Shown piece after piece: positions 1 through 64,000 of a DNA stretch of 64,000 bases. The DNA is taken from the NCBI GenBank assembly GCA_927441425.1, contig CAKMKG010000005.1, positions 62,001 to 126,000 on the forward strand. Direction: 5' to 3'. The stretch's first letter is position 1. Each line of letters starts with the position of its first letter. The notes beneath the pieces were generated by a model that searched no databases, was not told where the DNA came from, and saw only the letters and a list, made by a program, of their open reading frames with translations. This DNA comes from an uncultured Bacillota bacterium. Lineage in GTDB: Bacteria; Bacillota; Clostridia; Peptostreptococcales; Anaerovoracaceae. The position numbers and the translations under genes are program-made.

Positions 1-388
1 CCATACCTCCTATGACCACAACCCCCAGCAGGAGGCTGTCAATGATATAAGCACCCAGTCTACGAGACATAGGCGCCAGCTTCTCGATTTCTACTTTACG
101 ATCCGGTTCGATTACCTTGTCAAAAATCTTACTCGTCTTCTCGTTAATATTCCTTTGAAAATCCGTATACTCTCTCCCACCCTTGGCTCCAACTCCATCC
201 TCCAGGATTGTTCGAGCGATTTTCGCCGGTGAGCCTATCTCTTTCGCTATCTCCTCTTCGGTTTTTCCGTCCGCAGCACTGTTATCAAAGATATCTCCGT
301 AATCTGAAGTGATTTCTCTGATATCCGACTCCGAAAGCCTGCCATCCAAAGCATTTTTCAGCTCATTTAAAAACTCAATTTTGTTCAT
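1..388 (-). CDS. HAAS-domain / RDD-family membrane protein (partial)
   Basis: The reading frame starts at 388 with GGAGG just upstream and is still open at the left edge, so only about 129 N-terminal residues are visible. Residues 1 to about 60 (starting MNKIEFLNELKNAL) match the HAAS/DUF1700 fold, a helical domain usually linked to PadR-type regulators. After a polar linker, residues from about 108 (RRLGAYIIDSLLLGVVVI) begin a transmembrane segment of the RDD family type. The combination suggests a membrane protein whose soluble domain may contact a PadR regulator; that partner is not in the window. The upstream region holds repeated operator-like sequence. Confidence 0.75.
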   Translation of the reverse strand, partial: MNKIEFLNELKNALDGRLSESDIREITSDYGDIFDNSAADGKTEEEIAKEIGSPAKIARTILEDGVGAKGGREYTDFQRNINEKTSKIFDKVIEPDRKVEIEKLAPMSRRLGAYIIDSLLLGVVVIGGM

Positions 389-422
389 ACTACCCTCCAA
401 TTATTATTCATCTTTATCCCCA

Positions 423-498
423 ACTATTGTTTGTAAAATAGTAGTTTTGTCAAGATAATATCATACTATTGTTTATTGAGCAATAGTATGATACTATT
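423..498 (-). promoter_or_regulatory. Operator-like repeats upstream of the HAAS/RDD gene
   Basis: The 10-mer ACTATTGTTT occurs at 423-432 and 465-474. A 12-bp inverted repeat (ATCATACTATTG / CAATAGTATGAT) lies at 460-471 and 481-492, and ACTATT recurs at 493-498. On the minus strand TTGACA (449-454) sits among the repeats as a possible -35 element, with only a weak -10 after it. The arrangement looks like several binding sites for a dimeric repressor, possibly PadR-like, judged from the HAAS gene. The palindrome could also end sfsA transcription. Confidence 0.45.
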
Positions 499-508
499 TT
501 TTTTATTT

Positions 509-1234
509 TCAAAGCCTGATTGTTACCGACTCTCCGATCGTCATGCTATCTGTTGTAACATTGCAGTCGTAGGCTAGTAGGACAACTCCCTTATTATATG
601 CTTCCCGAAGCGCCTCTCCAAACGCCCCATGAGTTTCATCATTTGGCTCAAAAAAGGATACCCCCTTCATTTGAATCACAAATATTACATAGGTTCCAAA
701 GCCCCGGTCAAGAGCATGGCACAGCTCTTTGATATGCTTGACTCCCCGCTCGGTTGGAGCATCCGGAAATCGGACGATACCATTCTCCTCCAATGTAACA
801 CCCTTCACTTCAATCAATGCCTTGCGTCCCTTTCCATCCTCCACAAAAAAATCAAACCTGGATGCACCGTAGGTCATTTCAGGTTTGATTCGAATCAACG
901 GATACGCAAGTCCGGGCAGGAGGATGCTGCCGTCGGCAAGGGCCTCCCCCACAGCCCGATTGGGCGCCTGGGAGTCTATATTCACCAGCCGAACAGCCGG
1001 TTTTGTTCCGGAGACTTTCTTTTCAACAGTCACCAGAGAATACCGGGTTTTTCTCGTCTTCCGTTCCTCTCCATGGTCCTCAAGGAAAATCCTCACCCCA
1101 TCATATAAGAGTTCTTTGCATCTTCCCGTATTCTTGACATGGATTGTCTGTGTCTCCCCGTCTATGATCGCATTTGCAATAAAACGGTTCGGTCTTGAAA
1201 CAAAAACCGCTTCTTTCGTTTTTTTATAATTCAT
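509..1234 (-). CDS. sfsA: SfsA family protein (sugar fermentation stimulation protein A)
   Basis: A full-length 241-residue SfsA homologue. The N-terminal part has an OB-like beta-rich segment (about residues 10-80, with FIANAIIDGETQTIHVKNTGR). The C-terminal part resembles a PD-(D/E)XK nuclease core, with FDFFVED, ALIEVKGVTLEE and FPDAPTERGVKHIKEL matching conserved SfsA blocks; the E-V-K of IEVKG is the putative catalytic element. The biological role is poorly defined: E. coli SfsA was named for an effect on maltose metabolism. It lies downstream of the gene at 1258-1830 with 23 bases between them, so they may be cotranscribed. Confidence 0.9.
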   Translation of the reverse strand: MNYKKTKEAVFVSRPNRFIANAIIDGETQTIHVKNTGRCKELLYDGVRIFLEDHGEERKTRKTRYSLVTVEKKVSGTKPAVRLVNIDSQAPNRAVGEALADGSILLPGLAYPLIRIKPEMTYGASRFDFFVEDGKGRKALIEVKGVTLEENGIVRFPDAPTERGVKHIKELCHALDRGFGTYVIFVIQMKGVSFFEPNDETHGAFGEALREAYNKGVVLLAYDCNVTTDSMTIGESVTIRL

Positions 1235-1257
1235 CCTGTTGTTCTGCTCCTTTTATC

Positions 1258-1830
1258 CTAAATGTCAAACTGTTTGATCATGCCTGCGGCCATAACATCC
1301 GCCATCGCCAGGGCTTGCTCCTCGATCATATCAAATAGAATGACATCTTTGGTATATTCTCCCGACAATCTGGCCATTAACGCATCCGTCAACATTCTCA
1401 GGTGGTCGTACATAAGATTTCTCCACTCATCCTCCGCCCAGCGGGGATTGATACCGGCCAGGAATGCCGCAATCTGGTCTGCATTACGATACCATAGTTT
1501 CGAATACTGTTCCACCGCCTTGGTATTCCCTTGTTTTGCGTTGCTTACAATGGAGGCCGCAATGGTCAAGTGCTCCTCCAACAAACTCCGGAAGGTCTCT
1601 GCCTTTTGTTTTCCGTAAAAGATTTCCAATACCTTTGCAAAGTCCAACGGATTCCGAAGCAGCCGGCTTGTTGTTGCTTCCAAATCTGTAAGTTCCTCCA
1701 AAGAGCTGATGAGAAACAGCCTTGTCCAAACAACATGCTGTTCCCATAGCTTCCGAAGCTCGTTCATCAGATTCAGCTGCCCATAATTTATAGCGTTATA
1801 CTTCCATTTATTACCTGTCACATCATACAT
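1258..1830 (-). CDS. Conserved helical protein of unknown function
   Basis: About 190 residues, predicted mostly alpha-helical, with no signal peptide or membrane segment. The block MNELRKLWEQHVVWTRLFLI and the later LEEHLTIAA and WYRNADQIAAFL recall a small Firmicutes family that is sometimes mislabelled acetylglutamate kinase; I see no kinase motif. The upstream ATG at 1839 abuts the AAGGAG ribosome binding site with no spacer, while the in-frame ATG at 1830 lies 9 bases from it, so I chose 1830. A further internal ATG at 1767 begins the family-typical segment and could also be used. Confidence 0.6.
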   Translation of the reverse strand: MYDVTGNKWKYNAINYGQLNLMNELRKLWEQHVVWTRLFLISSLEELTDLEATTSRLLRNPLDFAKVLEIFYGKQKAETFRSLLEEHLTIAASIVSNAKQGNTKAVEQYSKLWYRNADQIAAFLAGINPRWAEDEWRNLMYDHLRMLTDALMARLSGEYTKDVILFDMIEEQALAMADVMAAGMIKQFDI

Positions 1831-1904
1831 AGTACACATCTCCTTGTAGATAAATTCTCATTACATGATATGCAATATGTTTTACTTTCAGACTTGTCTT
1901 CCCC

Positions 1905-3527
1905 TTATTTTACACGGAAGTTACGGGGAGCCAAACGATAGACGAGGGTGAGTCCGATTATGATATACGTCACAGTGGCTCCGATTACAACCAAGGTGAA
2001 ATAACCGGGTACATTTCTTAACTGCAGACAAGCAAAGCATGCCAGATAAACCACCGAATTTATAATTTTGAAAAATGGATTTTTCACACCTAGTTCCGTG
2101 GTATAGGGCTGATATACATAATATAAAAACAGATGATGCACCGAAAAAAACACAGATAGACACAGGATAGATACTGTGAACAGCATCAAATCCATCCACC
2201 GGAAAGAAATGTCTGCGACTTCAACGAATATATACAACGCTACACAAATAGCGATTCCAATAATCAGGTTCAACACGACAACTTTTCTCAGCCTGACTAT
2301 AAAACTCCTGAGAATGACATCCTTCCTCCTATAAAAGCTGTAGCGAAGCAGACTGATATCACAGTTGTAGAACATCGCCTTGCAGATCCTGTCACCCAAG
2401 GAGATGAAATACATGACAAAAACAAAGGACGGTAAAATACTGGGCAGATTATGTTCAAGCTGTCCCGCCGCTTCTGGGAAAAACAGGGATATAATAATAC
2501 CTACTGCCAGGACGGTTCCGATGATGGCCAGCCGATTCAGAATGGGCTTCTCCAGCAGCTTTCTGTGACGTTCAAAGAATAGGGCATTGAGATATTCATA
2601 ACCTTGCTTCTTTTCGAATTTTCCCGATCGGAGGCTTTCCTCAGAAAAATCCTCCTCCTTCATTTTTACACTGCTAAAAATCGCTTCTCCTTTCATCTTG
2701 CTGAAATCCACCATGATATCATCCAGCTTGAGAGTCGCTTCGATCGTCCTCTTATATTCATGATATTTCAGAATATAGGCAATGCCTACCGCTGCTCCTG
2801 CAGCAAGCAGAAGAATCATGGGCAGGCTGAACAAAATCCTTCCGACAGGCCAGACGGAATGATAGAAAAGTGGCAGATATGCGGCAGCAAGACATGGTAT
2901 AATCACCAGCCATTGAATCAAAAATCGTTTATTGATTAGGATTCTCGTCTTATCATAAATCAAAAGTTGAACCGCTTCAAAGCTCAGTCGGAACGCTGTC
3001 ATTAAAATCAGCAGAAGCAAACCATGGAGAATCTTTCCTCCCAGCAGTGCATAGGTGAGCATGACGGAAGGCAAAAAATAAATGAAGTTTGTGGCATGCC
3101 TTGCAAATAGAGTCGGAACTACAAAGTCCCGGGCATTGAACCGCATCAACTTGATACAGATGTACTTGTTTCTGTTTGCTTCCAGCAAAGCAGAAATCTG
3201 AACGGTTCCCGCAATCAGGCTGAGAAAGAAGAACAACTGCAGAAAAGCTGCAGGATACTCGGGTCGTTGGATCTCCTTAAATAGCAGCATTAGGGGTAAT
3301 ACCATCATCAGGCCGATATAAATGGTCTTTCCGATAAACTTTCGCAAAACGTTCAGTATGGTAACAATAACAGTAGCGATCATTTTTAATTCGCTGTCGC
3401 TGTAAAGCCGGTCGGGGATCCGCTTCCCCAACAGAGGCAGCCGTTTTAAATAAAAGATAACCCGGTTGGCATTGATTGTCGCATTGATATTGTAAATCGC
3501 AAGAAGCATGGTCGCCAGATATCTCAT
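1905..3527 (-). CDS. ABC transporter permease-like membrane protein
   Basis: A 540-residue polytopic membrane protein with roughly ten to twelve hydrophobic segments, including LIAGTVQISALLEANRNKYI near residue 105 and clusters around 330-400 and 410-530. It overlaps the upstream ATPase gene by 4 bases (ATGA), so the two are translationally coupled and most likely form one exporter. It does not match the usual ABC-2 or FtsX permease patterns by eye; the large EcsB-like or lantibiotic-immunity-like permeases are the nearest guess. The substrate is unknown. Confidence 0.6.
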   Translation of the reverse strand: MRYLATMLLAIYNINATINANRVIFYLKRLPLLGKRIPDRLYSDSELKMIATVIVTILNVLRKFIGKTIYIGLMMVLPLMLLFKEIQRPEYPAAFLQLFFFLSLIAGTVQISALLEANRNKYICIKLMRFNARDFVVPTLFARHATNFIYFLPSVMLTYALLGGKILHGLLLLILMTAFRLSFEAVQLLIYDKTRILINKRFLIQWLVIIPCLAAAYLPLFYHSVWPVGRILFSLPMILLLAAGAAVGIAYILKYHEYKRTIEATLKLDDIMVDFSKMKGEAIFSSVKMKEEDFSEESLRSGKFEKKQGYEYLNALFFERHRKLLEKPILNRLAIIGTVLAVGIIISLFFPEAAGQLEHNLPSILPSFVFVMYFISLGDRICKAMFYNCDISLLRYSFYRRKDVILRSFIVRLRKVVVLNLIIGIAICVALYIFVEVADISFRWMDLMLFTVSILCLSVFFSVHHLFLYYVYQPYTTELGVKNPFFKIINSVVYLACFACLQLRNVPGYFTLVVIGATVTYIIIGLTLVYRLAPRNFRVK

Positions 3528-4273
3528 TTCTGTTCCCCACTCTCCGCTCCCATGCTTTTCCCATCGCTGAGCATTTCAATAACCTTTTCCTCAAACTCTT
3601 TGCTGTGTAGCATCTCATGATCCACCTGCTCCAGTACCCCATTGGACAGCACAACAATCTCATCACATAAATCTGTGGCGAGCTGCAGAATGTGCGTAGA
3701 GAATATGATAATATGATCTTTTTTAATCTCCCTTAAAAGCTTCTTCATTTCCAAGGCTACGATGACGTCAAAAGAGGTAAGAGGTTCATCCAGCAGAATC
3801 ACCGGTGGTCTGCTGATGATAAAACACAGCATCTGCAGTTTGTTTTTCATTCCGTGGGAATATCCCTTAATCAGCCGATGCCTGTCCTCAGGCTCTATTT
3901 TCATCAGATCAAAGTATTCGTCGACGGTCTTCTCGATCCTGGTTTTTCCTTTGTTGATGTCGATGAAAAACTTCAAAAATTCGTATCCGGTCAGAAATTC
4001 CGGCAAAATTGGTGTTGTGAAGACATAGCCGATGCTTTCCGGCATCAGTCTGTTCACCGCATTAATACCGTCTCCCTCCGTTTCCTCAAGGAGCAGCGCC
4101 TCACCGCCGTCGGTTTCCAAATCACCGGAAAGGCAGTTGAACAGCGTGGTTTTTCCCGCGCCATTTCTTCCCAGCAGTCCATAAATCTTACCTTGCTCAA
4201 ATGTAAACCCGGCTCCTTTTAATACCTGCTTCTCTCCAAAGCTCTTTTTAATATCCTTTAATTCCAGTTTCAT
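3524..4273 (-). CDS. ABC transporter ATP-binding protein
   Basis: The ATPase partner of the membrane protein at 1905-3527. It has a Walker A motif GRNGAGKTT, a Walker B VILLDEP and a switch histidine in IIFSTH. The signature motif is degenerate: KGYSHGMKNKL stands where LSGGQ is expected, as in EcsA-like and some bacteriocin-export ATPases. The frame is open from an ATG at 4306, but the family start MKLELKDIKKSFG corresponds to the ATG at 4273, which I use; neither start has a strong ribosome binding site. About 249 residues. Confidence 0.8.
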   Translation of the reverse strand: MKLELKDIKKSFGEKQVLKGAGFTFEQGKIYGLLGRNGAGKTTLFNCLSGDLETDGGEALLLEETEGDGINAVNRLMPESIGYVFTTPILPEFLTGYEFLKFFIDINKGKTRIEKTVDEYFDLMKIEPEDRHRLIKGYSHGMKNKLQMLCFIISRPPVILLDEPLTSFDVIVALEMKKLLREIKKDHIIIFSTHILQLATDLCDEIVVLSNGVLEQVDHEMLHSKEFEEKVIEMLSDGKSMGAESGEQK

Positions 4274-4338
4274 AAGCTTCTCTTTTCCCAATCTCATTTC
4301 TCCCATACTTCTGCCAACCTTAATGAAGTAGGTATTAT

Positions 4339-4575
4339 CTACTCCTTATGATTCGTATCGTCACTGCAAAATTCAAATCGCTTCACTGTTTTCCCATGAA
4401 ACGTAACTGGCTCATTCCACATTGAAGCAGGGCGTACCCATACTCCGCGATCACCATACAGCGCTTGATAAACCACCATAGGCTCCATTGTTTCAGAATG
4501 CTTGGCAATCTGTAAAACCAAGTAATCATTTCCCTTAAAATGTTTGTAACGGCCTTGTTTTATTTCTGTCTCCAT
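4339..4575 (-). CDS. DUF1653 domain protein
   Basis: A 78-residue protein that is essentially one DUF1653 domain: GRYKHFKGNDYLVLQIAKHS at the start, then MVVYQALYGDRGVWVRP and FEF near the end. Family members are short SH3-like beta proteins found in many bacteria, with no assigned reaction. It stands 32 bases or more from the ABC genes and has its own upstream region with GAGGTG before the start. No partner can be named from context. Confidence 0.8.
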   Translation of the reverse strand: METEIKQGRYKHFKGNDYLVLQIAKHSETMEPMVVYQALYGDRGVWVRPASMWNEPVTFHGKTVKRFEFCSDDTNHKE

Positions 4576-4889
4576 TTATTTCACCTCTTGTCTACATCAA
4601 ATCACGCGCTATATCATTTTATACGGGCGATAAATTTCTTTGCATTCGGGACATGTATATCCCTTATTATATGGCTATTCCCGCCAATCTAAGTCAAGCA
4701 TATTCTTCAAAAGAAGTCAATGTGAAAATCCTCTCTCACTCGCTAAACTTATATTGTCACCTTCTTTCTGGCTTGTATTGCCACCCCTTTCAATATTGAT
4801 TATTTTCAAAATTATTGTTATACTCATTCTAATATCTACCACAGCATATAGGTGGATGCCACTAAGAAATCGGTCATGAAAGGAGATTT
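4576..4889. other. Divergent intergenic region
   Basis: This 314-base region separates the minus-strand DUF1653 gene from the plus-strand sigma-54 activator gene. The only clear element is the plus-strand promoter described at 4796-4824. I found no convincing riboswitch, small gene or -24/-12 promoter in it. Confidence 0.5.
4796..4824 (+). promoter_or_regulatory. Sigma-A promoter for the AcoR-like activator
   Basis: TTGATT (4796-4801) and TATACT (4819-4824) are separated by 17 bases, close to the vegetative consensus, and lie 65 bases upstream of the activator gene. The activator would thus be made from a housekeeping promoter rather than a sigma-54 promoter. Confidence 0.6.
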
Positions 4890-6833
4890 TTGAGAGAGAT
4901 GAAAGAACTGCCGAAAAAACTCTTTGTTCAACATTCCCATCAGCGATGTGATCAGATGGGAATTGAACGGAGTCAAGTATATAGTAAGCTGATTTTAACC
5001 GGAGATGAACTTTTCAATAGGCTGGCGGAAAAAAGGGAATTGATTGAGAACGCGGAACCCTTCATCAATCAGCTTTATCGCTTTGTAAAAGGAGCCGATT
5101 TCTTTGCTTTGCTGACAGACGAGGATGGCTGTATTTTGACCATCATCGGGGACGAGAACATACTAAAAGAGGCTTTTTCCTATAAGATGATCCCCGGCGC
5201 CTTTATGGACGAACCGAATATCGGTACCAACGCAATGGGTACAGCCATTGTCGAGAAAATGCCTGTTCAGATTTCCGGAGAAGAGCATTATATTGAGTCC
5301 TATCATAAATGGACCTGCTCGGCAGCACCCATCCGAGACAGCAATGGTAAAATTATCGGAACCATGGATCTGACAGGCTACTCCAAAAACGTTCATCCCC
5401 ACACCTTGGGTATGGTGGTGGCCGCAGCCAATGCCATCGAGCACATTCTTCAAGTCAAGGACTATAACGAAGAGCTTTCCCTAGCGAAGCATTACAACGA
5501 CACCATTATCGATAGTATCTCCGCAGGGATTCTGACTGCAGATGTATGCGGAACCATCAAGACAGTAAATCACCATATTCCTGAGCTGTTCGGTTATTCG
5601 GCTGCAGAAATTCGCGGAATGAAGGCATGGCAGCTGTTTGATGGCTGGGAACCGGTTCTGGCTTCTGCTGCCGCAAATCAAGGGTATGTAGAGGAAGAGG
5701 TTTTCGTTAATTCGCGTAAAAACAAGCGCCAATTGATCCTTAGTACTTACCCAATTGTCGATAGCAGCAATACACTACGCGATATCATCTTTGTTTTTAA
5801 AGATGTGAAGAAAATAAGAAAGCTTGCAAACCGCATCATGGGTCGAAAGGCAGTCTATACCTTCGATAAGATTATCGGAAAAAACGAACACTTTTGCAAG
5901 GTGATCGAGTTTGCAAAAAAAATAGCGGACAGTCGCTCCGGCATCCTGATTTTGGGTGAAAGCGGCACAGGAAAAGAACTTTTTGCTCAGGCGATTCATA
6001 ATCATTCCGATCGCCGCGAGGAGCCTTTTGTAGCGTTAAACTGTGGTGCCATCCCAAAGACCTTAATCGAGGCAGAGTTATTTGGATACGAGGAAGGCGC
6101 CTTTACCGGTGCAAAAGCCTCCGGAAACCCCGGAAAATTTGAAATTGCTGATGGTGGGACGCTGTTTCTTGACGAGATTGGAGAAATGCCTCTCGATATG
6201 CAAACTCGCCTTCTCAGAATCATTGAGGAAGGAACGGTAAGCCGCGTTGGCAGTACCAAAGAATTTGTGGTGGATGTACGAATTATTGCTGCCTCCAACA
6301 AGGACCTTAGAGAAGAGGTAGAAAAAGGTAATTTCCGTAAAGATCTCTACTATCGTCTTAATGTACTGCCCCTTATCCTCCCTCGTCTTAGTCAACGCAA
6401 GGATGATATCCCTATTTTGATTGACTACTTTATGAATCGAATCTCAAAAAAGCTGAATAAGAAGCCTTATCCTTTGACGGCAGAACAAATGGAACTGCTC
6501 ATGAATTATGAATGGCCCGGAAATATCCGAGAGTTAGAAAATTTTGTTGAATTGATTATCAATGCGGAATCCCTTCCGATTGAAATGCCAAAAGAAGGCA
6601 AGCAAATTGTGCATAGTCTGAATCCATGGGAAAGCCAGCCAGCATCATGGGAACGGGAGTCAGAAGATCAGGATATCACGCTGGGTGAGCTGGAGCGTCA
6701 ATATATTCTCCGTACCCTCACCAAATATCATGGCAACATCTCTTTCAGTGCGAAAGCATTGGGGATCTCTCGAAACACCTTATATCGCAGCATAGAAGCC
6801 CATTCCATAGACTGTTCCAAAATGAAACATTGA
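4890..6833 (+). CDS. Sigma-54-dependent transcriptional activator, AcoR-like (GAF-PAS-AAA-Fis)
   Basis: A 647-residue enhancer-binding protein. A GAF domain spans about 60-190 (DEPNIGTNAMGTAI is typical of AcoR-type activators) and a PAS domain about 205-310. The AAA+ core at about 330-560 has Walker A GESGTGKE and an intact sigma-54 contact loop GAFTGA. A Fis-type helix-turn-helix closes the protein (SFSAKALGISRNTLYRSI). Translation can start at TTG 4890, 4 bases after AGGAG, or at ATG 4899. The stop lies 5 bases from the convergent gene at 6839. No -24/-12 promoter was recognised nearby, so its targets, often alcohol, acetoin or aromatic metabolism genes in this family, are probably elsewhere. 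Confidence 0.88.
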   Translation: MREMKELPKKLFVQHSHQRCDQMGIERSQVYSKLILTGDELFNRLAEKRELIENAEPFINQLYRFVKGADFFALLTDEDGCILTIIGDENILKEAFSYKMIPGAFMDEPNIGTNAMGTAIVEKMPVQISGEEHYIESYHKWTCSAAPIRDSNGKIIGTMDLTGYSKNVHPHTLGMVVAAANAIEHILQVKDYNEELSLAKHYNDTIIDSISAGILTADVCGTIKTVNHHIPELFGYSAAEIRGMKAWQLFDGWEPVLASAAANQGYVEEEVFVNSRKNKRQLILSTYPIVDSSNTLRDIIFVFKDVKKIRKLANRIMGRKAVYTFDKIIGKNEHFCKVIEFAKKIADSRSGILILGESGTGKELFAQAIHNHSDRREEPFVALNCGAIPKTLIEAELFGYEEGAFTGAKASGNPGKFEIADGGTLFLDEIGEMPLDMQTRLLRIIEEGTVSRVGSTKEFVVDVRIIAASNKDLREEVEKGNFRKDLYYRLNVLPLILPRLSQRKDDIPILIDYFMNRISKKLNKKPYPLTAEQMELLMNYEWPGNIRELENFVELIINAESLPIEMPKEGKQIVHSLNPWESQPASWERESEDQDITLGELERQYILRTLTKYHGNISFSAKALGISRNTLYRSIEAHSIDCSKMKH

Positions 6834-6838
6834 TTCCT

Positions 6839-7765
6839 TTAGGATAACACTTCTATGCCTGCCATATTGCCGGTATCTTCGTAAGTGAACCCATTTTGTT
6901 TATTGTATAGCTGGATATTAACATGGCCCGACAACCCTTCCTTAATCACTTTTTCCATTCTGCCTTGCTGTGGAGCAATGAGTTCTCCCGTATTTGCTAG
7001 ATTTGCTTCTATGTTGAGTCTTGCTTTGCTGCTTTCAAATGATACCGTCATCGTTTCCTCGGTGGTCCATTCAATCTTATATTTGCTGCAATTGTAAGTT
7101 GCAAACCGATACTCCTCATTATCGATTACCAAATTACAAATAAAGCCGGGGAAACTCTTTTTCATAAAAGGAATCTCTGCAACAGAACAAAAAAAACTGC
7201 AGTTTTTATTCTTAAAATTGTTACATTGTATCCAAATGTACTTTTTCGGAAAAGAAGTTCCCCTGTCTGTTTCAATGTATCCTTTTCCACGATTAAAATC
7301 AATTTTTACACCATTCACGCACAATGCTCCGTAAAGCAAATGATTCATGCTAATCACATCATGATAGCATTCCATTTTAGGGAAATAGGAAAAAATCCCC
7401 ATCATATTCGGCATAAGTATTGATTTTTTGATCGAGTGAAATGGATCAAAACGGAATACTGCATGGATATCATTGTTTTGATCTTTCAATGTTACTGACA
7501 GCGCGGATTCTGTGAAACGGTTATTTTCTATTTGAATCAAGAACGGATCGTCGCTATATGCAAAATCATCCAGGGGGAATTTATGATATCCCGTCTGAAT
7601 GATTTTCTTATTATTTTCATCCAAGCTTACATAGATATATTGTATGAAACAATGAGGCTCCTTCTTCGTTAAGCTGACCCCGGGGATAAAGCTTATCGCA
7701 GATTTCTCATCTTTCGAAACATGTTTAAAATACCAACCTTCAAAATATTCTTTTGATCGATTCAT
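6839..7765 (-). CDS. Tocopherol-cyclase-like family protein
   Basis: 308 residues with the hallmark N-terminal EGWYFKH motif and alternating beta-strand pattern of the tocopherol cyclase-like family (PF14249 type). Bacterial members are not known to make tocopherol; the fold is a lipocalin-like double barrel that might bind a hydrophobic ligand. There is no signal peptide. It starts 19 bases downstream of the AmmeMemoRadiSam radical SAM gene, which implies cotranscription, but no functional link is established. The family assignment is fairly secure; the function is open. Confidence 0.75.
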   Translation of the reverse strand: MNRSKEYFEGWYFKHVSKDEKSAISFIPGVSLTKKEPHCFIQYIYVSLDENNKKIIQTGYHKFPLDDFAYSDDPFLIQIENNRFTESALSVTLKDQNNDIHAVFRFDPFHSIKKSILMPNMMGIFSYFPKMECYHDVISMNHLLYGALCVNGVKIDFNRGKGYIETDRGTSFPKKYIWIQCNNFKNKNCSFFCSVAEIPFMKKSFPGFICNLVIDNEEYRFATYNCSKYKIEWTTEETMTVSFESSKARLNIEANLANTGELIAPQQGRMEKVIKEGLSGHVNIQLYNKQNGFTYEDTGNMAGIEVLS

Positions 7766-7784
7766 CTATCACTCCTACTAAATT

Positions 7785-8654
7785 TTATACATTCCCCAAA
7801 TAGACATAGTTCAGATGACGTTCTGCGATACGTTTCAGCTCCATCAACGAGTCCAAAGACGTCGGTGGCTTGTCGTCCAGCTCGTAGTTTGGAAAGTACC
7901 GGGACAGATGAAGGGGGATGTCGGTCGAAAGAGCAGCCAGCCACTTGGACATTTCCTCCATTTCTTCAACGGAATCGTTCCAACCGGGTATAACGAGGGT
8001 GGTCACCTCCACATGACAATGGGCGGCGGATCGTTGGATCGTCTCCTTCACTTCCTCCAATCCACCCTTCACAAGCTCATTATAAAATTTGTCATTATAG
8101 GCCTTCAGATCGATGTTCATGGCGTCAATATGCGGCAGTATCTGCTTCAAGGGTTCCTGACTGATATACCCGTTGGTAACGAGAACATTCAGCAGACCCT
8201 TTTCCTTTGCCTTCTTTGCCGTCTCATAAACAAACTCATACCATATGGTAGGTTCATTGTAGGTATAGGCGATACCGATACTGCCCTCGTTCTTGAGAGC
8301 CACCGCCTTTGCAATGATTTCATCACTACTTGCATGATAAGTATGAATCTCTTCCGGTTTTACACGAGCAATACTGTGATTTTGACAGAACGGGCACTTG
8401 AGATTGCAGCCGACAGAGCCAATAGACAGGATATCGGTCCCGGGATGAAAGCGATTCAACGGCTTCTTCTCGATAGGATCGACTCCGATGGAGGTAACCT
8501 CTCCATAGTTCAGTGAATAAAGGGTCCCGTCTATATTTTTACGGACACCGCAGATTCCACGACCATTCTTAGGAATGATGCAGTTGTGCGGACATAAATA
8601 GCAGTGGACTTTTTGGTTTTCAAGCTTCTCATAAAACATCGCCTCACGCTTCAT
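7785..8654 (-). CDS. amrS: AmmeMemoRadiSam system radical SAM enzyme
   Basis: 289 residues. The N-terminal segment has an extra cysteine set (CYLCPHNC, then GICGVR) as in PflA-like activases. The radical SAM cluster motif is GCNLKCPFCQN, three cysteines in CxxxCxxC spacing. Later blocks (YTYNEPTIWYEF and LVTNGYI) fit the AmrS family, which is encoded with Memo and AMMECR1 proteins. The start at 8654 follows a GGGGG ribosome binding site with 6-base spacing. Its partner, a Memo-AMMECR1 fusion, is immediately upstream. The reaction of the system is not something I can name. Confidence 0.9.
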   Translation of the reverse strand: MKREAMFYEKLENQKVHCYLCPHNCIIPKNGRGICGVRKNIDGTLYSLNYGEVTSIGVDPIEKKPLNRFHPGTDILSIGSVGCNLKCPFCQNHSIARVKPEEIHTYHASSDEIIAKAVALKNEGSIGIAYTYNEPTIWYEFVYETAKKAKEKGLLNVLVTNGYISQEPLKQILPHIDAMNIDLKAYNDKFYNELVKGGLEEVKETIQRSAAHCHVEVTTLVIPGWNDSVEEMEEMSKWLAALSTDIPLHLSRYFPNYELDDKPPTSLDSLMELKRIAERHLNYVYLGNV

Positions 8655-8692
8655 AATTAACCCCCTATTATAAAATTGCGCCGATGGAGCAA

Positions 8693-10033
8693 TTAGCGGT
8701 AACGGATCACTTCAAATCGCTGCATTTCGTATGAGTCTGCACTTCTGATCCCCGCCTTCTCCAGGGCAATTTCTACCTGTTTCTTTGGTGTGTCCACCCC
8801 TTCCAGATCGGGAAGCAGCAGCCCCCGGCGAAAACCCGAGGTAACAATGACACCATACCGTTTTACATCCAGTTCCTCTACGGAATCTATTTTTTCAGGC
8901 GCTCCGAGCACATCGACAGAATAAACGAGATCTTTCAGCTCCTGCTCTTTTACGGCCGGAAATCGTGGATCCTGCATCCCTGCACTGATGGCATTATTGA
9001 TGATTTCTTCCGCGATATTGACTCTTACCGGCCCAATGGTGCCAATACAGCCTCTGAGCACGCCACCTTTTTTCAGGGACACGAAGATTCCTGCACGCTT
9101 CGTCTTGAATTCCGGCGGCACCCACTCCGGTACATTTAACTTATTGCCGCTGCGCACATAGGTCTCCAGTGTTTCTCTGGCAAGCTTCACATAATCACTT
9201 TCCTTTTCATCCTCTCCATCAATCTTAGCAACCAGATAGCCTACGCCGAAGGGACCTTCGTAAGAATAAACCTCGGAATTTAGTTTCATACCATGGAATG
9301 CTCCGAGCATCATTACAATAGAACGTGTGCCACATTCCCCTGCCTTTTCCAGAAAGTCCATATCCGTTTCCAGAAGCCCCTTCACATCCCCTTGGCGCAC
9401 CTTTTCTACAAGTGCTTCATCATAGGCAAGACCTTTGGGATTGTACCCTGCCGGAGCATCTCTGGTCAACTTGTGGGATAGATCTCCGCTTGCGATGTAA
9501 ACTACCCTTTCTTCCGACTCCGCCACCGCAGCCTGAACGCACTTTCCAAAATCATAAGTCTCCTGTAAGGAAAGAAACGGCGTTGAAATACAGACGAGGC
9601 GGAAATCTTCCAATTCCTTTTCAATAAAGCAAAGAGGCACCAGCGTACCGTGGTCAATCCGGTCATTGATGCCATATTGTCTTTTTTGCGACGCTTCGAG
9701 GCCTCCTGCTCCAAATCCGGCAAGCGCTGCTTTTTCAGTAATTAACGAAACAAGGTCTCTGTTATTCAGATATGAAAATTGGATATTTGGACTTCCAAAC
9801 GCCGTGAAATCTCCCGCCAGAGTCTCTGCATCCATGATATAAACATAGTCTTTAAAGCACGGCCCATGGGGCGTCGATAGAATGATTGTCGTCGGCTTCT
9901 CTTTTCCAATTTCACTTGCCGCACGTTTCACCGCGTCAATGGTCGAAGTGGCTTCTCTTTCTCTTCCATGGCCTATCCCCGGAACGATGATCGGCGGATG
10001 TGGCAGAATGTAGCCATTCAATAGTTTTCCCAT
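8693..10033 (-). CDS. AmmeMemoRadiSam fusion protein: Memo (LigB-like) + AMMECR1 domains
   Basis: 446 residues joining two parts of the system. The N-terminal half (about 1-265) is a Memo / class III extradiol dioxygenase-like domain: HPPIIVPGIG near the start, the histidine of STPHGP, the HG of RIDHGTLVPL and SGDLSHKL supply likely metal ligands. The C-terminal part (about 275-446) is an AMMECR1 domain, with GVFVSL-like GIFVSLKKGG, LRGCIGT and DPRFPAV blocks. In many genomes these are separate genes. It precedes the radical SAM gene by 38 bases in a shared minus-strand unit. The fold assignments are secure; the catalysed reaction is unknown. Confidence 0.9.
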   Translation of the reverse strand: MGKLLNGYILPHPPIIVPGIGHGREREATSTIDAVKRAASEIGKEKPTTIILSTPHGPCFKDYVYIMDAETLAGDFTAFGSPNIQFSYLNNRDLVSLITEKAALAGFGAGGLEASQKRQYGINDRIDHGTLVPLCFIEKELEDFRLVCISTPFLSLQETYDFGKCVQAAVAESEERVVYIASGDLSHKLTRDAPAGYNPKGLAYDEALVEKVRQGDVKGLLETDMDFLEKAGECGTRSIVMMLGAFHGMKLNSEVYSYEGPFGVGYLVAKIDGEDEKESDYVKLARETLETYVRSGNKLNVPEWVPPEFKTKRAGIFVSLKKGGVLRGCIGTIGPVRVNIAEEIINNAISAGMQDPRFPAVKEQELKDLVYSVDVLGAPEKIDSVEELDVKRYGVIVTSGFRRGLLLPDLEGVDTPKKQVEIALEKAGIRSADSYEMQRFEVIRYR

Positions 10034-10086
10034 AATTAGAATCTCCTTCCCAAACGATATTCTCCTTCATCGGAATCTATTTTATA

Positions 10087-11235
10087 CTAAAAATCTAGTT
10101 TTCGGATCTCTTCCAAATAATCATCATTTATTTCCGCCTCTGCAAAGGTTGCCATATGGTTCATGACCGCACATGCCCCCCGAATGATCTGGAACGCAAG
10201 GGGGCAACCGCTTCCTTCCCCAAGACGCAGTTCCAAGTTGAGCATCGGAGGCAGCCCCAGCTCAACGAGTGCATGGCCGTATCCCTGCTCCTTCGATACG
10301 TGGGAAGCAATCATATATCTCTTTGCCACGGGCGCGATCCTTGTTGCCGTGTACGCTGCAACCACAGAAATAAATCCGTCAATCACAACCGGAAGCTTAT
10401 AGATGGCCGCACCCAGAAAGGCTCCTGTCATTGCGGCCACATCAAATCCCCCAACCTTTGCCAGAACGTCAATGACATCAATATCCTTCTGGCCCCGGAA
10501 TCCATACTGTTCCACTACATCGTCAATGATTTCCTTCTTGCGGAAAAAGCTCTGATCCGTTATTCCTCCGCCTTTGCCTACGGTTTCCGATGCAGGAAGA
10601 CCGGTCAGTGCCGATAGGATCGCAGCGCTTGTCGTTGTATTTCCGATTCCCATTTCTCCGACTCCAAAAATGGCATATCCGGCTTTTTTTATCTCCCTTG
10701 CCATTTCAATACCGGTGCAGATCCCCCGAAGGGCTTCCTCCCGGGTCATCGCCGGTTCCTTTGCTAAATTATATGTGCTTTTTCTAATCTTTCTGTCGAC
10801 AATTTTGTCGGTAACTTTGATTTCGGAATCCGACTTTTCCAATGCTTCCTTCACAAGCAGCTCTTTGGGCAGATCCGCGTTGATTCCCAAATCCACGACC
10901 AGCAAATCCGTATCGAAATACTTCGCCAGCGTGCCGACCCCCGTCAGCCTTCTGGTGAAATTGATGGTCTGGGCCAGGGTGACAAACTGGGGTGCTGAGG
11001 CTACACCCTCTTCCACCACACCATTGTCGGAGCACATGATAGCAATACAGGCTTTGTCGGCATTGTTATGTAAATTACCGCTGATGCCGGAAAGCTGCAC
11101 GGCAATATCTTCAAGACGGCCCAGACTGCCCGGTGGTTTTGCCAGAGATTCTTCCCTCTTTCTGGCAAGTTCCATCGCATTCTGATCCAAATCTTCTATG
11201 GTCATGATAAGTTCAAACAGTTCGTTCTCTTTCAT
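10087..11235 (-). CDS. cobT: Nicotinate-nucleotide-dimethylbenzimidazole phosphoribosyltransferase
   Basis: 382 residues, the usual CobT length being about 350. CobT transfers phosphoribosyl from nicotinate mononucleotide to the lower-ligand base, giving alpha-ribazole phosphate for the nucleotide loop of cobalamin. Diagnostic blocks are KPPGSLGRLEDIA, FGVGEMGIGNTTTSAA, GFDVAAMTGAFLGAA and the catalytic glutamate in LRLGEGSGCPLAF. It overlaps cbiA by 4 bases (ATGA). It is the last gene of the cobalamin locus; cobU and cobS, which complete nucleotide-loop assembly, are not adjacent. Confidence 0.95.
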   Translation of the reverse strand: MKENELFELIMTIEDLDQNAMELARKREESLAKPPGSLGRLEDIAVQLSGISGNLHNNADKACIAIMCSDNGVVEEGVASAPQFVTLAQTINFTRRLTGVGTLAKYFDTDLLVVDLGINADLPKELLVKEALEKSDSEIKVTDKIVDRKIRKSTYNLAKEPAMTREEALRGICTGIEMAREIKKAGYAIFGVGEMGIGNTTTSAAILSALTGLPASETVGKGGGITDQSFFRKKEIIDDVVEQYGFRGQKDIDVIDVLAKVGGFDVAAMTGAFLGAAIYKLPVVIDGFISVVAAYTATRIAPVAKRYMIASHVSKEQGYGHALVELGLPPMLNLELRLGEGSGCPLAFQIIRGACAVMNHMATFAEAEINDDYLEEIRKLDF

Positions 11236-12653
11236 TGTTTCTCCGTCCCTCTAACTTTCTCGAAGAATTCCGCGGCAGCCTCGATATTGGAATAGAAGTG
11301 AATATGGGGATAGCCAGCCCAAAGGTTTCCCCTTGTTATAATGCAATCCCAATTAGCCTTTCGGAGTGGTTTCTGCGCGTGAAAGCCACAGCCTGTATTG
11401 GTGCTGTCCCAGTAATGAAATTCATGACCCTTCAGCTCTGCTCCTTTTTTACAAAACACGTTATCCTCCAAGGCGGTCAACGTGATATAGCCAAACCGGG
11501 TAAGCCTTTGTGTAGGGAAGCTTTCCCCCTCAATGACGCCGACCATATTGTACTGCGTTCCGTCCCTATCCTTTACCCATTGATGAAGATACATAAACCC
11601 GCCGCATTCCGCAAGGCACGGGATCCCGTTATCAATGGCATTTTTTATGCTCTGCAGCATGGTTTTATTTCCTGACAACCGTTCTAAATAGAGCTCCGGG
11701 TAACCTCCGCCCAAAATCAAGCCCCGGATGTCTGAGGGCAACGTCTCATTCTCAAGGGGGCTGAAGGGAACGATTTCAGCGCCCAGCTCCTCCAGCAATT
11801 CCAGATTATCCTGATAGTAAAAACAGAAGGCTTTATCCATGGCCACTGCAATTTTTACCGATTGCAGCGTAAAATTCGTATCGGATGGGTTATGCGGGTC
11901 TGAAGCATGTTCCCGGATGTTTTTTATTCCCTCCGGAATATCGAAATTGATCGGAGGCGCTTCCTTTGCAATCGCAAGGATCCGACCAAGGTCAACAGAA
12001 GCTTCCATCTGGTCTGCCACCCTGGTTATGATTTCCTGCAGATTTCCGACCTCCTTTGCCGTCACCAATCCCAGATGTCTGCTTTCCAGCCGACAGTCGG
12101 TCATCACCGGCAAATATCCCAAAACCTCGAGGGACAGTTCTTCTTCTATGAGACTCTTACTATCTTCATAGAGCATTGGGGAAATTCGATTGAGAATCAC
12201 TCCCCGGATGCTGTGATCCCTGCGCAGCTCCATAAATCCCTTTATTAAAGCAACGATGGATACCGACATCCCTTTGCAGTCCACCACCAGAATGACCGGC
12301 GTCTGCGTCTTCCGTGCTAGATCATAGGAGCTACAGTCCGTCGATTTTCCTGCCAGGCCGTCATAATAGCCCATGACTCCTTCCAGCACTGCCAAATCCG
12401 CAGTCCCTGCATTTTTACACAGTAAATATTTAGTGACACTCTCATCGGTAAAGAACAAGTCCAAATTTCTCGACTTGATCCCCAAAACCTCAGAATGGAA
12501 CATGGGGTCGATATAGTCAGGTCCGGCTTTGAAGGATGCCGGCTTCTTCCCGCGCTTCAAGAATGCTTGAAGCAGACCACAAGTAACGGTAGTTTTACCG
12601 CTTCCGCTTCCTGCCGCCGCAATCATGATTCTCGCTATCGTTTTCTGCTCCAT
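11232..12653 (-). CDS. cbiA: Cobyrinate a,c-diamide synthase
   Basis: 473 residues. This glutamine-dependent enzyme amidates the a and c side chains of (cobalt-)cobyrinic acid. The N-terminal dethiobiotin-synthetase-like domain has a P-loop, AAAGSGSGKTTVTCGLL. The C-terminal glutamine amidotransferase domain carries the nucleophilic cysteine in LAECGGFMYL and a late histidine in YPHIHFYSN. It lies 8 bases after cbiET and overlaps cobT by 4 bases, so it is coupled within the operon. Confidence 0.95.
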   Translation of the reverse strand: MEQKTIARIMIAAAGSGSGKTTVTCGLLQAFLKRGKKPASFKAGPDYIDPMFHSEVLGIKSRNLDLFFTDESVTKYLLCKNAGTADLAVLEGVMGYYDGLAGKSTDCSSYDLARKTQTPVILVVDCKGMSVSIVALIKGFMELRRDHSIRGVILNRISPMLYEDSKSLIEEELSLEVLGYLPVMTDCRLESRHLGLVTAKEVGNLQEIITRVADQMEASVDLGRILAIAKEAPPINFDIPEGIKNIREHASDPHNPSDTNFTLQSVKIAVAMDKAFCFYYQDNLELLEELGAEIVPFSPLENETLPSDIRGLILGGGYPELYLERLSGNKTMLQSIKNAIDNGIPCLAECGGFMYLHQWVKDRDGTQYNMVGVIEGESFPTQRLTRFGYITLTALEDNVFCKKGAELKGHEFHYWDSTNTGCGFHAQKPLRKANWDCIITRGNLWAGYPHIHFYSNIEAAAEFFEKVRGTEKQ

Positions 12654-12661
12654 GTCGTCCT

Positions 12662-13918
12662 CTATTTCTCCCCGCTGATAATGAAAATCGGATTCTGTCC
12701 CTGCATCATGTGATAGTTCCCAGCAGTCTTTCCATGAGCCGCGAAGATCTGGACAATGTCAATATCCTCAAATCCAAGTTTCTGAAATTGGTTGATGGCC
12801 TCCGCCATCGTTTCCAGCGTAATGGCGTTGACTACGACGCGGATCCTTGGGTTCTTTTTAACCAGGAGCTCAAGAATTTCCGCAAGTTTTCCTTTGGACC
12901 CCCCAATAAAGGCTCGATCCGGTACAGGCAAATCAACCAATGCTTCCGGCGCTTTTCCTTCGATGACCTTTACGTTCCATACGCCGAATTGTTCTGTATT
13001 CTGGCGAATCAGTCCAAGGGCCTCTTCATTGTATTCCACCGCATAAACACTGCCTTCATACGCCTGATAGGCCATTTCGATGGAGACTGAACCGGTTCCC
13101 GCTCCGATATCATAGATAACATCTCCCGGTCTTAGCTGAAGCTTAGATAAGGATATGCTGCGAATTTCACTTTTTGTCATGGGGACCTGCCCTCTCAGGA
13201 ACAGCTCGTCTCGAATGCCGTGGGTGATTACAGACCTCTGGATTATTTTTTCGTTCTCCACCAGCATCACAGCGAGAGGGTCGAATTCTTCCCCTGCAAG
13301 ACTTCCCGGAGTTGCTGAAAGGATTCGTTCATTGGGGTAGGAAAGCCGCTCTCCTACATGGACGGTGGCTTCCTCTAAATTGTTCTCCAAAAGAATCTGG
13401 CAAACCTTCCGAACCGTATAATCACCGCCCGTCAGGAAAAATATTTTACTATGATTCCAGACCGCTCCCATGATGTTGTCTTCTCTTCCATGAAGACTGA
13501 CAACCTTGGTATCCTCCCACGGAAGCTTAAGCTTTGCACTGAAATATTGGAGGGAGCTAATCCCCGGAATAAATTCCGTTTCATATTCGTTCCAGAAGCT
13601 TCCGACAGGATTTTTCCCGACGGATCGGCTTTGCTTCTGTTCTTCAATTAATTGGCTCAATTTTTTTGCACCGCTGAAAAAGCCCACATCTCCGGAAAAG
13701 ATTACTGCAATCATTTTATGATCGGGATGCTCTGAAATGTAATCCATAATCCTTGAGGGTGAAATTGCATAGCAAACATCGCCCTGATAATCCGGAAAAG
13801 CATTTACCATTCGCTCTGCTCCGATGAGCAGCTCACTGGCTTCTATGGCTTTTCTCCCCTGTTCTGTCAAGGTTTCGATATTTCCCATTCCAATCCCGAC
13901 AAGGTAAATCTTTTTCAT
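12662..13918 (-). CDS. cbiET: Fused cobalt-precorrin-7 C5-methyltransferase / C15-methyltransferase (decarboxylating)
   Basis: A CobL-type fusion of CbiE (about 1-210, tetrapyrrole methylase fold, MKKIYLVGIGMGN start and VIFSGDVGFFSGAKKL) and CbiT (about 225-415, Rossmann methyltransferase, PMTKSEIRSISL and DIGAGTGSVSIEMA). Together they methylate C5 and C15 and decarboxylate the C12 acetate. The frame is open to 13951, but GGAGG sits 5 bases before the ATG at 13918, which begins the family N-terminus. A G+C-rich hairpin lies just upstream of this start. About 418 residues. Confidence 0.93.
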   Translation of the reverse strand: MKKIYLVGIGMGNIETLTEQGRKAIEASELLIGAERMVNAFPDYQGDVCYAISPSRIMDYISEHPDHKMIAVIFSGDVGFFSGAKKLSQLIEEQKQSRSVGKNPVGSFWNEYETEFIPGISSLQYFSAKLKLPWEDTKVVSLHGREDNIMGAVWNHSKIFFLTGGDYTVRKVCQILLENNLEEATVHVGERLSYPNERILSATPGSLAGEEFDPLAVMLVENEKIIQRSVITHGIRDELFLRGQVPMTKSEIRSISLSKLQLRPGDVIYDIGAGTGSVSIEMAYQAYEGSVYAVEYNEEALGLIRQNTEQFGVWNVKVIEGKAPEALVDLPVPDRAFIGGSKGKLAEILELLVKKNPRIRVVVNAITLETMAEAINQFQKLGFEDIDIVQIFAAHGKTAGNYHMMQGQNPIFIISGEK

Positions 13919-13932
13919 CGTTGCCTCCATCG

Positions 13933-13947
13933 CGGCGCTTTGCGCCG
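13933..13947. repeat. 15-bp palindromic hairpin, shared with 61860-61874
   Basis: CGGCGCTTTGCGCCG is a 6-bp stem with a 3-base loop, 15 bases upstream of the cbiET start. The identical 15-mer occurs at 61860-61874 upstream of hpt. No other link between the two loci is evident; both could be copies of a short palindromic repeat or local RNA structures in leaders. Confidence 0.4.
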
Positions 13948-14039
13948 TCACAAATAATTAATGGAACCCCTCGTCTACCAATCATAAATCAATGGAGGCG
14001 GGGAGTGCAGAGGGGGTACCCCTCGCCGATAAAGGAGGG

Positions 14040-14199
14040 TGCTCAGCTCGCGAACGGAAAAATTCCTAGCGGCTGAAGCCGGGGAATTTCCGTATGGCAC
14101 CTACCAGACATTTGCTCAGCAAATGTCTGGTAGGTGCGTAAGCGAGCGCCGAAGGGAACCAAAGGGTTCCCTAGCGGAAAGTGTGAAAATATTTCACAC
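14040..14199. repeat. Multi-hairpin intergenic element with near-perfect 20-bp inverted repeat
   Basis: Between hemL and cbiET. A 41-base palindrome at 14097-14137 has 20-bp arms (GCACCTACCAGACATTTGCT and its complement) around a single base. Further stems are CGGAAA...TTTCCG (14054-14092), AGGGAACC/GGTTCCCT (14153-14172), AGTGTGAAA/TTTCACACT at the hemL stop, and GCTCGC (14047-14052) against GCGAGC (14142-14147). There is no long U-run, so it is not a simple terminator; processing signal, mobile palindrome or internal attenuator are possible. It divides the cobalamin locus with a gap of about 280 bases. Confidence 0.6.
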
Positions 14200-15489
14200 T
14201 TATACTCCAAAGAACTTTGCCGCACATTCCAGAGTATCTTTGATCTCCTTCTCGCTGTGCGCATTTGAAATAAACATAGCCTCAAATTGGGCAGGTGCAA
14301 AATAAACACCGCTATTCAGCATATGCCTGAAATAATCAGCATAGGCCGCCGTATCGGATTTTTTCGCTGACACGTAATCCGTAACCGGCTCTCCCGTAAA
14401 GAACATAGACCCGATGGAGCCGATATGGTTCACGACGCAGTTTGCCTTCGCAGCAGCGACGATATCCCGGAGTCCGCTGCAGAGCAATGCACCCAGTTCA
14501 TTGATATGGGTGTAGATTTCCGGATGGTTTTTCAACTCAGTCAGCTGTGCAATACCGGCTGCCATGGCAACCGGATTTCCACTCAGTGTTCCAGCCTGAT
14601 AGACCGGTCCCAAAGGCGCCACCATTTCCATGATTTCATGTTTTCCGCCGTAAGCGCCCACGGGCATTCCTCCTCCGATGATCTTGCCGAAGGTCGACAG
14701 GTCAGGTTTGATACCGAGCAGTCCTTGTGCTCCGTCGATGCCCATACGGAAGCCTGTAATCACTTCGTCAGCAATCAGTACGGTTTTATTGATGTCACAA
14801 ATCTCTCTTATTTTCTTTAAAAACTCAGGATCGGGAAGTACAACTCCCATATTGGCTGCAATTGGCTCTATGATCAGTGCCGCAATTTCTCCTTTGTTTT
14901 CTTCGAATAATCGTTCTACACTGTCAAAGTCGTTGTAATTTGCAGTCAGCGTATCCGAAGCACAGCCAACGGGTACGCCGGCGCTGTCTGGGATCCCGCT
15001 GTTCATGAGACCGGAACCCGCCTTGACCAGCAAGGAATCGCAGTGCCCGTGATAACAGCCTTCAAATTTTATGATCTTATTTCTTCCGGTGAAACCCCTT
15101 GCAGTGCGCAATGCACTCATGGTCGCTTCCGTTCCGGAGTTTACCATTCTGACCATCTCCATGGAAGGCACCAGTTCACAGACTAGCTTTGCCATGACCA
15201 CTTCCGCTTCCGTAGCGGCACCGTAGCTCAGACCTTTGACGATGGCTTCCTGTACTGCTTTTAAAACCACCGGGTTGTTGCTCCCCAGTATCATGGGGCC
15301 CCAGGATCCGATATAGTCGATATATTGGTTCCCGTCTACGTCATAAATATAGGCGCCGTCAGCCTTTTCTATAAATCGAGGGGTCTCAGACACAGCCTTG
15401 AATGCTCTTGCAGGACTGTTGACACCACCCGGAATATATTTCTGCGCTTCCTCAAATAGTTTGTTTGATCTGACAGTTTCCTTGCTCAT
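14200..15489 (-). CDS. hemL: Glutamate-1-semialdehyde 2,1-aminomutase
   Basis: 429 residues, normal length for this PLP enzyme, which converts glutamate-1-semialdehyde to 5-aminolevulinate, the second step of the C5 pathway. Blocks seen are PGGVNSPARAF, MVNSGTEATMSALRTARG, ADEVITGFRM and the PLP-lysine region LSTFGKIIGGGMPVGAYGG. It overlaps the end of hemB by one base (TAATG). With hemA, hemB, hemC and hemD in the same locus it feeds uroporphyrinogen III to corrin synthesis. Confidence 0.96.
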   Translation of the reverse strand: MSKETVRSNKLFEEAQKYIPGGVNSPARAFKAVSETPRFIEKADGAYIYDVDGNQYIDYIGSWGPMILGSNNPVVLKAVQEAIVKGLSYGAATEAEVVMAKLVCELVPSMEMVRMVNSGTEATMSALRTARGFTGRNKIIKFEGCYHGHCDSLLVKAGSGLMNSGIPDSAGVPVGCASDTLTANYNDFDSVERLFEENKGEIAALIIEPIAANMGVVLPDPEFLKKIREICDINKTVLIADEVITGFRMGIDGAQGLLGIKPDLSTFGKIIGGGMPVGAYGGKHEIMEMVAPLGPVYQAGTLSGNPVAMAAGIAQLTELKNHPEIYTHINELGALLCSGLRDIVAAAKANCVVNHIGSIGSMFFTGEPVTDYVSAKKSDTAAYADYFRHMLNSGVYFAPAQFEAMFISNAHSEKEIKDTLECAAKFFGV

Positions 15490-16472
15490 TATCCAATTCT
15501 CCCTTCGTCTATCATCTTCGCGATTTCTTTTGCAAAATATGTGATCAGGATGTTCGCACCTGCACGATAAATGCTCACCGTAGTTTCTGCGATGATCGCC
15601 TGTTCATCCACCATTCCTGCCTTTGCAGCAGCCTTTATCATGGCATATTCGCCGCTTACGCTGTAAGCCGCTGTCGGAACCGCCACGCGATCGGATACCT
15701 CCCGGATAATATCTAGATAGGAGAGGGCCGGTTTTATCATGATGATGTCGGCACCTTCCTCCAAGTCAAGATAGACTTCTTTCATTGCTTCTTTTCTGTT
15801 ATGAAAGTCCATCTGGTAGGTTTTTCGATTGCCTTTAAAATTGCAGGAGCCGGCCGCTTCACGGAAGGGGCCATAAAATGCAGATGCATACTTTGCCGCA
15901 TAAGACATGATGGGAGTATCAACATATCCCGCCGCATCCAGCTCTTCCCGGATCGCTCTGACTCTGCCGTCCATCATATCCGACGGCGCAACCATATCCG
16001 CTCCGGCGATTACCTGAGATAATGCGGTTTTCGCCAGGTACGGCAGCGTCTTATCGTTGTCCACGCTGTCGCCCTTCACAATCCCACAGTGACCGTGAGA
16101 AGTATACTCACACATACAGACATCCCCAATGCAATACAGCTCGGGAAAATCTTTCTTTGCAGCCTTTAGTGCCTGCTGAACGATGCCGTTTTCCGCATAG
16201 GCCTGGCTTCCCAGTTCATCCTTATGCTCCGGGATACCAAAGAACATGATACTTGTGACGCCAGTCTTGGCGGCTTCTTCCAACCCGTAAGCCAACGTGT
16301 CGGGACTGTACCGTTTCTGTCCCGGCATCGCTTCGATTTCGGTGATGATCCCCTTACCCTCTTCCACAAAGATCGGGTAAACCAGCGATGTCTTTCCGAT
16401 TCTCGTTTCTCTGACCAGTTCTCTGGTCCTGTTGTCCATTCTCAGCCTTCTTGGCCTTATTGCTGCTTCCAT
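15489..16472 (-). CDS. hemB: Delta-aminolevulinic acid dehydratase (porphobilinogen synthase)
   Basis: 327 residues. It condenses two 5-aminolevulinates to porphobilinogen. The family blocks are RPRRLRMDNRTRELVRET near the start, CMCEYTSHGHCGI with the cysteines of the zinc-type metal site, the Schiff-base lysines in MSYAAKYASAFYGPFREAA and MIKPALSYLD. GGAGG lies 6 bases before the ATG. The gene overlaps the end of cbiG by 16 bases, so the two are coupled. Confidence 0.96.
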   Translation of the reverse strand: MEAAIRPRRLRMDNRTRELVRETRIGKTSLVYPIFVEEGKGIITEIEAMPGQKRYSPDTLAYGLEEAAKTGVTSIMFFGIPEHKDELGSQAYAENGIVQQALKAAKKDFPELYCIGDVCMCEYTSHGHCGIVKGDSVDNDKTLPYLAKTALSQVIAGADMVAPSDMMDGRVRAIREELDAAGYVDTPIMSYAAKYASAFYGPFREAAGSCNFKGNRKTYQMDFHNRKEAMKEVYLDLEEGADIIMIKPALSYLDIIREVSDRVAVPTAAYSVSGEYAMIKAAAKAGMVDEQAIIAETTVSIYRAGANILITYFAKEIAKMIDEGRIG

Positions 16473-17545
16473 CGATATCCTCCATTTCTTACAGCCATCG
16501 CTATGGTGACTCCATTCTGCGCATGTTTTTTTACGATCAGTTCTCCCCGACTTCCCAGCACAGCCGCTCTTTCACATACGTTATCAACTCCGGTAATCTG
16601 ATTTACAAACTCTGAAGCAGTAAATTCCCCGGCAAGCTGCTCCAGCTCCTCTGCCGAAAAGACCTGCAGTGGAACGCCCAGCTTATCCGCCAGTTGCTTC
16701 AATGCGGCTTCCTCCTTTTTAATATCGATGGAACAAAGCTTTTCAATGGACTTTATCGAAAGCCTATGCTCTTCCAAGACCTGCTCCAGCAATTTCTCCA
16801 CGGCCTCTAGGCGGATCCCTTTTCTGCAGCCGATGCCTATGGTCACCCTTTGAGGAATCAGGTACAAGGTTTTATCGAAGGTTCCTTCCTCCTCATGAAT
16901 TGATATTCGGAAACCTATCTTCGGATATTGTCCGGCTGCCGACAGGTTTCCCCCTTTTATTTCTTCCTGATCCGTTATCAACTGGAGTTGCTCGGGCAGC
17001 ACACCCTCTATGGGATCCTCACTGGATACCCCAATGGTTTCTCCTCTTAAAACGGCAGCTGAAATTTCCTTGGCCAGCTTCATGTCATCGATCCGGAGGT
17101 GATTCCTTTTAGCCCAATCATCCACTGCAAATCTTTGATTCAGGTCGGTTGCTGTCGTAATAACGGGCTGTGCGCCTAGAATTTCCGCGATTTTTTGCGT
17201 GATATCATTGGCACCTCCAAGATGACCCGACAGAAGTGAGATGGCATATTTCCCCTTTTCATCTACAACGACCACGGCAGGATCAACGGCCTTGTCCTTG
17301 ATGTAAGGCGCGATTGCCCGTACCGCAATACCGCATGCCCCAACGAAAATAAGGGCTTCATTTTTAGAAAAAGCTGCTGCCGTCCACTCATCCAGACTGT
17401 TCTGAAGTGACATGATCCCTGCACCCTCTGCAAATAGTCCTTTTCCGAAGGCACTGCAATCATGCCCATCAATACGCAGACCTGCTTCGATCTTACAACA
17501 AGTCTTCGCGCCCTCTCCCGTAAAAGAAATCAATGCAACCTTCAT
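16457..17545 (-). CDS. cbiG: Cobalt-precorrin-5A hydrolase
   Basis: 362 residues. CbiG opens the delta-lactone of cobalt-precorrin-5A and releases acetaldehyde, a step specific to the anaerobic pathway. The N-terminal part shows the CbiG pattern ALIFVGACGIAVRAIAPYI and KYAISLLSGHLGGANDITQ; the C-terminal domain (about 235-355) has IGIGCRKGI and VCERAAVL. GGAGG precedes the ATG by 8 bases. Its presence confirms the early-cobalt-insertion route. Confidence 0.95.
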   Translation of the reverse strand: MKVALISFTGEGAKTCCKIEAGLRIDGHDCSAFGKGLFAEGAGIMSLQNSLDEWTAAAFSKNEALIFVGACGIAVRAIAPYIKDKAVDPAVVVVDEKGKYAISLLSGHLGGANDITQKIAEILGAQPVITTATDLNQRFAVDDWAKRNHLRIDDMKLAKEISAAVLRGETIGVSSEDPIEGVLPEQLQLITDQEEIKGGNLSAAGQYPKIGFRISIHEEEGTFDKTLYLIPQRVTIGIGCRKGIRLEAVEKLLEQVLEEHRLSIKSIEKLCSIDIKKEEAALKQLADKLGVPLQVFSAEELEQLAGEFTASEFVNQITGVDNVCERAAVLGSRGELIVKKHAQNGVTIAMAVRNGGYRWKQQ

Positions 17546-17595
17546 GAACGATGCCTCCCATTTTTTTCGATTGATTCAGTGTTTTTGATCTATTG

Positions 17596-18234
17596 TTATG
17601 TTCTGGGCTTGCACTGATACAGCATCGCATTACAGATCGCTGCTGCAACGTTGCTTCCGCCCTTTCTTCCCTTTGCTACGATATATGGAACATCCAATTC
17701 CATAATAAGCTCCTTGGATTCCACCACATTGACAAAGCCCACGGGAACGCCGATGATCAGCTCCGGTTTCAGGCGGCCTTCCTTGATCAGTTCATAAAGG
17801 CGAACCAGCGCGGTGGGTGCGTTTCCTATGGCAAAAATAACAGGCTTCTCTAAGACTGCAGCTTTGTCTATGCTGGCGGTTGCCCGGGTGGTGCCCTTAG
17901 CCTTTGCATCTGCCGCAACATCCGCATCTGCCATATAGCAGAAGGCTTCCCCGCCCAGTTCTTCCAGGGTGCTTTTATTGATCCCCGCACGGACCATCTG
18001 GGTGTCGGTAACGATTACCGCTCCTTTTTTCAAAGCCTCGATTCCTTTTAACACCGCATCCTTGGAAAATTTTAAATTCTCCAGATATTCAAAGTCGGCG
18101 GTGGTATGGATCACTCTCTTAATCACCGGCTCTTCTATCGGATCCAGTTGAATATCGCCAAGTTCCTGCCCGATTATTTCAAAGCTACGCTTTTCAATTT
18201 CCTCCGGCAATACATTCTGCAGTTCTACTTTCAT
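17596..18234 (-). CDS. cbiC: Cobalt-precorrin-8 methylmutase
   Basis: About 212 residues. CbiC moves the methyl group from C11 to C12, giving (cobalt-)hydrogenobyrinate. The catalytic histidine is in VIHTTADFEY; other family blocks are VTDTQMVRAGI and FAIGNAPTALVRLYELI and GVPVGFVNVVESKE. The frame is open to 18264, but GGAGG lies 6 bases before the ATG at 18234, and that start gives the normal N-terminus MKVELQNVLPEEIE. Confidence 0.95.
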   Translation of the reverse strand: MKVELQNVLPEEIEKRSFEIIGQELGDIQLDPIEEPVIKRVIHTTADFEYLENLKFSKDAVLKGIEALKKGAVIVTDTQMVRAGINKSTLEELGGEAFCYMADADVAADAKAKGTTRATASIDKAAVLEKPVIFAIGNAPTALVRLYELIKEGRLKPELIIGVPVGFVNVVESKELIMELDVPYIVAKGRKGGSNVAAAICNAMLYQCKPRT

Positions 18235-18291
18235 ATCGATCCTCCGGGGCCTTTCCGGCCGCATATTCCTATTTCAAACGTATTTTGCTTT

Positions 18292-18822
18292 CTATTTTTC
18301 TATTCCTGTTCTTGCGGGAATCCCTTTTTCGTTAGGATGTTTTCCCTTTTTGATTTCCGATACATAATCCGCGCAGTCGAGCATCCATTGTGCCGGATTC
18401 CTGCCGGTCATGACCAACTCCAGCTGTTCCGGCTTGTTTTGGACAAAATTCTCGAAAAGGGCTTTATCGATTAGGTCTCTCCCATAAGCGCCCACAGCTT
18501 CATCTAAAACCAGCATATCACAGTTTCCGGAAGCTGCAAGAGCAATTGCAACTTTTAAATTCTCCGTATGCAACCGCTTTGTCATTTCCTTTTCTTCCTC
18601 AGTCATCGCAAAGGAAAATCCGGCTCCCTCTTTTCCCCGCAGCACTGTTACGTTGGGTAAGCCACCCAGAATAGATAGCTCTCCTGTCGCCTGGTTTTTT
18701 AGAAACTGAACAAAGACGACTCTGAAGTTGGATCCCAATGCCCGGATCGTCAGCCCAAGGGCCGCTGTGGTTTTCCCTTTTCCGTCTCCATAATATAAAT
18801 GAATCAAGCCCCTCTTATCCAT
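18292..18822 (-). CDS. cobO: Cob(I)yrinic acid a,c-diamide adenosyltransferase (CobO/CobA/BtuR type)
   Basis: 176 residues, typical of the CobA/BtuR ATP:corrinoid adenosyltransferase family. It attaches the 5'-deoxyadenosyl group to cobalt. The P-loop GDGKGKTTAALGL near residue 12 has the family-specific form, and LVLDEAVGAYG supplies the acidic motif. It sits between cbiC and cbiP, where adenosylation precedes the last amidations. Confidence 0.94.
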   Translation of the reverse strand: MDKRGLIHLYYGDGKGKTTAALGLTIRALGSNFRVVFVQFLKNQATGELSILGGLPNVTVLRGKEGAGFSFAMTEEEKEMTKRLHTENLKVAIALAASGNCDMLVLDEAVGAYGRDLIDKALFENFVQNKPEQLELVMTGRNPAQWMLDCADYVSEIKKGKHPNEKGIPARTGIEK

Positions 18823-18871
18823 TCTAAACGCCTCTCTGGTTCAATCTATTTTCTTCCGAACGAATGCTTCA

Positions 18872-20389
18872 TCAGATACCATTTTCTAAAATCTGATATA
18901 ACAAATCCATGTTAATATTCTCTCGGATGCCTTGGGCAAGAATATCATACTGCCGCTCTTTATAGGCCTGCACGTTCAAGCCGACGATTTCGCCGCTGTC
19001 CAGCCCTTTTGCATGATACAGGGCCGTTACCAGCGTCTTTGCTACATCTTCTTTATCAAAAATTCCGTGAATATAGGAGCCATAGATGTTTCCCCTGCAC
19101 ATTCCTATTGCTTCCGCAGAAGGCTTGCCCGAGATCTCTTCGAGAACAGCCAGGGTTCCTTCCTTATGGTCGAGAATCTCCGTCTGGCCCATATGGATCT
19201 CATATCCCTCAATTTCCACGCCCGACAAATCCTTCAGCAATCCGCTCAGACCGGTTTGAAATTTTCCTTTTACTTGCGTTCTCGTCTTTTCCTTCTCAAA
19301 CACAGTTCTTACAGGAAGAAGTCCCATGCCTGTGAGCGTGCCGCCGGCTTCTACTCCATAAGGATCCGAAAGCTCCACGCCAAGCATCTGATAGCCTCCG
19401 CAGACGCCGAATACAGGCTTGTTTTCGGCAGCATGCTTCAAAACGGAAGCTTCCAGTCCATTCTGCCTCATCCATAGCAGATCTTCCATGGTGTTTTTGG
19501 TACCGGGCAGGATGATCAGATCAGGATTTTTCAGTTCAGCAGTTGACGTAACATAACGGAGCGTCACTCCCGGTATATATTCCAGCACATTGAAATCGGT
19601 AAAGTTTGAGATCCTTGGCAATCGAATCACCGCGATATCGATCACGCCTACGGATCCTTTTTTATTGAATCGTTCCGTCAAACTATCCTCATCGTCGATA
19701 TCCACATGAAGATAAGGAATGACTCCTAACGTCGGCACGTGAACGATTTCTTCCAGCATATCCAGACCCGGCTGTAATATGGTTTTATCACCACGGAATT
19801 TATTGATCAGAATTCCTTTGACCATGGCACGTTCTGATTCGTCAAAGAGCATCATGGTGCCCACCAAAGAGGCAAACACCCCGCCCCGGTCGATGTCTCC
19901 GGCCAGCAGCACAGGAGCCTTCGCTAACTTTGCCATATACATATTCACGATATCATTTTCTTTCAGGTTAATTTCCGCAGGACTGCCCGCCCCTTCCAGC
20001 ACGATGATATCATATTGGGCATCCAGCTTCTCATATGCCTTCCTGATTTCCGGAACAATTTCTCTTTTCCGCTGATAATATTCCTGGGCGCTCATGTTGC
20101 TGTACACTTCTCCGTTGACGATCACCTGAGAGCTGGTATCATTGGTAGGTTTCAGGAGAACCGGATTCATCAGTACCGACGGTTCAATCCCTGCCGCCTC
20201 TGCCTGTACAACCTGAGCCCTTCCCATTTCCAAACCTTCCTTCGTGATAAAGGAGTTTAATGCCATATTCTGCGCTTTAAAGGGTGCGACCCGATATCCG
20301 TCCTGCTTGAAGATCCGGCACAAGCCTGCAGTAATCAAGCTTTTTCCCGCGTTGGACATGGTGCCCTGTACCATAATTGCTTTCGCCAT
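18872..20389 (-). CDS. cbiP: Cobyric acid synthase
   Basis: 505 residues. This enzyme amidates the b, d, e and g side chains of adenosylcobyrinate a,c-diamide. The N-terminal ATPase-like domain starts [22 protein letters not shown] (P-loop variant), with [13 protein letters not shown] and [15 protein letters not shown] following. The C-terminal amidotransferase domain has the cysteine in [12 protein letters not shown] and the histidine in GSYIHGIFD. The product name cobQ is also used. Confidence 0.96.
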
Positions 20390-20412
20390 AGATGAGTCCT
20401 CCCTGCTGATGA

Positions 20413-21552
20413 TCAGCGTTTCAGTTCTGTTAAATCGGTTTTCATCTCCCGTAGAGCCTCAATCAATTTCATATTTTCTTCATGTTTCCTGATGCAGATT
20501 CTATAATATCCCGGACCTAGTCCGTAGTAATTATCGCAGTTTCGAATCAGAATCCCCTTTTCAAACAGCAATTCATGCAGCGGTTTCGCTGTGGAACGGG
20601 AATCCTTGATGAAGATGTAATTGGCATTTGATGCGATCACAGTGATTCCCGTTTCCTTCAAGCTCGGAATGAGATAGGCCCTTTCCTCGCGGATCAACTT
20701 CTTTGTTTTGGTCAGGTAGTCTCTTTCCTCCATTCCATAAATTCCTGCAATCTGAGCCGGTGCGGATACACTCCAGGGCTGGCCAGCCTCGCGGATCTTC
20801 TTTAGCAGCACAGTATTCGATGAGATGCAGTGTCCAAGCCGGATTCCGGCCATGGCATATATTTTTGTAAATGCCTTTAAGATAATAAGATTATCAAAGG
20901 CCTTTAAAAATTCCTTTGTTGTATAGTCCTGTGGTTCGTCCAGAAACTCATTGAAACACTCATCCACAAACAGAAGGATGTCCAAGGTCTTACATCTTCG
21001 AACCAGCTTAAGCAAGAACTCCTTCGTCACCAGCTGTCCGGTAGGGTTGTTGGGATTGCATATGAAAAGCATATCCAGCCCTTGATCCAAGGAATCAAGG
21101 AGCCCTTCCCCGACTTGAAATCCGTCCTTTTCATAAAGTTCATAGTGAACCACCTGACAGGATGCTGCTGATAATGCTTCTGTATATTCCGCAAAAGTAG
21201 GCGCGAGCACCATTGCTTTTCTCGGCTTTACCCCATACACTGTCCGATAGATCAGATCCGCGGCGCCGTTTCCGCACAGGATCCATTCCGAAGGCACTCC
21301 CTCGTGTTTTGAAAGGCGGGAAATAAGCTCTCTGCATAGCGGATCAGGATAAACATCAAAGGAATCCACAGAATTTCTGATTGCCTGCTTCACTCCATCG
21401 GGCAATCCAAAAGGATTGATATTGGCCGAAAAGTCAAGTATCATCGGAGGATTCTTCCTTTTACCCAACTGCTCTTTTGCAGAATAAATATCGCCTCCAT
21501 GGATCAGTTTCTCCGTATCGCAATTCTTCCAGTTATTCTCTTTTATATGATC
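20413..21552 (-). CDS. cobD: L-threonine-O-3-phosphate decarboxylase
   Basis: About 379 residues. This PLP enzyme makes (R)-1-amino-2-propanol O-2-phosphate, the linker of the nucleotide loop. It resembles histidinol-phosphate aminotransferase: [37 protein letters not shown] and the PLP lysine in [18 protein letters not shown]. The context beside cbiB and cbiP decides for CobD over HisC. The frame is open to 21582; I chose the ATG at 21552, which follows GGGGG by about 7 bases and overlaps cbiB by 10 bases. Confidence 0.9.
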
Positions 21553-22538
21553 CATTCTATAACCCCCATGCCGATGATGCACAAAGCAAATGTCAAGTAT
21601 GCCGTTCCGTAAAGCAGACGATTGGCCAGGCGAATATCATCATAAGCGATTGGCCGTAAGGGATCCCCAATGGTTTTTTTCTCATAGAGCTTACCGAAAT
21701 AATAAGCGTCTCCGGCGAGTTGGATCCCCAGAGCCCCTGCACAGACAGATTCGGTCTGTGCACTATTCGGACTGGTATGGTTATAGCGGTCCCGGTTGAA
21801 AACGATCCAAGCATTCCGGTGATCCAGCTTCAAAAGGTAGGTTGCAAGGATCATCAGATAAGCGGAAATCCTCGCCGGGATATAATTTACAGCATCGTCC
21901 AGCTTTGCGGCAAATCTTCCAAAGTATAAGTACTGATCATTTTTATATCCAATCATGGAATCCATGGTATTGATCGCTTTATAGAAGAATCCCAGAGGAG
22001 CGCCGCCAATGGCCATAAACAGCAGCGGCGCCACCGTACCGTCGGAGGTATTTTCAGCCACCGTTTCCACCGTGGCTTTGGTGATCTGTTCCAGGTTCAG
22101 GTTTTGTACATCCCGGCCTACGATCATCGCAACCATCTTCCGGGCGCCGGCCAGATTCTCGTGGATCAATTCGTGATAAACCTTCATACTCTCCGTTTTC
22201 AACGCTTTTACCGACAGGATCTGGTAACACATGACTGCTTCCACACCGATCCGCAGTAAAATATGTATTTCCCCGGCTGCCCAGAGGATCCCATAAGGAA
22301 CAGCAGTGGAAATTGTTACGATCATAATAACAAGCAGGATTCCGCCGGCCAGTTCTCCCTTCGAGGTCCTCGGCAGTGCGTTTCGGATGAGGTTTTCCCA
22401 TCTTGATATCATGTTTCCGATCAGACAAATAGGGTGAGGCATCCAATGGGGATCCCCAAAGATCAAATCCAGAGTGAAGCCGATTGTCAGAGCAATCATG
22501 GACGGCAGTACCGCAGTGTTCCATAATTCAAATGTCAT
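21543..22538 (-). CDS. cbiB: Adenosylcobinamide-phosphate synthase
   Basis: 331 residues with several membrane segments. CbiB joins aminopropanol phosphate to adenosylcobyric acid. Family blocks are DLIFGDPHWMPHPICLIGN near residue 25, ATVETVAENTSDGTVAPLLF and MDSMIGYKNDQYLYFGR, and SPNSAQTESVCAGALGIQL. It overlaps its pathway partner cobD and would act in the membrane, as CobS does in the next assembly steps elsewhere in the genome. Confidence 0.95.
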   Translation of the reverse strand: MTFELWNTAVLPSMIALTIGFTLDLIFGDPHWMPHPICLIGNMISRWENLIRNALPRTSKGELAGGILLVIMIVTISTAVPYGILWAAGEIHILLRIGVEAVMCYQILSVKALKTESMKVYHELIHENLAGARKMVAMIVGRDVQNLNLEQITKATVETVAENTSDGTVAPLLFMAIGGAPLGFFYKAINTMDSMIGYKNDQYLYFGRFAAKLDDAVNYIPARISAYLMILATYLLKLDHRNAWIVFNRDRYNHTSPNSAQTESVCAGALGIQLAGDAYYFGKLYEKKTIGDPLRPIAYDDIRLANRLLYGTAYLTFALCIIGMGVIEWII

Positions 22539-22563
22539 TTTGTACCGTCCTTTCTGTTAGAAA

Positions 22564-24102
22564 TTATTTGCTGCCCAGTTCCAGAAAACGATCGATCATG
22601 CTGTCGATGGATGCTTTTTCTGCCACGAAGGTTTTCATCCCGTATTGATTTGCTTCCTGTGCAGTCTGTTCTCCGATGCAGACTGCCTTTACCTTCGTAT
22701 AATCAATCTCCTTCGCATCCACCATCTCTTTTGTCAGCCGAACAAAGCCCCTTACCGTTGAGGCGCTTGTAAAGGCCACATAATCAAAAGTATCATCATA
22801 CCGAGCAAACTCAACTCCCGACGCCTCAACCGTATCATAGATGGGCAGGTCTTCGTATAGCAGCCCTGCGTCTTCCAAAGGCTTTGTTACTTCTTCCGTC
22901 CCAATTTTCGCTCTTGGGATCAATACCACCAGTCGTTCCTCAATATTCTTTTCCTCTTCCAGCAATCTCCGCGCAAGGGCCTCACCCAATGCCCTGCCGT
23001 CGAAGGTTTCCGGAACAAGATCAACCAGAATCCCCTTTTCTTCGATGGCCTTCTGGGTTGCAGAACCGATGGCTGCAAATTTGAGGCCCGCCAGTTTCCT
23101 GATATCTATTTTCAGCTCTTGTAGCTTCTGGAAAAATACTTTTACGCCAAATGGGCTGGTAAATGCGACCCATTGGTACGCCTCCATATTTTTCAGTGCT
23201 TCCTTCAAGGAGTCATTCTCCAGGATCATATCTGTTTCAATGGTCGGTACTTCGACGACCTCCGCTCCATATTCCTGCAACTTCGCAGTCAGTCCGGAGT
23301 TTCTGTCCTTTGGTCTCGTGACCAAAATTTTAAGTTTTCCAAGGGGTCTGTCTTCCGCCCAATGGAACTGTTCTGCAAGACTGCAGACCTTTCCCACAAC
23401 GATGATGGCAGGCGTCTTGATTGCTGCTTTATCCGCCTCTTCAGGAAGGTGCAAAAGGTCCGAAACAACCCGTCTCTGATGAGCCGCTGTTCCATTCTCC
23501 AGAATCGCCGCCGGCATTGCAGGATCCATTCCCGCATCGATCAGTTCCCTGCAGATCACGGGCATAGAAGCTACTCCCATTAAAAACACAAGGGTTCCCC
23601 CGAATTTCACCAAAGCCGAAAAATCGATATCTGCACGCGCCAAGTTTTTAGTGTGTCCCGTGATGATGTGTACGGAGGAGCAGAAGTCCCGGTGGGTCAC
23701 AGGAATTCCGTTATAAGCCGGTACAGAAATCGCTGAAGTAACGCCGGGAACGATTTCAAAAGAAATGCCGTTTTTACATAGTTCTTCCAGCTCTTCGCCG
23801 CCCCGGCCAAAGAGGAAGGGGTCTCCTCCCTTTAATCTTACGACACGTTTCCCATTCAGAGCCTCTTCCACCAATATTTGATTGATCTCCTGTTGCGGCA
23901 CCGGATGGTCCCCTGAGATCTTTCCCACATTGATCCATTTGGCTTCCTTCGAGATCATGGCAAGGATACCCTGTCCTACGAGATGGTCATAGACCACGAC
24001 CTCCGCCTGCTCCAGAACGGCTTTCCCCTTCAGGGTAAACAGTCCGGCATCGTAAGGTCCGGCGCCTACCAACCATACTTTTCCCAGTTTATTTTTTTCC
24101 AT
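22564..24102 (-). CDS. cobA-hemD: Fused uroporphyrinogen-III C-methyltransferase / uroporphyrinogen-III synthase
   Basis: 512 residues. The N-terminal half (about 1-240) is a SUMT: VWLVGAGPYDAGLFTLKG, VVRLKGGDPFLFGRGGEEL, and PGVTSAISVPAYNGIPVTHR. The C-terminal half (about 258-505) is HemD, seen in WVAFTSPFGVKVFF and VAFTSASTVRGF. One chain therefore closes the macrocycle to uroporphyrinogen III and methylates it twice to precorrin-2. This fusion is common in Clostridia. It starts one base before the end of hemC's neighbour, so spacing is tight. Confidence 0.95.
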   Translation of the reverse strand: MEKNKLGKVWLVGAGPYDAGLFTLKGKAVLEQAEVVVYDHLVGQGILAMISKEAKWINVGKISGDHPVPQQEINQILVEEALNGKRVVRLKGGDPFLFGRGGEELEELCKNGISFEIVPGVTSAISVPAYNGIPVTHRDFCSSVHIITGHTKNLARADIDFSALVKFGGTLVFLMGVASMPVICRELIDAGMDPAMPAAILENGTAAHQRRVVSDLLHLPEEADKAAIKTPAIIVVGKVCSLAEQFHWAEDRPLGKLKILVTRPKDRNSGLTAKLQEYGAEVVEVPTIETDMILENDSLKEALKNMEAYQWVAFTSPFGVKVFFQKLQELKIDIRKLAGLKFAAIGSATQKAIEEKGILVDLVPETFDGRALGEALARRLLEEEKNIEERLVVLIPRAKIGTEEVTKPLEDAGLLYEDLPIYDTVEASGVEFARYDDTFDYVAFTSASTVRGFVRLTKEMVDAKEIDYTKVKAVCIGEQTAQEANQYGMKTFVAEKASIDSMIDRFLELGSK

Positions 24103-24984
24103 CTATAAACCCTCCGCTTTCAGTTGCAGCGCTAACTTTTTACCCAGAGCTTCCCCATCCTTACGGTTGCCCGCTATTTCTCCGGTGATATAATCATCCT
24201 TCGCTTCTATATAGTAAAGGCCGATTAATCTAACTTGATCGGCGCTGGCCTGGGCAAAGGCTGCGATGGGAGAACTGCAGCCCCCGTCCAGAGCTCTCAC
24301 AAAGGAACGCTCTGTCAACGCTTCCGTCTCTGCATCTTCGTCATTCACGCAGTCCAAATAATCGTAATTCTCCCCGCGTCGTCCTTGAATAACCATGATC
24401 CCCTGCCCTGCTGCCGGTATCATTTCCGAAGGCTCAAACACCTTGCTAATCCGATCATCTAGTTCGAGGCGTTTCAGTCCGGCACAAGCCAGTACCAATG
24501 CGCTGTAATCCCCGTGGTCCAGCTTGGATAATCTGGTAAGCACATTTCCTCTCACGCTCGCTGTGGGCATATCACAGCAAAGCCTTCGGAGCTGCAGATT
24601 TCTTCTGGCACTTGAGCTTCCAATGGGCTTATCCGATCTGGCTTCCCCCTTTGGAAGCACCAGAACATCCCTGGGATCTTCTCTCGTGGAAAACGCCAGC
24701 AAGGGCAGATCTTCGGGGGTATCCATTGGCATGTCCTTCAGACTGTGAACGGCGATGTCGATCCTGCCGTCCCTCAGGGCTTGATCCAGTTCTTTTACGA
24801 ACAGTCCCTTCCCTCCTACTTTATCCAGGGGCCGGTCAAGAATCATATCTCCTGTGGTTTTCATGGTAATCAGCTCCAGCTCGATCTCAGGATGTGCCTG
24901 GCGAATCAGACCCATGACGATATTCGACTGAACGACTGCTAATTTACTTTCTCTGCTTCCAATTCTAATTTTTCTCGCTTCCAC
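24103..24984 (-). CDS. hemC: Hydroxymethylbilane synthase (porphobilinogen deaminase)
   Basis: 293 residues. It links four porphobilinogens into hydroxymethylbilane. The family start IRIGSRESKLAVVQSNIV, the block DIAVHSLKDMPMD, SSARRNLQLRRL and the cofactor cysteine in ALDGGCSSPIAAFA (which carries the dipyrromethane) are all present. It abuts cobA-hemD without intergenic bases, matching consecutive reactions. Confidence 0.96.
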   Translation of the reverse strand: MEARKIRIGSRESKLAVVQSNIVMGLIRQAHPEIELELITMKTTGDMILDRPLDKVGGKGLFVKELDQALRDGRIDIAVHSLKDMPMDTPEDLPLLAFSTREDPRDVLVLPKGEARSDKPIGSSSARRNLQLRRLCCDMPTASVRGNVLTRLSKLDHGDYSALVLACAGLKRLELDDRISKVFEPSEMIPAAGQGIMVIQGRRGENYDYLDCVNDEDAETEALTERSFVRALDGGCSSPIAAFAQASADQVRLIGLYYIEAKDDYITGEIAGNRKDGEALGKKLALQLKAEGL

Positions 24985-25025
24985 TTTCCCCGTCCTCCCG
25001 TTCCCGGTCTATAAAATGTGAATTT

Positions 25026-26285
25026 TCACGATTGATTATCCAGACAGTCAGCAATTGCCCTTGTTACTTTTTTAGCAAGTACGTGATCCCTGCCTTCCGC
25101 GGTGACACCTACAGTGATTCCCTTCTTTCGTATGATACCCGGAAAGTAGAAATCACTCTTTTCTTTATCATCTGCCACGTTCACAGGGATATTGCCTTCC
25201 TTGCATGTTTCATAGATCTCGTGATTGATTTGTTTATGATTCGTAGCCGCCAATACATAATCGGCACCCTCAAGGTCGGCATCTTCATAGGGCTTCCTCC
25301 GTAGCTCAAGCCGCTTTTCATCCGCATATGCAATGACCGCAGGCAGAGCCTCCGGAGCCACGACCCTGATGCAGCAATCGAATTTCAAAAGCGTTTCAAT
25401 CCGCCTTTTTGCAATTTTTCCTGCTCCCACCACAACGATGGTTTTCCCGGTGATCTTGGTGAATACCGGAAACCAATGTCCCAAATCAGTCTTATCCTGA
25501 GTACGCAAGGCGATATGGTAGGTGTTTTCGAGCAATTCCAAAAGAGCTTCCGGCGAAATGCCTTCCTCCACTTTCTCCCTCCCTATGACAAGCAGTGTTG
25601 CGCCGGTTTCCACGGCGGCATGATATTTTTCAAGAAATCCGCCGGTTTCCCCAGAATCTTTGGTGACGATAAATTGGGCTTTTATTTGATCGATCAAAGC
25701 AATGTTTAATTCTGAGGTAAAAGGACCCTGCATGCAGATCAGCTGCTTTCCCGTAAAGCCCAGCACGTAGCAGCTTTCCACCACTTCCAACATGGGCAGC
25801 ACTCTTGGGAATAAACGTTTCTGATAATCCTTGACTCTTGTATATTTTGAGAGTTCCTTGCTTCCGATGGTAAGCAGCACATTGCCGTTGAATTGATTCA
25901 GATACTCCACCACCTCATCATGATTGCTGAAAAACAGACACGCCATCTGTTGATTGGCTCCACTTGACCGCAGTACTCTAATATATTCACAGCCTGCCTG
26001 TTTACAGGCGGCTTTGATATTTTCGCTAGCCAGTCTTGCGTAGGGATGGGTTGTATCAATGACATAATCGAACTGTTTCTCCTTCATAAGAACCGTCATC
26101 TCTTCCTCTGTCAGTCTGCCCGAGCGGACTTGAATATGATCCAAGCCAGACCTCAGCAATTCTTTTCCGTAATCCGTCGCCACGCAGGCAGTGACGGTAA
26201 GTCCTCTCCCCGCAATGCTGGGTGACAGCGCTTCCAATAGTTCTCTTCCTTCTGTTGTTCCTGCAAAAACCAATAGATTTGGCAT
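25026..26285 (-). CDS. cbiJ: Fused cobalt-precorrin-6A reductase / precorrin-2 dehydrogenase
   Basis: 419 residues in two parts. Residues 1 to about 255 are CbiJ/CobK: LVFAGTTEGRELLEAL, YVIDTTHPYARLASENI and FIVTKDSGETGGFLEK. Residues about 268-415 are a SirC / CysG N-terminal type NAD-dependent domain: KTIVVVGAGKIAKRRIETLL, VLAATNHKQINHEI and VNVADDKEKSDFYFPGII. The first domain reduces the ring late in the pathway, the second oxidises precorrin-2 to sirohydrochlorin before cobalt insertion by CbiK. The fusion of an early and a late step is unusual to my knowledge; no internal start or frameshift is seen. Confidence 0.9.
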   Translation of the reverse strand: MPNLLVFAGTTEGRELLEALSPSIAGRGLTVTACVATDYGKELLRSGLDHIQVRSGRLTEEEMTVLMKEKQFDYVIDTTHPYARLASENIKAACKQAGCEYIRVLRSSGANQQMACLFFSNHDEVVEYLNQFNGNVLLTIGSKELSKYTRVKDYQKRLFPRVLPMLEVVESCYVLGFTGKQLICMQGPFTSELNIALIDQIKAQFIVTKDSGETGGFLEKYHAAVETGATLLVIGREKVEEGISPEALLELLENTYHIALRTQDKTDLGHWFPVFTKITGKTIVVVGAGKIAKRRIETLLKFDCCIRVVAPEALPAVIAYADEKRLELRRKPYEDADLEGADYVLAATNHKQINHEIYETCKEGNIPVNVADDKEKSDFYFPGIIRKKGITVGVTAEGRDHVLAKKVTRAIADCLDNQS

Positions 26286-26316
26286 ACGCTTAACCTCTTT
26301 TTAATAAAATATGCAT

Positions 26317-27045
26317 TTAGACGTTGTGATACCCTCGAGGGGTTACCAGTTTTTCGCCGATTTTTCTTGTCTGTGAATTTCCAATAAATACAGTGGTAAA
26401 CATATCGACCCGAGTATCCTTGAGTGCTCCAAGGGCCAGCACCGTGCCGGTCTCTCCCTCACGTCCGATATTCTTAACAAATCCGCACATCGTACCTTCT
26501 CCCCGATGCTTTAAAACGATCCCGCAGGCCTTCTTTAAATAATCCTGTCTTTTGATGCTGGAAGGGTTATAGAAGCAGATCACGAAGTCCGCCATTGCAG
26601 CGCAGTCGATCCTCTTTTCGATGAGCTCCCAGGGGGTCAGCAGGTCGCTCAAGCTGATCACTGCGAAGTCATGAATCAACGGAGCACCTAAAACTGCAGC
26701 CCCGCTACAGGCAGCCGTGATTCCCGAAACCACTTCGATTTCAATCGGCTCATACTGCTGTGCCACCTCATACATCAGTCCCGCCATTCCATAGACGCCT
26801 GCATCCCCACTGCAGACCATCGCCACCGTCTGTCCCTTTAACGCTTCCGCTATCGCGATATGACATCGTTCCGCTTCTTTTTTCATTGGTGTCGAGATCA
26901 ATTTTTTATGCTGAAATCTTTCCCTGATCAAATCAACATACACATCATAGCCTGTAATGACATCGCATTCCTCGAGGGCTTCCATGGCTCTCTGCGTCAT
27001 TTGCTTCCATTCACCGGGGCCAAGACCCACCACATATATTTTCAT
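26317..27045 (-). CDS. cbiH: Cobalt-precorrin-3B C17-methyltransferase
   Basis: 242 residues, tetrapyrrole methylase fold. CbiH methylates C17 with ring contraction. The start MKIYVVGLGPGEWKQMT, the region VAMVCSGDAGVYGMAGLM, the block VVSGITAACSGAAVLGAPL and the closing ATTVFIGNSQTRKI-like FTTVFIGNSQTRKI identify the CobJ/CbiH subgroup. It is not fused to CbiG here, unlike in some clostridia. Confidence 0.94.
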   Translation of the reverse strand: MKIYVVGLGPGEWKQMTQRAMEALEECDVITGYDVYVDLIRERFQHKKLISTPMKKEAERCHIAIAEALKGQTVAMVCSGDAGVYGMAGLMYEVAQQYEPIEIEVVSGITAACSGAAVLGAPLIHDFAVISLSDLLTPWELIEKRIDCAAMADFVICFYNPSSIKRQDYLKKACGIVLKHRGEGTMCGFVKNIGREGETGTVLALGALKDTRVDMFTTVFIGNSQTRKIGEKLVTPRGYHNV

Positions 27046-27066
27046 TCGTATTGCCTCCGAATTATT

Positions 27067-28338
27067 CTATGACTTTAACGTATCCTTGTTCGCAGCATCA
27101 TACACTGCTTCCAGACATTCCTTCCAAAGGGAGTGCCTCAGGGTATCCTTTAGGCCAAAGAGAAGTTTTCCGACTGTTTTTTCTACAGCCCTTTCAATTT
27201 CCAACTGGATCTGTTTTCTCTCCTCCTCAGATAGTTCTATTGTTTCAATTGGGTGGTCCAATCGCTTGGATACGTCTTCTACCGACAGCCTTACAATATC
27301 CTGGATTTCGGGAACTCGCTCACGAAAGGCAAACCAATTTTTCAGTTCATCCATATATTCCTGCAGGATATCCATAGCCTCCGTTCTGCTATTTTCATTT
27401 CTCGTTTGCCCCTCATCCTTTGCCAGATGATCGATATCAAAAAGTGTGATTCCTTCCAGATCGCCAACCTCCGGCTCAATGTCCCGCGGAACCGCCAGGT
27501 CGATCCAGATGCTCGGCTCTTTATTGATACAACCTTCTATTTCGTTTTTTTTGAGGGTATAGTGAGGGCTTCGAGTAGCGCTGATCACAACTTTTGAGGA
27601 AGCCAATTCCCGTAGTCTATCCTCATAGGGAACCATGCTGCAGCCTTCCGGTATGGCGGATTCCGTCGGATGGGTCCCATGCATCGTCTTCCGCAGGGTC
27701 ATTTTCACCACAGCGCCCTGTAACAGCAGCGTACTGCAGATCAATTGTCCCATTTTTCCGTTTCCGATCATAAAGCAAGTGACACCTCTGATATCACCGA
27801 GCTTTTCTTTTAATAAGGAAGCGACCTGCAGCGCGGTGGAACCATCGGCGGCGGCAAGTCGAACCTGAGATTTTACTTTTTTTGCAGCACCGATGGCTGT
27901 CTGAAATACCTTTTCCAAAATCATGTCCGTGCAGTGATGCTTTCGGGCGAGAACCATCGCTTCCCTAACTTGTGTAATGATCTGATCCTCTCCGAAAATT
28001 TTGGAATCCAGCCCGCAGGCAAGCTCCAATAGATGAAGCGCGGCCGTTTCCCCTTCTCTTTCGATATATAAATCTCTATATCTGCCCGCCTCGATTCCCT
28101 TCAACGTGCACAGCATCCGATAGGGGGACAGGTTCGACTCAGAACTGATCCAAAGTTCCGTTCGATTGCAGGTCGAGAGTATCACACAGCCGTTGATCGG
28201 ATACCGCTCCTTCAGAATTCTCATGGCATCGACAGCGCCTGCCTTTGTAAAGGAAAAGAGCTCTCTATATTCAATTGAAGCTTTATTATGGTCTATGCCA
28301 ACCATTTTGATGTGTAAATTTGCATCCATTTCTATCAC
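27067..28338 (-). CDS. hemA: Glutamyl-tRNA reductase
   Basis: 423 residues. It reduces glutamyl-tRNA to glutamate-1-semialdehyde, the first step of 5-aminolevulinate synthesis. The catalytic cysteine is in VILSTCNRTELWI. ESNLSPYRMLC, GEDQIITQVREA and the Rossmann region follow; SATRSPHY and ISATRS mark the NADPH domain. The start is GTG at 28338, 5 to 6 bases after AGGAA, or the in-frame ATG at 28329. Placement inside the cobalamin locus suggests that tetrapyrrole supply is tied to B12 demand. Confidence 0.94.
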   Translation of the reverse strand: MIEMDANLHIKMVGIDHNKASIEYRELFSFTKAGAVDAMRILKERYPINGCVILSTCNRTELWISSESNLSPYRMLCTLKGIEAGRYRDLYIEREGETAALHLLELACGLDSKIFGEDQIITQVREAMVLARKHHCTDMILEKVFQTAIGAAKKVKSQVRLAAADGSTALQVASLLKEKLGDIRGVTCFMIGNGKMGQLICSTLLLQGAVVKMTLRKTMHGTHPTESAIPEGCSMVPYEDRLRELASSKVVISATRSPHYTLKKNEIEGCINKEPSIWIDLAVPRDIEPEVGDLEGITLFDIDHLAKDEGQTRNENSRTEAMDILQEYMDELKNWFAFRERVPEIQDIVRLSVEDVSKRLDHPIETIELSEEERKQIQLEIERAVEKTVGKLLFGLKDTLRHSLWKECLEAVYDAANKDTLKS

Positions 28339-28378
28339 TTCATTTCCTGTTATTCATCAATCATAAAAAATAAAATAT

Positions 28379-29134
28379 TTATTTGCTTGCTTCCCGGTAT
28401 TCATGGGTGAAGGCCGGATCATAAAGCTTGGAACGGTCATAATGATCACCGAGGAAATCTCCCACCAGGATCAATGCCGTTTTTGTGATTCCGTTTTCCT
28501 TTGCTATTTGAGGCAGGGTATCCACCGTTCCTCGAAAAACCTTTTCATCTGGCCACGTTGCTTTGTATACGATAGCTGCCGGGGTATCCTTGCGATACCC
28601 TCCGGCCAGCAGCCGCTCCTTCAAAGGCTCTAGAAGTCCGGTGCTCAGGAAGATCACCATCGTCGCCTGATGGGCGGCCAGTAGGGAAATCTCCTCTTTT
28701 TCCGGTACAGGAGTTCTGCCTGCCATCCTTGTAATGATTACCGTCTGGGATACGTCAGGCAATGTGAATTCTGCTTTCAGCGCTGCTGCTGCTCCAAAAC
28801 AGGAGCTCACGCCGGGAACCACATCATAGGAAATTCCGCTCTCTTCCAGCAGATCCATCTGCTCTCTAATTGCTCCGTAAATGCTTGGATCACCGGTATG
28901 AAGCCGAATCGTCATCTTCCCCTCAGCCTCTGCCTCTTTCATAACAGCAATCACTTCCTCCAATGTCATGGAGGCGCTGTCATAAATCAAGCATTCTTTT
29001 TTTGCGATTTCCAAATGTTCTGGATTGACCAGAGAACCTGCATAAATAATGACATCGGCCTCAATCAGGAGATTTTGTCCCCTGACGGTGATCAAATCAG
29101 CTGCGCCCGAACCTGCTCCCACAAAATGTACCAT
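28379..29134 (-). CDS. cbiF: Cobalt-precorrin-4 C11-methyltransferase
   Basis: About 251 residues, tetrapyrrole methylase fold. CbiF methylates C11. The start MVHFVGAGSGAADLITVRG, the blocks VIIYAGSLVNPEHL, LHTGDPSIYGAIREQM, VPGVSSCFGAAAALKAE and ALILVGDFLG are typical of CobM/CbiF. The frame is open to 29167, but GGAG lies 5 bases before the ATG at 29134, which gives the family N-terminus. Confidence 0.95.
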   Translation of the reverse strand: MVHFVGAGSGAADLITVRGQNLLIEADVIIYAGSLVNPEHLEIAKKECLIYDSASMTLEEVIAVMKEAEAEGKMTIRLHTGDPSIYGAIREQMDLLEESGISYDVVPGVSSCFGAAAALKAEFTLPDVSQTVIITRMAGRTPVPEKEEISLLAAHQATMVIFLSTGLLEPLKERLLAGGYRKDTPAAIVYKATWPDEKVFRGTVDTLPQIAKENGITKTALILVGDFLGDHYDRSKLYDPAFTHEYREASK

Positions 29135-29184
29135 GATTACTCCTTTTACTTTCAAATACACTGGCAAATGAGGAAAACTACTGC

Positions 29185-29910
29185 TTAATCCTTAACTACC
29201 AATATGGAAAAATAACTCGCTTCCTCATCCAGATCTTCCAAACGGTTGAAGACCCGCTCTCCCTTCATTCCGCAGCGTTCCACCATTTTAACTCTTGGTG
29301 GATTCTCCATCTGCTCAAGGATCGCCTTCACTTTTCCGATGGATTTCCCCGATTTCATCAGAACCCGGGTCCCCTTCAATGCAAGGGCTTCTTCGATTCC
29401 TTCATAGGAGGCCGGTATGACATGCAATGCTTCCGCAGCCTCCGTAAGGCCTTCGTTTAGCCGGGCTGCAACAGCGCAGAAAGACGGGATCCCAGGCACG
29501 ATCTCAGTTCTATAACCCTGGGCCGTAACCCTGTTATGAATATAAATATAAGTGGAATAAATTGATGGGTCTCCCAACGTCAAAAATGCGATGTCCTTTC
29601 CCTTTTCCAGCTCTAGGATCACCATTGCGGCTGCCTTGTCGTGGCTTTCCTGCAGTTTGCTATCATCCCGGATCATCGGCATGGAGATTTCCAGAAGCTC
29701 CTTTGCTTCGATTTCGGGAACGGCTCCTTTCGCAATTTCAAGGGCTACATTGGTTTCCCTGCCCGATGCCGGAATCGCAATTGCATGGCATTCCCTGATC
29801 AGTCTAGCCGCCTTCAGGGTCATCAATTCCGGATCTCCGGGCCCGACACCCAACCCGTACAGCTTTCCTATTTTTTTGTTTGGATCTTTTGACTCCATTG
29901 TATATTTCAT
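29185..29910 (-). CDS. cbiL: Cobalt-precorrin-2 C20-methyltransferase
   Basis: 241 residues. CbiL methylates C20 of cobalt-factor II / cobalt-precorrin-2. Blocks are KLYGLGVGPGDPELMTLKA, IAFLTLGDPSIYSTYIYIH, EIVPGIPSFCAVAARLNEGL and MKSGKSIGKVKAIL. Two starts are possible: the ATG at 29910 directly abuts AAAGG, and the ATG at 29898 lies about 12 bases from it. The following pathway enzyme genes are immediate neighbours. Confidence 0.95.
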   Translation of the reverse strand: MKYTMESKDPNKKIGKLYGLGVGPGDPELMTLKAARLIRECHAIAIPASGRETNVALEIAKGAVPEIEAKELLEISMPMIRDDSKLQESHDKAAAMVILELEKGKDIAFLTLGDPSIYSTYIYIHNRVTAQGYRTEIVPGIPSFCAVAARLNEGLTEAAEALHVIPASYEGIEEALALKGTRVLMKSGKSIGKVKAILEQMENPPRVKMVERCGMKGERVFNRLEDLDEEASYFSILVVKD

Positions 29911-29944
29911 CCTTTTCTTTTTCTATCTCAATTTCATCTTATTG

Positions 29945-31114
29945 TTATATTTTTTCTACTTGTTCCAGTAGTTTCTTTCTTAATAATGCTGCATCGGCGG
30001 TCTCTCCCAGGTACCCATATTGATTGGAAAAGAGGATCGCTCCGATTTTCAGGCTGTCATGCACTCGTTCTTTGATCCGCGAATCGAGCTTTTTCAATAT
30101 GGACTGAAGGGTCTGTTCTCTGATTCCCGCCTGATCCAAAACAGAGATCGCGTCCTCTGTCGTAACGCAGCCCAAAAGCGTTTCAATGACTTCCTTTGGG
30201 GCTCCTGCCAACGCTGCGTGAGCACCCATAATCTCCATACGGGCATCTCCATACTTGGAGTGGGTATTCATCACTCCGGCAGCTACTTTAATGAATTTCC
30301 CGATATGACCTACCAGTAGCACGCCCTTGAATTTGGAAAGTTCTGCATAGTCCAATGCTTCGCCGATAAAATTGCTACACTTGACCGCGTCGATTTCAGG
30401 TATTCTAATATGCGATTTTAAAAATATTTCTCCGTAATTTCCCGGAGTAATCACCAGATACTCGGCACCGTCAGCCTTCCTAACATTCATTTTAACCTTG
30501 ATGGTGTCGATCAAGGCCTGCTCGCTCATGGGCTCCACGATTCCGCTCGTTCCTAAAATAGAAATTCCGCCTAGCACACCCAGTTGCGCATTGAATGTCC
30601 TCTTCGCAATTTCCTCGCCTTCCGGGACGGATATTTCCACACCGAGACCTCCCCTATAATCAAATTCCTCGCAAACCGTCCTGACTTGCTCTAAAATCAT
30701 CTCTCGGGGAACGGGATTGATGGCTGCTTCACCCACAGAACAAGCAAGACCGCGCTTAGTCACTCTACCTACACCGATCCCTCCGTCAAGGATAATTTGC
30801 GGCTCCGATGCATTTGCTTCCTTCGGAATATTTGATACCTTGACATAGATCAGAATCCCAGTTGTGACGTCCGGATCGTCTCCACCGTCCTTTTTTACTG
30901 CACAGCTTGCCCAGCCGTCTCCTCTCTTCGGATCTACCATGGCAAGCTCCAACCGAATGCCCTTTGGTGTATCAAGAACGATTTTATCGTCGAGAGAAAA
31001 CACAGCACCCAGAACCATAGCCGCCGCCCGCTGTGCTGCCGCGGCGGCACAGCTGCCGGTGGTGTAACCACACCTGAGTTTTTTATTATCTTTCAGAACA
31101 TATTGTTCCATCAC
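29945..31114 (-). CDS. cbiD: Cobalt-precorrin-5B C1-methyltransferase
   Basis: 389 residues. CbiD methylates C1, a step specific to the anaerobic pathway, with a fold unlike the other methylases. The N-terminal block LRCGYTTGSCAAAAAQRAA is diagnostic; PRGDGWASCAVKKDGGDDPD, GGIGVGRVTKRGLAC, ILGTSGIVEPMSEQAL and LLVGHIGKFIKVAAGVMNTH follow. The second ATG (31111) is as likely a start as the first. A gap of 128 bases separates it from cbiK, with a TATAAT-like sequence but no convincing -35. Confidence 0.96.
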   Translation of the reverse strand: MMEQYVLKDNKKLRCGYTTGSCAAAAAQRAAAMVLGAVFSLDDKIVLDTPKGIRLELAMVDPKRGDGWASCAVKKDGGDDPDVTTGILIYVKVSNIPKEANASEPQIILDGGIGVGRVTKRGLACSVGEAAINPVPREMILEQVRTVCEEFDYRGGLGVEISVPEGEEIAKRTFNAQLGVLGGISILGTSGIVEPMSEQALIDTIKVKMNVRKADGAEYLVITPGNYGEIFLKSHIRIPEIDAVKCSNFIGEALDYAELSKFKGVLLVGHIGKFIKVAAGVMNTHSKYGDARMEIMGAHAALAGAPKEVIETLLGCVTTEDAISVLDQAGIREQTLQSILKKLDSRIKERVHDSLKIGAILFSNQYGYLGETADAALLRKKLLEQVEKI

Positions 31115-31242
31115 TTCTCTCCCTAAATTTCAATGGCTGTTATTTGTCCAAAAGCTATTTTGTATTATATAGGATGCAGATGATCTGCTCTTTGAGAAAA
31201 TATCCGAGCACAGTTTCCCATATTATCCGATGAAGGTGAGAT

Positions 31243-32031
31243 TCACTGTTTCATTGCTTCAGAAATATGCTCCAGATAAATATCCCGGATTGCTTGAAAT
31301 TCCCCTAATCCTTTTAGGATGCAATCTACCTCGTACCCTGCTTTTTCAAAAATTGTTTTCCAGGAGTCCTCTTCTTCACCGGCCATGTCGTTTACAGCAT
31401 GATCTCCCGCCACCACCATGAGAGGCAGTAATACGATCTTGTCAGGATGATACCCTTCGATCCGTTTCAGCACTGTATCCACGTCAGGATAGGCCTCTAC
31501 GGTCCCCACGAAGACATTGTGATACCCCATATCCTTGAATTGATAATCCAAAGCGGCGTAAGCCGGGTTGATCGGATGCTCCGTTCCGTGACCCATCAAT
31601 ACCAGAGCTTCCCGCTCCGAAAGTTCCGGAAACTGATCCATGACTGCATGGATCACCCTACGGTAATCATCCGTATTATATAAAAGCGGTGTTCCGATGG
31701 TGATTTTTTCAAATTGATCTTCGAACATCATCACGTCGTCTACCATGCTGTCATATTCATCGCCGGGTATGACATGGGTTGGCTGAACCAATACCTCATG
31801 GTAGCCATCGCTTACAAGCCGATTCATGGCTTCCGCTACGTTATCAATGACAATTCCATCCCGTTTTTCCAATACCTTTAATATCATTCCGCTTGTAAAT
31901 GCTCTTCTCACTTCATATTCCGGGTATGCCCTCGCAATACTTTCTTCGATAGCGCCTATGGTCTTTTCCCTTGTAATCGCATGGCTTGTGCCAAAGCTTA
32001 CCACAAGCAATGCTTTTTTATCATTTGTCAT
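31243..32031 (-). CDS. cbiK: Sirohydrochlorin cobaltochelatase, CbiK type
   Basis: 262 residues. CbiK inserts cobalt into sirohydrochlorin. The start KALLVVSFGTSHAITREKT, the block VQPTHVIPGDEYDSM, and the metal-site histidines in LMGHGTEHPIN and VVAGDHAVNDMAG are characteristic of the cytoplasmic CbiK class rather than CbiX. No signal peptide is present. Its stop overlaps the upstream cbiO gene's end by 4 bases, placing the chelatase directly behind the cobalt importer. Confidence 0.95.
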   Translation of the reverse strand: MTNDKKALLVVSFGTSHAITREKTIGAIEESIARAYPEYEVRRAFTSGMILKVLEKRDGIVIDNVAEAMNRLVSDGYHEVLVQPTHVIPGDEYDSMVDDVMMFEDQFEKITIGTPLLYNTDDYRRVIHAVMDQFPELSEREALVLMGHGTEHPINPAYAALDYQFKDMGYHNVFVGTVEAYPDVDTVLKRIEGYHPDKIVLLPLMVVAGDHAVNDMAGEEEDSWKTIFEKAGYEVDCILKGLGEFQAIRDIYLEHISEAMKQ

Positions 32032-32894
32032 TTGGTTACCTCTCTGATATATTGTTCCAGTTCATCTGCTGCGTGCGGGATCGGCAGTTTCTTATCCAAT
32101 ACGCCTGCCTCACACAAGGACTTAAAAATCTTCAACACCGTTGGCTTTTCAAGATTAGTCTGCAGTAGCATTTCATCATTGGCGAAGATCTCATCCGGTG
32201 TCCCTTCCGTAACAATCAGACCCTCGTCCATCAAGATTACCCTGTCCGCCCATAGGAAGGCCCTGTTCACATCATGGGTTGATAAAATCACTGTGATCCC
32301 TTTTTCACTGAGTCGATCAATAATTTCATCGATCATCCGTGCGTGCTTTGGATCCAACGCGGCTGCAGGCTCGTCGAATATGATGATTTCCGGATCCATC
32401 ACCAAAATATCAGCGATGGATACTCTTTTCTTCTGGCCGCCGCTTAAAAAGTGGGTCGGTTTATCCCGAAAAGAAGTAATATTTAATTCCTCAATCACTT
32501 TCTCCACGCGCTCCCGTGCTTCTTTTTCAGATAAGCCCAGATTGAGTGCGCCAAATGAAATTTCCTGGGTAACGCTGGCAGAAAAAAGCTGATTGTCCGG
32601 ATCCTGAAAAACGATTCCAATCTTTTTACGCAGTGCCAGTAAGCCTTTTCGGGAATAGTCTACAGGAACATTATTGTATAGAACGTTGCCCTTGCTTGGT
32701 TTGTGTATGCCGTTCAATGTAAGAAAAAGCGTAGATTTTCCGGAGCCGTTGGCCCCCATGATGGCTAGCTTTTCTCCGCGCCGGACCTGTAAATCAATCC
32801 CTTTCAGTGCCTCCGTACCATCGTCGTAGGTATAGCATACATGAACCAATTTTAAAATTATGTCGTGGCTATCTGTCATAGATTCATTCATCAC
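32028..32894 (-). CDS. cbiO: Cobalt ECF/CbiMNQO transporter ATPase
   Basis: 288 residues. It powers the CbiMNQO cobalt importer. Seen are Walker A GANGSGKSTLFL, the Q-loop FQDPDNQLFSASV typical of ECF ATPases, the signature FLSGGQKKRVSIA, Walker B IIIFDEP and the switch histidine ILSTHDV. The first ATG is followed by a second; either may start. It is followed by cbiK with a 4-base overlap and preceded by cbiQ, 18 bases away. Confidence 0.95.
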   Translation of the reverse strand: MMNESMTDSHDIILKLVHVCYTYDDGTEALKGIDLQVRRGEKLAIMGANGSGKSTLFLTLNGIHKPSKGNVLYNNVPVDYSRKGLLALRKKIGIVFQDPDNQLFSASVTQEISFGALNLGLSEKEARERVEKVIEELNITSFRDKPTHFLSGGQKKRVSIADILVMDPEIIIFDEPAAALDPKHARMIDEIIDRLSEKGITVILSTHDVNRAFLWADRVILMDEGLIVTEGTPDEIFANDEMLLQTNLEKPTVLKIFKSLCEAGVLDKKLPIPHAADELEQYIREVTK

Positions 32895-32912
32895 AAGCCT
32901 GCTTCCTTTCAG

Positions 32913-33677
32913 CTATAATAGGACCGCAATGGCCAACATCGATACAAGAAAACCCGCCACCCCTATAGTCTCGCGCTTTTGGGCCGGATAGTGTTCACTT
33001 AGGACGTTAATTTCTCCGTCATAGCACCGTGACTCCATGGAATCAAAAAGCAGCGAGGATTTTTTCAGGGATCTGATTAAAAGCACCGCCAGCATCTGTC
33101 CGATGGATCGAAGCTCTGTCATAAAGTCCTTATTTCCCAAACGGCAATTTTGAGAGGTTGTGATTGCTACGGCCATGTCCAGAATAACAAAGATATACCG
33201 GTAGATCAGCATCATCAACTCCATCATGATCTTCGGGCAGCGGAGCTTCTTTAATACGGATAGGATATCCAGCATCGATGTGGTCAAGGTCAAGAAATAT
33301 AGACAGGAAACCGATGCTAATGCAACCGCGACAAGACGCGCGCCCTCTGTCAGGGAATAGCTGCTGATGGCAAGGAATTTGTTTCCGATTGGAACAGACA
33401 CAAGGTCCATTGGCCAATCCGTTATATTAACCACGATCGCTATCGTGCTGAGCACCATGAATCCAAATGGTATAAACATAAGCTTTAAGTATCGCAGAAT
33501 GGAGATCTTACTGGACAACACAGTAAGACCCGCCATCACTGCTAGGATGATAACCGATACAATAAACGAACGCGCACCCACGCAAATAAGCAGCGAACCC
33601 ACGGAAAAAGCCGATTTTAACATCGGACTTTTATAACGCAGACTGGACGAATATGCGAGTTTGTCTATTACCATCAT
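32913..33677 (-). CDS. cbiQ: Cobalt transporter transmembrane protein CbiQ
   Basis: 254 residues with about five to six membrane segments. It is the T-component linking CbiO to CbiM. The family helix motif that contacts the ATPase is seen in MLAVLLIRSLKKSSLLFDSM and the nearby SRCYDGEI. It begins IDKLAYSSSLRYKSPMLKSA. It lies 5 bases downstream of cbiN. Confidence 0.92.
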   Translation of the reverse strand: MMVIDKLAYSSSLRYKSPMLKSAFSVGSLLICVGARSFIVSVIILAVMAGLTVLSSKISILRYLKLMFIPFGFMVLSTIAIVVNITDWPMDLVSVPIGNKFLAISSYSLTEGARLVAVALASVSCLYFLTLTTSMLDILSVLKKLRCPKIMMELMMLIYRYIFVILDMAVAITTSQNCRLGNKDFMTELRSIGQMLAVLLIRSLKKSSLLFDSMESRCYDGEINVLSEHYPAQKRETIGVAGFLVSMLAIAVLL

Positions 33678-33682
33678 TTTAT

Positions 33683-33979
33683 TTATTCACCCTTCTGATA
33701 TTTTTTCCTTGCAACAAGGTATCCAAATCCAAAGCCAAAGATACCCGCGCCGATCCCTGCCTGCAAACAGAACAGCAACGACTCGGTTTCGCCGCCGGGC
33801 GGCTCGATAATCGATCCAAACCACGGTTCATAATCTGGATTGATTGTGGCAATTACGCCCTCCGCTTCCCCGTCAGCACCACCAAACTCGGAATCCTTGA
33901 TGAGCAGCAGCGGAGTGACCGCAATTGCAATAATAAGCAACAACAGAACCATCGTTATCTTAACATTTTTCGTCATCAT
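33683..33979 (-). CDS. cbiN: Cobalt transport protein CbiN
   Basis: 98 residues with one N-terminal and one C-terminal membrane segment, as is usual for CbiN. The outer loop has the family pattern FGGADGEAEGVI and WFGSIIEPPGGETESLLF, and GAGIFGFGFGYLVAR begins the last helix. CbiN is an accessory component needed by CbiM in Co2+ uptake. It overlaps cbiM by 4 bases (ATGA). Confidence 0.93.
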   Translation of the reverse strand: MMTKNVKITMVLLLLIIAIAVTPLLLIKDSEFGGADGEAEGVIATINPDYEPWFGSIIEPPGGETESLLFCLQAGIGAGIFGFGFGYLVARKKYQKGE

Positions 33980-34728
33980 ATTGCCCCTCCTTCAAAGTAT
34001 CTGAGCGCTGTGAGTTCAGGCTTTGCATATGCCTCCAGACCCTTTATGACAATCACCGCCAGTAGTCCTTCGATGATTGCCAAGGGCATTTGGGTAACTG
34101 CAAAGATGCCCAAGAATTCAACAAAGGATGCACGGAACCCTCCGATCTCCGCAGGATGGGCTAAGGCCAGTTGGAAGGCGGTAACACAGTAAGTAAATAG
34201 ATTACTGATGCTGGCAGCCAAAAAAACGGCAACCGCTTTAGGGGCATGCAACTTATTGCATACTACATAGATTCCATATGCAACGAAAGGACCGGCGATG
34301 GCCATGGAAAAGGTGTTTGCGCCTAACGTGGTCAACCCGCCATGGGCAAGAAGAATCGCCTGAAACAGCAAAACGATAATTCCAATGACACACATGGCTG
34401 TTGGTCCGAATAACATCGCTCCAAGTCCCGTCCCCGTTGGATGGGAGCTGCTGCCTGTAACCGATGGGATCTTTAGCGCCGAAAGCACAAAAGCATAAGC
34501 GCCTACCATGACTAGAATCAACAATGTTTTACGATTGCGTTCCACGATCTTACGAATTGAAGAAATCCCTATAATGAGGAACGGGATACAAACCGCGCCC
34601 CAAACTAGGCAATGGTTCAATGGTAAAAATCCCTCCATGATGTGCATTGCGCTTGCCGTTCCGGCAGAGCCGAAAATCAAGGCAATTGCTAATGATACTG
34701 TAAATATAATTCTTTTATTTTTTTTCAT
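33976..34728 (-). CDS. cbiM: Cobalt-binding transporter component CbiM
   Basis: About 250 residues. CbiM is the substrate-specific membrane subunit. After an N-terminal signal-like helix (MKKNKRIIFTVSLAIALIF) the chain continues ASAMHIMEGFLPLNHCLVWG; in known CbiM and NikM proteins the processed Met-His N-terminus binds the metal, and MHIMEG is present here. The frame is open to 34782, but GGAGG is 5 bases before the ATG at 34728. It is the first gene after the B12 riboswitch. Confidence 0.95.
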   Translation of the reverse strand: MKKNKRIIFTVSLAIALIFGSAGTASAMHIMEGFLPLNHCLVWGAVCIPFLIIGISSIRKIVERNRKTLLILVMVGAYAFVLSALKIPSVTGSSSHPTGTGLGAMLFGPTAMCVIGIIVLLFQAILLAHGGLTTLGANTFSMAIAGPFVAYGIYVVCNKLHAPKAVAVFLAASISNLFTYCVTAFQLALAHPAEIGGFRASFVEFLGIFAVTQMPLAIIEGLLAVIVIKGLEAYAKPELTALRYFEGGAI

Positions 34729-34789
34729 AGATACCTCCAAAAAATAAAACTGCCTGCTCCCGACCCTTGCCGGAAGAGGCATAATAAAA

Positions 34790-34806
34790 GAAACGAAACT
34801 CGTTTC
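34790..34806 (-). terminator. Intrinsic terminator of the B12 riboswitch expression platform
   Basis: On the minus strand GAAACGA and TCGTTTC form a 7-bp stem around GTT, followed by UUUUAUU. It lies between the riboswitch core and cbiM, so B12 binding would plausibly end transcription here. I did not work out the antiterminator. Confidence 0.65.
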
Positions 34807-34887
34807 CGTTTACTACACCTTCCCTTCGTCCGTAGGATTGTGTAATAGTCCAGACTGCTTAAAAATTAAGCGACTGGTATAAGGCAA

Positions 34888-35050
34888 ATCATTAGGCAGG
34901 TTTTCTGGCTCAAGCATCATCATCGGTATCTGCCTTCCCGTTTTCACAGTGGCGTCTCAGATACGACTCTTCTTTTACAGCGGCGGTCCCGCGTGGGTTT
35001 TTCACCCAGCTTCCCTATTATCCCACTTACAAAAAAGTAGGCACCTATTG
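34888..35050 (-). promoter_or_regulatory. Cobalamin riboswitch upstream of cbiM
   Basis: Reading the minus strand, the element begins near ATAGGTGCC, has GCTGGGTGAAAAACCCACG, then GGACCGCCGCTGTAA, GCCACTG and AACGGGAAGGC, and ends with the B12-box-like GAGCCAGAAAACCTGCC. Order and spacing match the cobalamin aptamer. A terminator follows before cbiM. The whole B12 and tetrapyrrole locus downstream is expected to be repressed by adenosylcobalamin. Confidence 0.93.
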
Positions 35051-35070
35051 ATTATTTAGTTGTCGATGTT

Positions 35071-35099
35071 AGTTTATCATCTTACCCCCCACTCGTCAA
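35071..35099 (-). promoter_or_regulatory. Promoter of the cobalamin locus
   Basis: On the minus strand TTGACG (35094-35099) and TAAACT (35071-35076) are separated by 17 bases. A transcript would begin about 35064, just before the riboswitch. Confidence 0.65.
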
Positions 35100-35117
35100 T
35101 GATGTTTCCTTATTTCA

Positions 35118-35147
35118 TTGACAAATATAGGCCTGCAATACCATAAT
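35118..35147 (+). promoter_or_regulatory. Promoter of the histidine-rich DMT transporter gene
   Basis: TTGACA (35118-35123) and CATAAT (35142-35147) are 18 bases apart, 32 bases upstream of the TTG start of the next gene. It is back to back with the riboswitch promoter, about 20 bases separating the two -35 elements. Confidence 0.55.
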
Positions 35148-35178
35148 AGTTAAGGAATAAAACAGACGGAGGCATGCT

Positions 35179-36267
35179 TTGAAATTACAGAATAATGTGT
35201 TAAAAAGTACTGATCATAACGATGCATCAAAAGCGGTTCTGATGGCCATTCTAGCTGCCATTTTGTTCGGGATTTGCTCGCCTGTTTCAAAATTATTGCT
35301 CGAGGGTCTTTCTCCAACCTTCATGGCTGCACTTTTGTATCTCGGTGCAGGTTTCGGCATGCTCCTTGTTCAAATAAGCGGCGCCCTTAGCAAAAGATCT
35401 CAAACGGAAGCTAAAATGACGAAGAAAGAGCTGCCTTACATTGCGGCAATGATCCTGCTGGATATTGCTGCACCGATCTTTCTCATGATTGGGCTGACAA
35501 TGACGACCGCTTCTACCGCATCTCTACTGAACAATTTTGAAATTGTTGCTACAGCAGCCATCGCGATGGTGTTTTTCAAAGAACCCCTCGATAAGCGCAT
35601 GTGGTTTGCGATTATCTTGATCATACTCTCCAGCATGATTCTATCGGTGGAGGATTACCAAAGCCTTACTCTCTCAGTTGGGTCGATCTTTGTAATTGCG
35701 GCTTGCTTGTGCTGGGGAATCGAAAATAACTGCACCAGGATGCTATCCATGAAAGATCCCCTTCAGATCGTTATTATGAAAGGCTTTGGATCCGGAGCCG
35801 GCGCTTTATTGATCTCAATCGGTATGGGAGGGTGCTACGGCAGCCTGCCCTACATATTGCTTGCACTTCTCTTAGGTTTTGTTTCCTACGGTCTCAGCAT
35901 CTTCTTCTATATCGCAGCACAGCGTGAGCTGGGCGCCGCAAGGACCAGCATATACTATGCAGCAGCTCCCTTCATTGGAGTTATGATTTCATGGGTCCTG
36001 CTTCGGGATGCCATAACCGGCTCCTTCGTCCTCGCATTGATCATCATGCTCATTGGAACATATCTTGCGATCTCAGAGAAACATGAGCATCCCCATATCC
36101 ACGTGGTGGAAACCCACGAACACCGTCATCACCATGGCGACGGACATCACAATCATCATAGTGTCGAAGTCCCTGAAGAACATAGTCACGAGCATACCCA
36201 CGACGCACAGGAACATACCCATACCCATATGCCCGAGCTTCATCACCAGCACAAGCATGAGCATTAA
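35179..36267 (+). CDS. EamA/DMT-family transporter with histidine-rich C-terminal tail
   Basis: 362 residues. The first 300 or so form ten membrane segments in two EamA repeats (SPVSKLLLEGLSPTFMAALL; AARTSIYYAAAPFIGVMISW). The last 60 or so residues are an exceptional His/Glu-rich tail, with runs such as HEHRHHHGDGHHNHH, that must bind divalent metal. It starts at TTG 35179, 6 bases after GGAGG; the nearby ATG at 35174 is immediately followed by a stop. Position, divergent from the B12 riboswitch and cobalt importer, suggests efflux or sensing of cobalt, nickel or zinc; DMT proteins usually export metabolites, so this is inference. Confidence 0.8.
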   Translation: MKLQNNVLKSTDHNDASKAVLMAILAAILFGICSPVSKLLLEGLSPTFMAALLYLGAGFGMLLVQISGALSKRSQTEAKMTKKELPYIAAMILLDIAAPIFLMIGLTMTTASTASLLNNFEIVATAAIAMVFFKEPLDKRMWFAIILIILSSMILSVEDYQSLTLSVGSIFVIAACLCWGIENNCTRMLSMKDPLQIVIMKGFGSGAGALLISIGMGGCYGSLPYILLALLLGFVSYGLSIFFYIAAQRELGAARTSIYYAAAPFIGVMISWVLLRDAITGSFVLALIIMLIGTYLAISEKHEHPHIHVVETHEHRHHHGDGHHNHHSVEVPEEHSHEHTHDAQEHTHTHMPELHHQHKHEH

Positions 36268-36307
36268 ATCCGGGCAAGCCCTTCACTAAAAAAGGGCCCA
36301 TAAAAAT

Positions 36308-36335
36308 AAGCAACAGGAGTATCAACCTGTTGCTT
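36308..36335 (+). terminator. Terminator after the DMT transporter gene
   Basis: AAGCAACAGG (36308-36317) pairs with CCTGTTGCTT (36326-36335) around an 8-base loop, followed by a short TTTG. It is 40 bases beyond the stop codon and may act in both directions. Confidence 0.6.
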
Positions 36336-36339
36336 TGTC

Positions 36340-36543
36340 AATAGGGGCATGCACTATGCGTATAATTTTTTGAGAAATTTATATGTTTTCAAATTATGCG
36401 ATTAAGGGTTTTGATGTATCGACTTAAATGAAAATGCGCTGTTTGAGCGTAGCGAGTTCGCATTTTCAGTCAAAAGCCATGAGCATAATTTAATAAAACA
36501 TATATTTCGAAAACTGATTATACAAGTAGTGCATGCCCCTATT
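36340..36543. repeat. 204-bp MITE-like palindromic element
   Basis: The ends are a perfect 17-bp inverted repeat, AATAGGGGCATGCACTA (36340-36356) and its complement (36527-36543). The similarity of the two arms continues inward with interruptions for about 75 bases. In the centre GAAAATGCG and CGCATTTTC form another stem around a GAGCGTAGCGAG-like loop. There is no open reading frame of note. It lies between the convergent DMT transporter and rsgA genes, so it is either a non-autonomous mobile element or a very long bidirectional terminator. I saw no target duplication I can be sure of. Confidence 0.65.
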
Positions 36544-36572
36544 ATTTAATGTCAGTAAACTTCTATTGGTGC

Positions 36573-37652
36573 TTATCTTTTATTTTTTTCCTTTGCTTGG
36601 CGCATGGCTTGCTTCATTTCACCCTTGCTGCCAAACATGGACTCGATCTTTTTCTGTTCCAGCTGGCGGGAGTTGAGCCCTTCATAGCCTATTTCCTTCT
36701 GCAGCTTTTGATAGCTTTCCAGACGCTCCTCAGGCAATTCTCCATCCTCAATGGCTTTTCTTACCGCACATCCCGGTTCCGAGTTGTGGGAGCAGTCCCC
36801 ATATCTGCATTGCTCTGCCAACTCCTCCAGATCTTCGAAGGCTCTGGATAAATTTGCGGAATCAAGCTGTAGTTCACGCATGCCGGGCGTATCAATGACA
36901 ATACCCCCACCGGGCAGTAAGAGAAGCTGCCGATGCGTTGTAGCATGTCGTCCCTTCGCATCGTCCCCGCGGATTTCCTTCGTCACCATAACATCGTTTC
37001 CGATGAGCCGATTGATCAGCGTCGATTTGCCGACACCGGAGGATCCGATAAAAGCAATGGTTCTCCCTTCCTTGATATAGGAATGGATCTCTTCATACCC
37101 CGTCCCCTCCATGCTTGAGCAGACCACAACATCGGTTCCCACGCTGACCTTTGCAATATCCAGAAGACGCTTCTCCAAATCACTGCACAAATCAGCCTTG
37201 GTCAGCACGATTACCGGAGTGGCCATACTGTCCCAGGCGATGGCTAGATACCGTTCGATCCGACGGAGATTGAAGTCCGCATTCAAGGACATACAGATGA
37301 AGATGGTATCGATATTTGTGGCAACAATCTGTATATTGTTTGCCGTTCCGGCAGCCTTTCGCTCAAAAATGCTTTTCCGCCGCAGAATATTGTGAATTAC
37401 TGCATTCCCTGCGCTGTCGTCCATTCTGTCGATCATCACCCAGTCACCTACTGCAGGAAAGTCGGAATTATCGTTTGCTCGATATATAAAGTTACCGGAA
37501 ACCCCTGCTTGAAGCTCCCCTGTTTCACTGACTACCTTATACAGGTCGCGATGCTGTTCGGTTACTCTTGCCAGAAAAAGGCCTTCATAAAGGGTTGACT
37601 CCTGTATAAATCCCTCGGTAAGACCATATTTGAATAAATTGTTATATTTCAT
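36573..37652 (-). CDS. rsgA: Ribosome small subunit-dependent GTPase A
   Basis: About 359 residues. RsgA is a circularly permuted GTPase that matures the 30S subunit. An N-terminal OB fold precedes the GTPase, whose motifs occur in permuted order: VLTKADLC (G4), then FIGSSGVGKSTLIN (G1) and DTPGMREL (G3). The C-terminal zinc site is CRYGDCSHNSEPGCAV. The frame is open to 37691, but GGAGG is 6 bases before the ATG at 37652. Confidence 0.95.
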   Translation of the reverse strand: MKYNNLFKYGLTEGFIQESTLYEGLFLARVTEQHRDLYKVVSETGELQAGVSGNFIYRANDNSDFPAVGDWVMIDRMDDSAGNAVIHNILRRKSIFERKAAGTANNIQIVATNIDTIFICMSLNADFNLRRIERYLAIAWDSMATPVIVLTKADLCSDLEKRLLDIAKVSVGTDVVVCSSMEGTGYEEIHSYIKEGRTIAFIGSSGVGKSTLINRLIGNDVMVTKEIRGDDAKGRHATTHRQLLLLPGGGIVIDTPGMRELQLDSANLSRAFEDLEELAEQCRYGDCSHNSEPGCAVRKAIEDGELPEERLESYQKLQKEIGYEGLNSRQLEQKKIESMFGSKGEMKQAMRQAKEKNKR

Positions 37653-38023
37653 TGTTTTCCTCCATACTCGCTCACCCAATTTGCCATGCAAATTGTCGGT
37701 GAACCTATGCGAGGAAATCTCAAATCTGTGATTTGTAGATTTCTACCGCTAATTGTATTACTAACGAATTTGGAGGGCAAAAAATTACAGTTCTTTTCCC
37801 TCCGTGGCGAATACAATTACTATATCCATTATGTTACGCATTAATCGTTCCCCTTTCTTTTTCTATTTGTACAATTATATCATACCATATTATTATTGTG
37901 TACCCCTTCAGGGTTATTGAAAATATCCGGTCATAGAAGCACGTGCTTCAAACGTTTTCAATCTGCTATAGCTGTGCTATACTATAAAACATACTAGATT
38001 CCATTTGAAAAGGATAGAACGTC
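37653..38023. other. Structured divergent region between rsgA and the metal-transport genes
   Basis: This 371-base gap holds three stems in or near the rsgA leader: TCACC-CAATTTGC with its complement (37672-37702), GAAATCT-CAAATC with its complement (37714-37743, 13 paired bases) and a looser arch AATTGTATT/AATACAATT (37751-37818) enclosing GGAGGG/CCCTCC. On the right it holds the operator and promoter features described separately. No coding sequence is evident. Confidence 0.5.
37936..37983 (+). promoter_or_regulatory. Promoter and palindromic operator of the metal-transport operon
   Basis: TTTTCA (37955-37960) and TATACT (37978-37983) are 17 bases apart. Just upstream is a perfect 14-bp palindrome, GAAGCACGTGCTTC (37936-37949). 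It is placed like a regulator site for the znu-type genes, but it does not look like an AT-rich Zur box, so the regulator is unknown. Confidence 0.45.
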
Positions 38024-38329
38024 ATGAATAAGCATTTCAACCGTAAACAAATAATCGCATTCCTTATATGCTTCTTTTTCGTCGCATCTATCCTGCTTTC
38101 CATGACTTATATCGTGAAAGAAGCGGATCATAGCTGTACAGGTTTACACTGCCCGATCTGCCCGAATATCCAAGTGTCGGAAAAAATAATCGGCCAATTG
38201 GGTGCCGCTTTTATTATAGCGATACAAGCTGGATTTGTATTCTCTGTCTTCTGCATGTTTCTATTTTATTTTATTACAGATACTGTTTTATCTACCCCGA
38301 TTACACAAAAGGTCAGAATGAATAATTGA
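38024..38329 (+). CDS. Small membrane protein with HxC...CPIC loop
   Basis: 101 residues with two membrane segments (about 10-30 and 60-85). The loop between them holds HSCTGLHCPICPNI, three cysteines and two histidines that could coordinate a metal such as zinc. The topology would put this loop outside the cytoplasm if the positive N-terminus stays inside. It is the first gene of the unit with the ZnuABC-type importer, 96 bases upstream. I do not recognise a named family. A role in metal sensing or binding is inference. Confidence 0.6.
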   Translation: MNKHFNRKQIIAFLICFFFVASILLSMTYIVKEADHSCTGLHCPICPNIQVSEKIIGQLGAAFIIAIQAGFVFSVFCMFLFYFITDTVLSTPITQKVRMNN

Positions 38330-38425
38330 GCAACCCTCCACAAGGGGAATCCTATAGCATTTTATTGGCTTATGGTTGGTTCCTTATATTTTTATGTCCA
38401 AAATTAAAAAATGGAGGTTAACATT

Positions 38426-39424
38426 ATGAAACGTTTGATATCTATTATCATGATCGCATTATTGATCATTACGGTATCCGCCGGATGCCAGTCAGAAAAC
38501 CAAGTAAATTCCGAGGGAGAAATGCCCGATAGCAGCGAAAAGATCAGTGTTGTGACAACAATCTTTCCTCAGTATGATTTCACCCGCCAAATTGCAGGAG
38601 ACATGGCAGAGGTAACAATGCTGCTCAAGCCCGGAGCAGAGAGTCATTCCTTTGAACCAACACCCCAGGACATCATAAAGATTCAAAGCTGCGACGTATT
38701 TATCTATGTCGGTGGTGAGAACGATGAATGGGTAGACAGTATTCTGGATTCTGTCGATCAAAGCAATATAAAAATCATAAAGCTTCTTGACTGTGTTGAT
38801 GTACTAGGAGAGGAAATCATAGAAGGGATGGAGGCTCACGATCACGAAGATCACGAAGATCACGAGAATCAGGAAGGACACGAAGAACATGGAGTTGAAT
38901 ATGACGAGCATGTTTGGACCTCACCACAAAATGCGGTCACAATAACCAATGTCATTCGGGATGTACTCTGCTTCGTCGATACCCCCAATGCGGAAGCTTA
39001 TACAGCAAATGCGCTGAAGTATGCCGAACAGCTCAATCAGCTGGACGCGGAATTCAAAGACGTGGTTGAACATGCAAACCGAAAAACCATCGTATTTGGA
39101 GATCGATTCCCTCTCAGATATTTTACGGAAGCCTATGGACTTGATTATTGGGCCGCATTTCCGGGTTGTTCTACAGAGTCGGAGCCAAGTGCGGCAACCA
39201 TCGCCTATCTGGCGGATAAGATAAAGACTGAAAAGATTCCCGTAGTCTTTCAGATCGAATTAAGCAGCGGAAACGTCGCTCAGTCGATTGCGGAAGCCAC
39301 CGGCGCCAAGGCGATGACCTTTCACTCCTGTCACAATCTATCCAAAACCGATTTTGAAAATGGTGCTACTTATCTGAGCCTCATGGAGAAAAATGTGAAA
39401 GCATTAAAGGAGGCGCTGAACTAG
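38426..39424 (+). CDS. znuA: Metal ABC transporter substrate-binding lipoprotein (ZnuA-like)
   Basis: About 332 residues. The N-terminus is a lipoprotein signal with lipobox SAGC. VVTTIFPQYDFTRQIAGD and ADSHTFE-like GAESHSFEPTPQD place it in the cluster A-I / ZnuA family. A His/Asp-rich loop (HDHEDHEDHENQEGHEEH) near residue 140 is typical of zinc-specific members. YDEHVWTSPQNA and FGDRFPLRYFTEAYGL supply further ligands. The frame is open to 38411, but GGAGG falls inside that extension, 8 bases before the ATG at 38426. Zinc is most likely; manganese or iron cannot be excluded. Confidence 0.88.
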   Translation: MKRLISIIMIALLIITVSAGCQSENQVNSEGEMPDSSEKISVVTTIFPQYDFTRQIAGDMAEVTMLLKPGAESHSFEPTPQDIIKIQSCDVFIYVGGENDEWVDSILDSVDQSNIKIIKLLDCVDVLGEEIIEGMEAHDHEDHEDHENQEGHEEHGVEYDEHVWTSPQNAVTITNVIRDVLCFVDTPNAEAYTANALKYAEQLNQLDAEFKDVVEHANRKTIVFGDRFPLRYFTEAYGLDYWAAFPGCSTESEPSAATIAYLADKIKTEKIPVVFQIELSSGNVAQSIAEATGAKAMTFHSCHNLSKTDFENGATYLSLMEKNVKALKEALN

Positions 39425-39425
39425 T

Positions 39426-40136
39426 ATGGCTCTTCTTACGTGCGAAAATGTATCTCTTGCTTATGATGGAGAGACCGTTGTTTCAGATCTGTCCTTTGAA
39501 GTAAAACCTGGGGACTACCTTTGTATCGTTGGGGAAAACGGTTCCGGGAAAAGTACGCTGATCGCAGGTTTGCTCGGGTTGAAAAAACCAACAGCAGGCT
39601 TCATCGCCATGGGTGACGGACTAAAGCAAACGGAGATCGGATATCTTCCCCAACAGACAAATATTCAAAAGGATTTCCCCGCCAGCGTTTTTGAAGTGAT
39701 TTTATCCGGTTGCTTAAACAGCGGCAACCTCTTGCCTTTTTATACAAAGCGTGACAAGCGGAAGGCTACAGACAATATGGAGCGGCTTGGACTTACAAAT
39801 TTAAAGAATCGGTGTTACAAAGAACTTTCCGGCGGGCAACAGCAGCGTGTGCTGCTCGCCCGGTCCCTTTGTGCCACGAAAAAATTACTGATCCTTGATG
39901 AACCCTTTTCCGGCCTAGATCCCATTGTATCGGGAGAATTCTATCAGCTGGTCCGAACCATCAATCTGGAAATGAAAATAACAGTTGTTATGGTATCCCA
40001 TGATATCAGAAGCGCTGTGGAGAACGCCACTATGATTTTACACTTGAATCAAAAACCGCTCTTCTTTGGTAGAACCGCGGATTATATCGAAAGTGAGGCG
40101 GGGCGAAGGTTTATAGGAGGGAATGGAAATGTCTGA
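39426..40136 (+). CDS. znuC: Metal ABC transporter ATP-binding protein (ZnuC-like)
   Basis: 236 residues. Walker A GENGSGKSTLIAGLL, signature ELSGGQQQRVLLAR, Walker B LLILDEP and switch histidine VVMVSHDI are intact. It is one base from znuA and its end overlaps the true start of the permease gene by 8 bases, so the three form one importer. The sequence class is that of zinc/manganese uptake ATPases. Confidence 0.92.
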   Translation: MALLTCENVSLAYDGETVVSDLSFEVKPGDYLCIVGENGSGKSTLIAGLLGLKKPTAGFIAMGDGLKQTEIGYLPQQTNIQKDFPASVFEVILSGCLNSGNLLPFYTKRDKRKATDNMERLGLTNLKNRCYKELSGGQQQRVLLARSLCATKKLLILDEPFSGLDPIVSGEFYQLVRTINLEMKITVVMVSHDIRSAVENATMILHLNQKPLFFGRTADYIESEAGRRFIGGNGNV

Positions 40137-40959
40137 ATTTTTTGCTGAACTGTTCTCCTACCCATTCATCGTCAGAGCTGTGATTGTCGGGATTCTAGTA
40201 TCCCTTTGCGCGTCCCTACTTGGCGTCAGCCTTGTATTAAAGCGCTATTCCATGATCGGCGACGGATTATCCCATGTAGGCTTCGGCTCCCTTGCAGTTG
40301 CAACTGCGCTGAATGTAGCACCTCTTTCCGTTTCTGTTCCGGTTGTCGTCCTTGCCGCTTTTCTTCTACTTAAGGTGACCGAGAACAGTAAAATAAAGGG
40401 TGATGCTGCCATTGCTCTAATATCCACTAGCTCACTTGCATTGGGTGTTATTGTGATCTCATTGACAACGGGAATGAATGTAGATGTTTGCAACTATATG
40501 TTCGGCAGTATCCTTGCGATGAGTAAAAGTGATGTGAAGCTGAGCATTGCGCTGTCGGTTGCCGTATTGGTGTTGTTCGTTGTATTCTACAATAGAATTT
40601 TTGCAATTACCTTTGACGAGACATTTGCGAAGGCAATCGGCTTGAAAACCAATCTGTACAGCATGCTGATTGCGCTTCTGACCGCCATCACGATTGTTCT
40701 GGGGATGCGTATCATGGGAGTGCTTCTGATTTCCAGCCTGATTATCTTTCCGGCCCTTACCTCGATGCGCGTATGCAAGAAATTTAAAACTGTGACAATC
40801 AGTTCAGCAATCGTTTCTGTTGTATGCTTCTTTGCCGGTATTGTCATTTCCTATGTATTTGCAACACCAACCGGCGCAAGCATCGTCATTGTAAATATCG
40901 TAGCTTTTGTTGCCTATTGGATTACCGGTCTGGTTTTGAGAAAGGCGTGGTTAAGATGA
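40129..40959 (+). CDS. znuB: Metal ABC transporter permease (ZnuB-like)
   Basis: About 276 residues with seven to nine membrane helices of the ABC-3 family. MIGDGLSHVGFGSLAVATAL and the later MRIMGVLLISSLIIFPALTS are family blocks. The frame opens with an ATG at 40123 only 2 bases after GGAGG; the ATG at 40129, 8 bases away, is a better start and gives MSEFFAELFSYPF. The stop overlaps the lipoprotein gene by 4 bases (ATGA). Confidence 0.92.
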   Translation: MSEFFAELFSYPFIVRAVIVGILVSLCASLLGVSLVLKRYSMIGDGLSHVGFGSLAVATALNVAPLSVSVPVVVLAAFLLLKVTENSKIKGDAAIALISTSSLALGVIVISLTTGMNVDVCNYMFGSILAMSKSDVKLSIALSVAVLVLFVVFYNRIFAITFDETFAKAIGLKTNLYSMLIALLTAITIVLGMRIMGVLLISSLIIFPALTSMRVCKKFKTVTISSAIVSVVCFFAGIVISYVFATPTGASIVIVNIVAFVAYWITGLVLRKAWLR

Positions 40960-41516
40960 AAAGATTAATACCGATATTACTAATCCTTGCGTTATTCCTC
41001 ACAAGCTGCAGCAATGACCCCTCGGTTAAAAGGCTTGAAGAAGAAGCCGGCGGTGGATTTACGGATGATGTCGCCGGTATATCCGAAGACTCAAATGCGG
41101 ATTATGAAAATGTGCCTCCATTTACAGTCAGCGAAAGCGATGACAATCCATCCGGTATCGATATTGATATCACCGAAAAAATGTATGTTGCTTATATCAA
41201 TGAGATTTATGTCAATACCGAAGACTATCTTGGAAAAACGATCCGGATCCAGGGAATGTTTCAGGCATATCTGGATGTTAACAACGGGCAGACTTACTAT
41301 TATGTGTATCGTACCGGTCCGGGCTGCTGCGGCAATGACGGCAGCATGTGCGGGTTTGAGTTTACCTGGGGTGAAGATATTCCAAATGACAATGATTGGA
41401 TCGAGGTTGTGGGATCCCTGAGAACATATGAGGAGGATGGATGGACCTACCTGACTCTGAACGCGAAATCCGTTACTGTTTTGTATACCCGGGGCGCTGA
41501 GACTGTATACCAATAA
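40956..41516 (+). CDS. Lipoprotein with OB-like domain and GCCG cysteines
   Basis: About 186 residues. MKRLIPILLILALFLTSCSN is a lipoprotein signal. After an acidic linker, residues about 75-186 form a beta-rich domain: YLGKTIRIQGMFQAYL, then RTGPGCCGNDGSMCGFEFTW and WIEVVGSLRTYEEDG. The block resembles the C-terminal domain of DUF1980 / TIGR03943 proteins, which are often encoded with zinc importers; the cysteines are candidate metal ligands. Translation is coupled to znuB by an ATGA overlap, so the protein likely acts with the importer on the outer face of the membrane. Confidence 0.65.
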   Translation: MKRLIPILLILALFLTSCSNDPSVKRLEEEAGGGFTDDVAGISEDSNADYENVPPFTVSESDDNPSGIDIDITEKMYVAYINEIYVNTEDYLGKTIRIQGMFQAYLDVNNGQTYYYVYRTGPGCCGNDGSMCGFEFTWGEDIPNDNDWIEVVGSLRTYEEDGWTYLTLNAKSVTVLYTRGAETVYQ

Positions 41517-41550
41517 TTGATTTCCCACTACGCTCTCATACACGGCTCCT

Positions 41551-41736
41551 TCACCTTTGCAATGGTAAGCCCGCTTTTACAATTAAATTCATTTTCAGCA
41601 GTTGATCAACCATCCTGTGAGCGCTTGGTCTGCTGACATCAAGGCTATCTGCTAGATCTGAAGAACGAGCAACGCCGTTTTTACACAACTGATAAATGGA
41701 TAACAGGTATCTGATTTGCGTTGCGGTTATTTTCAT
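41551..41736 (-). pseudogene. Truncated DtxR/MntR-like winged-helix protein
   Basis: About 61 residues, starting at 41736 after GGAGG with 5-base spacing. It covers only the N-terminal winged helix of the DtxR/MntR fold (ATQIRYLLSIYQL, SSDLADSLDVSRPSAHRMVD, LLKMNLIV) and stops before the metal-binding and dimerisation domain. The downstream frames show no convincing remainder. It faces the full-length regulator at 41836-42207 across an 87-99 base gap that contains an operator. It may be a dead remnant or an expressed short DNA-binding peptide; the intact start and ribosome binding site leave the second open. Confidence 0.55.
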
Positions 41737-41794
41737 GAAAACCTCCATTCCGAGCTTTCTTTATTGCTATCCGCTTGAGACTATGGTATCCTTT

Positions 41795-41812
41795 GGTTAG
41801 TGTTATATAACC
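41795..41812. promoter_or_regulatory. Candidate DtxR-type operator at the regulator gene
   Basis: GGTTAGTGTTATATAACC is an 18-bp near-palindrome with the same half sites as the palindromes at 43612 and 43669. It lies 24 bases before the likely start of the DtxR-type gene, between it and the divergent truncated gene, as expected for autoregulation. Confidence 0.55.
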
Positions 41813-41835
41813 GTTTTTTTTAGGAGATGATAAAG

Positions 41836-42207
41836 TTGAAAATGCAGGAATCTGCGGAGATGTACCTTGAAACGATTCTTATTTTAAGCCAAAAGAATCA
41901 TTACGTAAGATCCATTGATATTGCATGTGAGCTTAACTATAAAAAATCCAGCGTCAGTGTAGCCATGAAGAATCTGCGTGAAAATCGATATATTCATATG
42001 GACAGCGACGGATCGATTACGCTGACCGAAAAAGGAAAAGAAATTGCTGAAACCATGTACGAACGACATACCCTCATCGCTGATTGGCTGATCTACTTAG
42101 GTGTTGGTCAGGACATTGCCATGGAAGATGCCTGCCGAATGGAACATGTAATCAGCACAGACAGCTTCAACGCAATAAAAATGCATTTGAAGGAAATTAA
42201 AAAATAA
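41836..42207 (+). CDS. DtxR-family metal-dependent transcriptional regulator
   Basis: About 123 residues: an N-terminal winged helix (SIDIACELNYKKSSVSVAMK) and a metal-binding dimerisation domain; there is no C-terminal SH3/FeoA domain. Aligned by eye with the families, EMYLETI carries methionine where MntR has Asp8, and DACRMEHVIS carries cysteine where MntR has Glu99. These are the DtxR/IdeR choices (Met10, Cys102) and point to Fe(II) rather than Mn(II). ATG 41827 abuts AGGAG, so the TTG at 41836 (9-base spacing) is preferred; ATG 41842 is another option. Confidence 0.82.
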   Translation: MKMQESAEMYLETILILSQKNHYVRSIDIACELNYKKSSVSVAMKNLRENRYIHMDSDGSITLTEKGKEIAETMYERHTLIADWLIYLGVGQDIAMEDACRMEHVISTDSFNAIKMHLKEIKK

Positions 42208-42233
42208 TAAAAGCAAATCATTTTGCCTTTGCA

Positions 42234-42278
42234 AAAAACTGAGTAGGTATGCCCCTGATCATACCCACTCAGTTTTTT
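42234..42278. terminator. Bidirectional terminator between regulator and flavodoxin genes
   Basis: AAAAACTGAGT-A-GGTATG and CATACC-C-ACTCAGTTTTT form a 17-bp stem with one mismatch and an 8-base loop, with T-runs on both strands. It sits between the convergent DtxR-type and flavodoxin genes. Confidence 0.85.
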
Positions 42279-42282
42279 CAAT

Positions 42283-42708
42283 TTATTGTGCCAAAGCCTG
42301 GCCCATTGACCGGCAAGCTTCGTTTGCTTCCTCATCCGGATCTTCATTGCATATGACATAATCATCGACAAAATAAGCGCCATCTTTGCGGCAAGTCTCT
42401 TCCCAATTTCGCATCCACTCTCCATCCCCCCATCCATAAGAGCCAAAGAGCGCAATCTTTTTCCCTTTCAGCTTTGCTTCACAGTCTAAAAACATCGGCT
42501 CAAATTCACTCTCTTCCAATACCTCTGCGCCCATGGATGGGCAACCAAATGCAATTGCATCAAAAGAATCCATTTTATCCGCCGAAAAATCTGACGGTGT
42601 AAACAAAACCACCTCTGCTCCCGCAGCTTCAGCCCCTTCTTTTATTTTTATTGCCATACGTTTTGTATTCCCCGTACCACTCCAATAAACAACTGCTACT
42701 TTACTCAT
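42283..42708 (-). CDS. Flavodoxin
   Basis: About 141 residues. The N-terminal FMN phosphate loop is VVYWSGTGNTKRMA; AIAFGCPSMGAEVLEE and KKIALFGSYGWGDGEWM are the flavin-contact regions of clostridial short flavodoxins. Flavodoxin replaces ferredoxin as electron carrier under iron shortage. The frame is open to 42741, but GAGGG lies 6 bases before the ATG at 42708. It is the last gene of the DUF2325-DUF3793-flavodoxin unit, preceded by two candidate iron-regulator sites. Confidence 0.93.
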   Translation of the reverse strand: MSKVAVVYWSGTGNTKRMAIKIKEGAEAAGAEVVLFTPSDFSADKMDSFDAIAFGCPSMGAEVLEESEFEPMFLDCEAKLKGKKIALFGSYGWGDGEWMRNWEETCRKDGAYFVDDYVICNEDPDEEANEACRSMGQALAQ

Positions 42709-42740
42709 ACATATCCCTCTTTTCCAATTTTTTAATATCA

Positions 42741-43292
42741 TTAAGCAGCTACAATAAGCTGCATAATAGAATACCCACCATCGAACATTTTCGAATATAC
42801 ATCCTTACACTTTTTATATCGATCAAATAATTTTATCGCTTCCCTTTCATTACGGTATACCTTCCAGCAACCCGCATGTTTGGAATTTTGTCCTTCGTTT
42901 TCAATGAATCCGATTACGTCAATCAGGGGGTAGCCGAGAAATAACCCAATTTCATGAGGGAAATCGGATTGCGCGGCAAAACGCTCCTTCAGCTTTGAAA
43001 TTACGTATTCTGTATCGAGCTTCCCATAACCAAGTTGCATAAGAAAAACCTCTACACCGCTTTTCCCTAGATCCCTAACCAAGTATTTAGGACGATATGC
43101 CAGGATCAGCGTGCTTAAATTTTGTATGCGCAATACTTCAAGATAAATCCCCTTGCTGTTGAGTTTTCTGTTTGCCTCCTGGATCTGAAGCGTCAGCTCT
43201 CCAATTGATGTAAAGCGGCAGCAAAAGAGATTGCCTGTTTTGATTCCTGCCAACGTAGGTGCGCAATGCGTGATCAATAATCTTTCCAGCAT
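42741..43292 (-). CDS. DUF3793 family protein
   Basis: 183 residues matching the DUF3793 pattern: HCAPTLAGIKTGNLFCC at the start, IQEANRKLNSKGI, LAYRPKYLVRDL and FPHEIGLFLGYPLIDVIGFI, ending with WKVYRNEREA and FDRYKKC. The family is almost confined to anaerobic Firmicutes and is often found beside flavodoxin and iron-uptake genes, but has no assigned activity. The conserved cysteines and histidine may bind metal or heme-like groups; this is speculation. Spacing to the genes on either side is 17 and 32 bases. Confidence 0.85.
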   Translation of the reverse strand: MLERLLITHCAPTLAGIKTGNLFCCRFTSIGELTLQIQEANRKLNSKGIYLEVLRIQNLSTLILAYRPKYLVRDLGKSGVEVFLMQLGYGKLDTEYVISKLKERFAAQSDFPHEIGLFLGYPLIDVIGFIENEGQNSKHAGCWKVYRNEREAIKLFDRYKKCKDVYSKMFDGGYSIMQLIVAA

Positions 43293-43309
43293 AACGTTCT
43301 CCCCCTAAA

Positions 43310-43591
43310 CTAAGAACATAGTTGATGAAAGATGTTATTCAAAGCACTCGTACTGCTTGAATGGCTGCGAGCAATCGGAATTCCGTTTCGTTTTGCTTCC
43401 TGTACCACACCTGAAATCATCTTATGGGAAACTGTATTTGTAAACAAGATCAACAGATCCGGTGTCCCCATTTTCTTTTTCAAAGAACCGTTTTCCTTCG
43501 TGAAAACCTTAGCCTCGAAGCCGTATTTGCTGCATATTTCTTTATACCTACACTCCATACATTCATTTCCACCAACAATAACTACACTCAT
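43310..43591 (-). CDS. DUF2325 domain protein
   Basis: 93 residues, DUF2325 family: MSVVIVGGNECMECRYKEIC at the start with three cysteines, then LLILFTNTVSHKMISGVVQ and ARSHSSSTSALNNIF. The fold is predicted to be Rossmann-like; members occur with DUF3793 and flavodoxin in clostridia, with no known reaction. GAGGTG lies 5 bases before the ATG. It is the first gene of the unit and lies directly behind an 18-bp palindrome. Confidence 0.82.
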   Translation of the reverse strand: MSVVIVGGNECMECRYKEICSKYGFEAKVFTKENGSLKKKMGTPDLLILFTNTVSHKMISGVVQEAKRNGIPIARSHSSSTSALNNIFHQLCS

Positions 43592-43611
43592 GATTTCACC
43601 TCGATTCTTTC

Positions 43612-43629
43612 GGTTAGTTTAAACTAACC
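43612..43629. promoter_or_regulatory. Perfect 18-bp palindrome, candidate DtxR-type operator
   Basis: GGTTAGTTTAAACTAACC is fully self-complementary and lies 21 bases upstream of the DUF2325 start. It shares half sites GGTTAGT / ACTAACC with 41795-41812 and 43669-43686. The TTAG/CTAA core resembles the DtxR/IdeR operator. Confidence 0.65.
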
Positions 43630-43668
43630 ATCCGTTAAAATAAAAAGGCTCGCTGCCATTGTGCTCTT

Positions 43669-43686
43669 GGTTAGTTCTGACTAACT
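43669..43686. promoter_or_regulatory. Second candidate DtxR-type operator
   Basis: GGTTAGTTCTGACTAACT contains the inverted repeat GTTAGT-N4-ACTAAC and matches the site at 43612 in 14 of 18 positions. The centres are 57 bases apart, so both could flank the promoter of the flavodoxin unit. Confidence 0.55.
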
Positions 43687-43751
43687 AAAAACATAATAAC
43701 AAAATACCTCACTGCTGTCAATACTTGTTCTTTGATTGTTATAATTGTTTT

Positions 43752-45818
43752 TTACATGTAAATATCCGATAATTCAATTGCGGTTAATTGTTCTAATCTG
43801 TTTTCATTTGTATCTTCGGCTTGTACAGTTAGGCCTCCCTTTGTCTTATTGATTGGAAGTAAAACTGTAAAAGTACTACCTGCGCCGATTGTACTTTTTA
43901 AAGTAATTTCCCCTCCCATTAATTGCACCAGCCTCTTCACAAGATGCAACCCAATGCCGGTGCCCTCAGCCTGCCTAGCGAAAGAGCTATTCACCTGTCC
44001 AAATTTCTCAAAGATATAGTTCTGCTTATCTTCCGGAATGCCTATTCCTTTATCTTTTACATGTATGCATATCATATTTTCCCCCTCAATTTTTTTTAGA
44101 GATACCTGAACTGTAATTGAACGGCCTTCCGGTGTGAACTTAATTGCATTCGAAAGAAGATTGAGGAGGACTCTTTCGATCTTCTCATCATCGATACATA
44201 TTATTTCTTCCCTAATTGTAGATAGGAATGAAAGCTCAATGTTTTTATGTTGGGCGAAGATTAAGATAGACTCAGTAATTGTCTTTGTTAAATGAACGAT
44301 ATCTATATTTCTCTCATTCATTTTTAAGTGCCCCGTTTCCATGCGAGTAATATCTAAAAGATTATTGACTAGCTTCAATTGTCTATTGGTATTTCTCCGT
44401 ATTTTAGCAAGATATCCTCTGGCTTTATCTGACAATTCATTTTTACAAACAAGTTCCATCACTTGTATCGTTGTATCAATAATCGCAATGGGCGTTTTAA
44501 ACTCGTGTGAAATCAATGAAAAAAATTCGTCTTTGACTCTGATTGAGTCTTCAAGCGTTTCTATTTTGTCTTTCTCTGTTTTTAGAAGCTGCTCTTGTTG
44601 GGCTTTGATCAATCTCTGGTGTTCTACATATTCATTAATGACACGATGAAAGGATACAAATAAAATTAAATTATGATCTTCATCAAAAATAGGCGCGGCA
44701 TTTGCTTCCGTAATCTGTTCATAATCACCACGTTTGATAACGATTACTTGATTCTTAACAATTTCTCCTCTTAATACTCGCCGTGACGGTAGATCCTTCG
44801 CAGGTATGGTTTTTCCATCCAAATCAAAATACTCATAGGAATTATGCGCAGCTGTGACCGTCTTTGTTACGTTTGGATCAGGATATAGTTCTCGCCCAGC
44901 AGCGTTGATTTTAACAAGACTACCGTGCTTATCATAAATGCTGAAAGGATGAGGTATGTTTTCAATTACTGTTTCTAGCAGCTCCTTTTGATATGATATT
45001 TCCTTTTGGGCTTTGATTAAATATTGGTTGGTCTCTTCCGCTTCTTCTTTTGCTTTGCGTAATGACTCTTGAATTTCTTTCTGATCCGTTATATCCTGCA
45101 CGATCCCTATTAAATAAGCAGGGTTTTGTGACTCATCAAGAATTACTTCACCGGTTTTGGCCAAAATATAACGAATGGATTGATCAGGCAATACGATTCT
45201 ATATTCAAAAGGTTTTCTTTCTGCGATGAGACTTGTATTTTCAAAAATATGTAAGTCTTCTGGGTGCACTACTCTTGAGATTGCATCTCCCAGCCTACCC
45301 GTTACAGATTTTTTGTCAATTCCAAAGATTTTGTACATTTCATCTGACCAAATAATATGCTTTGTATCTAAATCCCATTTCCAGCTTCCGATTTTAGAAA
45401 GATGCATTGCTTCACTTAGCAATGTCAGGCTTTCTTTCAATTCGTTTTCTGCCTTCTTCTTTTCCGTGATATCAGTTAAATTTAGAATGAAATGATTTTC
45501 ACTCTGGGAACTGATACCTATCAAAAACCATTTATTCCTAATTTCTGAATGATACTCTATTTCTTTTGTCACGCCATTCTCTATATTTTTTATAAAATGA
45601 ATCCAATCAATCTCTCCCGGGTTCGTCGTCGGAAAAACCTCCACAATGCTTCTTCCGACAATATCGGCGGTTTTCATTCCTGTAAGCTTTTCGAAGGCAG
45701 GATTTATTTCTACAAATTCACAATCGTAAAAAACGCCATCCTCATTACATATTATTCTAAGATAGGAATATCCTAAGGGCAACTGCTTAATTATCTGTTT
45801 GTAGAAACGATCATTCAT
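43752..45818 (-). CDS. Multi-PAS sensor histidine kinase
   Basis: 688 residues, without membrane segments, so cytoplasmic. Three PAS domains occupy about 10-120, 130-255 and 285-405 (FVEINPAFEKLTGM; IWSDEMYKIFGI; ENIPHPFSIYDKHGSLVKIN). A HisKA domain follows with the phospho-accepting histidine in SLISHEFKTPIAI, then a HATPase_c domain with the N box LLNLLSNAIKFTPEG and G boxes KGIGIPEDK and GTGIGLHLVKRL. No response regulator gene is adjacent, so it is an orphan here. GAGG precedes the start by 9 bases. Confidence 0.92.
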   Translation of the reverse strand: MNDRFYKQIIKQLPLGYSYLRIICNEDGVFYDCEFVEINPAFEKLTGMKTADIVGRSIVEVFPTTNPGEIDWIHFIKNIENGVTKEIEYHSEIRNKWFLIGISSQSENHFILNLTDITEKKKAENELKESLTLLSEAMHLSKIGSWKWDLDTKHIIWSDEMYKIFGIDKKSVTGRLGDAISRVVHPEDLHIFENTSLIAERKPFEYRIVLPDQSIRYILAKTGEVILDESQNPAYLIGIVQDITDQKEIQESLRKAKEEAEETNQYLIKAQKEISYQKELLETVIENIPHPFSIYDKHGSLVKINAAGRELYPDPNVTKTVTAAHNSYEYFDLDGKTIPAKDLPSRRVLRGEIVKNQVIVIKRGDYEQITEANAAPIFDEDHNLILFVSFHRVINEYVEHQRLIKAQQEQLLKTEKDKIETLEDSIRVKDEFFSLISHEFKTPIAIIDTTIQVMELVCKNELSDKARGYLAKIRRNTNRQLKLVNNLLDITRMETGHLKMNERNIDIVHLTKTITESILIFAQHKNIELSFLSTIREEIICIDDEKIERVLLNLLSNAIKFTPEGRSITVQVSLKKIEGENMICIHVKDKGIGIPEDKQNYIFEKFGQVNSSFARQAEGTGIGLHLVKRLVQLMGGEITLKSTIGAGSTFTVLLPINKTKGGLTVQAEDTNENRLEQLTAIELSDIYM

Positions 45819-45990
45819 TCATCAATACCTCTAATGCATTATCCGATAACCTTGAATCGGGAGATTGTATTTCTTATACCCCTTTTTCATTCCTTATTCA
45901 CCAAAATATAACAAATCCTATTTCAATATACCACTATTTTTCAATTTGTTCTATCGACGAGTGGATCAGATAGACCGAGTTCTTTCCAAG

Positions 45991-46014
45991 AAAAATAGGG
46001 AGCCGCAGCTCCCT
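45991..46014 (-). terminator. Terminator of ychF
   Basis: On the minus strand AGGGAGC and GCTCCCT pair around TGCG and are followed by ATTTTT. It begins 40 bases beyond the ychF stop. Confidence 0.85.
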
Positions 46015-46053
46015 GTATTGATATTAATTTTCCCCGGATTTTAGGTAGAAATC

Positions 46054-47148
46054 TTACACATTAAATCGGAACAGGATCACGTCGCCATCCTTGACCACAT
46101 ATTCCTTGCCCTCGGAACGGATCAATCCTTTTTCCTTAGCCGTTACTAGATTTCCTCCACATTGTATTAGGTCGTTGTATGCAATGGTCTCCGCTCGGAT
46201 GAAGCCGCGTTCAAAGTCCGTATGTATCCTTCCGGCGGCCTGCGGAGCCTTAGCACCCCTTCGAATTGTCCAAGCACGAACCTCTTGGGGACCTGCGGTT
46301 AGAAAGGAGATCAAGTCAAGCAGATGATAGGAAGCCTTGATCAGTTTATCCAGCCCGGATTCGGTGATTCCCATTTCCTCAAGGAAAGCTGATTTTTCGC
46401 CCTCTTCCAGCTCTGCTATTTCTGATTCCAGCTTCGCGCTGATCACAACGACATCGGAGCCCTCAGTGGCTGCAAATTCGCATACTGTCTTTACATAATC
46501 ATTATCTTCGCCTGCAGCTGCCTCTTCTTCAGAAACATTTGCAGCGTATATAATAGGCTTAAAGGACAGTAAGTCCAATGATTTAACAAATTCATATTCT
46601 TCATCATTAAAATCAAGGGTTCTGGCAGATAATCCTTTCTCCACCGTATCCTTTATCATCATTAATACGTCTATTTCATTCTGTAAGCTCTTGTCACCCT
46701 TCAGATTTTTCTGCGCCTTCTGCAGTCTTCTGTCGATGACTTCCATATCCGACAGGATCAGTTCTGTATTGATAATCTCAATATCTGAAAGCGGATCGAT
46801 CTTTCCGTCAACATGAACGACGTTGGGGTCGTCAAAGCACCGGACCACATGAATGATCGCCGCCACCTCTCGGATGTGCCCCAGAAATTTGTTGCCCAGA
46901 CCTTCCCCCTTCGATGCACCCTTCACCAACCCTGCGATATCGTAGAACTCAATGGACGTATAAACAGTTTTCTTCGAATTATACATCTCATGTAGCACTT
47001 TGAGTCTTTCATCGGGAACAGTTACGACACCCACGTTAGGCTCGATGGTACAGAAGGGATAGTTTGCCGCTTCTGCGCCGGCTTTTGTTATCGCATTAAA
47101 AAGTGTGCTCTTCCCAACATTGGGAAGCCCAACAATACCTAATTTCAT
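46054..47148 (-). CDS. ychF: Redox-regulated ATPase / Obg-family protein YchF
   Basis: About 364 residues. The N-terminal GTPase-like domain begins [20 protein letters not shown], has the G3 DIAGLVKGA and ends in a C-terminal TGS domain ([20 protein letters not shown], then [13 protein letters not shown]). YchF prefers ATP and binds ribosomes. The frame is open to 47169; GAGGAG lies 6 bases before the ATG at 47148. Confidence 0.96.
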
Positions 47149-47165
47149 TATTTTCTCCTCTAGTA

Positions 47166-47205
47166 ACAAGTGGCGGAGCCACTAGCAAATGGTTAGCAAA
47201 CTTGT
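47166..47205. other. Small nested hairpin between lgt and ychF
   Basis: AGTGGC and GCCACT form a 6-bp stem (47169-47183), inside an outer ACAAG/CTTGT pairing (47166-47170 with 47201-47205). It lies just after the lgt stop on the minus strand and may shape the intergenic RNA; no U-run follows. Confidence 0.35.
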
Positions 47206-47210
47206 GCAAT

Positions 47211-47969
47211 TTAATAAAAAATTCTGTTCCTATATTTGTTTTTCCTTCTCAAAATGAAATACGAGAATAAAAAGATAACAAATACAGCCGCACTGAAAAT
47301 TTGTGCTTGTCTAAACGGACCGATCATCAGACTATCGGTACGGAGCCCTTCCACAAAAAACCGCTCAAAGGAATACAGGATTCCATAAAGCAGGAAGATT
47401 TGTCCTTCAAATTTGCGATTATTGTCAATAAAAATGAGTAGGATAAACAGAAGAAAGCACCAAACCGACTCATATAAGAATGTTGGATGAACCATCTGCC
47501 CATTGACTGTGATTGCCCACGGAAGATCTGTGGGCCCACCATGGGCTTCCTGGTTAAAGTAGTTCCCCCAGCGTCCGATGGATTGGGCAATGGCGATGGC
47601 CGGCACAGTCAGGTCTAAAAGATTCAACGGCTTGATATCCCAAAGCTTGCAGAGCAATATTGCAGTCAACATCCCCAGAATTAGGCCACCGTGGATGGCC
47701 AGCCCTCCATTTCTGATGTTAATCATCTTATAAAAATCCCCTGCATAGTAATCCCAATTGAATAAAACATAGTAGAGCCTGGCCCCTATGACGCCCATGG
47801 GAACTGCTACCAGAATAAAGTCCAAGGATTTTTCCGAAGAGATTTGATGAATAGGCGCTCTCCGGTATATGATAATTACTGCCAGAACCATAGCGGCCGC
47901 AATAATAATTCCGTACCACATAATATCGATCCCGAAAACCGTAAATGCTACTGGATTTGGTGTCGGCAT
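47211..47969 (-). CDS. lgt: Prolipoprotein diacylglyceryl transferase
   Basis: About 252 residues with seven membrane segments. Lgt adds diacylglycerol to the lipobox cysteine of prolipoproteins; several such lipoproteins are in this window. Signature blocks are GGLAIHGGLILGML, the family motif GRWGNYFNQEAHGGPTD and a closing FFVEGLRTDSL. The frame is open to 48029, but GGAGGG precedes the ATG at 47969 by 6 bases. Confidence 0.95.
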   Translation of the reverse strand: MPTPNPVAFTVFGIDIMWYGIIIAAAMVLAVIIIYRRAPIHQISSEKSLDFILVAVPMGVIGARLYYVLFNWDYYAGDFYKMINIRNGGLAIHGGLILGMLTAILLCKLWDIKPLNLLDLTVPAIAIAQSIGRWGNYFNQEAHGGPTDLPWAITVNGQMVHPTFLYESVWCFLLFILLIFIDNNRKFEGQIFLLYGILYSFERFFVEGLRTDSLMIGPFRQAQIFSAAVFVIFLFSYFILRRKNKYRNRIFY

Positions 47970-48037
47970 TGCTTTCCCTCCTTCTCCCCAAATTGGAGCA
48001 TTGTCAATAAATACATTTTTACGTATCAATTCATAAT

Positions 48038-48067
48038 ATTATACACTAAAAATGTTTTGATGCACAA
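48038..48067 (-). promoter_or_regulatory. Promoter of lgt
   Basis: On the minus strand TTGTGC (48062-48067) and TATAAT (48038-48043) are 18 bases apart; the TG before TATAAT makes an extended -10. It lies about 70 bases before the lgt start. Confidence 0.55.
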
Positions 48068-48103
48068 CATATCTTCTATTTTTCCCCGTAAGAAGTGATA
48101 AAA

Positions 48104-48310
48104 TTGACATTTTTAATAAAAACGTAAAAATATAGGAAGGAAAAATATGTTATAATGGTTCCGCAGATCGACATCCAGCGTTGCTGAGATGTAGGAACCA
48201 TTGCAACATAAATTGTGAAGACAATTTATGTTATAATTCGTTATAGTATAAAGGGTTATATATCGTACAATTAAGATTTATACTAGAAAGTCAATTCATA
48301 GGAGGTATTT
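48104..48310 (+). promoter_or_regulatory. Complex leader of the efflux operon
   Basis: Two extended -10 sequences, both TGTTATAAT, stand at 48148-48156 and 48229-48237. Between them are an imperfect hairpin GGTTCC...GGAACC (48158-48198) and a perfect 12-bp stem AACATAAATTGT / ACAATTTATGTT (48205-48232) with loop GAAG. A TTGACA at 48104 is too far from either -10 to pair. The second -10 overlaps the hairpin arm, so a protein bound to the palindrome could block it. No U-run marks an attenuator. Confidence 0.45.
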
Positions 48311-49456
48311 ATGTTTCGGAAAAGAGTTAATGAGGCAGAAAACGGGGGAGAAAAACCAGTTAAAGTTAAAAAAGTGAGAAAGCCCATGTCAAAGAAAAAG
48401 AAGAGGATCCTCATTGCAGCGATCATCATTCTTGTTCTTGCTTTCATTTTAATTCTCCCAAGAGTATTATCTGGCGGCGAACCTGCCCTTGCCGTCTCAA
48501 CGGGTTCTGTTGAAAAAATGGACATTGAGCAGACTGTTTCCATAAAGGGAACCATTCAGGGATCCCAGAAAGCAGATGTTGCAACATCACTGAATTATGA
48601 GATCGTTTCAATTCTGGTAGAAGAGGGCGATATCGTCAGGAAGGATCAGGTACTTGCCATACTGGATTCAGATGAATTACAGGACGATTATCAGAAGGCG
48701 TCGACTGCTCTGAAGGAGTCAAAGTTCAATTATGAAGCTTCTAAAAGTCTCTATGAGCAGGGAGCCATTTCAAAGGAAGCTTATCTTAGGTCACAAAGTC
48801 AGTACGAAAATGACAGAATTACCTTAGATTCTTTCAATATTGCAGACAAGGTCAATATCAAAAGCCCCATCGACGGCACTGTCACAAGAGTCAATGTGAA
48901 CATCGGCCGTTATGCCAATGATACGGAAAATGCGGAGCCTATGTTCGTGGTTGAAGATCTGCAAAATCTGAAAATGGATGTCAGAATCAGTGAATACGAT
49001 ATCCGCAAGATTCAGCTTGGCCAGAAGGTTACCATCACTGCCGAGGTGCTCGGTGATGATCGTGTGGAAGGAACCGTGTCCAGAATCTCCCCCACGGGAG
49101 AACTGAAGGATGCCACTTCAAAGGAAATGGTCATTCCGGTTCAGATCGACGTGAAAAAAGAGAATGTAAAATTGATCGCCGGCGTTACCGCAAAGGCTGA
49201 AATTGAGATTGATAAGAAAGCGGATGTTTTATCCGTACCCATTGATTCCATTCTGGAGGACCCAAATACCGAAGAGAGCTATGTCATGGTATTGGAGGGA
49301 ACTACGCTTAAAAAAGTATCCGTCAAGCTTGGAATCGAGGGGGATTTTCATGTGGAGATCAGTTCCGGCAAGCTGAAGACCGGTGATATGGTCGTACTGA
49401 ATCCAACCTTCGATATGACCGATGGTATGGAAGTTTCTCCTGCACCAGAAGTGTAA
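48311..49456 (+). CDS. Efflux periplasmic adaptor (membrane fusion protein), MacA/HlyD-like
   Basis: 381 residues. A membrane anchor covers about 30-50 (RILIAAIIILVLAFILILP). A biotinyl-lipoyl-like barrel follows (VEEGDIVRKDQVLAILD), then a coiled-coil hairpin about 125-165 and beta domains (INIKSPIDGTVTRVNV-type block at about 180). In a monoderm this protein would extend outward from the cell surface. With the ATPase and the FtsX-type permease behind it, it forms a MacAB-like exporter for a peptide, drug or lipid; the substrate cannot be named. Confidence 0.88.
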   Translation: MFRKRVNEAENGGEKPVKVKKVRKPMSKKKKRILIAAIIILVLAFILILPRVLSGGEPALAVSTGSVEKMDIEQTVSIKGTIQGSQKADVATSLNYEIVSILVEEGDIVRKDQVLAILDSDELQDDYQKASTALKESKFNYEASKSLYEQGAISKEAYLRSQSQYENDRITLDSFNIADKVNIKSPIDGTVTRVNVNIGRYANDTENAEPMFVVEDLQNLKMDVRISEYDIRKIQLGQKVTITAEVLGDDRVEGTVSRISPTGELKDATSKEMVIPVQIDVKKENVKLIAGVTAKAEIEIDKKADVLSVPIDSILEDPNTEESYVMVLEGTTLKKVSVKLGIEGDFHVEISSGKLKTGDMVVLNPTFDMTDGMEVSPAPEV

Positions 49457-49466
49457 GGAGGCGGCT

Positions 49467-50171
49467 ATGACAGATGAAATTATAAGAATGGAAGGTCTGA
49501 GTAAGATCTATGATACCGGAGAAATCCAGGTTGAGGCGCTGAAATCAATCGATCTGACCATACATAAGGGAGAATTTATCGCGATCATGGGAGCTTCCGG
49601 CTCAGGAAAATCAACCTTGATGAATATCATTGGCTGCCTGGATCGTCCTACCGAGGGTCATTATTATCTGGAGAGTATCGATGTTAAGGAGAAGAGCGAC
49701 AATGAACTGTCCGCTGTTCGTAATAAACAGATCGGATTCGTTTTCCAATCTTTTAACCTGATTTCCCGAACCAGTGCATTGAAAAACGTAGAATTACCAA
49801 TGGTTTACGGAAGAATCAGCGCTGAAGAAAGAAAAGAACGAGCACTGGAGCTGCTAAAAAACGTAGGTCTGGAAGACCGCGCCCAGCATATGCCAAACGA
49901 GCTTTCCGGCGGGCAGAAACAGAGAGTAGCCATCGCAAGAGCCTTGGCCAACAAGCCTCATATCATTCTTGCGGACGAACCTACCGGGAATCTTGATTCT
50001 CAGTCCTCCATCGAAATCATGGAAATCTTCTGCAGGTTGAACCGGGAAGGCAACACGGTGATCATCGTAACCCATGAAAGGGATATCGCCGAATTCACCC
50101 ATCGTATCATCACCTTCAAGGACGGCCACATCATCAAAGATGAAGTCACCAAGGAGGTGGGCACATGTTAG
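49467..50171 (+). CDS. ABC transporter ATPase, MacB/LolD-like
   Basis: About 234 residues. Walker A GASGSGKSTLMNIIG, Q-loop FVFQSFNLISR, signature ELSGGQKQRVAIARAL, Walker B IILADEPTGNLDS and switch histidine VTHERD are of the LolD/MacB/FtsE-like export class. The ATG at 49467 follows GGAGG with 6-base spacing. The stop overlaps the permease gene by 7 bases. Confidence 0.94.
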   Translation: MTDEIIRMEGLSKIYDTGEIQVEALKSIDLTIHKGEFIAIMGASGSGKSTLMNIIGCLDRPTEGHYYLESIDVKEKSDNELSAVRNKQIGFVFQSFNLISRTSALKNVELPMVYGRISAEERKERALELLKNVGLEDRAQHMPNELSGGQKQRVAIARALANKPHIILADEPTGNLDSQSSIEIMEIFCRLNREGNTVIIVTHERDIAEFTHRIITFKDGHIIKDEVTKEVGTC

Positions 50172-51379
50172 TTTTTGAGAATATCCTGTTGGCATTGACA
50201 GCGATCAGAAGCAATAAAATGCGTTCTTTTCTAACTATGCTTGGAATTATCATCGGTATCAGCTCGGTCATCGCCATCACATCCATTGGTGACAGCGCAA
50301 AAGGTGTTGTAGGGAAAGAATTTGCAGCATACGGAATGAACAACATGTACCTATACCTCAATTGGGAAATGACCCAGGATGGCGTCGAAAACTCCGATCT
50401 CATTCTGCCGGAGGATATTGAGGCTTTACAGGCCAGATTCCCGGAAGATATCAAGTATATCGTACCCTATATCCAAGCGGAGAGTGAGACAAAGGTTGGG
50501 AGACTGGAAGGAAAACTCAGCATGTACGGCGTTGGAACCGACTATGCCAAGTACAAGAAAAATATAACAATCCTGCATGGCAGAATGATCAACAAGAGCG
50601 ATGTGGAAGGAGACAAGGACCGTATCGTCATTGAGAAGAACGCCGCCCTGAGCTTGTTTAACAAAGAGAATGCTGTTGGGGAAACCTTGGGCGTGGTCAT
50701 CAACAATGAGATGAAGGATCTGTCTGTTGTCGGTGTTTTTGAAGTGCCGCCAAGTCTTTTTGATTCTATGTTCATGAGCGAAGCCTACTCCACTTATGTC
50801 CCCTATCCCATCCTACAAACCGGAGACAGGTCAAATTGGGCAATTGAATTATATACCAATGAGCAGAAGGATCAGAACATACTTGGAAATGATTTCAAAC
50901 ATTACCTGTCCAGGATCAAGGATAAGGATCCCAACTTCTATGTTTTTGAATCGGCGGAATCCCAAATGACAACCGTTAATAATATCCTTGGCACCCTGTC
51001 CATTGCCATTGGCGCCATTGCCGCCATCTCCCTTGTGGTCGGAGGAATCGGCATTATGAATATCATGCTTGTATCAGTAACCGAGCGTACGAGAGAGATC
51101 GGCATCAGAAAATCATTAGGCGCAAGAACCAAGGATATTCTCATGCAGTTTTTGATCGAGTCCGTCATTATCTCCGCCATTGGAGGCGTCATCGGAACAG
51201 TTTTGGGAATTACCATCGCGGCGGTGGGGATGAGCTTCGCTAAAATCGATGTGGTCATCGATCCCAAGGTAATCATCCTTGCGGTAGGCTTCTCAGCCGT
51301 TGTAGGTATGTTCTTCGGACTGTATCCTGCAAGAAAGGCTGCGAAACTGGATCCAATCGAAGCGTTACGATACGAATAA
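50165..51379 (+). CDS. ABC transporter permease, MacB-like (FtsX fold)
   Basis: 404 residues. The first membrane helix follows NILLALTAIRSNKMRSFLTM, a large extracytoplasmic MacB-PCD domain fills about 45-270, and three helices close the protein (IGAIAAISLVVGGIGIMNIM; SLGARTKDIL between). The ending GLYPARKAAKLDPIEALRYE is the standard MacB C-terminus. GGAGG precedes the ATG. It is the last gene of the operon and is followed by a large structured terminator region. Confidence 0.94.
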   Translation: MLVFENILLALTAIRSNKMRSFLTMLGIIIGISSVIAITSIGDSAKGVVGKEFAAYGMNNMYLYLNWEMTQDGVENSDLILPEDIEALQARFPEDIKYIVPYIQAESETKVGRLEGKLSMYGVGTDYAKYKKNITILHGRMINKSDVEGDKDRIVIEKNAALSLFNKENAVGETLGVVINNEMKDLSVVGVFEVPPSLFDSMFMSEAYSTYVPYPILQTGDRSNWAIELYTNEQKDQNILGNDFKHYLSRIKDKDPNFYVFESAESQMTTVNNILGTLSIAIGAIAAISLVVGGIGIMNIMLVSVTERTREIGIRKSLGARTKDILMQFLIESVIISAIGGVIGTVLGITIAAVGMSFAKIDVVIDPKVIILAVGFSAVVGMFFGLYPARKAAKLDPIEALRYE

Positions 51380-51381
51380 AA

Positions 51382-51478
51382 AAAGAATGATTCCCCTCCT
51401 TCACGTGACGGAGCGCATCATTAAGCCAGCCTAACGGCTGGAATACGGTCAATGTTACGTCGGGAAATCATTCTTTTG
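51382..51478 (+). terminator. Branched terminator-like element after the efflux operon
   Basis: AAAGAATGATT-CCC near 51385-51398 pairs with GGGAAATCATTCTTTT (51462-51477). Inside the arch AGCC-AGCCTAAC-GGCT-type pairing (51425-51440) forms a second stem. A T-run ends the right arm. It starts about 5 bases after the permease stop. Confidence 0.65.
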
Positions 51479-51501
51479 GGGAACCATGCGTGGCCGGAAT
51501 G

Positions 51502-51571
51502 CGGCAACGCTCCGTCAGGAAGTCATTGCGCAGCTTCGGCAACGCTCCCTCAGGAAGCCATACGCAACTCG
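51502..51571. repeat. Tandem 35-bp direct repeat, two copies
   Basis: CGGCAACGCTCC-TCAGGAAG-CAT starts at 51502 and again at 51537, so the period is 35 bases; the copies differ at a few positions. A more degenerate copy begins at 51446 (CGGTCAATGTTACGTCGGG). No unique spacers separate them, so this is not a CRISPR. Confidence 0.6.
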
Positions 51572-51595
51572 CGAAAAGAAATGGAATAAAAATTT

Positions 51596-51642
51596 AGAGA
51601 ATAACCATGTACCCATCAAAAGTGGTACATATGTTATTCTCT
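51596..51642. terminator. Terminator between the efflux operon and the purine permease gene
   Basis: AGAGAATAAC (51596-51605) pairs with GTTATTCTCT (51633-51642); the inner GTACC/GGTAC also pairs. On the plus strand TTTCTTTT follows. It may serve both convergent units. Confidence 0.75.
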
Positions 51643-51696
51643 TTTCTTTTCTCAATATTATTTCTTCTTTTCAGTAATAGATCCTGTATTGTACCG

Positions 51697-53049
51697 CTAC
51701 AAGATTGCAAAGTAAATGAGAAACAGCAAGGTCAATAGGTACATAAGCCAGTGAACATTCTTGTATTTTCCGGTAAGAGCTGCAATGAGAACATAGCTGA
51801 CAAATCCAAAGGCCAAACCGGAAGCGATGGAAAAGGTCAAAGGCATCATGATGATCGTCAGGATGCAGGGAATTGCTTTCGAGGCGTCGTTCCAATCAAT
51901 CTCACTCAGTGAGGAGCACATTAAAATACCAACAATGATGAGCGCAGGTGCAGTTGCAGCAGATGGAACGCATAAAAATAATGGGGAAAGAAACGGTGCC
52001 ACGATAAAGCACAAGGCCACCACCAGAGCGGTCATGCCCGTTCTACCTCCTGCATTGACACCGGCAGCACTTTCAGCGTAGGTGGTTGTATTTGAGGTTC
52101 CCAGAAGAGCTCCGATGATGGTTCCGCAGGAATCGGCCACCAAAGCACGACTTCCATTTTTTAGGTCGCCCCGCTCGTCGATCATGCCAGCCTTTGATGC
52201 GATCCCTACAAAGCCGCCGATGGTGTCAAAGAAATCTACAAAGAACAAGGAAAAAATCGGTACAATCAGAGAAAATTTCAAGGCTCCTTCCAGGTCCAGC
52301 TGGAAAGCTACAGGGGTCAATGACGGCATTTTGTCGAAAATTCCATACGCTCCCGGATAAAATCCGGCAATGGGACTTCCGGTTGCCGGATCGATAACAA
52401 ATAAACCGATGATTGTCATTACAATAATTCCAATCAATAGGTTCCCGGGAACTCTACGAATGACAAGGACAGCAGAAATCAACAAGCCGGCGATTGCCAG
52501 GAGGACTTTTGGATCTCCTAGGTTCCCGAGCCCCAAAATGGTAGCAGGATTTGCAACGACGATCCCGCCATTGGTTAGGCCTATAAAGGTAATGAAGATT
52601 CCAACTCCTGCAGTCACTGCAACTTTCAGAGAGGACGGAATCGCTTTAATAATGAGTCCCTTTATTTTCGTTAATGTTACGATCAGTGCCAGACACCCTG
52701 AAATAAAGACGACACCCAACGCGGTCTGCCAGGTCAATCCCATGGCGCCGCATAGCGTATATGTAAAAAAAGCATTTAAACCCATACCCGGAGCAAGGGC
52801 AAAAGGGTAATTCGCGAATAAGCCCATCAGTAATGTCGCCGCTCCGGCTGCCAGGCAAGTTGCAGTCAAAACAGCACCATAATCCAGACCAGTCCCCGTA
52901 TCCGGACCGGCAAGCACCATAGGATTGACGATAATGATGTAGGCCATTGTAACAAACGTGGTAAGGCCGGCTATGATCTCGGTCTTTAGATTGGTTTTAT
53001 TCTCTCTAAAAAGAAAAAAGCTTGAAAGAAGTCCACGGTTTTGATGCAT
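51697..53049 (-). CDS. NCS2 (AzgA-like) purine permease
   Basis: 450 residues with about twelve to fourteen membrane segments. It belongs to the NCS2/AzgA group for hypoxanthine, guanine or adenine uptake by proton symport: ENKTNLKTEIIAGLTTFVTM, LAPGMGLNAFFTYTL, VDFFDTIGGFVGIASKAGM and TTTYAESAAGVNAGGRTGM are the family blocks. A TATAAT lies about 30 bases before the start on the minus strand, but I found no purine riboswitch. It is a single-gene unit. Confidence 0.9.
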   Translation of the reverse strand: MHQNRGLLSSFFLFRENKTNLKTEIIAGLTTFVTMAYIIIVNPMVLAGPDTGTGLDYGAVLTATCLAAGAATLLMGLFANYPFALAPGMGLNAFFTYTLCGAMGLTWQTALGVVFISGCLALIVTLTKIKGLIIKAIPSSLKVAVTAGVGIFITFIGLTNGGIVVANPATILGLGNLGDPKVLLAIAGLLISAVLVIRRVPGNLLIGIIVMTIIGLFVIDPATGSPIAGFYPGAYGIFDKMPSLTPVAFQLDLEGALKFSLIVPIFSLFFVDFFDTIGGFVGIASKAGMIDERGDLKNGSRALVADSCGTIIGALLGTSNTTTYAESAAGVNAGGRTGMTALVVALCFIVAPFLSPLFLCVPSAATAPALIIVGILMCSSLSEIDWNDASKAIPCILTIIMMPLTFSIASGLAFGFVSYVLIAALTGKYKNVHWLMYLLTLLFLIYFAIL

Positions 53050-53188
53050 GCGTTATCTCCGTTCTCGTTTGATTGATTATACGAAAAAAATTCTTTACGA
53101 AATTTCATAACTCAATCATTATAATAAAATATGATTGGGATGGCAACATGCTTATTTCAGTCATATTATATGTTCGAGGTGATGAATC

Positions 53189-53401
53189 ATGGATCCAAAA
53201 GATACCGATCAAGATGCAAGCTATACATTTTTAGAATGTCTTTCTCCCAAATGCGGAACTGTATTGGCTGCAGTGATCGCCGATATTTTAGCTGATGGTT
53301 TAGATACAAATCAAATCGCTACGCTAGGGGGATTCATTACAATTATCGGAGACTCATTGGGATATATTTCCGCTCATATGGAACTCACTGATTCAAAGTA
53401 G
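53189..53401 (+). CDS. Small conserved protein (possibly DUF6774)
   Basis: 70 residues, mostly helical and partly hydrophobic, with LECLSPKCGTVLAAVIADIL and TLGGFITIIGDSLGYISAH. Similar short proteins of Clostridia carry one or two cysteines near the start and a closing GD-L-I pattern; I think of the DUF6774 group but cannot confirm it. GAGGTG precedes the ATG by 7 bases, which supports a real gene. The two cysteines could bind metal or form a disulfide. Confidence 0.55.
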   Translation: MDPKDTDQDASYTFLECLSPKCGTVLAAVIADILADGLDTNQIATLGGFITIIGDSLGYISAHMELTDSK

Positions 53402-53497
53402 CCATATTTCTTAAATTATATCTATTAAAAATGTCAATTCCCCTGTATAATTTGTTTATCCATCTTTAATATTTGCTTACTATATGGGAGGAAGCTA

Positions 53498-53908
53498 ATG
53501 AGTACAAAATACGCAGTTATTATTCAGTGTGATATTTCAAGACAAAGGTGCAGCGGATTCGCGTGTACAAACGCATTCTACAACAGAGATGACTCCTTTA
53601 AGGATTACCATGGCGACGTAAGATATATCTCTTTGACCTGCGGAGGGTGCTGCGGAGCAAGCTTGGCTGCTAAACTGGAGCATTTTTCAAACAAGCTGGC
53701 AAAAAAGACCGATGTAAAAAAAGATGAGGTTGTGGTTCATTTGTCCTCATGTATGGTCACCGATAATTACCATCATGATCGATGTCCGCACTTTGACTAT
53801 ATTAAGGGCCTTGTCGAAAAGAAGGGTTACCATACTATTGTTGAGGGTACATATATTAGCAAAACCTCTGCAAAGAAAAGAGAAATCGGAGAATACAAGC
53901 GTTATTAA
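53498..53908 (+). CDS. CGGC domain protein
   Basis: 136 residues matching the CGGC domain (PF08821 type). The N-terminal part has CDISRQRCSGFACTNAFYNR, the name-giving motif is LTCGGCCGASLAAKLEHF, and HLSSCMVTDNYHHDRCPHFD follows. The many cysteines and histidines suggest metal or iron-sulfur binding; the family has no proven activity. GGGAGG precedes the ATG. A strong terminator follows the stop. Confidence 0.85.
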   Translation: MSTKYAVIIQCDISRQRCSGFACTNAFYNRDDSFKDYHGDVRYISLTCGGCCGASLAAKLEHFSNKLAKKTDVKKDEVVVHLSSCMVTDNYHHDRCPHFDYIKGLVEKKGYHTIVEGTYISKTSAKKREIGEYKRY

Positions 53909-53940
53909 ATATAAGATTATAGATAGAATCAAACAAAAGA

Positions 53941-53998
53941 AAAACTTCCTCTCTTACCTCGCTGGTGGTATAACCATACCGAAGAGAAAGGAAGTTTT
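53941..53998. terminator. Bidirectional terminator between CGGC gene and amidohydrolase gene
   Basis: AAAACTTCC (53941-53949) pairs with GGAAGTTTT (53990-53998), and CTCTT with AAGAG inside. A GGTGGTAT/ATACC stem closes the loop. It has A- and T-runs on the two sides and separates two convergent genes. Confidence 0.8.
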
Positions 53999-54018
53999 CT
54001 GTTTAAGAAGTTAATAAT

Positions 54019-55617
54019 TTAAACCTTAAAGATAATTTTTCCATCAACCATAGTAAGTAAAGGTCTGGTCTTCTTTAATTCTTTACCTTGGCATTCAAAT
54101 ATATTTCTGTTCAGGACAACTAAATCCGCTGACTTACCGCAATCAAGGCTTCCGCACTTTTCCTCCAGATGCAATACCATCGCAGAGCCCATTGTATAGC
54201 AATGAATTGCTTCTACTAGAGAAAGTCGCTGCTCCGGATTCCACCCTGCAGAAGGCAAGCCGTTATTCAATTGCCTGTAAACAGCCCTGTGGATCCCTTC
54301 ATATGGGTTTAAGGCAACCACAGGGCAATCGGTACCAAATCCGCAATAGCCGTTTTGCTTTAGCAATGATTGGAAAGGCCATGTAAATCGGCACCTATCC
54401 GCTCCAAGTATCTCGATAAAGGGATGGCTTTCCAGATCACTCCAGAACATATGCTCCGGCTGGACGGAAGGAATCACTCCCAGTTCACCAAACCGCTTGA
54501 TATCATTCTCGGCAATTACTTCAATATGCTCCACGGTATGACGCAGTTCCTTGATATCAGCAACCTTTGCCGCCGCCTCATATGCATCCAGTGCCAGACG
54601 AACTGCTCCATCACCACAGGCGTGAAATCTGACCTGGAAACCGGCTTTTGTGGCCTTGATGATTTCCTCGGTCAGATAGTCAAGACTTAGCAACGGTTCA
54701 CTGCAAAAGCCGGGGATGTTGCAGTAAGGATCCAGCAAGTAGCCGTTGCCGCAGGCCGGAGTACCATCAAGAAACGCTTTCAGCGAATTAATACTGATCA
54801 AATCAGTCGTATACTTTTCCTTCTGCTCCTTGATCAATTCCACTCCGGAAGTGAGGGGATACGAAAGGTTTATTTTTGCAGAAAGACAACCGCGTCTCTC
54901 CAGCTCTTTGTACACAGGCGCCATATCCGTACACAGATACTGAATATCACTAACACCTGTAATCCCAAATTCCGAACATTTGGTTAAGAATCCTTTCGTA
55001 ATATCTACTAAATAATCAAGACCAAAATCAAAGGCTTTTTTCGTTACTTTTTTCATGGCCTCAAATTCCAAAAGATAGCCTGTTGGATTCCCTTCCTTGT
55101 CTCTTTCTATTTTCCCTGACGCCACGTCCGGTGTGTCCCTGTTGATTCCACAAATTTCAAGTGCCTTACTGTTTACCCACAGGCTGTGCAATTCTTCATT
55201 CAATAAAGCAACAGGCGTGTCTTTAAAAAACTTGTCTAACGAATTTTTAGTCGGTGGTGTTTTTTCACTCCACTGATGATAGGTCCATCCAAATCCGAAG
55301 ATCCAACCATTATCAGCTGGGTTTCTTCCATCCTCATAAAGTTTTCTTGCAGTATCTTCCTCAGATTGGCAGTCATTTAAATTCGTATACACGCCCTGCA
55401 AAGCTGCCAGAAGAACATGGGTATGGCTATCAATGAATCCGGGGCAAACTGTTTTACCTTTATAATCAAGTTCTTTTGTATCCGTTCCTTTCCACTCGAT
55501 TGCATTTTTTCCAAGAAAGCAGATTTTTCCATCCTTAATTGCTATTTGCCCGTCATAGCACGGCCTATGAGATGAAATAAAAATATTGTCTGATTTTATT
55601 ATGTAATCGGCATTCAT
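54019..55617 (-). CDS. YtcJ-like metal-dependent amidohydrolase
   Basis: 532 residues of the amidohydrolase superfamily (COG1574 type). The metal ligands are FIDSHTHVLLAA (HxH) near residue 62, RFHACGDGAVRLALDAYEAA, TVEHIEVI and the acidic GFGTDCPVV. Characterised relatives include an N-substituted formamide deformylase; most are unassigned. It is the last gene of the NCS1 permease operon, 33 bases after the nitrilase-like amidase gene. The substrate is unknown; an amide, formamide or ring imide would fit. Confidence 0.88.
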   Translation of the reverse strand: MNADYIIKSDNIFISSHRPCYDGQIAIKDGKICFLGKNAIEWKGTDTKELDYKGKTVCPGFIDSHTHVLLAALQGVYTNLNDCQSEEDTARKLYEDGRNPADNGWIFGFGWTYHQWSEKTPPTKNSLDKFFKDTPVALLNEELHSLWVNSKALEICGINRDTPDVASGKIERDKEGNPTGYLLEFEAMKKVTKKAFDFGLDYLVDITKGFLTKCSEFGITGVSDIQYLCTDMAPVYKELERRGCLSAKINLSYPLTSGVELIKEQKEKYTTDLISINSLKAFLDGTPACGNGYLLDPYCNIPGFCSEPLLSLDYLTEEIIKATKAGFQVRFHACGDGAVRLALDAYEAAAKVADIKELRHTVEHIEVIAENDIKRFGELGVIPSVQPEHMFWSDLESHPFIEILGADRCRFTWPFQSLLKQNGYCGFGTDCPVVALNPYEGIHRAVYRQLNNGLPSAGWNPEQRLSLVEAIHCYTMGSAMVLHLEEKCGSLDCGKSADLVVLNRNIFECQGKELKKTRPLLTMVDGKIIFKV

Positions 55618-55650
55618 ATCGGTTCCTAATTCCTTTCAATATTCTTCCAC

Positions 55651-56544
55651 TTAGTAAGCAGGGGTTATTCCATCTATTGTCATGAGCGTTTGATACCGTT
55701 CCGGCCGCCTATCTCTGAAAAATAAATTCATTTTTCTGTCATTCGCCAGCTCATCTAAGTCAAAGGTGTGAACCAGGATGGATTCCGTTTTCGTGTCCGC
55801 TGCTTCCAGTAAATTCCCATATTGATCGGAAATGAACGAGGAGCCATAGAAGGTGATCCCCGTCTCATCAATATACTCAGAACCAATTCTGTTAGATGCA
55901 ACAACCGGTACCACATTGGCCGCAGAATGACCTAGCATTGTATTTTGCCAATGAACGTTGTTGAATGTTTCCTGTGCCAGCTTTGCGGGCTTTGCTGCAA
56001 AGGTACCGATTGCAGTGGGATACATTAATATTTCAGCGCCTTGCAAGCACATGCACCGTGCCGCTTCCGGAAACCATTGATCCCAGCAAATTCCTACTCC
56101 GATACTACCATACCTAGTCTTCCAAACCTTGAATCCGGTGTCACCGGGCGTAAAGTAAAACTTTTCATAATAACCCGGATCATCAGGAATGTGGGTTTTT
56201 CTATATTTCCCTAAATTTCGTCCGTCCGCATCAATCATGACAACCGAGTTATAATGTGTATTGCCGGCTTTTTCAAAAAAACTCACCGGGATTACAACAT
56301 GAAGCTCTTTTGCCAGCGCCATCATTCTTTGAATAACAGGATGTCCTTGCTCCTCCTTTGCCAAGTTAAAATAATCATAATTGTAGACCTGGCAAAAATA
56401 TTGGTGAGCAAACAGTTCCTGAATCAAAACCACGTCGGCACCTTTTTCTTTGGCCTGTCTAATGAGCTTTTCGGCATTTGACACATTATATTCCGTATCC
56501 GTGGTGCATTTCATCTGTGTTGCAGCCAATGTCACATTTCTCAT
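55651..56544 (-). CDS. Carbon-nitrogen hydrolase (N-carbamoylputrescine amidase-like)
   Basis: 297 residues of the nitrilase superfamily. The catalytic triad is visible as Glu in VLIQELFAHQYF, Lys in YRKTHIPDDPGYYEK and Cys in VGICWDQWFPEAAR. The sequence YEKFYFTPGDTGFKVW with these blocks resembles AguB, N-carbamoylputrescine amidase, and beta-ureidopropionase relatives. No agmatine deiminase gene is adjacent, which argues against a standard AguA/AguB pathway. It shares an operon with the NCS1 permease and the amidohydrolase. Confidence 0.87.
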   Translation of the reverse strand: MRNVTLAATQMKCTTDTEYNVSNAEKLIRQAKEKGADVVLIQELFAHQYFCQVYNYDYFNLAKEEQGHPVIQRMMALAKELHVVIPVSFFEKAGNTHYNSVVMIDADGRNLGKYRKTHIPDDPGYYEKFYFTPGDTGFKVWKTRYGSIGVGICWDQWFPEAARCMCLQGAEILMYPTAIGTFAAKPAKLAQETFNNVHWQNTMLGHSAANVVPVVASNRIGSEYIDETGITFYGSSFISDQYGNLLEAADTKTESILVHTFDLDELANDRKMNLFFRDRRPERYQTLMTIDGITPAY

Positions 56545-56560
56545 TTGTCCTGCAGCTCCT

Positions 56561-57982
56561 CTACTCTTCGATTATCTCTTGAACATTCTTGTAATAGTCC
56601 ACATTTCCAATATTATAAGGTACAATTACCAGCCTTCCATATAAATAATATAATACAAGGCATACGGCCATAGAAGGAATGGATGCAGTTGTCATCGTAA
56701 ATATGCCACTGGATTCCCATGTTACCGGATTTAGTATCGCACAGTATGTCACGATAGACAGGATGAATATGATGACTGCAGCCCAGTTCACACCTAATGT
56801 ATAATAATAGTCAGAGGAGTTTGTTTTATTATATATTGATCTCAAATTAATTGTTTGTTTCCTGAAGACATAATAGTCCAATATCTGCAGAACACTTAAC
56901 GGTCCGAATAAAGCAACGCAGAAGTTTAGCAGCATTTGGTAATTCCCATAAACAAAGTCAGGGAAAAAGCTGATTATAATTGCCGGCACTGCAAAGCTTC
57001 CTGACACGATGATCCATTTTCTATTGGAGAATACATTGAACTGCTTCAGCCCTAAGCAGGTGTTATACATTACATATGAGTTAGAGGTCATATTTGCGAG
57101 AATTACAAATATAAGTGCTATGACACCAAGTGTTATACCACCAAGGGGAATCATCCATGTTGTAGGATCGCTGCCTCCAATGGAGTATGCGGCTGCAGCC
57201 GAAAGCACGTTCATTGCAACACATGCGAAGGACAGTCCAAAAACATTGCCCCAGAAGGCGGAAGGAGAAGTTTTATTCAGTCTCCCAAGTGCTCCAAGAC
57301 CGGGCCACCAAGACAGTCCCGCGCCCAGGCAAAGTTCAAATACAAGAATAATATTCAGTAGTTTTCCATCATACGGATCAATGGCTTTTGCGTTTACTAT
57401 CGTTGCCAAGTCATATTTTGAGATCAGCGAAATAATCATGATCACAACGACTACTAACAGTCCCGGAACCATAATTCTATTCATGATCTTCAAAGCACTT
57501 GGCCCTTTTACGACTGACCACCAAGTCAGCAGCACCGCGATAATCGTAATCGCCGGGAATGACCACTCAGGAGCAACTACCCCAACCAACGCTTCATATA
57601 TATTTTGACATGATCTTGCAATCATGGATGCCAAAACAACAACCCATCCAAGATTCGTTATCAAGAATATCGCCAGGATAATCTTCATTCCATTTTTGCC
57701 TAGAAAAGATATGATTGAAGTATATGTATCGATACCATATTTTGCGGAAGGGATTGTTGATGCCAAAGCCGCCAGTATTACACCCAACGTATTTCCCACA
57801 AAGGAAATAATTACTGCAGTCTTAAAATCAACCAATAGGGCAAGGAGTCCTCCCGTCAGGAAACACCATGTTGCAATACCCCAACCAATATTTATTAATG
57901 ATGAATCTAACAATCCAAGATTTCTTTCACTCTTGATTACCGGTAATGTACTGAACTGAGACTCATAAACCTGCTTATCCAT
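56561..57982 (-). CDS. NCS1-family permease (cytosine/purine/hydantoin type)
   Basis: 473 residues with about twelve membrane segments. NIGWGIATWCFLTGG near residue 30, LGAGLSWWPGLGALGRL and PFGPLS-like ALFGPLSVLQILDYYVFRKQ are NCS1 patterns. Members import nucleobases, allantoin, hydantoins or vitamins by cation symport. The position between a small membrane protein gene and two C-N hydrolase genes suggests that it brings in their substrate. Confidence 0.88.
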   Translation of the reverse strand: MDKQVYESQFSTLPVIKSERNLGLLDSSLINIGWGIATWCFLTGGLLALLVDFKTAVIISFVGNTLGVILAALASTIPSAKYGIDTYTSIISFLGKNGMKIILAIFLITNLGWVVVLASMIARSCQNIYEALVGVVAPEWSFPAITIIAVLLTWWSVVKGPSALKIMNRIMVPGLLVVVVIMIISLISKYDLATIVNAKAIDPYDGKLLNIILVFELCLGAGLSWWPGLGALGRLNKTSPSAFWGNVFGLSFACVAMNVLSAAAAYSIGGSDPTTWMIPLGGITLGVIALIFVILANMTSNSYVMYNTCLGLKQFNVFSNRKWIIVSGSFAVPAIIISFFPDFVYGNYQMLLNFCVALFGPLSVLQILDYYVFRKQTINLRSIYNKTNSSDYYYTLGVNWAAVIIFILSIVTYCAILNPVTWESSGIFTMTTASIPSMAVCLVLYYLYGRLVIVPYNIGNVDYYKNVQEIIEE

Positions 57983-58003
57983 TTTTCGATCCCTCCATTC
58001 TTT

Positions 58004-58216
58004 TTATATCCAAGATATACATAAAGCCATTAACCCTACGCAAACAACTACCAGTGCAGTAATGAATGTAGTATCCGTTTTTGAGAGCTTTGCAGTCTCT
58101 CCTCCATAGGTTTCAATTGAAGTTATTCGTTCAAATAGCAGTTCTTCAAAAACAGGATCCAGTCCTGTCTTGCCAGCCAATTCAACTCGCACATCGTCAA
58201 TATTTGCTGTTTTCAT
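58004..58216 (-). CDS. Small single-pass membrane protein linked to the NCS1 permease
   Basis: About 70 residues: a charged N-terminal part (residues 1-45, with LDPVFEELLFERI) and one C-terminal membrane helix (TTFITALVVVCVGLMALCI). The ATG at 58228 lies inside the ribosome binding site, GGAGG, so the ATG at 58216 is the start. It is the first gene of the operon, 21 bases before the permease. Such small proteins sometimes act as accessory subunits of symporters; that is inference. Confidence 0.65.
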   Translation of the reverse strand: MKTANIDDVRVELAGKTGLDPVFEELLFERITSIETYGGETAKLSKTDTTFITALVVVCVGLMALCISWI

Positions 58217-58279
58217 ATTTACCTCCATACCTACAATATTTTTAAGAATTTTCTAATATTTTAATAATAACAATAGAAC

Positions 58280-58307
58280 TACATAACAGATACAATACTT
58301 TTGTCAA
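58280..58307 (-). promoter_or_regulatory. Promoter of the NCS1 permease operon
   Basis: On the minus strand TTGACA (58302-58307) and TATGTA (58280-58285) are 16 bases apart, about 64 bases before the first gene. The region around it is AT-rich and may hold the AraC-type regulator's site. Confidence 0.55.
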
Positions 58308-58327
58308 TAACTTAGATATTTCCTAAC

Positions 58328-58360
58328 AAAAAAAGCTGTCAATCCTAAAGGAATGACAAC
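58328..58360 (-). terminator. Terminator of the AraC-type regulator gene
   Basis: GTTGTCATTCC and GGATTGACAGC form an 11-bp stem with one mismatch and loop TTTA, followed by seven Ts on the minus strand. It starts about 17 bases after the stop at 58377. Confidence 0.85.
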
Positions 58361-58376
58361 TTTAGTATCACTTTTG

Positions 58377-59729
58377 TTAGTTTTTTTCATTTCCGACCAA
58401 GAACGTAATCATATTTATAGAATCTGGGCAAAGGTTAATCTGATGCTCCAAAAGTCCCAAAGGGCTTGAAAGTAAAAAATAATTCGTACTTGAGAGCTTT
58501 TTATCAACGATTCTATTTTCCCTGACAACAATTTCTGTCATACCCAACAGATGATTGATCCGCACTTTAATGGCTTTTGATATTGAGTTATTGTATTGAA
58601 ATATCAGTACGTTGATCGTTTTTTCGGCCTTTGTTATTATGTAATCATCCCCAAATCCTATCATTTCTTGAGTCAGCATTTCCAAGATATCACTGCCTAT
58701 ATATTTCGCCTCCAGCATTTCCGCTTCCACAAGCTTTACAATGCAAGCTTTCAAGAAAAGTGGTCTGATTTTACTGTTTTCCTTCATATTAATTTCTATC
58801 ATTCTGTTCTTGATATCGCTTTCGCCCATCATTTCAATGGGTAGTTCTTTCAGACGAGGTTCAACCTTACCAAGCACTTTATCCTTGAATTCTTTTCTAT
58901 AACTTACAGGCGATGTGCTGAACCACTTTATAAAATGGCTCTTAAAATATTGTGAGTTTGAAAACCCGCATTCAAGCGCAATTTCAGTGATTGATTTATT
59001 TGTTTCAAGCAGCAGCAGCTCCGACATTTCAGTTCTAACCATGCATAAAAAATTTTGGAAATTTTCTCCTGTATTCGCTTTGATCAGATGGGACAAATAA
59101 TATTTATTGATATGAACATTTTTTGATAAATCTAAAAGGCTGATTTTATTGGGGTAATTCTGGTATATTTCTTCAACAATTCCATTGATTCTTTCGAAAT
59201 TTGCCTTGTCCATTTGATTATGCATTCTCATTTTGAATTGTTTGTCGTCGCGGTTTATACTGAAGTACTGATAATCTTCATACAATATCTCTATGCAGTC
59301 CTTCCCGATTGATACAACTTTGTCTTTATTTCCATTGTCACATGTGTTAACTTCTTTCACCGCTTCTTTCATTAATTCGATCAGTCTAAAGTAATTTTCA
59401 TTCTGATTCTTCCTTTTATGCTGATAAGAAATAAAAATTTTCTCCTCTATATCCGGAAAATTGCTGATAAAATATGCTACGTCAACGTATAGCGACAGTA
59501 TTATATTTTCTCCCATAGTCCCTTTAATCGCATAAATATCTTTGATGTTAATGATGTGAATATCTCCCTCGTTTAATATGTAATTCGAAAAGCTAACCTT
59601 TAGTTCTATGCTTCCGGACATGATATACAGTATTTGAATGCAGCTATGATAGTGAAGCGGATAATCTTCAATTGTCCAAAGCCTAGCTCTTATTGGGAAA
59701 TCGTTGTTTTCAAATACTCTTTCATACAT
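58377..59729 (-). CDS. AraC-family regulator with a C-terminal extension
   Basis: 450 residues. An N-terminal cupin-like sensor covers about 1-85 (YPLHYHSCIQILYIMSGSIEL). The double helix-turn-helix lies in the middle, about 180-280: ISLLDLSKNVHINKYYLSHL and ITEIALECGFSNSQYFKSHF. Instead of ending there, about 165 residues follow (IEMMGESDIKNRMIEI onward) with no motif I recognise. It is upstream of, and co-directional with, the permease operon, separated by a terminator, so it is the likely regulator of that operon. Confidence 0.85.
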   Translation of the reverse strand: MYERVFENNDFPIRARLWTIEDYPLHYHSCIQILYIMSGSIELKVSFSNYILNEGDIHIINIKDIYAIKGTMGENIILSLYVDVAYFISNFPDIEEKIFISYQHKRKNQNENYFRLIELMKEAVKEVNTCDNGNKDKVVSIGKDCIEILYEDYQYFSINRDDKQFKMRMHNQMDKANFERINGIVEEIYQNYPNKISLLDLSKNVHINKYYLSHLIKANTGENFQNFLCMVRTEMSELLLLETNKSITEIALECGFSNSQYFKSHFIKWFSTSPVSYRKEFKDKVLGKVEPRLKELPIEMMGESDIKNRMIEINMKENSKIRPLFLKACIVKLVEAEMLEAKYIGSDILEMLTQEMIGFGDDYIITKAEKTINVLIFQYNNSISKAIKVRINHLLGMTEIVVRENRIVDKKLSSTNYFLLSSPLGLLEHQINLCPDSINMITFLVGNEKN

Positions 59730-59793
59730 AAATCACTACCTCCAACTTTGAATCAATCGAAATAATAATTTTAATGATTCGTTAATGAAAAAC

Positions 59794-59873
59794 GCGCCCG
59801 GGTTAGTGTGTTCTCAAGGGAAACCATCCGACCGAAGGGGAGCGGTTTCTAAGAGAGCATACCTGCCAGGCGC
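59794..59873 (-). terminator. Long imperfect hairpin after deoC
   Basis: GCGCCCGG (59794-59801) pairs with CCAGGCGC (59866-59873), and GAAACC with GGTTTC further in; the rest of the 80-base arch pairs loosely. On the minus strand a TTTTTC follows the stem, so it can end deoC transcription. Confidence 0.65.
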
Positions 59874-59886
59874 ATTTATTATCAAT

Positions 59887-60546
59887 TTATTTCATGCTTT
59901 CCTTTAAAATTTCTACGGACGCACTGGCTCCGATCCGGTCGGCTCCAGCCTCGATCATCTCCATGGTCTTTTTCAGATCCCGGATTCCGCCGGAAGCTTT
60001 GACCTGAAGGTCTCTGTCAACGGTTTTTTTCATGAGAGCAACGTGATGGGGGGTAGCTCCTTCTTTGGAGAAGCCCGTTGAGGTCTTTACAAAGGCTGCT
60101 CCTGCTTCTCTTGAAAGTTCGCATGCTTTTACAATTTCCTCATCTGTCAGCAGGCAGGTCTCCAGGATCACCTTAACGATGGCTCCGTGCTCTTCGGCAA
60201 CTGCCACCACCGTGGCGATATCCTGTCTTACATAATCATACAGTTCTTCCTTCAGCGCACCGATATGGATAACCATATCGATCTCTTCTGCGCCTTCGCT
60301 GCAGGCCCACTCTGTCTCAAATGCTTTTACATCCACGCTGCAGGCTCCCAAAGGAAATCCGATGACGGCTGCGATCTTGACATCCGTTCCCTCCAGAAGC
60401 TCACTTGCCAGAGGTACATAGCTTGAGTTGACACAAACCGCATAGAAGCCATATTCCTTCGCTTCATCGCACAGCTTGATCACGTCAGCAGCCGTCGCTT
60501 CCGGCTTTAAAACGGTATGGTCAAAATATTGATTGAATTCTTTCAT
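59887..60546 (-). CDS. deoC: Deoxyribose-phosphate aldolase
   Basis: About 219 residues. DeoC splits 2-deoxyribose 5-phosphate into glyceraldehyde 3-phosphate and acetaldehyde. The start MKEFNQYFDHTVLKPEATA, the Schiff-base lysine in AAFVKTSTGFSKEGATPHHV and the block VKASGGIRDLKKTMEMIEAG are intact. The frame is open to 60678, but that overlaps pduL by 113 bases; the ATG at 60546 follows AAGGTGA and gives the usual length. It is paired with pduL. Confidence 0.93.
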   Translation of the reverse strand: MKEFNQYFDHTVLKPEATAADVIKLCDEAKEYGFYAVCVNSSYVPLASELLEGTDVKIAAVIGFPLGACSVDVKAFETEWACSEGAEEIDMVIHIGALKEELYDYVRQDIATVVAVAEEHGAIVKVILETCLLTDEEIVKACELSREAGAAFVKTSTGFSKEGATPHHVALMKKTVDRDLQVKASGGIRDLKKTMEMIEAGADRIGASASVEILKESMK

Positions 60547-60565
60547 CTCATCACCTTTACCACTA

Positions 60566-61135
60566 TTATAAAATCTCTCCCAATGCGCCATTGCTAAGGC
60601 CGGCAGCGTTGCCCTCGTCCGTATCAAGATGGATTTCGCTGTTGTGTCCTTCTCCGGAACGCACAAGAACGTTATCAAAGATTACTCCTCTTTCGCCGTC
60701 GAATTTGATCTTTACAATGTCCTTATCCTTTACGCCTGCTTCTGCAGCCTGTTCAGGGGACAAATGAATGTGTCGGAGCGCGATAATGGTTCCGTATTCA
60801 ATGTCTACCTCGCCGACAGGGCCTACAAGTTTCACTCCCGGTGTACCGTCAAGCTTTCCGGATTCTCTAACCGGTGCTGCAAGTCCTATGGTTCTGGCAT
60901 CGGTCAATGACAGTTCAACCTGTGTTTCCGGACGTGCCGGTCCTAATACTCTGACACCCTTTAAGGTTCCCTTTGGACCAACGATGTCAACCTTTTCCTC
61001 ACTTGCGAACTGTCCAGGCTGCTTGAGTGCCTTTGTCGGAGTTAAAGTGTGTCCTTTTCCGAATAATGTTTCAATATCTTCCTGTTTCAAGTGAAGATGC
61101 TTGTTGGATAGCCCTACCTCTGCTTTATAACCCAT
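60566..61135 (-). CDS. pduL: Phosphate propanoyltransferase / phosphotransacetylase, PduL type
   Basis: 189 residues, PduL family (two repeated barrels with a dinuclear zinc site). The ligands are in LSNKHLHLKQEDIE, IIALRHIHLSPEQAAE and NSEIHLDTDEGNAAG. PduL converts acyl-CoA to acyl phosphate. No microcompartment genes are nearby and no encapsulation peptide is obvious, so this is probably the cytosolic phosphotransacetylase. With deoC it can turn deoxyribose-derived acetaldehyde, via an aldehyde dehydrogenase elsewhere, into acetyl phosphate. Confidence 0.92.
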   Translation of the reverse strand: MGYKAEVGLSNKHLHLKQEDIETLFGKGHTLTPTKALKQPGQFASEEKVDIVGPKGTLKGVRVLGPARPETQVELSLTDARTIGLAAPVRESGKLDGTPGVKLVGPVGEVDIEYGTIIALRHIHLSPEQAAEAGVKDKDIVKIKFDGERGVIFDNVLVRSGEGHNSEIHLDTDEGNAAGLSNGALGEIL

Positions 61136-61180
61136 TTCTATTTCTCCTTCTTCGTTAAAAATTGGTGTCGTTTCCGCGAA

Positions 61181-61280
61181 GATTTCGACAGTTTTCTGAA
61201 AGAGCCTTGCGGCATTCTGCGCGAAAGCGCAGCTTAATGATGCGATACGACCGCGGCGAAAAAGAAAACTGTTGAAATCT
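61181..61280. other. 100-base structured element between pduL and hpt
   Basis: GATTTCGACAGTTTTCT (61181-61197) pairs with AGAAAACTGTTGAAATC (61264-61280), 17 bp with one G-T. Inside, CTGCGC and GCGCAG form a stem with loop GAAA, and GCGG with CCGC also pairs. It is one of several long palindromic elements of the window and may end hpt transcription. Confidence 0.55.
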
Positions 61281-61283
61281 TTT

Positions 61284-61814
61284 TTACTCTTCCAAACAGG
61301 TTATGTATGGAAGATTTCTGTATTTTTGATCATAGTCCAATCCATATCCCACAATAAATTTATTTTCTATTTCAAAACCGGTGTAATCCGCCTTGATGTC
61401 CGCTTCTCTTCGTTCCGGCTTATCAAGCAATGTACATATTTTAAGGGTTTTTGGCATTCTCCCCTGGAGATAATCTCTCAAATAGTGAAGTGTGATTCCT
61501 GAGTCAATGATATCTTCCACAATGATTACATTTTCATCCTCGATGCCTGTATCCAGATCCTTTAAAATTCTCACAACACCAGAGCTTTTGGTTGAAGCCC
61601 CATAGCTGGTGACGGCCATAAAGTCTATTTTTGTATCCACTGTAATCTCTCTGATCAAATCACTCAGGAAGAGCACCGCACCCTTTAATATCCCAACCAC
61701 CAATATTTCTTGGTCCTTGTAATCCTCTGATATCTGCTTCCCTAATTCCTTGATTCGCTGCTGCAGCTGTTCTTCTGTTATCATGACTTGTCCAAACATA
61801 CCGTTATTATCCAT
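61284..61814 (-). CDS. hpt: Hypoxanthine phosphoribosyltransferase
   Basis: About 176 residues. The PRPP loop is VIIVEDIIDSGITLHYL, with LVVGILKGAVLFLSDL and the closing FIVGYGLDYDQKYRNLPYI typical of bacterial HPRT. It salvages hypoxanthine and guanine to nucleotides, matching the purine permease in the window. The frame is open to 61901, but the ATG at 61814 has GAGGAG about 10 bases before it and gives the standard length. Confidence 0.94.
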   Translation of the reverse strand: MDNNGMFGQVMITEEQLQQRIKELGKQISEDYKDQEILVVGILKGAVLFLSDLIREITVDTKIDFMAVTSYGASTKSSGVVRILKDLDTGIEDENVIIVEDIIDSGITLHYLRDYLQGRMPKTLKICTLLDKPERREADIKADYTGFEIENKFIVGYGLDYDQKYRNLPYITCLEE

Positions 61815-61859
61815 TTTACTTTTGCTCCTCTTCTTGACAACTTCTTTTACCATTCTGGC

Positions 61860-61874
61860 CGGCGCTTTGCGCCG
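61860..61874. repeat. 15-bp palindromic hairpin, copy of 13933-13947
   Basis: CGGCGCTTTGCGCCG, identical to the copy upstream of cbiET. Here it lies 46 bases before the hpt start, in the gap after the YkvA gene. Confidence 0.4.
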
Positions 61875-61897
61875 CGGACAGAATTTAGACCAGAAAA

Positions 61898-62236
61898 TCA
61901 TGAACCGTTGGTTCGTTGATTTTCATCGTCTTCTACCTCAAATTTTACATCATCAATTATTGTTTTATCACGAAATTTTTTTTTCGCGGGCTCAGGTCCA
62001 ATCCAGTACTTATCCAGTTCACTCTTAAGATACCAGATGATAAAGGTCCAAAGCATAAGATCATCAACGACTCCAAAGATGAGAATGGGTTCGGGAACTA
62101 AATCGATCGGCGAGAGAAGATAGAGAATTCCCGCAGCGATAATGATCTTCTTCCGCAACGGTACTTCCTTGTCCTTCATAAAATACCGGATTGCTTTTAT
62201 CCGCTTCAATAATACCTGAAGGAAAATGAACTGCAT
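61898..62236 (-). CDS. YkvA family (DUF1232) protein
   Basis: 112 residues with one hydrophobic region in the DUF1232 motif: KKIIIAAGILYLLSPIDLVP followed by IFGVVDDLMLWTFIIWY. The family is widespread, membrane-associated and of unknown function. It lies 3 bases after engB, so is cotranscribed with it, and ends in a charged tail. Confidence 0.82.
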   Translation of the reverse strand: MQFIFLQVLLKRIKAIRYFMKDKEVPLRKKIIIAAGILYLLSPIDLVPEPILIFGVVDDLMLWTFIIWYLKSELDKYWIGPEPAKKKFRDKTIIDDVKFEVEDDENQRTNGS

Positions 62237-62239
62237 TGA

Positions 62240-62830
62240 CTAAACCTCCTCCAAAAAACGATCCAACTCTTCCATTAGCTTATCGTAACCCGTTCTCTTT
62301 AAGGAAGATACGGGTATGACCTTATCTTCTGGAGATAACCCCAGCGTTTTTCTAATATCGCTAATGCATTTTGTCATTTCGTTTCTGGAAATTTTATCTG
62401 CTTTGGTCGCTACTACAATGCCGTCATATCCGTAGTGCTTCAGCCATTCATACATTTGAACATCCTGTACGGATGGAGTATGTCTGATATCCACCAGCTG
62501 GACTACCTTGACCAGTCCCAGTCTGCCAGCCAGATAGGCTTCTATCATATCTCCCCAGCCTTCCGTGATGGACTTGGAAACCTTTGCATATCCATAGCCC
62601 GGCAGATCGACAATACGAAATTCATCATTGATCTCATAAAAATTGATGGTGCGCGTTTTCCCCGGGCTGCCGCTGACTCTCGCCAGTTTTTTTCTGTTCA
62701 CCAGCAGGTTAAGCAGGGAAGACTTGCCTACATTGGAACGGCCGGCAAAAGCGATTTCCTTTTTGTTATCTTCCGGATATTGACTTTTTTTCACTGCTAC
62801 TGCAACAAGATCTGCTTTCTTTATTATCAT
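62240..62830 (-). CDS. engB: Ribosome biogenesis GTPase YsxC/EngB
   Basis: 196 residues. GTPase motifs are AFAGRSNVGKSSLLNLL (G1), the threonine of PGKTRTINFYEI (G2), VDLPGYGYAKVSK (G3) and VVATKADKI (G4). EngB is needed for 50S subunit assembly. It lies 19 bases after lon, an arrangement (lon-ysxC) also found in Bacillus. Confidence 0.96.
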   Translation of the reverse strand: MIIKKADLVAVAVKKSQYPEDNKKEIAFAGRSNVGKSSLLNLLVNRKKLARVSGSPGKTRTINFYEINDEFRIVDLPGYGYAKVSKSITEGWGDMIEAYLAGRLGLVKVVQLVDIRHTPSVQDVQMYEWLKHYGYDGIVVATKADKISRNEMTKCISDIRKTLGLSPEDKVIPVSSLKRTGYDKLMEELDRFLEEV

Positions 62831-62849
62831 ATTATTTCTTCCCCGAAAG

Positions 62850-64000
62850 TTATGCCTCTGTATTGCCGGATTCTTCCGTCACCGTCTCCTCTGCTACTTC
62901 CGTTTTAAACAATGCATGCTCCAATGCTTCTCTTACATTGTGAATCAATACAAATTCCAATTTCTTTCTTACGTTAGCCGGTATTTCTTCGATATCCTTT
63001 TCATTATCCGCCGGAAGCAATACTTTTTTGATCCCTGCTCTATGGGCCGCAAGCACTTTCTCTCGAATGCCTCCAACCGGAAGAACCTTGCCTCTTAAGG
63101 TGATTTCTCCCGTCATGGCGACATCCTTCCTCACCGGTGTATTGGTTAGTGTAGAGATGATGGCGGTGCACATGGTAACACCGGCCGACGGACCATCCTT
63201 CGGTGTCGCTCCTTCCGGGATATGGATATGAAGGTCATTCTCTTTGTAGAAATCCTCTTTGATACCCAATTCCTTACTGATGGAACGAATATAGCTTACG
63301 CCGGCTTTTGCAGATTCCTGCATGACTTCTCCAAGCTGTCCAGTAAGAACCAATTTCCCTGTTCCCGGGATCAGCGTCGTTTCTATAAATAAGGTATCTC
63401 CACCCACCACGGTCCATGCCAGACCGGTGGTAACGCCTATCTCATTTTCTCCTTCTATAATATCATATCTGTAACGCTTTTTGCCAAGGTAAGATTCGAT
63501 ATTTCCCGCCGTAACACGAAATCTCGTCGCATCTTCTTCCACAATCTTTCTGGCCACTTTTCTGCAAAGATTTGCAACTTCTCGTTCCAGATTTCTGACA
63601 CCGGATTCTCTGGTATAATAATTGATGATGCTTCGAATTGTGCTTTCGGAAATCGTAATATTTTCCACTTTCAAGCCGTGCTCTTTGACTTTTTTCGGAA
63701 CCAGATATTTTTCGGCGATCTTAACCTTCTCCTCTTCCGTGTAGCCCGGAACATAGATAATCTCCATTCTGTCCAGCAGCGGTCTTGGGATGGTGTCTGT
63801 ATTATTCGCCGTTGTAATGAACATGACTTTGGAAAGGTCAAAGGGGACTTCCAGATAGTGGTCTGTGAATTCCTTGTTCTGCTCCGGATCAAGAACCTCT
63901 AGCAATGCAGATGCAGGATCTCCTCTGAAGTCTGCCCCGATCTTGTCGACCTCATCGAACAGGAATACAGGATTGTTGGTTCCCGCCTCCTTGATTGCCG
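62850..64000 (-). CDS. lon: ATP-dependent protease Lon (3' part)
   Basis: About 383 C-terminal residues; the gene continues beyond the right edge. The visible AAA+ part has Walker [12 protein letters not shown] and the sensor region [20 protein letters not shown]. The protease domain has the catalytic serine in [15 protein letters not shown] and the lysine in [20 protein letters not shown]. The tail after residue EALEHALFK is acidic. No internal start at 63905 is likely, since the frame is open with lon sequence to the edge. Confidence 0.96.

Follow-up and report, generated by a model that had tools for sequence, protein, structure and literature searches.

The window, a 64,000-nucleotide stretch from an uncultured Bacillota bacterium of the Anaerovoracaceae, carries a gene for a DtxR-type regulator and, on the opposite strand, a three-gene operon encoding a DUF2325 protein, a DUF3793 protein, and a short-chain flavodoxin (Table 1). 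Three copies of an 18-bp palindrome, GGTTAGT-N4-ACTAACC, were confirmed where the original prediction had placed them, with two, zero, and one mismatches, respectively. As predicted, one lies at the promoter of the regulator gene and two lie upstream of the operon; copy 2 is directly ahead of the likely DUF2325 ribosome-binding site. The claim of no further copy is correct for the window, where none besides these three was found at up to three mismatches, but not for the genome, in which additional ones occur. The consensus was also revised: the conserved core is GTTAG-N6-CTAAC, from which copy 1 departs at one position, and the adjoining T is variable.

The predicted operon promoter agrees with the consensus at 11 of 12 positions, and promoter-like sites number five in the region versus 5.3 by chance. 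No promoter-like pair was found beside copy 1, which is also the weakest of the three sites. The promoter region holding copy 1 is shared by the 65-residue HTH-only ORF, with stretches of 47% and 40% identity at two other loci (L166 and L240).

Table 1. Genes and candidate regulatory features of the locus, in window coordinates
Feature	Position	Strand	Description
HTH-only ORF	41551..41748	-	65 aa; MarR / Fe_dep_repress HTH; divergent from the regulator gene
Candidate operator copy 1	41795..41812	.	GGTTAGTGTTATATAACC; in the gap that separates the HTH ORF from the divergently oriented regulator gene
DtxR-type regulator	41827..42207	+	126 aa, two domains; PF01325 and PF02742
Short-chain flavodoxin	42283..42741	-	PF00258, E 3e-18; TIGR01753 flav_short above cut-off
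DUF3793 protein	42741..43292	-	183 aa; PF12672, E 1e-55
DUF2325 protein	43310..43591	-	93 aa; first gene of the operon; PF10087, E 5e-33
Candidate operator copy 2	43612..43629	.	GGTTAGTTTAAACTAACC; perfect palindrome, 20 bp upstream of the start codon of the DUF2325 gene
Candidate operator copy 3	43669..43686	.	GGTTAGTTCTGACTAACT; where transcription of the DUF2325 operon is predicted to begin
Predicted operon promoter (DUF2325-DUF3793-flavodoxin)	43693..43721	-	TTGACA-17-TATTAT, TG ahead of the second hexamer

Proteins encoded at the locus

The DUF3793 protein scores 188.8 bits against a PF12672 cut-off of 25.1, is the sole match to that family in its genome, and was modeled with a pLDDT of 95. 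An AlphaFold2 model of the DUF2325 protein (pLDDT 92) is Rossmann-like, with the PTS IIB structure 3nbm as the best match (E 7e-4). Translation of the flavodoxin likely starts at 42708 (MSKVAVVYWSG...). Cj1384c of Campylobacter is also a small DUF2325 protein, for which a redox or metal role has been suggested; unlike the gene described here, it is reported to be regulated by PerR and RacRS and to be clustered with katA (PMC9426514).

The regulator belongs to the DtxR/MntR superfamily (PF01325, 41.6 bits, cut-off 26; PF02742, 56.2 bits, cut-off 27). Its true start may be the TTG at 41836, a placement suggested by the GGAG at 41823-41826 and by the M-K-x-x-E-S beginning of related proteins. Alignment end points (query 7-124 to DtxR 5-123) and inspection by eye place the ligand positions at M12, E15, H81, C103, E106, and H107, and M12, C103, E106, and H107 match the sulfur-ligand set Met10, Cys102, Glu105, and His106 of IdeR/DtxR. 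The predicted Met and Cys of an Fe(II)-sensing DtxR/IdeR protein are present, but Met is not obligatory, as Asn or Asp is found in feo-linked relatives. Met10 and Cys102 are the sulfur ligands in IdeR, where Met and Cys raise Fe2+ selectivity, and ligand exchange between IdeR and MntR has been reported to switch or broaden the response (PMC10317159).

The DtxR/IdeR proteins of Actinomycetota share with this regulator the Fe_dep_repress and Fe_dep_repr_C domains, the Met and Cys ligands, TTAG/CTAA half-sites, the half-box spacing, and an iron regulon, here a predicted one, with a site at the regulator's own promoter. The regulator differs from them in that its 126 residues contain two Pfam domains only and no third, SH3-like domain. 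The ancillary site of DtxR includes Glu83 and His98; these residues are not kept here (Ala85 and Met99), and position 45, which equals IdeR Gln43 by alignment, is Val. The operators differ as well, since the 19-bp IdeR box TTAGGTTAGSCTAACCTAA is unmatched and the candidate site is a single palindrome, often in tandem. The spacing TTAGN-N4-NCTAA corresponds to one half of that box (PMC10317159), a match that would suggest one dimer per site. In the portions of the open-access literature available, we found no report of a GTTAG-N6-CTAAC operator or of a link between DUF3793 and DtxR or flavodoxin.

Distribution of the palindrome

The genome searched comprises 3.58 Mb and is approximately 90% complete. 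It contains four exact copies of the core, whereas base composition predicts 4.0, and 24 copies at up to one mismatch, compared to 122 predicted; a reversed control pattern gave nine exact copies and 129 at up to one mismatch. In shuffles of the window, three of 100 reached its count of the core at up to one mismatch. Site counts were rejected as evidence for operators, because the number in the genome is not above chance and some window shuffles reach the count seen in the window. As the count alone is not striking, the case for operators rests on placement and conservation.

All four exact sites fall in two promoter regions, namely that of the DUF2325 operon in the window and that of a feoA-feoA-feoB/DtxR divergon on contig C18. 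One-mismatch copies add the promoter of the window regulator and a second feoAB, and nine of the 24 sites fall in the resulting four regions, all of them promoters of iron or regulator genes. The other 15 include 12 within ORFs, one overlapping the 3' end of an ORF, and two between ORFs. Two sites with two mismatches to the 18-mer were rejected as operators: C10:13443 is inside an ORF, and C26:64833 lies between ORFs, before a solute-binding transporter-type gene (by eye) with no iron role. The expected placement before iron genes was borne out, with the motif preceding feoAAB, feoAB, two DtxR-type genes, and the flavodoxin operon.

Conservation was assessed at 80 named DUF3793 loci, mostly clostridial. 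Exact GTTAG-N6-CTAAC sites occur within 400 bp upstream at 61 of them, whereas shuffled controls averaged 0.03 loci per round and never exceeded one in 100 rounds. GTTAG is the commonest among all 5-mer N6 palindromes in these regions, and only a spacer of six is enriched; any other spacer from 0 to 12 gives at most two loci. Of the 19 loci that lack an exact site in this 400-bp interval, one is preceded by just 1 bp of DNA. Tandem copies are frequent and mostly 33-78 bp apart.

Across 80 genomes of the family, 352 exact sites were found versus 122 of the reversed pattern. A single-contig congener (G008) has 21 exact sites, with targets such as feoA-feoB, DUF2325, DUF3793-flavodoxin, and a DtxR relative. 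Two of its sites lie between FecCD and Peripla_BP_2 importer genes, and some precede genes without an obvious iron role (MATE, SLH-type by eye, and ABC genes). The search of relatives thus agrees with the original prediction in placing the motif before feoAB and beside an importer, and the regulator-operator-flavodoxin link is supported, but the regulon is larger than the three sites first proposed.

Fur boxes and competing explanations

Fur-box-like sequences (11-14 of 14 matches) precede the operon at 13 of 16 DUF3793 loci without a DtxR-type site, whereas the best Fur-box match is at most 10 of 14 at all 14 loci that have one. Before the window operon the best match is 9 of 14, a level attained by 88% of shuffles. 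This alternation suggests that iron probably controls the DUF2325-DUF3793-flavodoxin operon and that Fur and DtxR have replaced one another as its regulator; other lineages seem to rely on Fur, an unrelated iron sensor, for control of their version of the operon. The occurrence of both kinds of site before the same operon, each in its own lineages, is likely to reflect replacement of one regulator by another. The genome described here may still have Fur, since a Fur-family gene adjoining a Znu-type operon is present on C18. Fur is reported to control fldX and feo in Clostridioides difficile and C. acetobutylicum (PMC6311696) and fld in Desulfovibrio (PMC545781). These systems likewise have iron-repressed flavodoxin and feo genes, with flavodoxin taken as a ferredoxin replacement; they differ in using another regulator family with Fur boxes, where the DUF3793-flavodoxin operon has a DtxR-type candidate operator.

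The predicted link between regulator, operator, and flavodoxin is supported by the feo-linked sites, by the Met/Cys ligands, and, as independent evidence for iron, by the Fur boxes at many site-less loci. Very probably, an iron-responsive repressor of the DtxR family uses the palindromes as operators and acts on the flavodoxin operon, its own promoter, feoAAB, and feoAB; we infer binding, Fe(II), repression, and the binding paralogue from sequence. That the palindromes are chance or unrelated repeats, such as terminators or sites of other regulators, has next to no probability: at least three matches to the 18-bp palindrome do appear in nine of 100 dinucleotide shuffles of the window, but the excess at the 80 loci over shuffled DNA refutes chance for the family of sites, and the fixed spacer and promoter position also speak against it. 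A manganese response under an MntR-type sensor is improbable. The regulator does resemble MntR of Bacillus and E. coli in its small, two-domain build and in keeping Glu11 (as E15), its best solved relatives by sequence are MntR, and its best NCBIfam matches are MntR models. However, both models miss their cut-offs (77.7 of 153 and 70.4 of 138 bits), Met and Cys hold the positions of the MntR ligands Asp8 and Glu99 (PMC6860424), the predicted targets are feo and flavodoxin genes, and Fur boxes precede the same operon elsewhere.

A more serious alternative, although still rather unlikely, is that the feo-linked paralogue on C18 is the main protein acting at the sites and that the window regulator is redundant or auxiliary. 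This paralogue is 53% identical to the window regulator, adjoins feoAAB, and has similar sites of its own (two exact GTTAGC-N4-GCTAAC and one one-mismatch copy); therefore, the window operon may be read by it or by both. In many relatives, moreover, no regulator gene adjoins the DUF3793 operon and its sites; a regulator match was present in the fetched stretch at 11 of the 80 named loci. In favor of the operator reading in general, the closest relative of the regulator that was found (78% over 82 aa; genome G003, locus L328) is divergent from feoA-feoA-feoB, and that locus carries two exact sites and two with one mismatch. Counting against it, most subfamily regulators lack a nearby exact site: 40 of 119 had one within 900 bp upstream (36 once duplicates were removed); the 60 sampled regions came mostly from the top of a 91-match list, so the sample is non-random. 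Against a chief role of the C18 paralogue, the inner base is T/A at the window locus but C/G at C18, and in genome G024 the regulator-linked locus has T/A only and a second DUF3793 locus C/G only; the feo locus of G024 is mixed, mostly C/G. Arg45 also associates with a C inner base (78% of R45 loci compared to 41% of others, 18 vs 18 loci; naive p 0.0005), but correction for relatedness removes the significance (PGLS p 0.25 at the best lambda, 0.08 at 0.5, and 0.50 at 1), and a paralogue-specific operator code linking position 45 to the inner base was kept as a lead only.

Proposed circuit and the flavodoxin partners

With an iron-responsive repressor at these sites, the circuit would operate as follows. 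When iron is ample, Fe(II) would load the two-domain regulator through its Met/Cys/Glu/His site, and the loaded protein would bind GTTAG-N6-CTAAC, one dimer per site. It would cover the transcription start of the operon at copy 3 and the stretch ahead of the ribosome-binding site at copy 2, and would also shut its own promoter via copy 1. Along with the flavodoxin operon, it would repress feoAAB and feoAB, which lie in other parts of the genome. When iron is short, the metal would leave the regulator, the block would lift, and ferrous uptake would rise, while flavodoxin and its two partner proteins would be made and would replace ferredoxin.

The fldA-DUF2023 operon of Bacteroidota (PG1857-PG1858, BT0516-BT0517) is reported to rank with the most strongly induced genes under low iron (PMC10434189). 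Like the operon described here, it couples flavodoxin to a small, functionally uncharacterized protein; it differs in that DUF2023 stands where DUF3793 is. A fold comparison of DUF3793 with 2guk (PG1857) gave a Z score of 6.5 (rmsd 3.5, 103 residues of the 111-residue chain), which exceeds the next match at 4.4 and is below 8, the value under which the tool itself advises caution. A Foldseek search of the PDB with the DUF3793 model returned no match at E <=0.001, which was not taken to indicate a new fold, and the DUF3793 profile found nothing convincing among PDB sequences. DUF2023 (PF09633) was not among the 25 families listed, of 32 matched, for 63 DUF3793 members (E <=10), and hhalign of the two families gave a probability of 0.8% with a DUF2023 alignment of three sequences; no sequence link was found beyond a 14-column LGYD/LGYP stretch. 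DUF2023 occurs in two of 398 genomes across the phylum Bacillota and in five of 38 genomes of one Bacillota order, two of the five with internal stops. Two distant Bacillota genomes encode DUF2325-flavodoxin-DUF2023.

DUF3793 may be a counterpart of Bacteroidota DUF2023. A broader reading, which we hold tentatively and with a little less than even confidence, sees a single iron-starvation module that spans phyla. It would consist of flavodoxin, DUF2325, and a small protein, which is DUF3793 in the Clostridia and the distantly related DUF2023 in Bacteroidota and a handful of other Bacillota. The module would be wired to the lineage's own iron sensor, DtxR-type or Fur, and DUF3793/DUF2023 would serve as a dedicated flavodoxin partner.

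The analysis yields a well-delimited candidate operator and, across a wide range of clostridia, a predicted iron regulon. The Met/Cys site that occurs naturally here within a two-domain, MntR-like frame is reminiscent of the mutational ligand exchanges that have been used to probe metal selectivity (PMC10317159). Two uncharacterized families, DUF2325 and DUF3793, are tied to iron starvation and flavodoxin, and their function thereby becomes testable. If the cross-phylum module exists, DUF3793/DUF2023 could, for example, load FMN or dock flavodoxin onto ferredoxin-dependent enzymes.

Sites of the predicted operator in the genome

The window's sites belong to a conserved iron regulon under a predicted DtxR-type operator (GTTAG-N6-CTAAC), to which binding of a DtxR-type regulator and its metal is predicted from sequence. 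The original prediction, a three-site iron regulon of a DtxR-type regulator, recognised it correctly, but the regulon is bigger than those three sites. The three palindromes of the form GGTTAGT-N4-ACTAACC are present where they had been placed. No fourth copy occurs in the window at up to 3 mismatches, so the claim of no other copy holds there, but not in the genome (~90% complete), where further sites lie at promoters on contigs C18 and C3.

The number of sites, taken by itself, proves little, because three or more matches to the 18-bp form also arise in 9/100 shuffles of the window and the genome total of exact sites (four) equals the base-composition expectation. For the core at up to 1 mismatch, 3/100 window shuffles reach the window's count. 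The genome scan proposed earlier placed all four exact sites in two promoter regions, two upstream of the window's DUF2325-DUF3793-flavodoxin operon and two at feoAAB/DtxR on C18. At up to 1 mismatch there are 24 sites, of which nine (the exact ones included) are at iron or regulator promoters; of the other 15, 12 are within ORFs, one overlaps an ORF 3' end and two lie between ORFs.

Features of the regulon and its surroundings
Feature	Location	Strand	Details
Palindrome copy 1	window 41795-41812		2 mismatches; core at ≤1 mismatch, regulator's promoter
Palindrome copy 2	window 43612-43629		0 mismatches
Palindrome copy 3	window 43669-43686		1 mismatch
Best promoter-like pair, window operon	window 43721-43693	minus	TTGACA-17-TATTAT with TG
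Exact sites (2)	C18, between DtxR paralogue and feoA-feoA-feoB		FeoA, FeoA, FeoB by Pfam
Site at ≤1 mismatch (1 more)	C18
Sites at ≤1 mismatch (3)	C3, upstream of second feoA-feoB		41-43 bp apart; FeoB by Pfam, FeoA by eye
ZnuA-ZnuC-ZnuB type metal ABC operon, then lipoprotein with DUF1980_C	window 38411-40959	plus
Second Znu-type operon with Fur-family gene	L020 3960-7070		beside C18 paralogue
HTH-only protein, 65 aa	window 41551-41748	minus	divergent from regulator
DtxR relative divergent from methyltransferase/ABC transporter cluster	L323 3121-11002		several operators; Trep_Strep
DUF2325 - flavodoxin - DUF2023	L366 449-2436		Fur present
DUF2325 - flavodoxin - DUF2023	L367 1462-3041		extra small ORF between

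The predicted transcription start of the window operon (~43686) falls inside copy 3, and copy 2 lies 57 bp downstream of copy 3, immediately 5' of the likely ribosome-binding site. The two copies would thus be arranged as for a repressor that blocks the transcription start and the early transcript; promoter-like sites in this upstream region are no more numerous than chance.

A Znu-type operon, probably for zinc in both cases, adjoins each of the window and C18 DtxR loci, on C18 together with a Fur-family gene. No site occurs near 38411 at up to 1 mismatch. The HTH-only protein is related to the DtxR/MarR DNA-binding domain, and similar stretches are found in two other loci (L166, L240) that also have feoB plus a DUF3793 or DtxR-type gene.

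The regulator and its paralogues

The window regulator (126 aa) has two DtxR-superfamily Pfam domains and no third by Pfam, and it matches the NCBIfam MntR models far under their cut-offs. Its ligand residues are M12, E15, H81, C103, E106 and H107, which bears out the Met and Cys choices noted originally. According to a review (PMC10317159), IdeR Met10 and Cys102 raise Fe2+ selectivity, MntR carries Asp or Asn at the first of these positions and Glu at the second, and swapping them switches or broadens the metal response. Cys103 is found in 75/75 compared regulators. Residue 12 varies among Met, Asn and Asp, with a single Glu and a single Ser, and Met12 alone is not diagnostic because the Asn and Asp variants, like the Met one, also occur beside feo. 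The TTAGN-N4-NCTAA core is spaced like repeats one and three of the IdeR box described there, which suggests that one dimer may read each core.

Three DtxR-type proteins are encoded in the genome: the window regulator, its paralogue on C18 (53% identity) and a less closely related one on contig C6, which has no site at up to 1 mismatch. Either of the first two may act on the sites, whose inner bases are T/A in the window and C/G at C18. Regulator position 45 aligns with IdeR Gln43, a residue in contact with base 1 of every repeat, although such contacts are not required for recognition (PMC10317159). Among 36 loci, GTTAGC half-sites accompany regulators with Arg45, and T/A sites are commoner with Val, Tyr or Ile at that position (inner base C 78% vs 41%, 18 loci in each group, naive p 0.0005). 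This suggests a recognition code, but it is not significant once relatedness is corrected (p 0.25). The closest regulator relative found (genome G003; 78% over 82 aa, gene truncated by the contig end) is encoded divergently from feoA-feoA-feoB (one FeoA by Pfam, the other and FeoB by eye). Their shared promoter region has one exact and two one-mismatch sites, another exact site lies upstream of feoB, and the inner bases are mixed.

Conservation and gene content of the regulon

DUF3793, single in this genome, was scanned with one genome per species, and the best 80 named loci of at least 590 relatives were kept, hence a sample of close relatives, mostly clostridial by title. In this sample an exact site lies within 400 bp upstream of the operon in 61/80 loci (70/80 at up to 1 mismatch), in agreement with the proposed regulator-operator-flavodoxin link; shuffled upstream stretches gave a mean of 0.03 loci and a maximum of 1. 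Two or more sites occur in 35/80. GTTAG ranked first among all 5-mer N6 palindromes (61 loci), followed by TAGTT (16), which can overlap it, and the next (2); other spacers never exceeded 2 loci. Flavodoxin was detected in 56 of the fetched stretches, DUF2325 in 33, FeoB in 14 and a regulator in 11. Across 80 genomes of the window's family, 352 exact sites compare with 122 of the reversed pattern.

All 21 exact sites of a single-contig congener (G008) are outside larger ORFs, and 20 are outside every kept ORF (65 aa or more, non-overlapping); one is over a 97-aa ORF opposite the feoA region. Among the adjoining genes are feoA-feoB, FecCD with ABC and Peripla_BP_2 genes, DUF2325, DUF3793-flavodoxin, a DtxR relative beside a methyltransferase, Trep_Strep and ABC genes, and an FMN-binding-domain protein; others, MATE for example, have no evident connection with iron. 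Three genus relatives (L322, L331, L332) have two to three tandem operators, 33-34 bp apart, upstream of the gene for a large secreted protein with an FMN-binding domain, recognised by Pfam in L322 and by eye in the other two; it is possibly an extracellular reductase of the regulon. The cluster in L323, also seen in L330, may serve metallophore or ECF-type uptake.

The DUF3793 model (pLDDT 95) had no significant Foldseek match. A second structure comparison gave 2guk as its top hit (Z 6.5, with 103 of the chain's 111 residues aligned; next 4.4), where Z below 8 can be chance. This structure is of the DUF2023 protein PG1857, which shares an operon with flavodoxin PG1858; low iron is reported to raise these genes 48- and 133-fold, and their Prevotella intermedia counterparts 159- and 164-fold (PMC10434189). 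Flavodoxin adjoins 3/3 intact DUF2023 genes found in Bacillota, with DUF2325 in 2/3 (L366, L367) and a Fur-family gene in 2/3 (L365, L366); the L366 and L367 clusters are the window's module with DUF2023 replacing DUF3793. Copies with internal stop codons occur in G596 and G598 (L368, L369). The common gene context is well established in these few cases. The two families may be homologous. Both contain an LGYP/LGYD stretch, but profile comparison gave homology no support.

Alternation with Fur boxes

A Fur box, TGATAATNATTATCA, was scanned in 30 DUF3793 loci including the window's own. An exact site lies within 400 bp upstream in 14, namely 13/16 in the window's family and 1/14 in other families of the order (sorted by hand). 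All 14 score at most 10 of 14 Fur-box matches, and 13 of the 16 without a site score 11 to 14 (12 in other families, plus L033 in the window's family), counting both neighbouring genes L046 and L052, which share one box. Mononucleotide shuffles reach these scores in at most 1.5% of cases in 11/13 loci, 24% in L029 and 3% in L033. L035, L041 and L042 have neither sequence. Across the 80 named loci, shuffles score about as well for the Fur box whether or not a site is present, so Fur does not account for the 19 without an exact site.

In the set of 30, loci with the site lack a Fur box and most others have one, so this operon has Fur-type sites in several families, whereas in others it has GTTAG-N6-CTAAC sites. 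Fur is reported to control flavodoxin and feo by iron in C. difficile and C. acetobutylicum (PMC6311696), and the alternation is therefore independent support for an iron signal. The window operon differs in having a predicted DtxR-type operator instead, and a swap between Fur and a DtxR-type regulator on this operon is likely.
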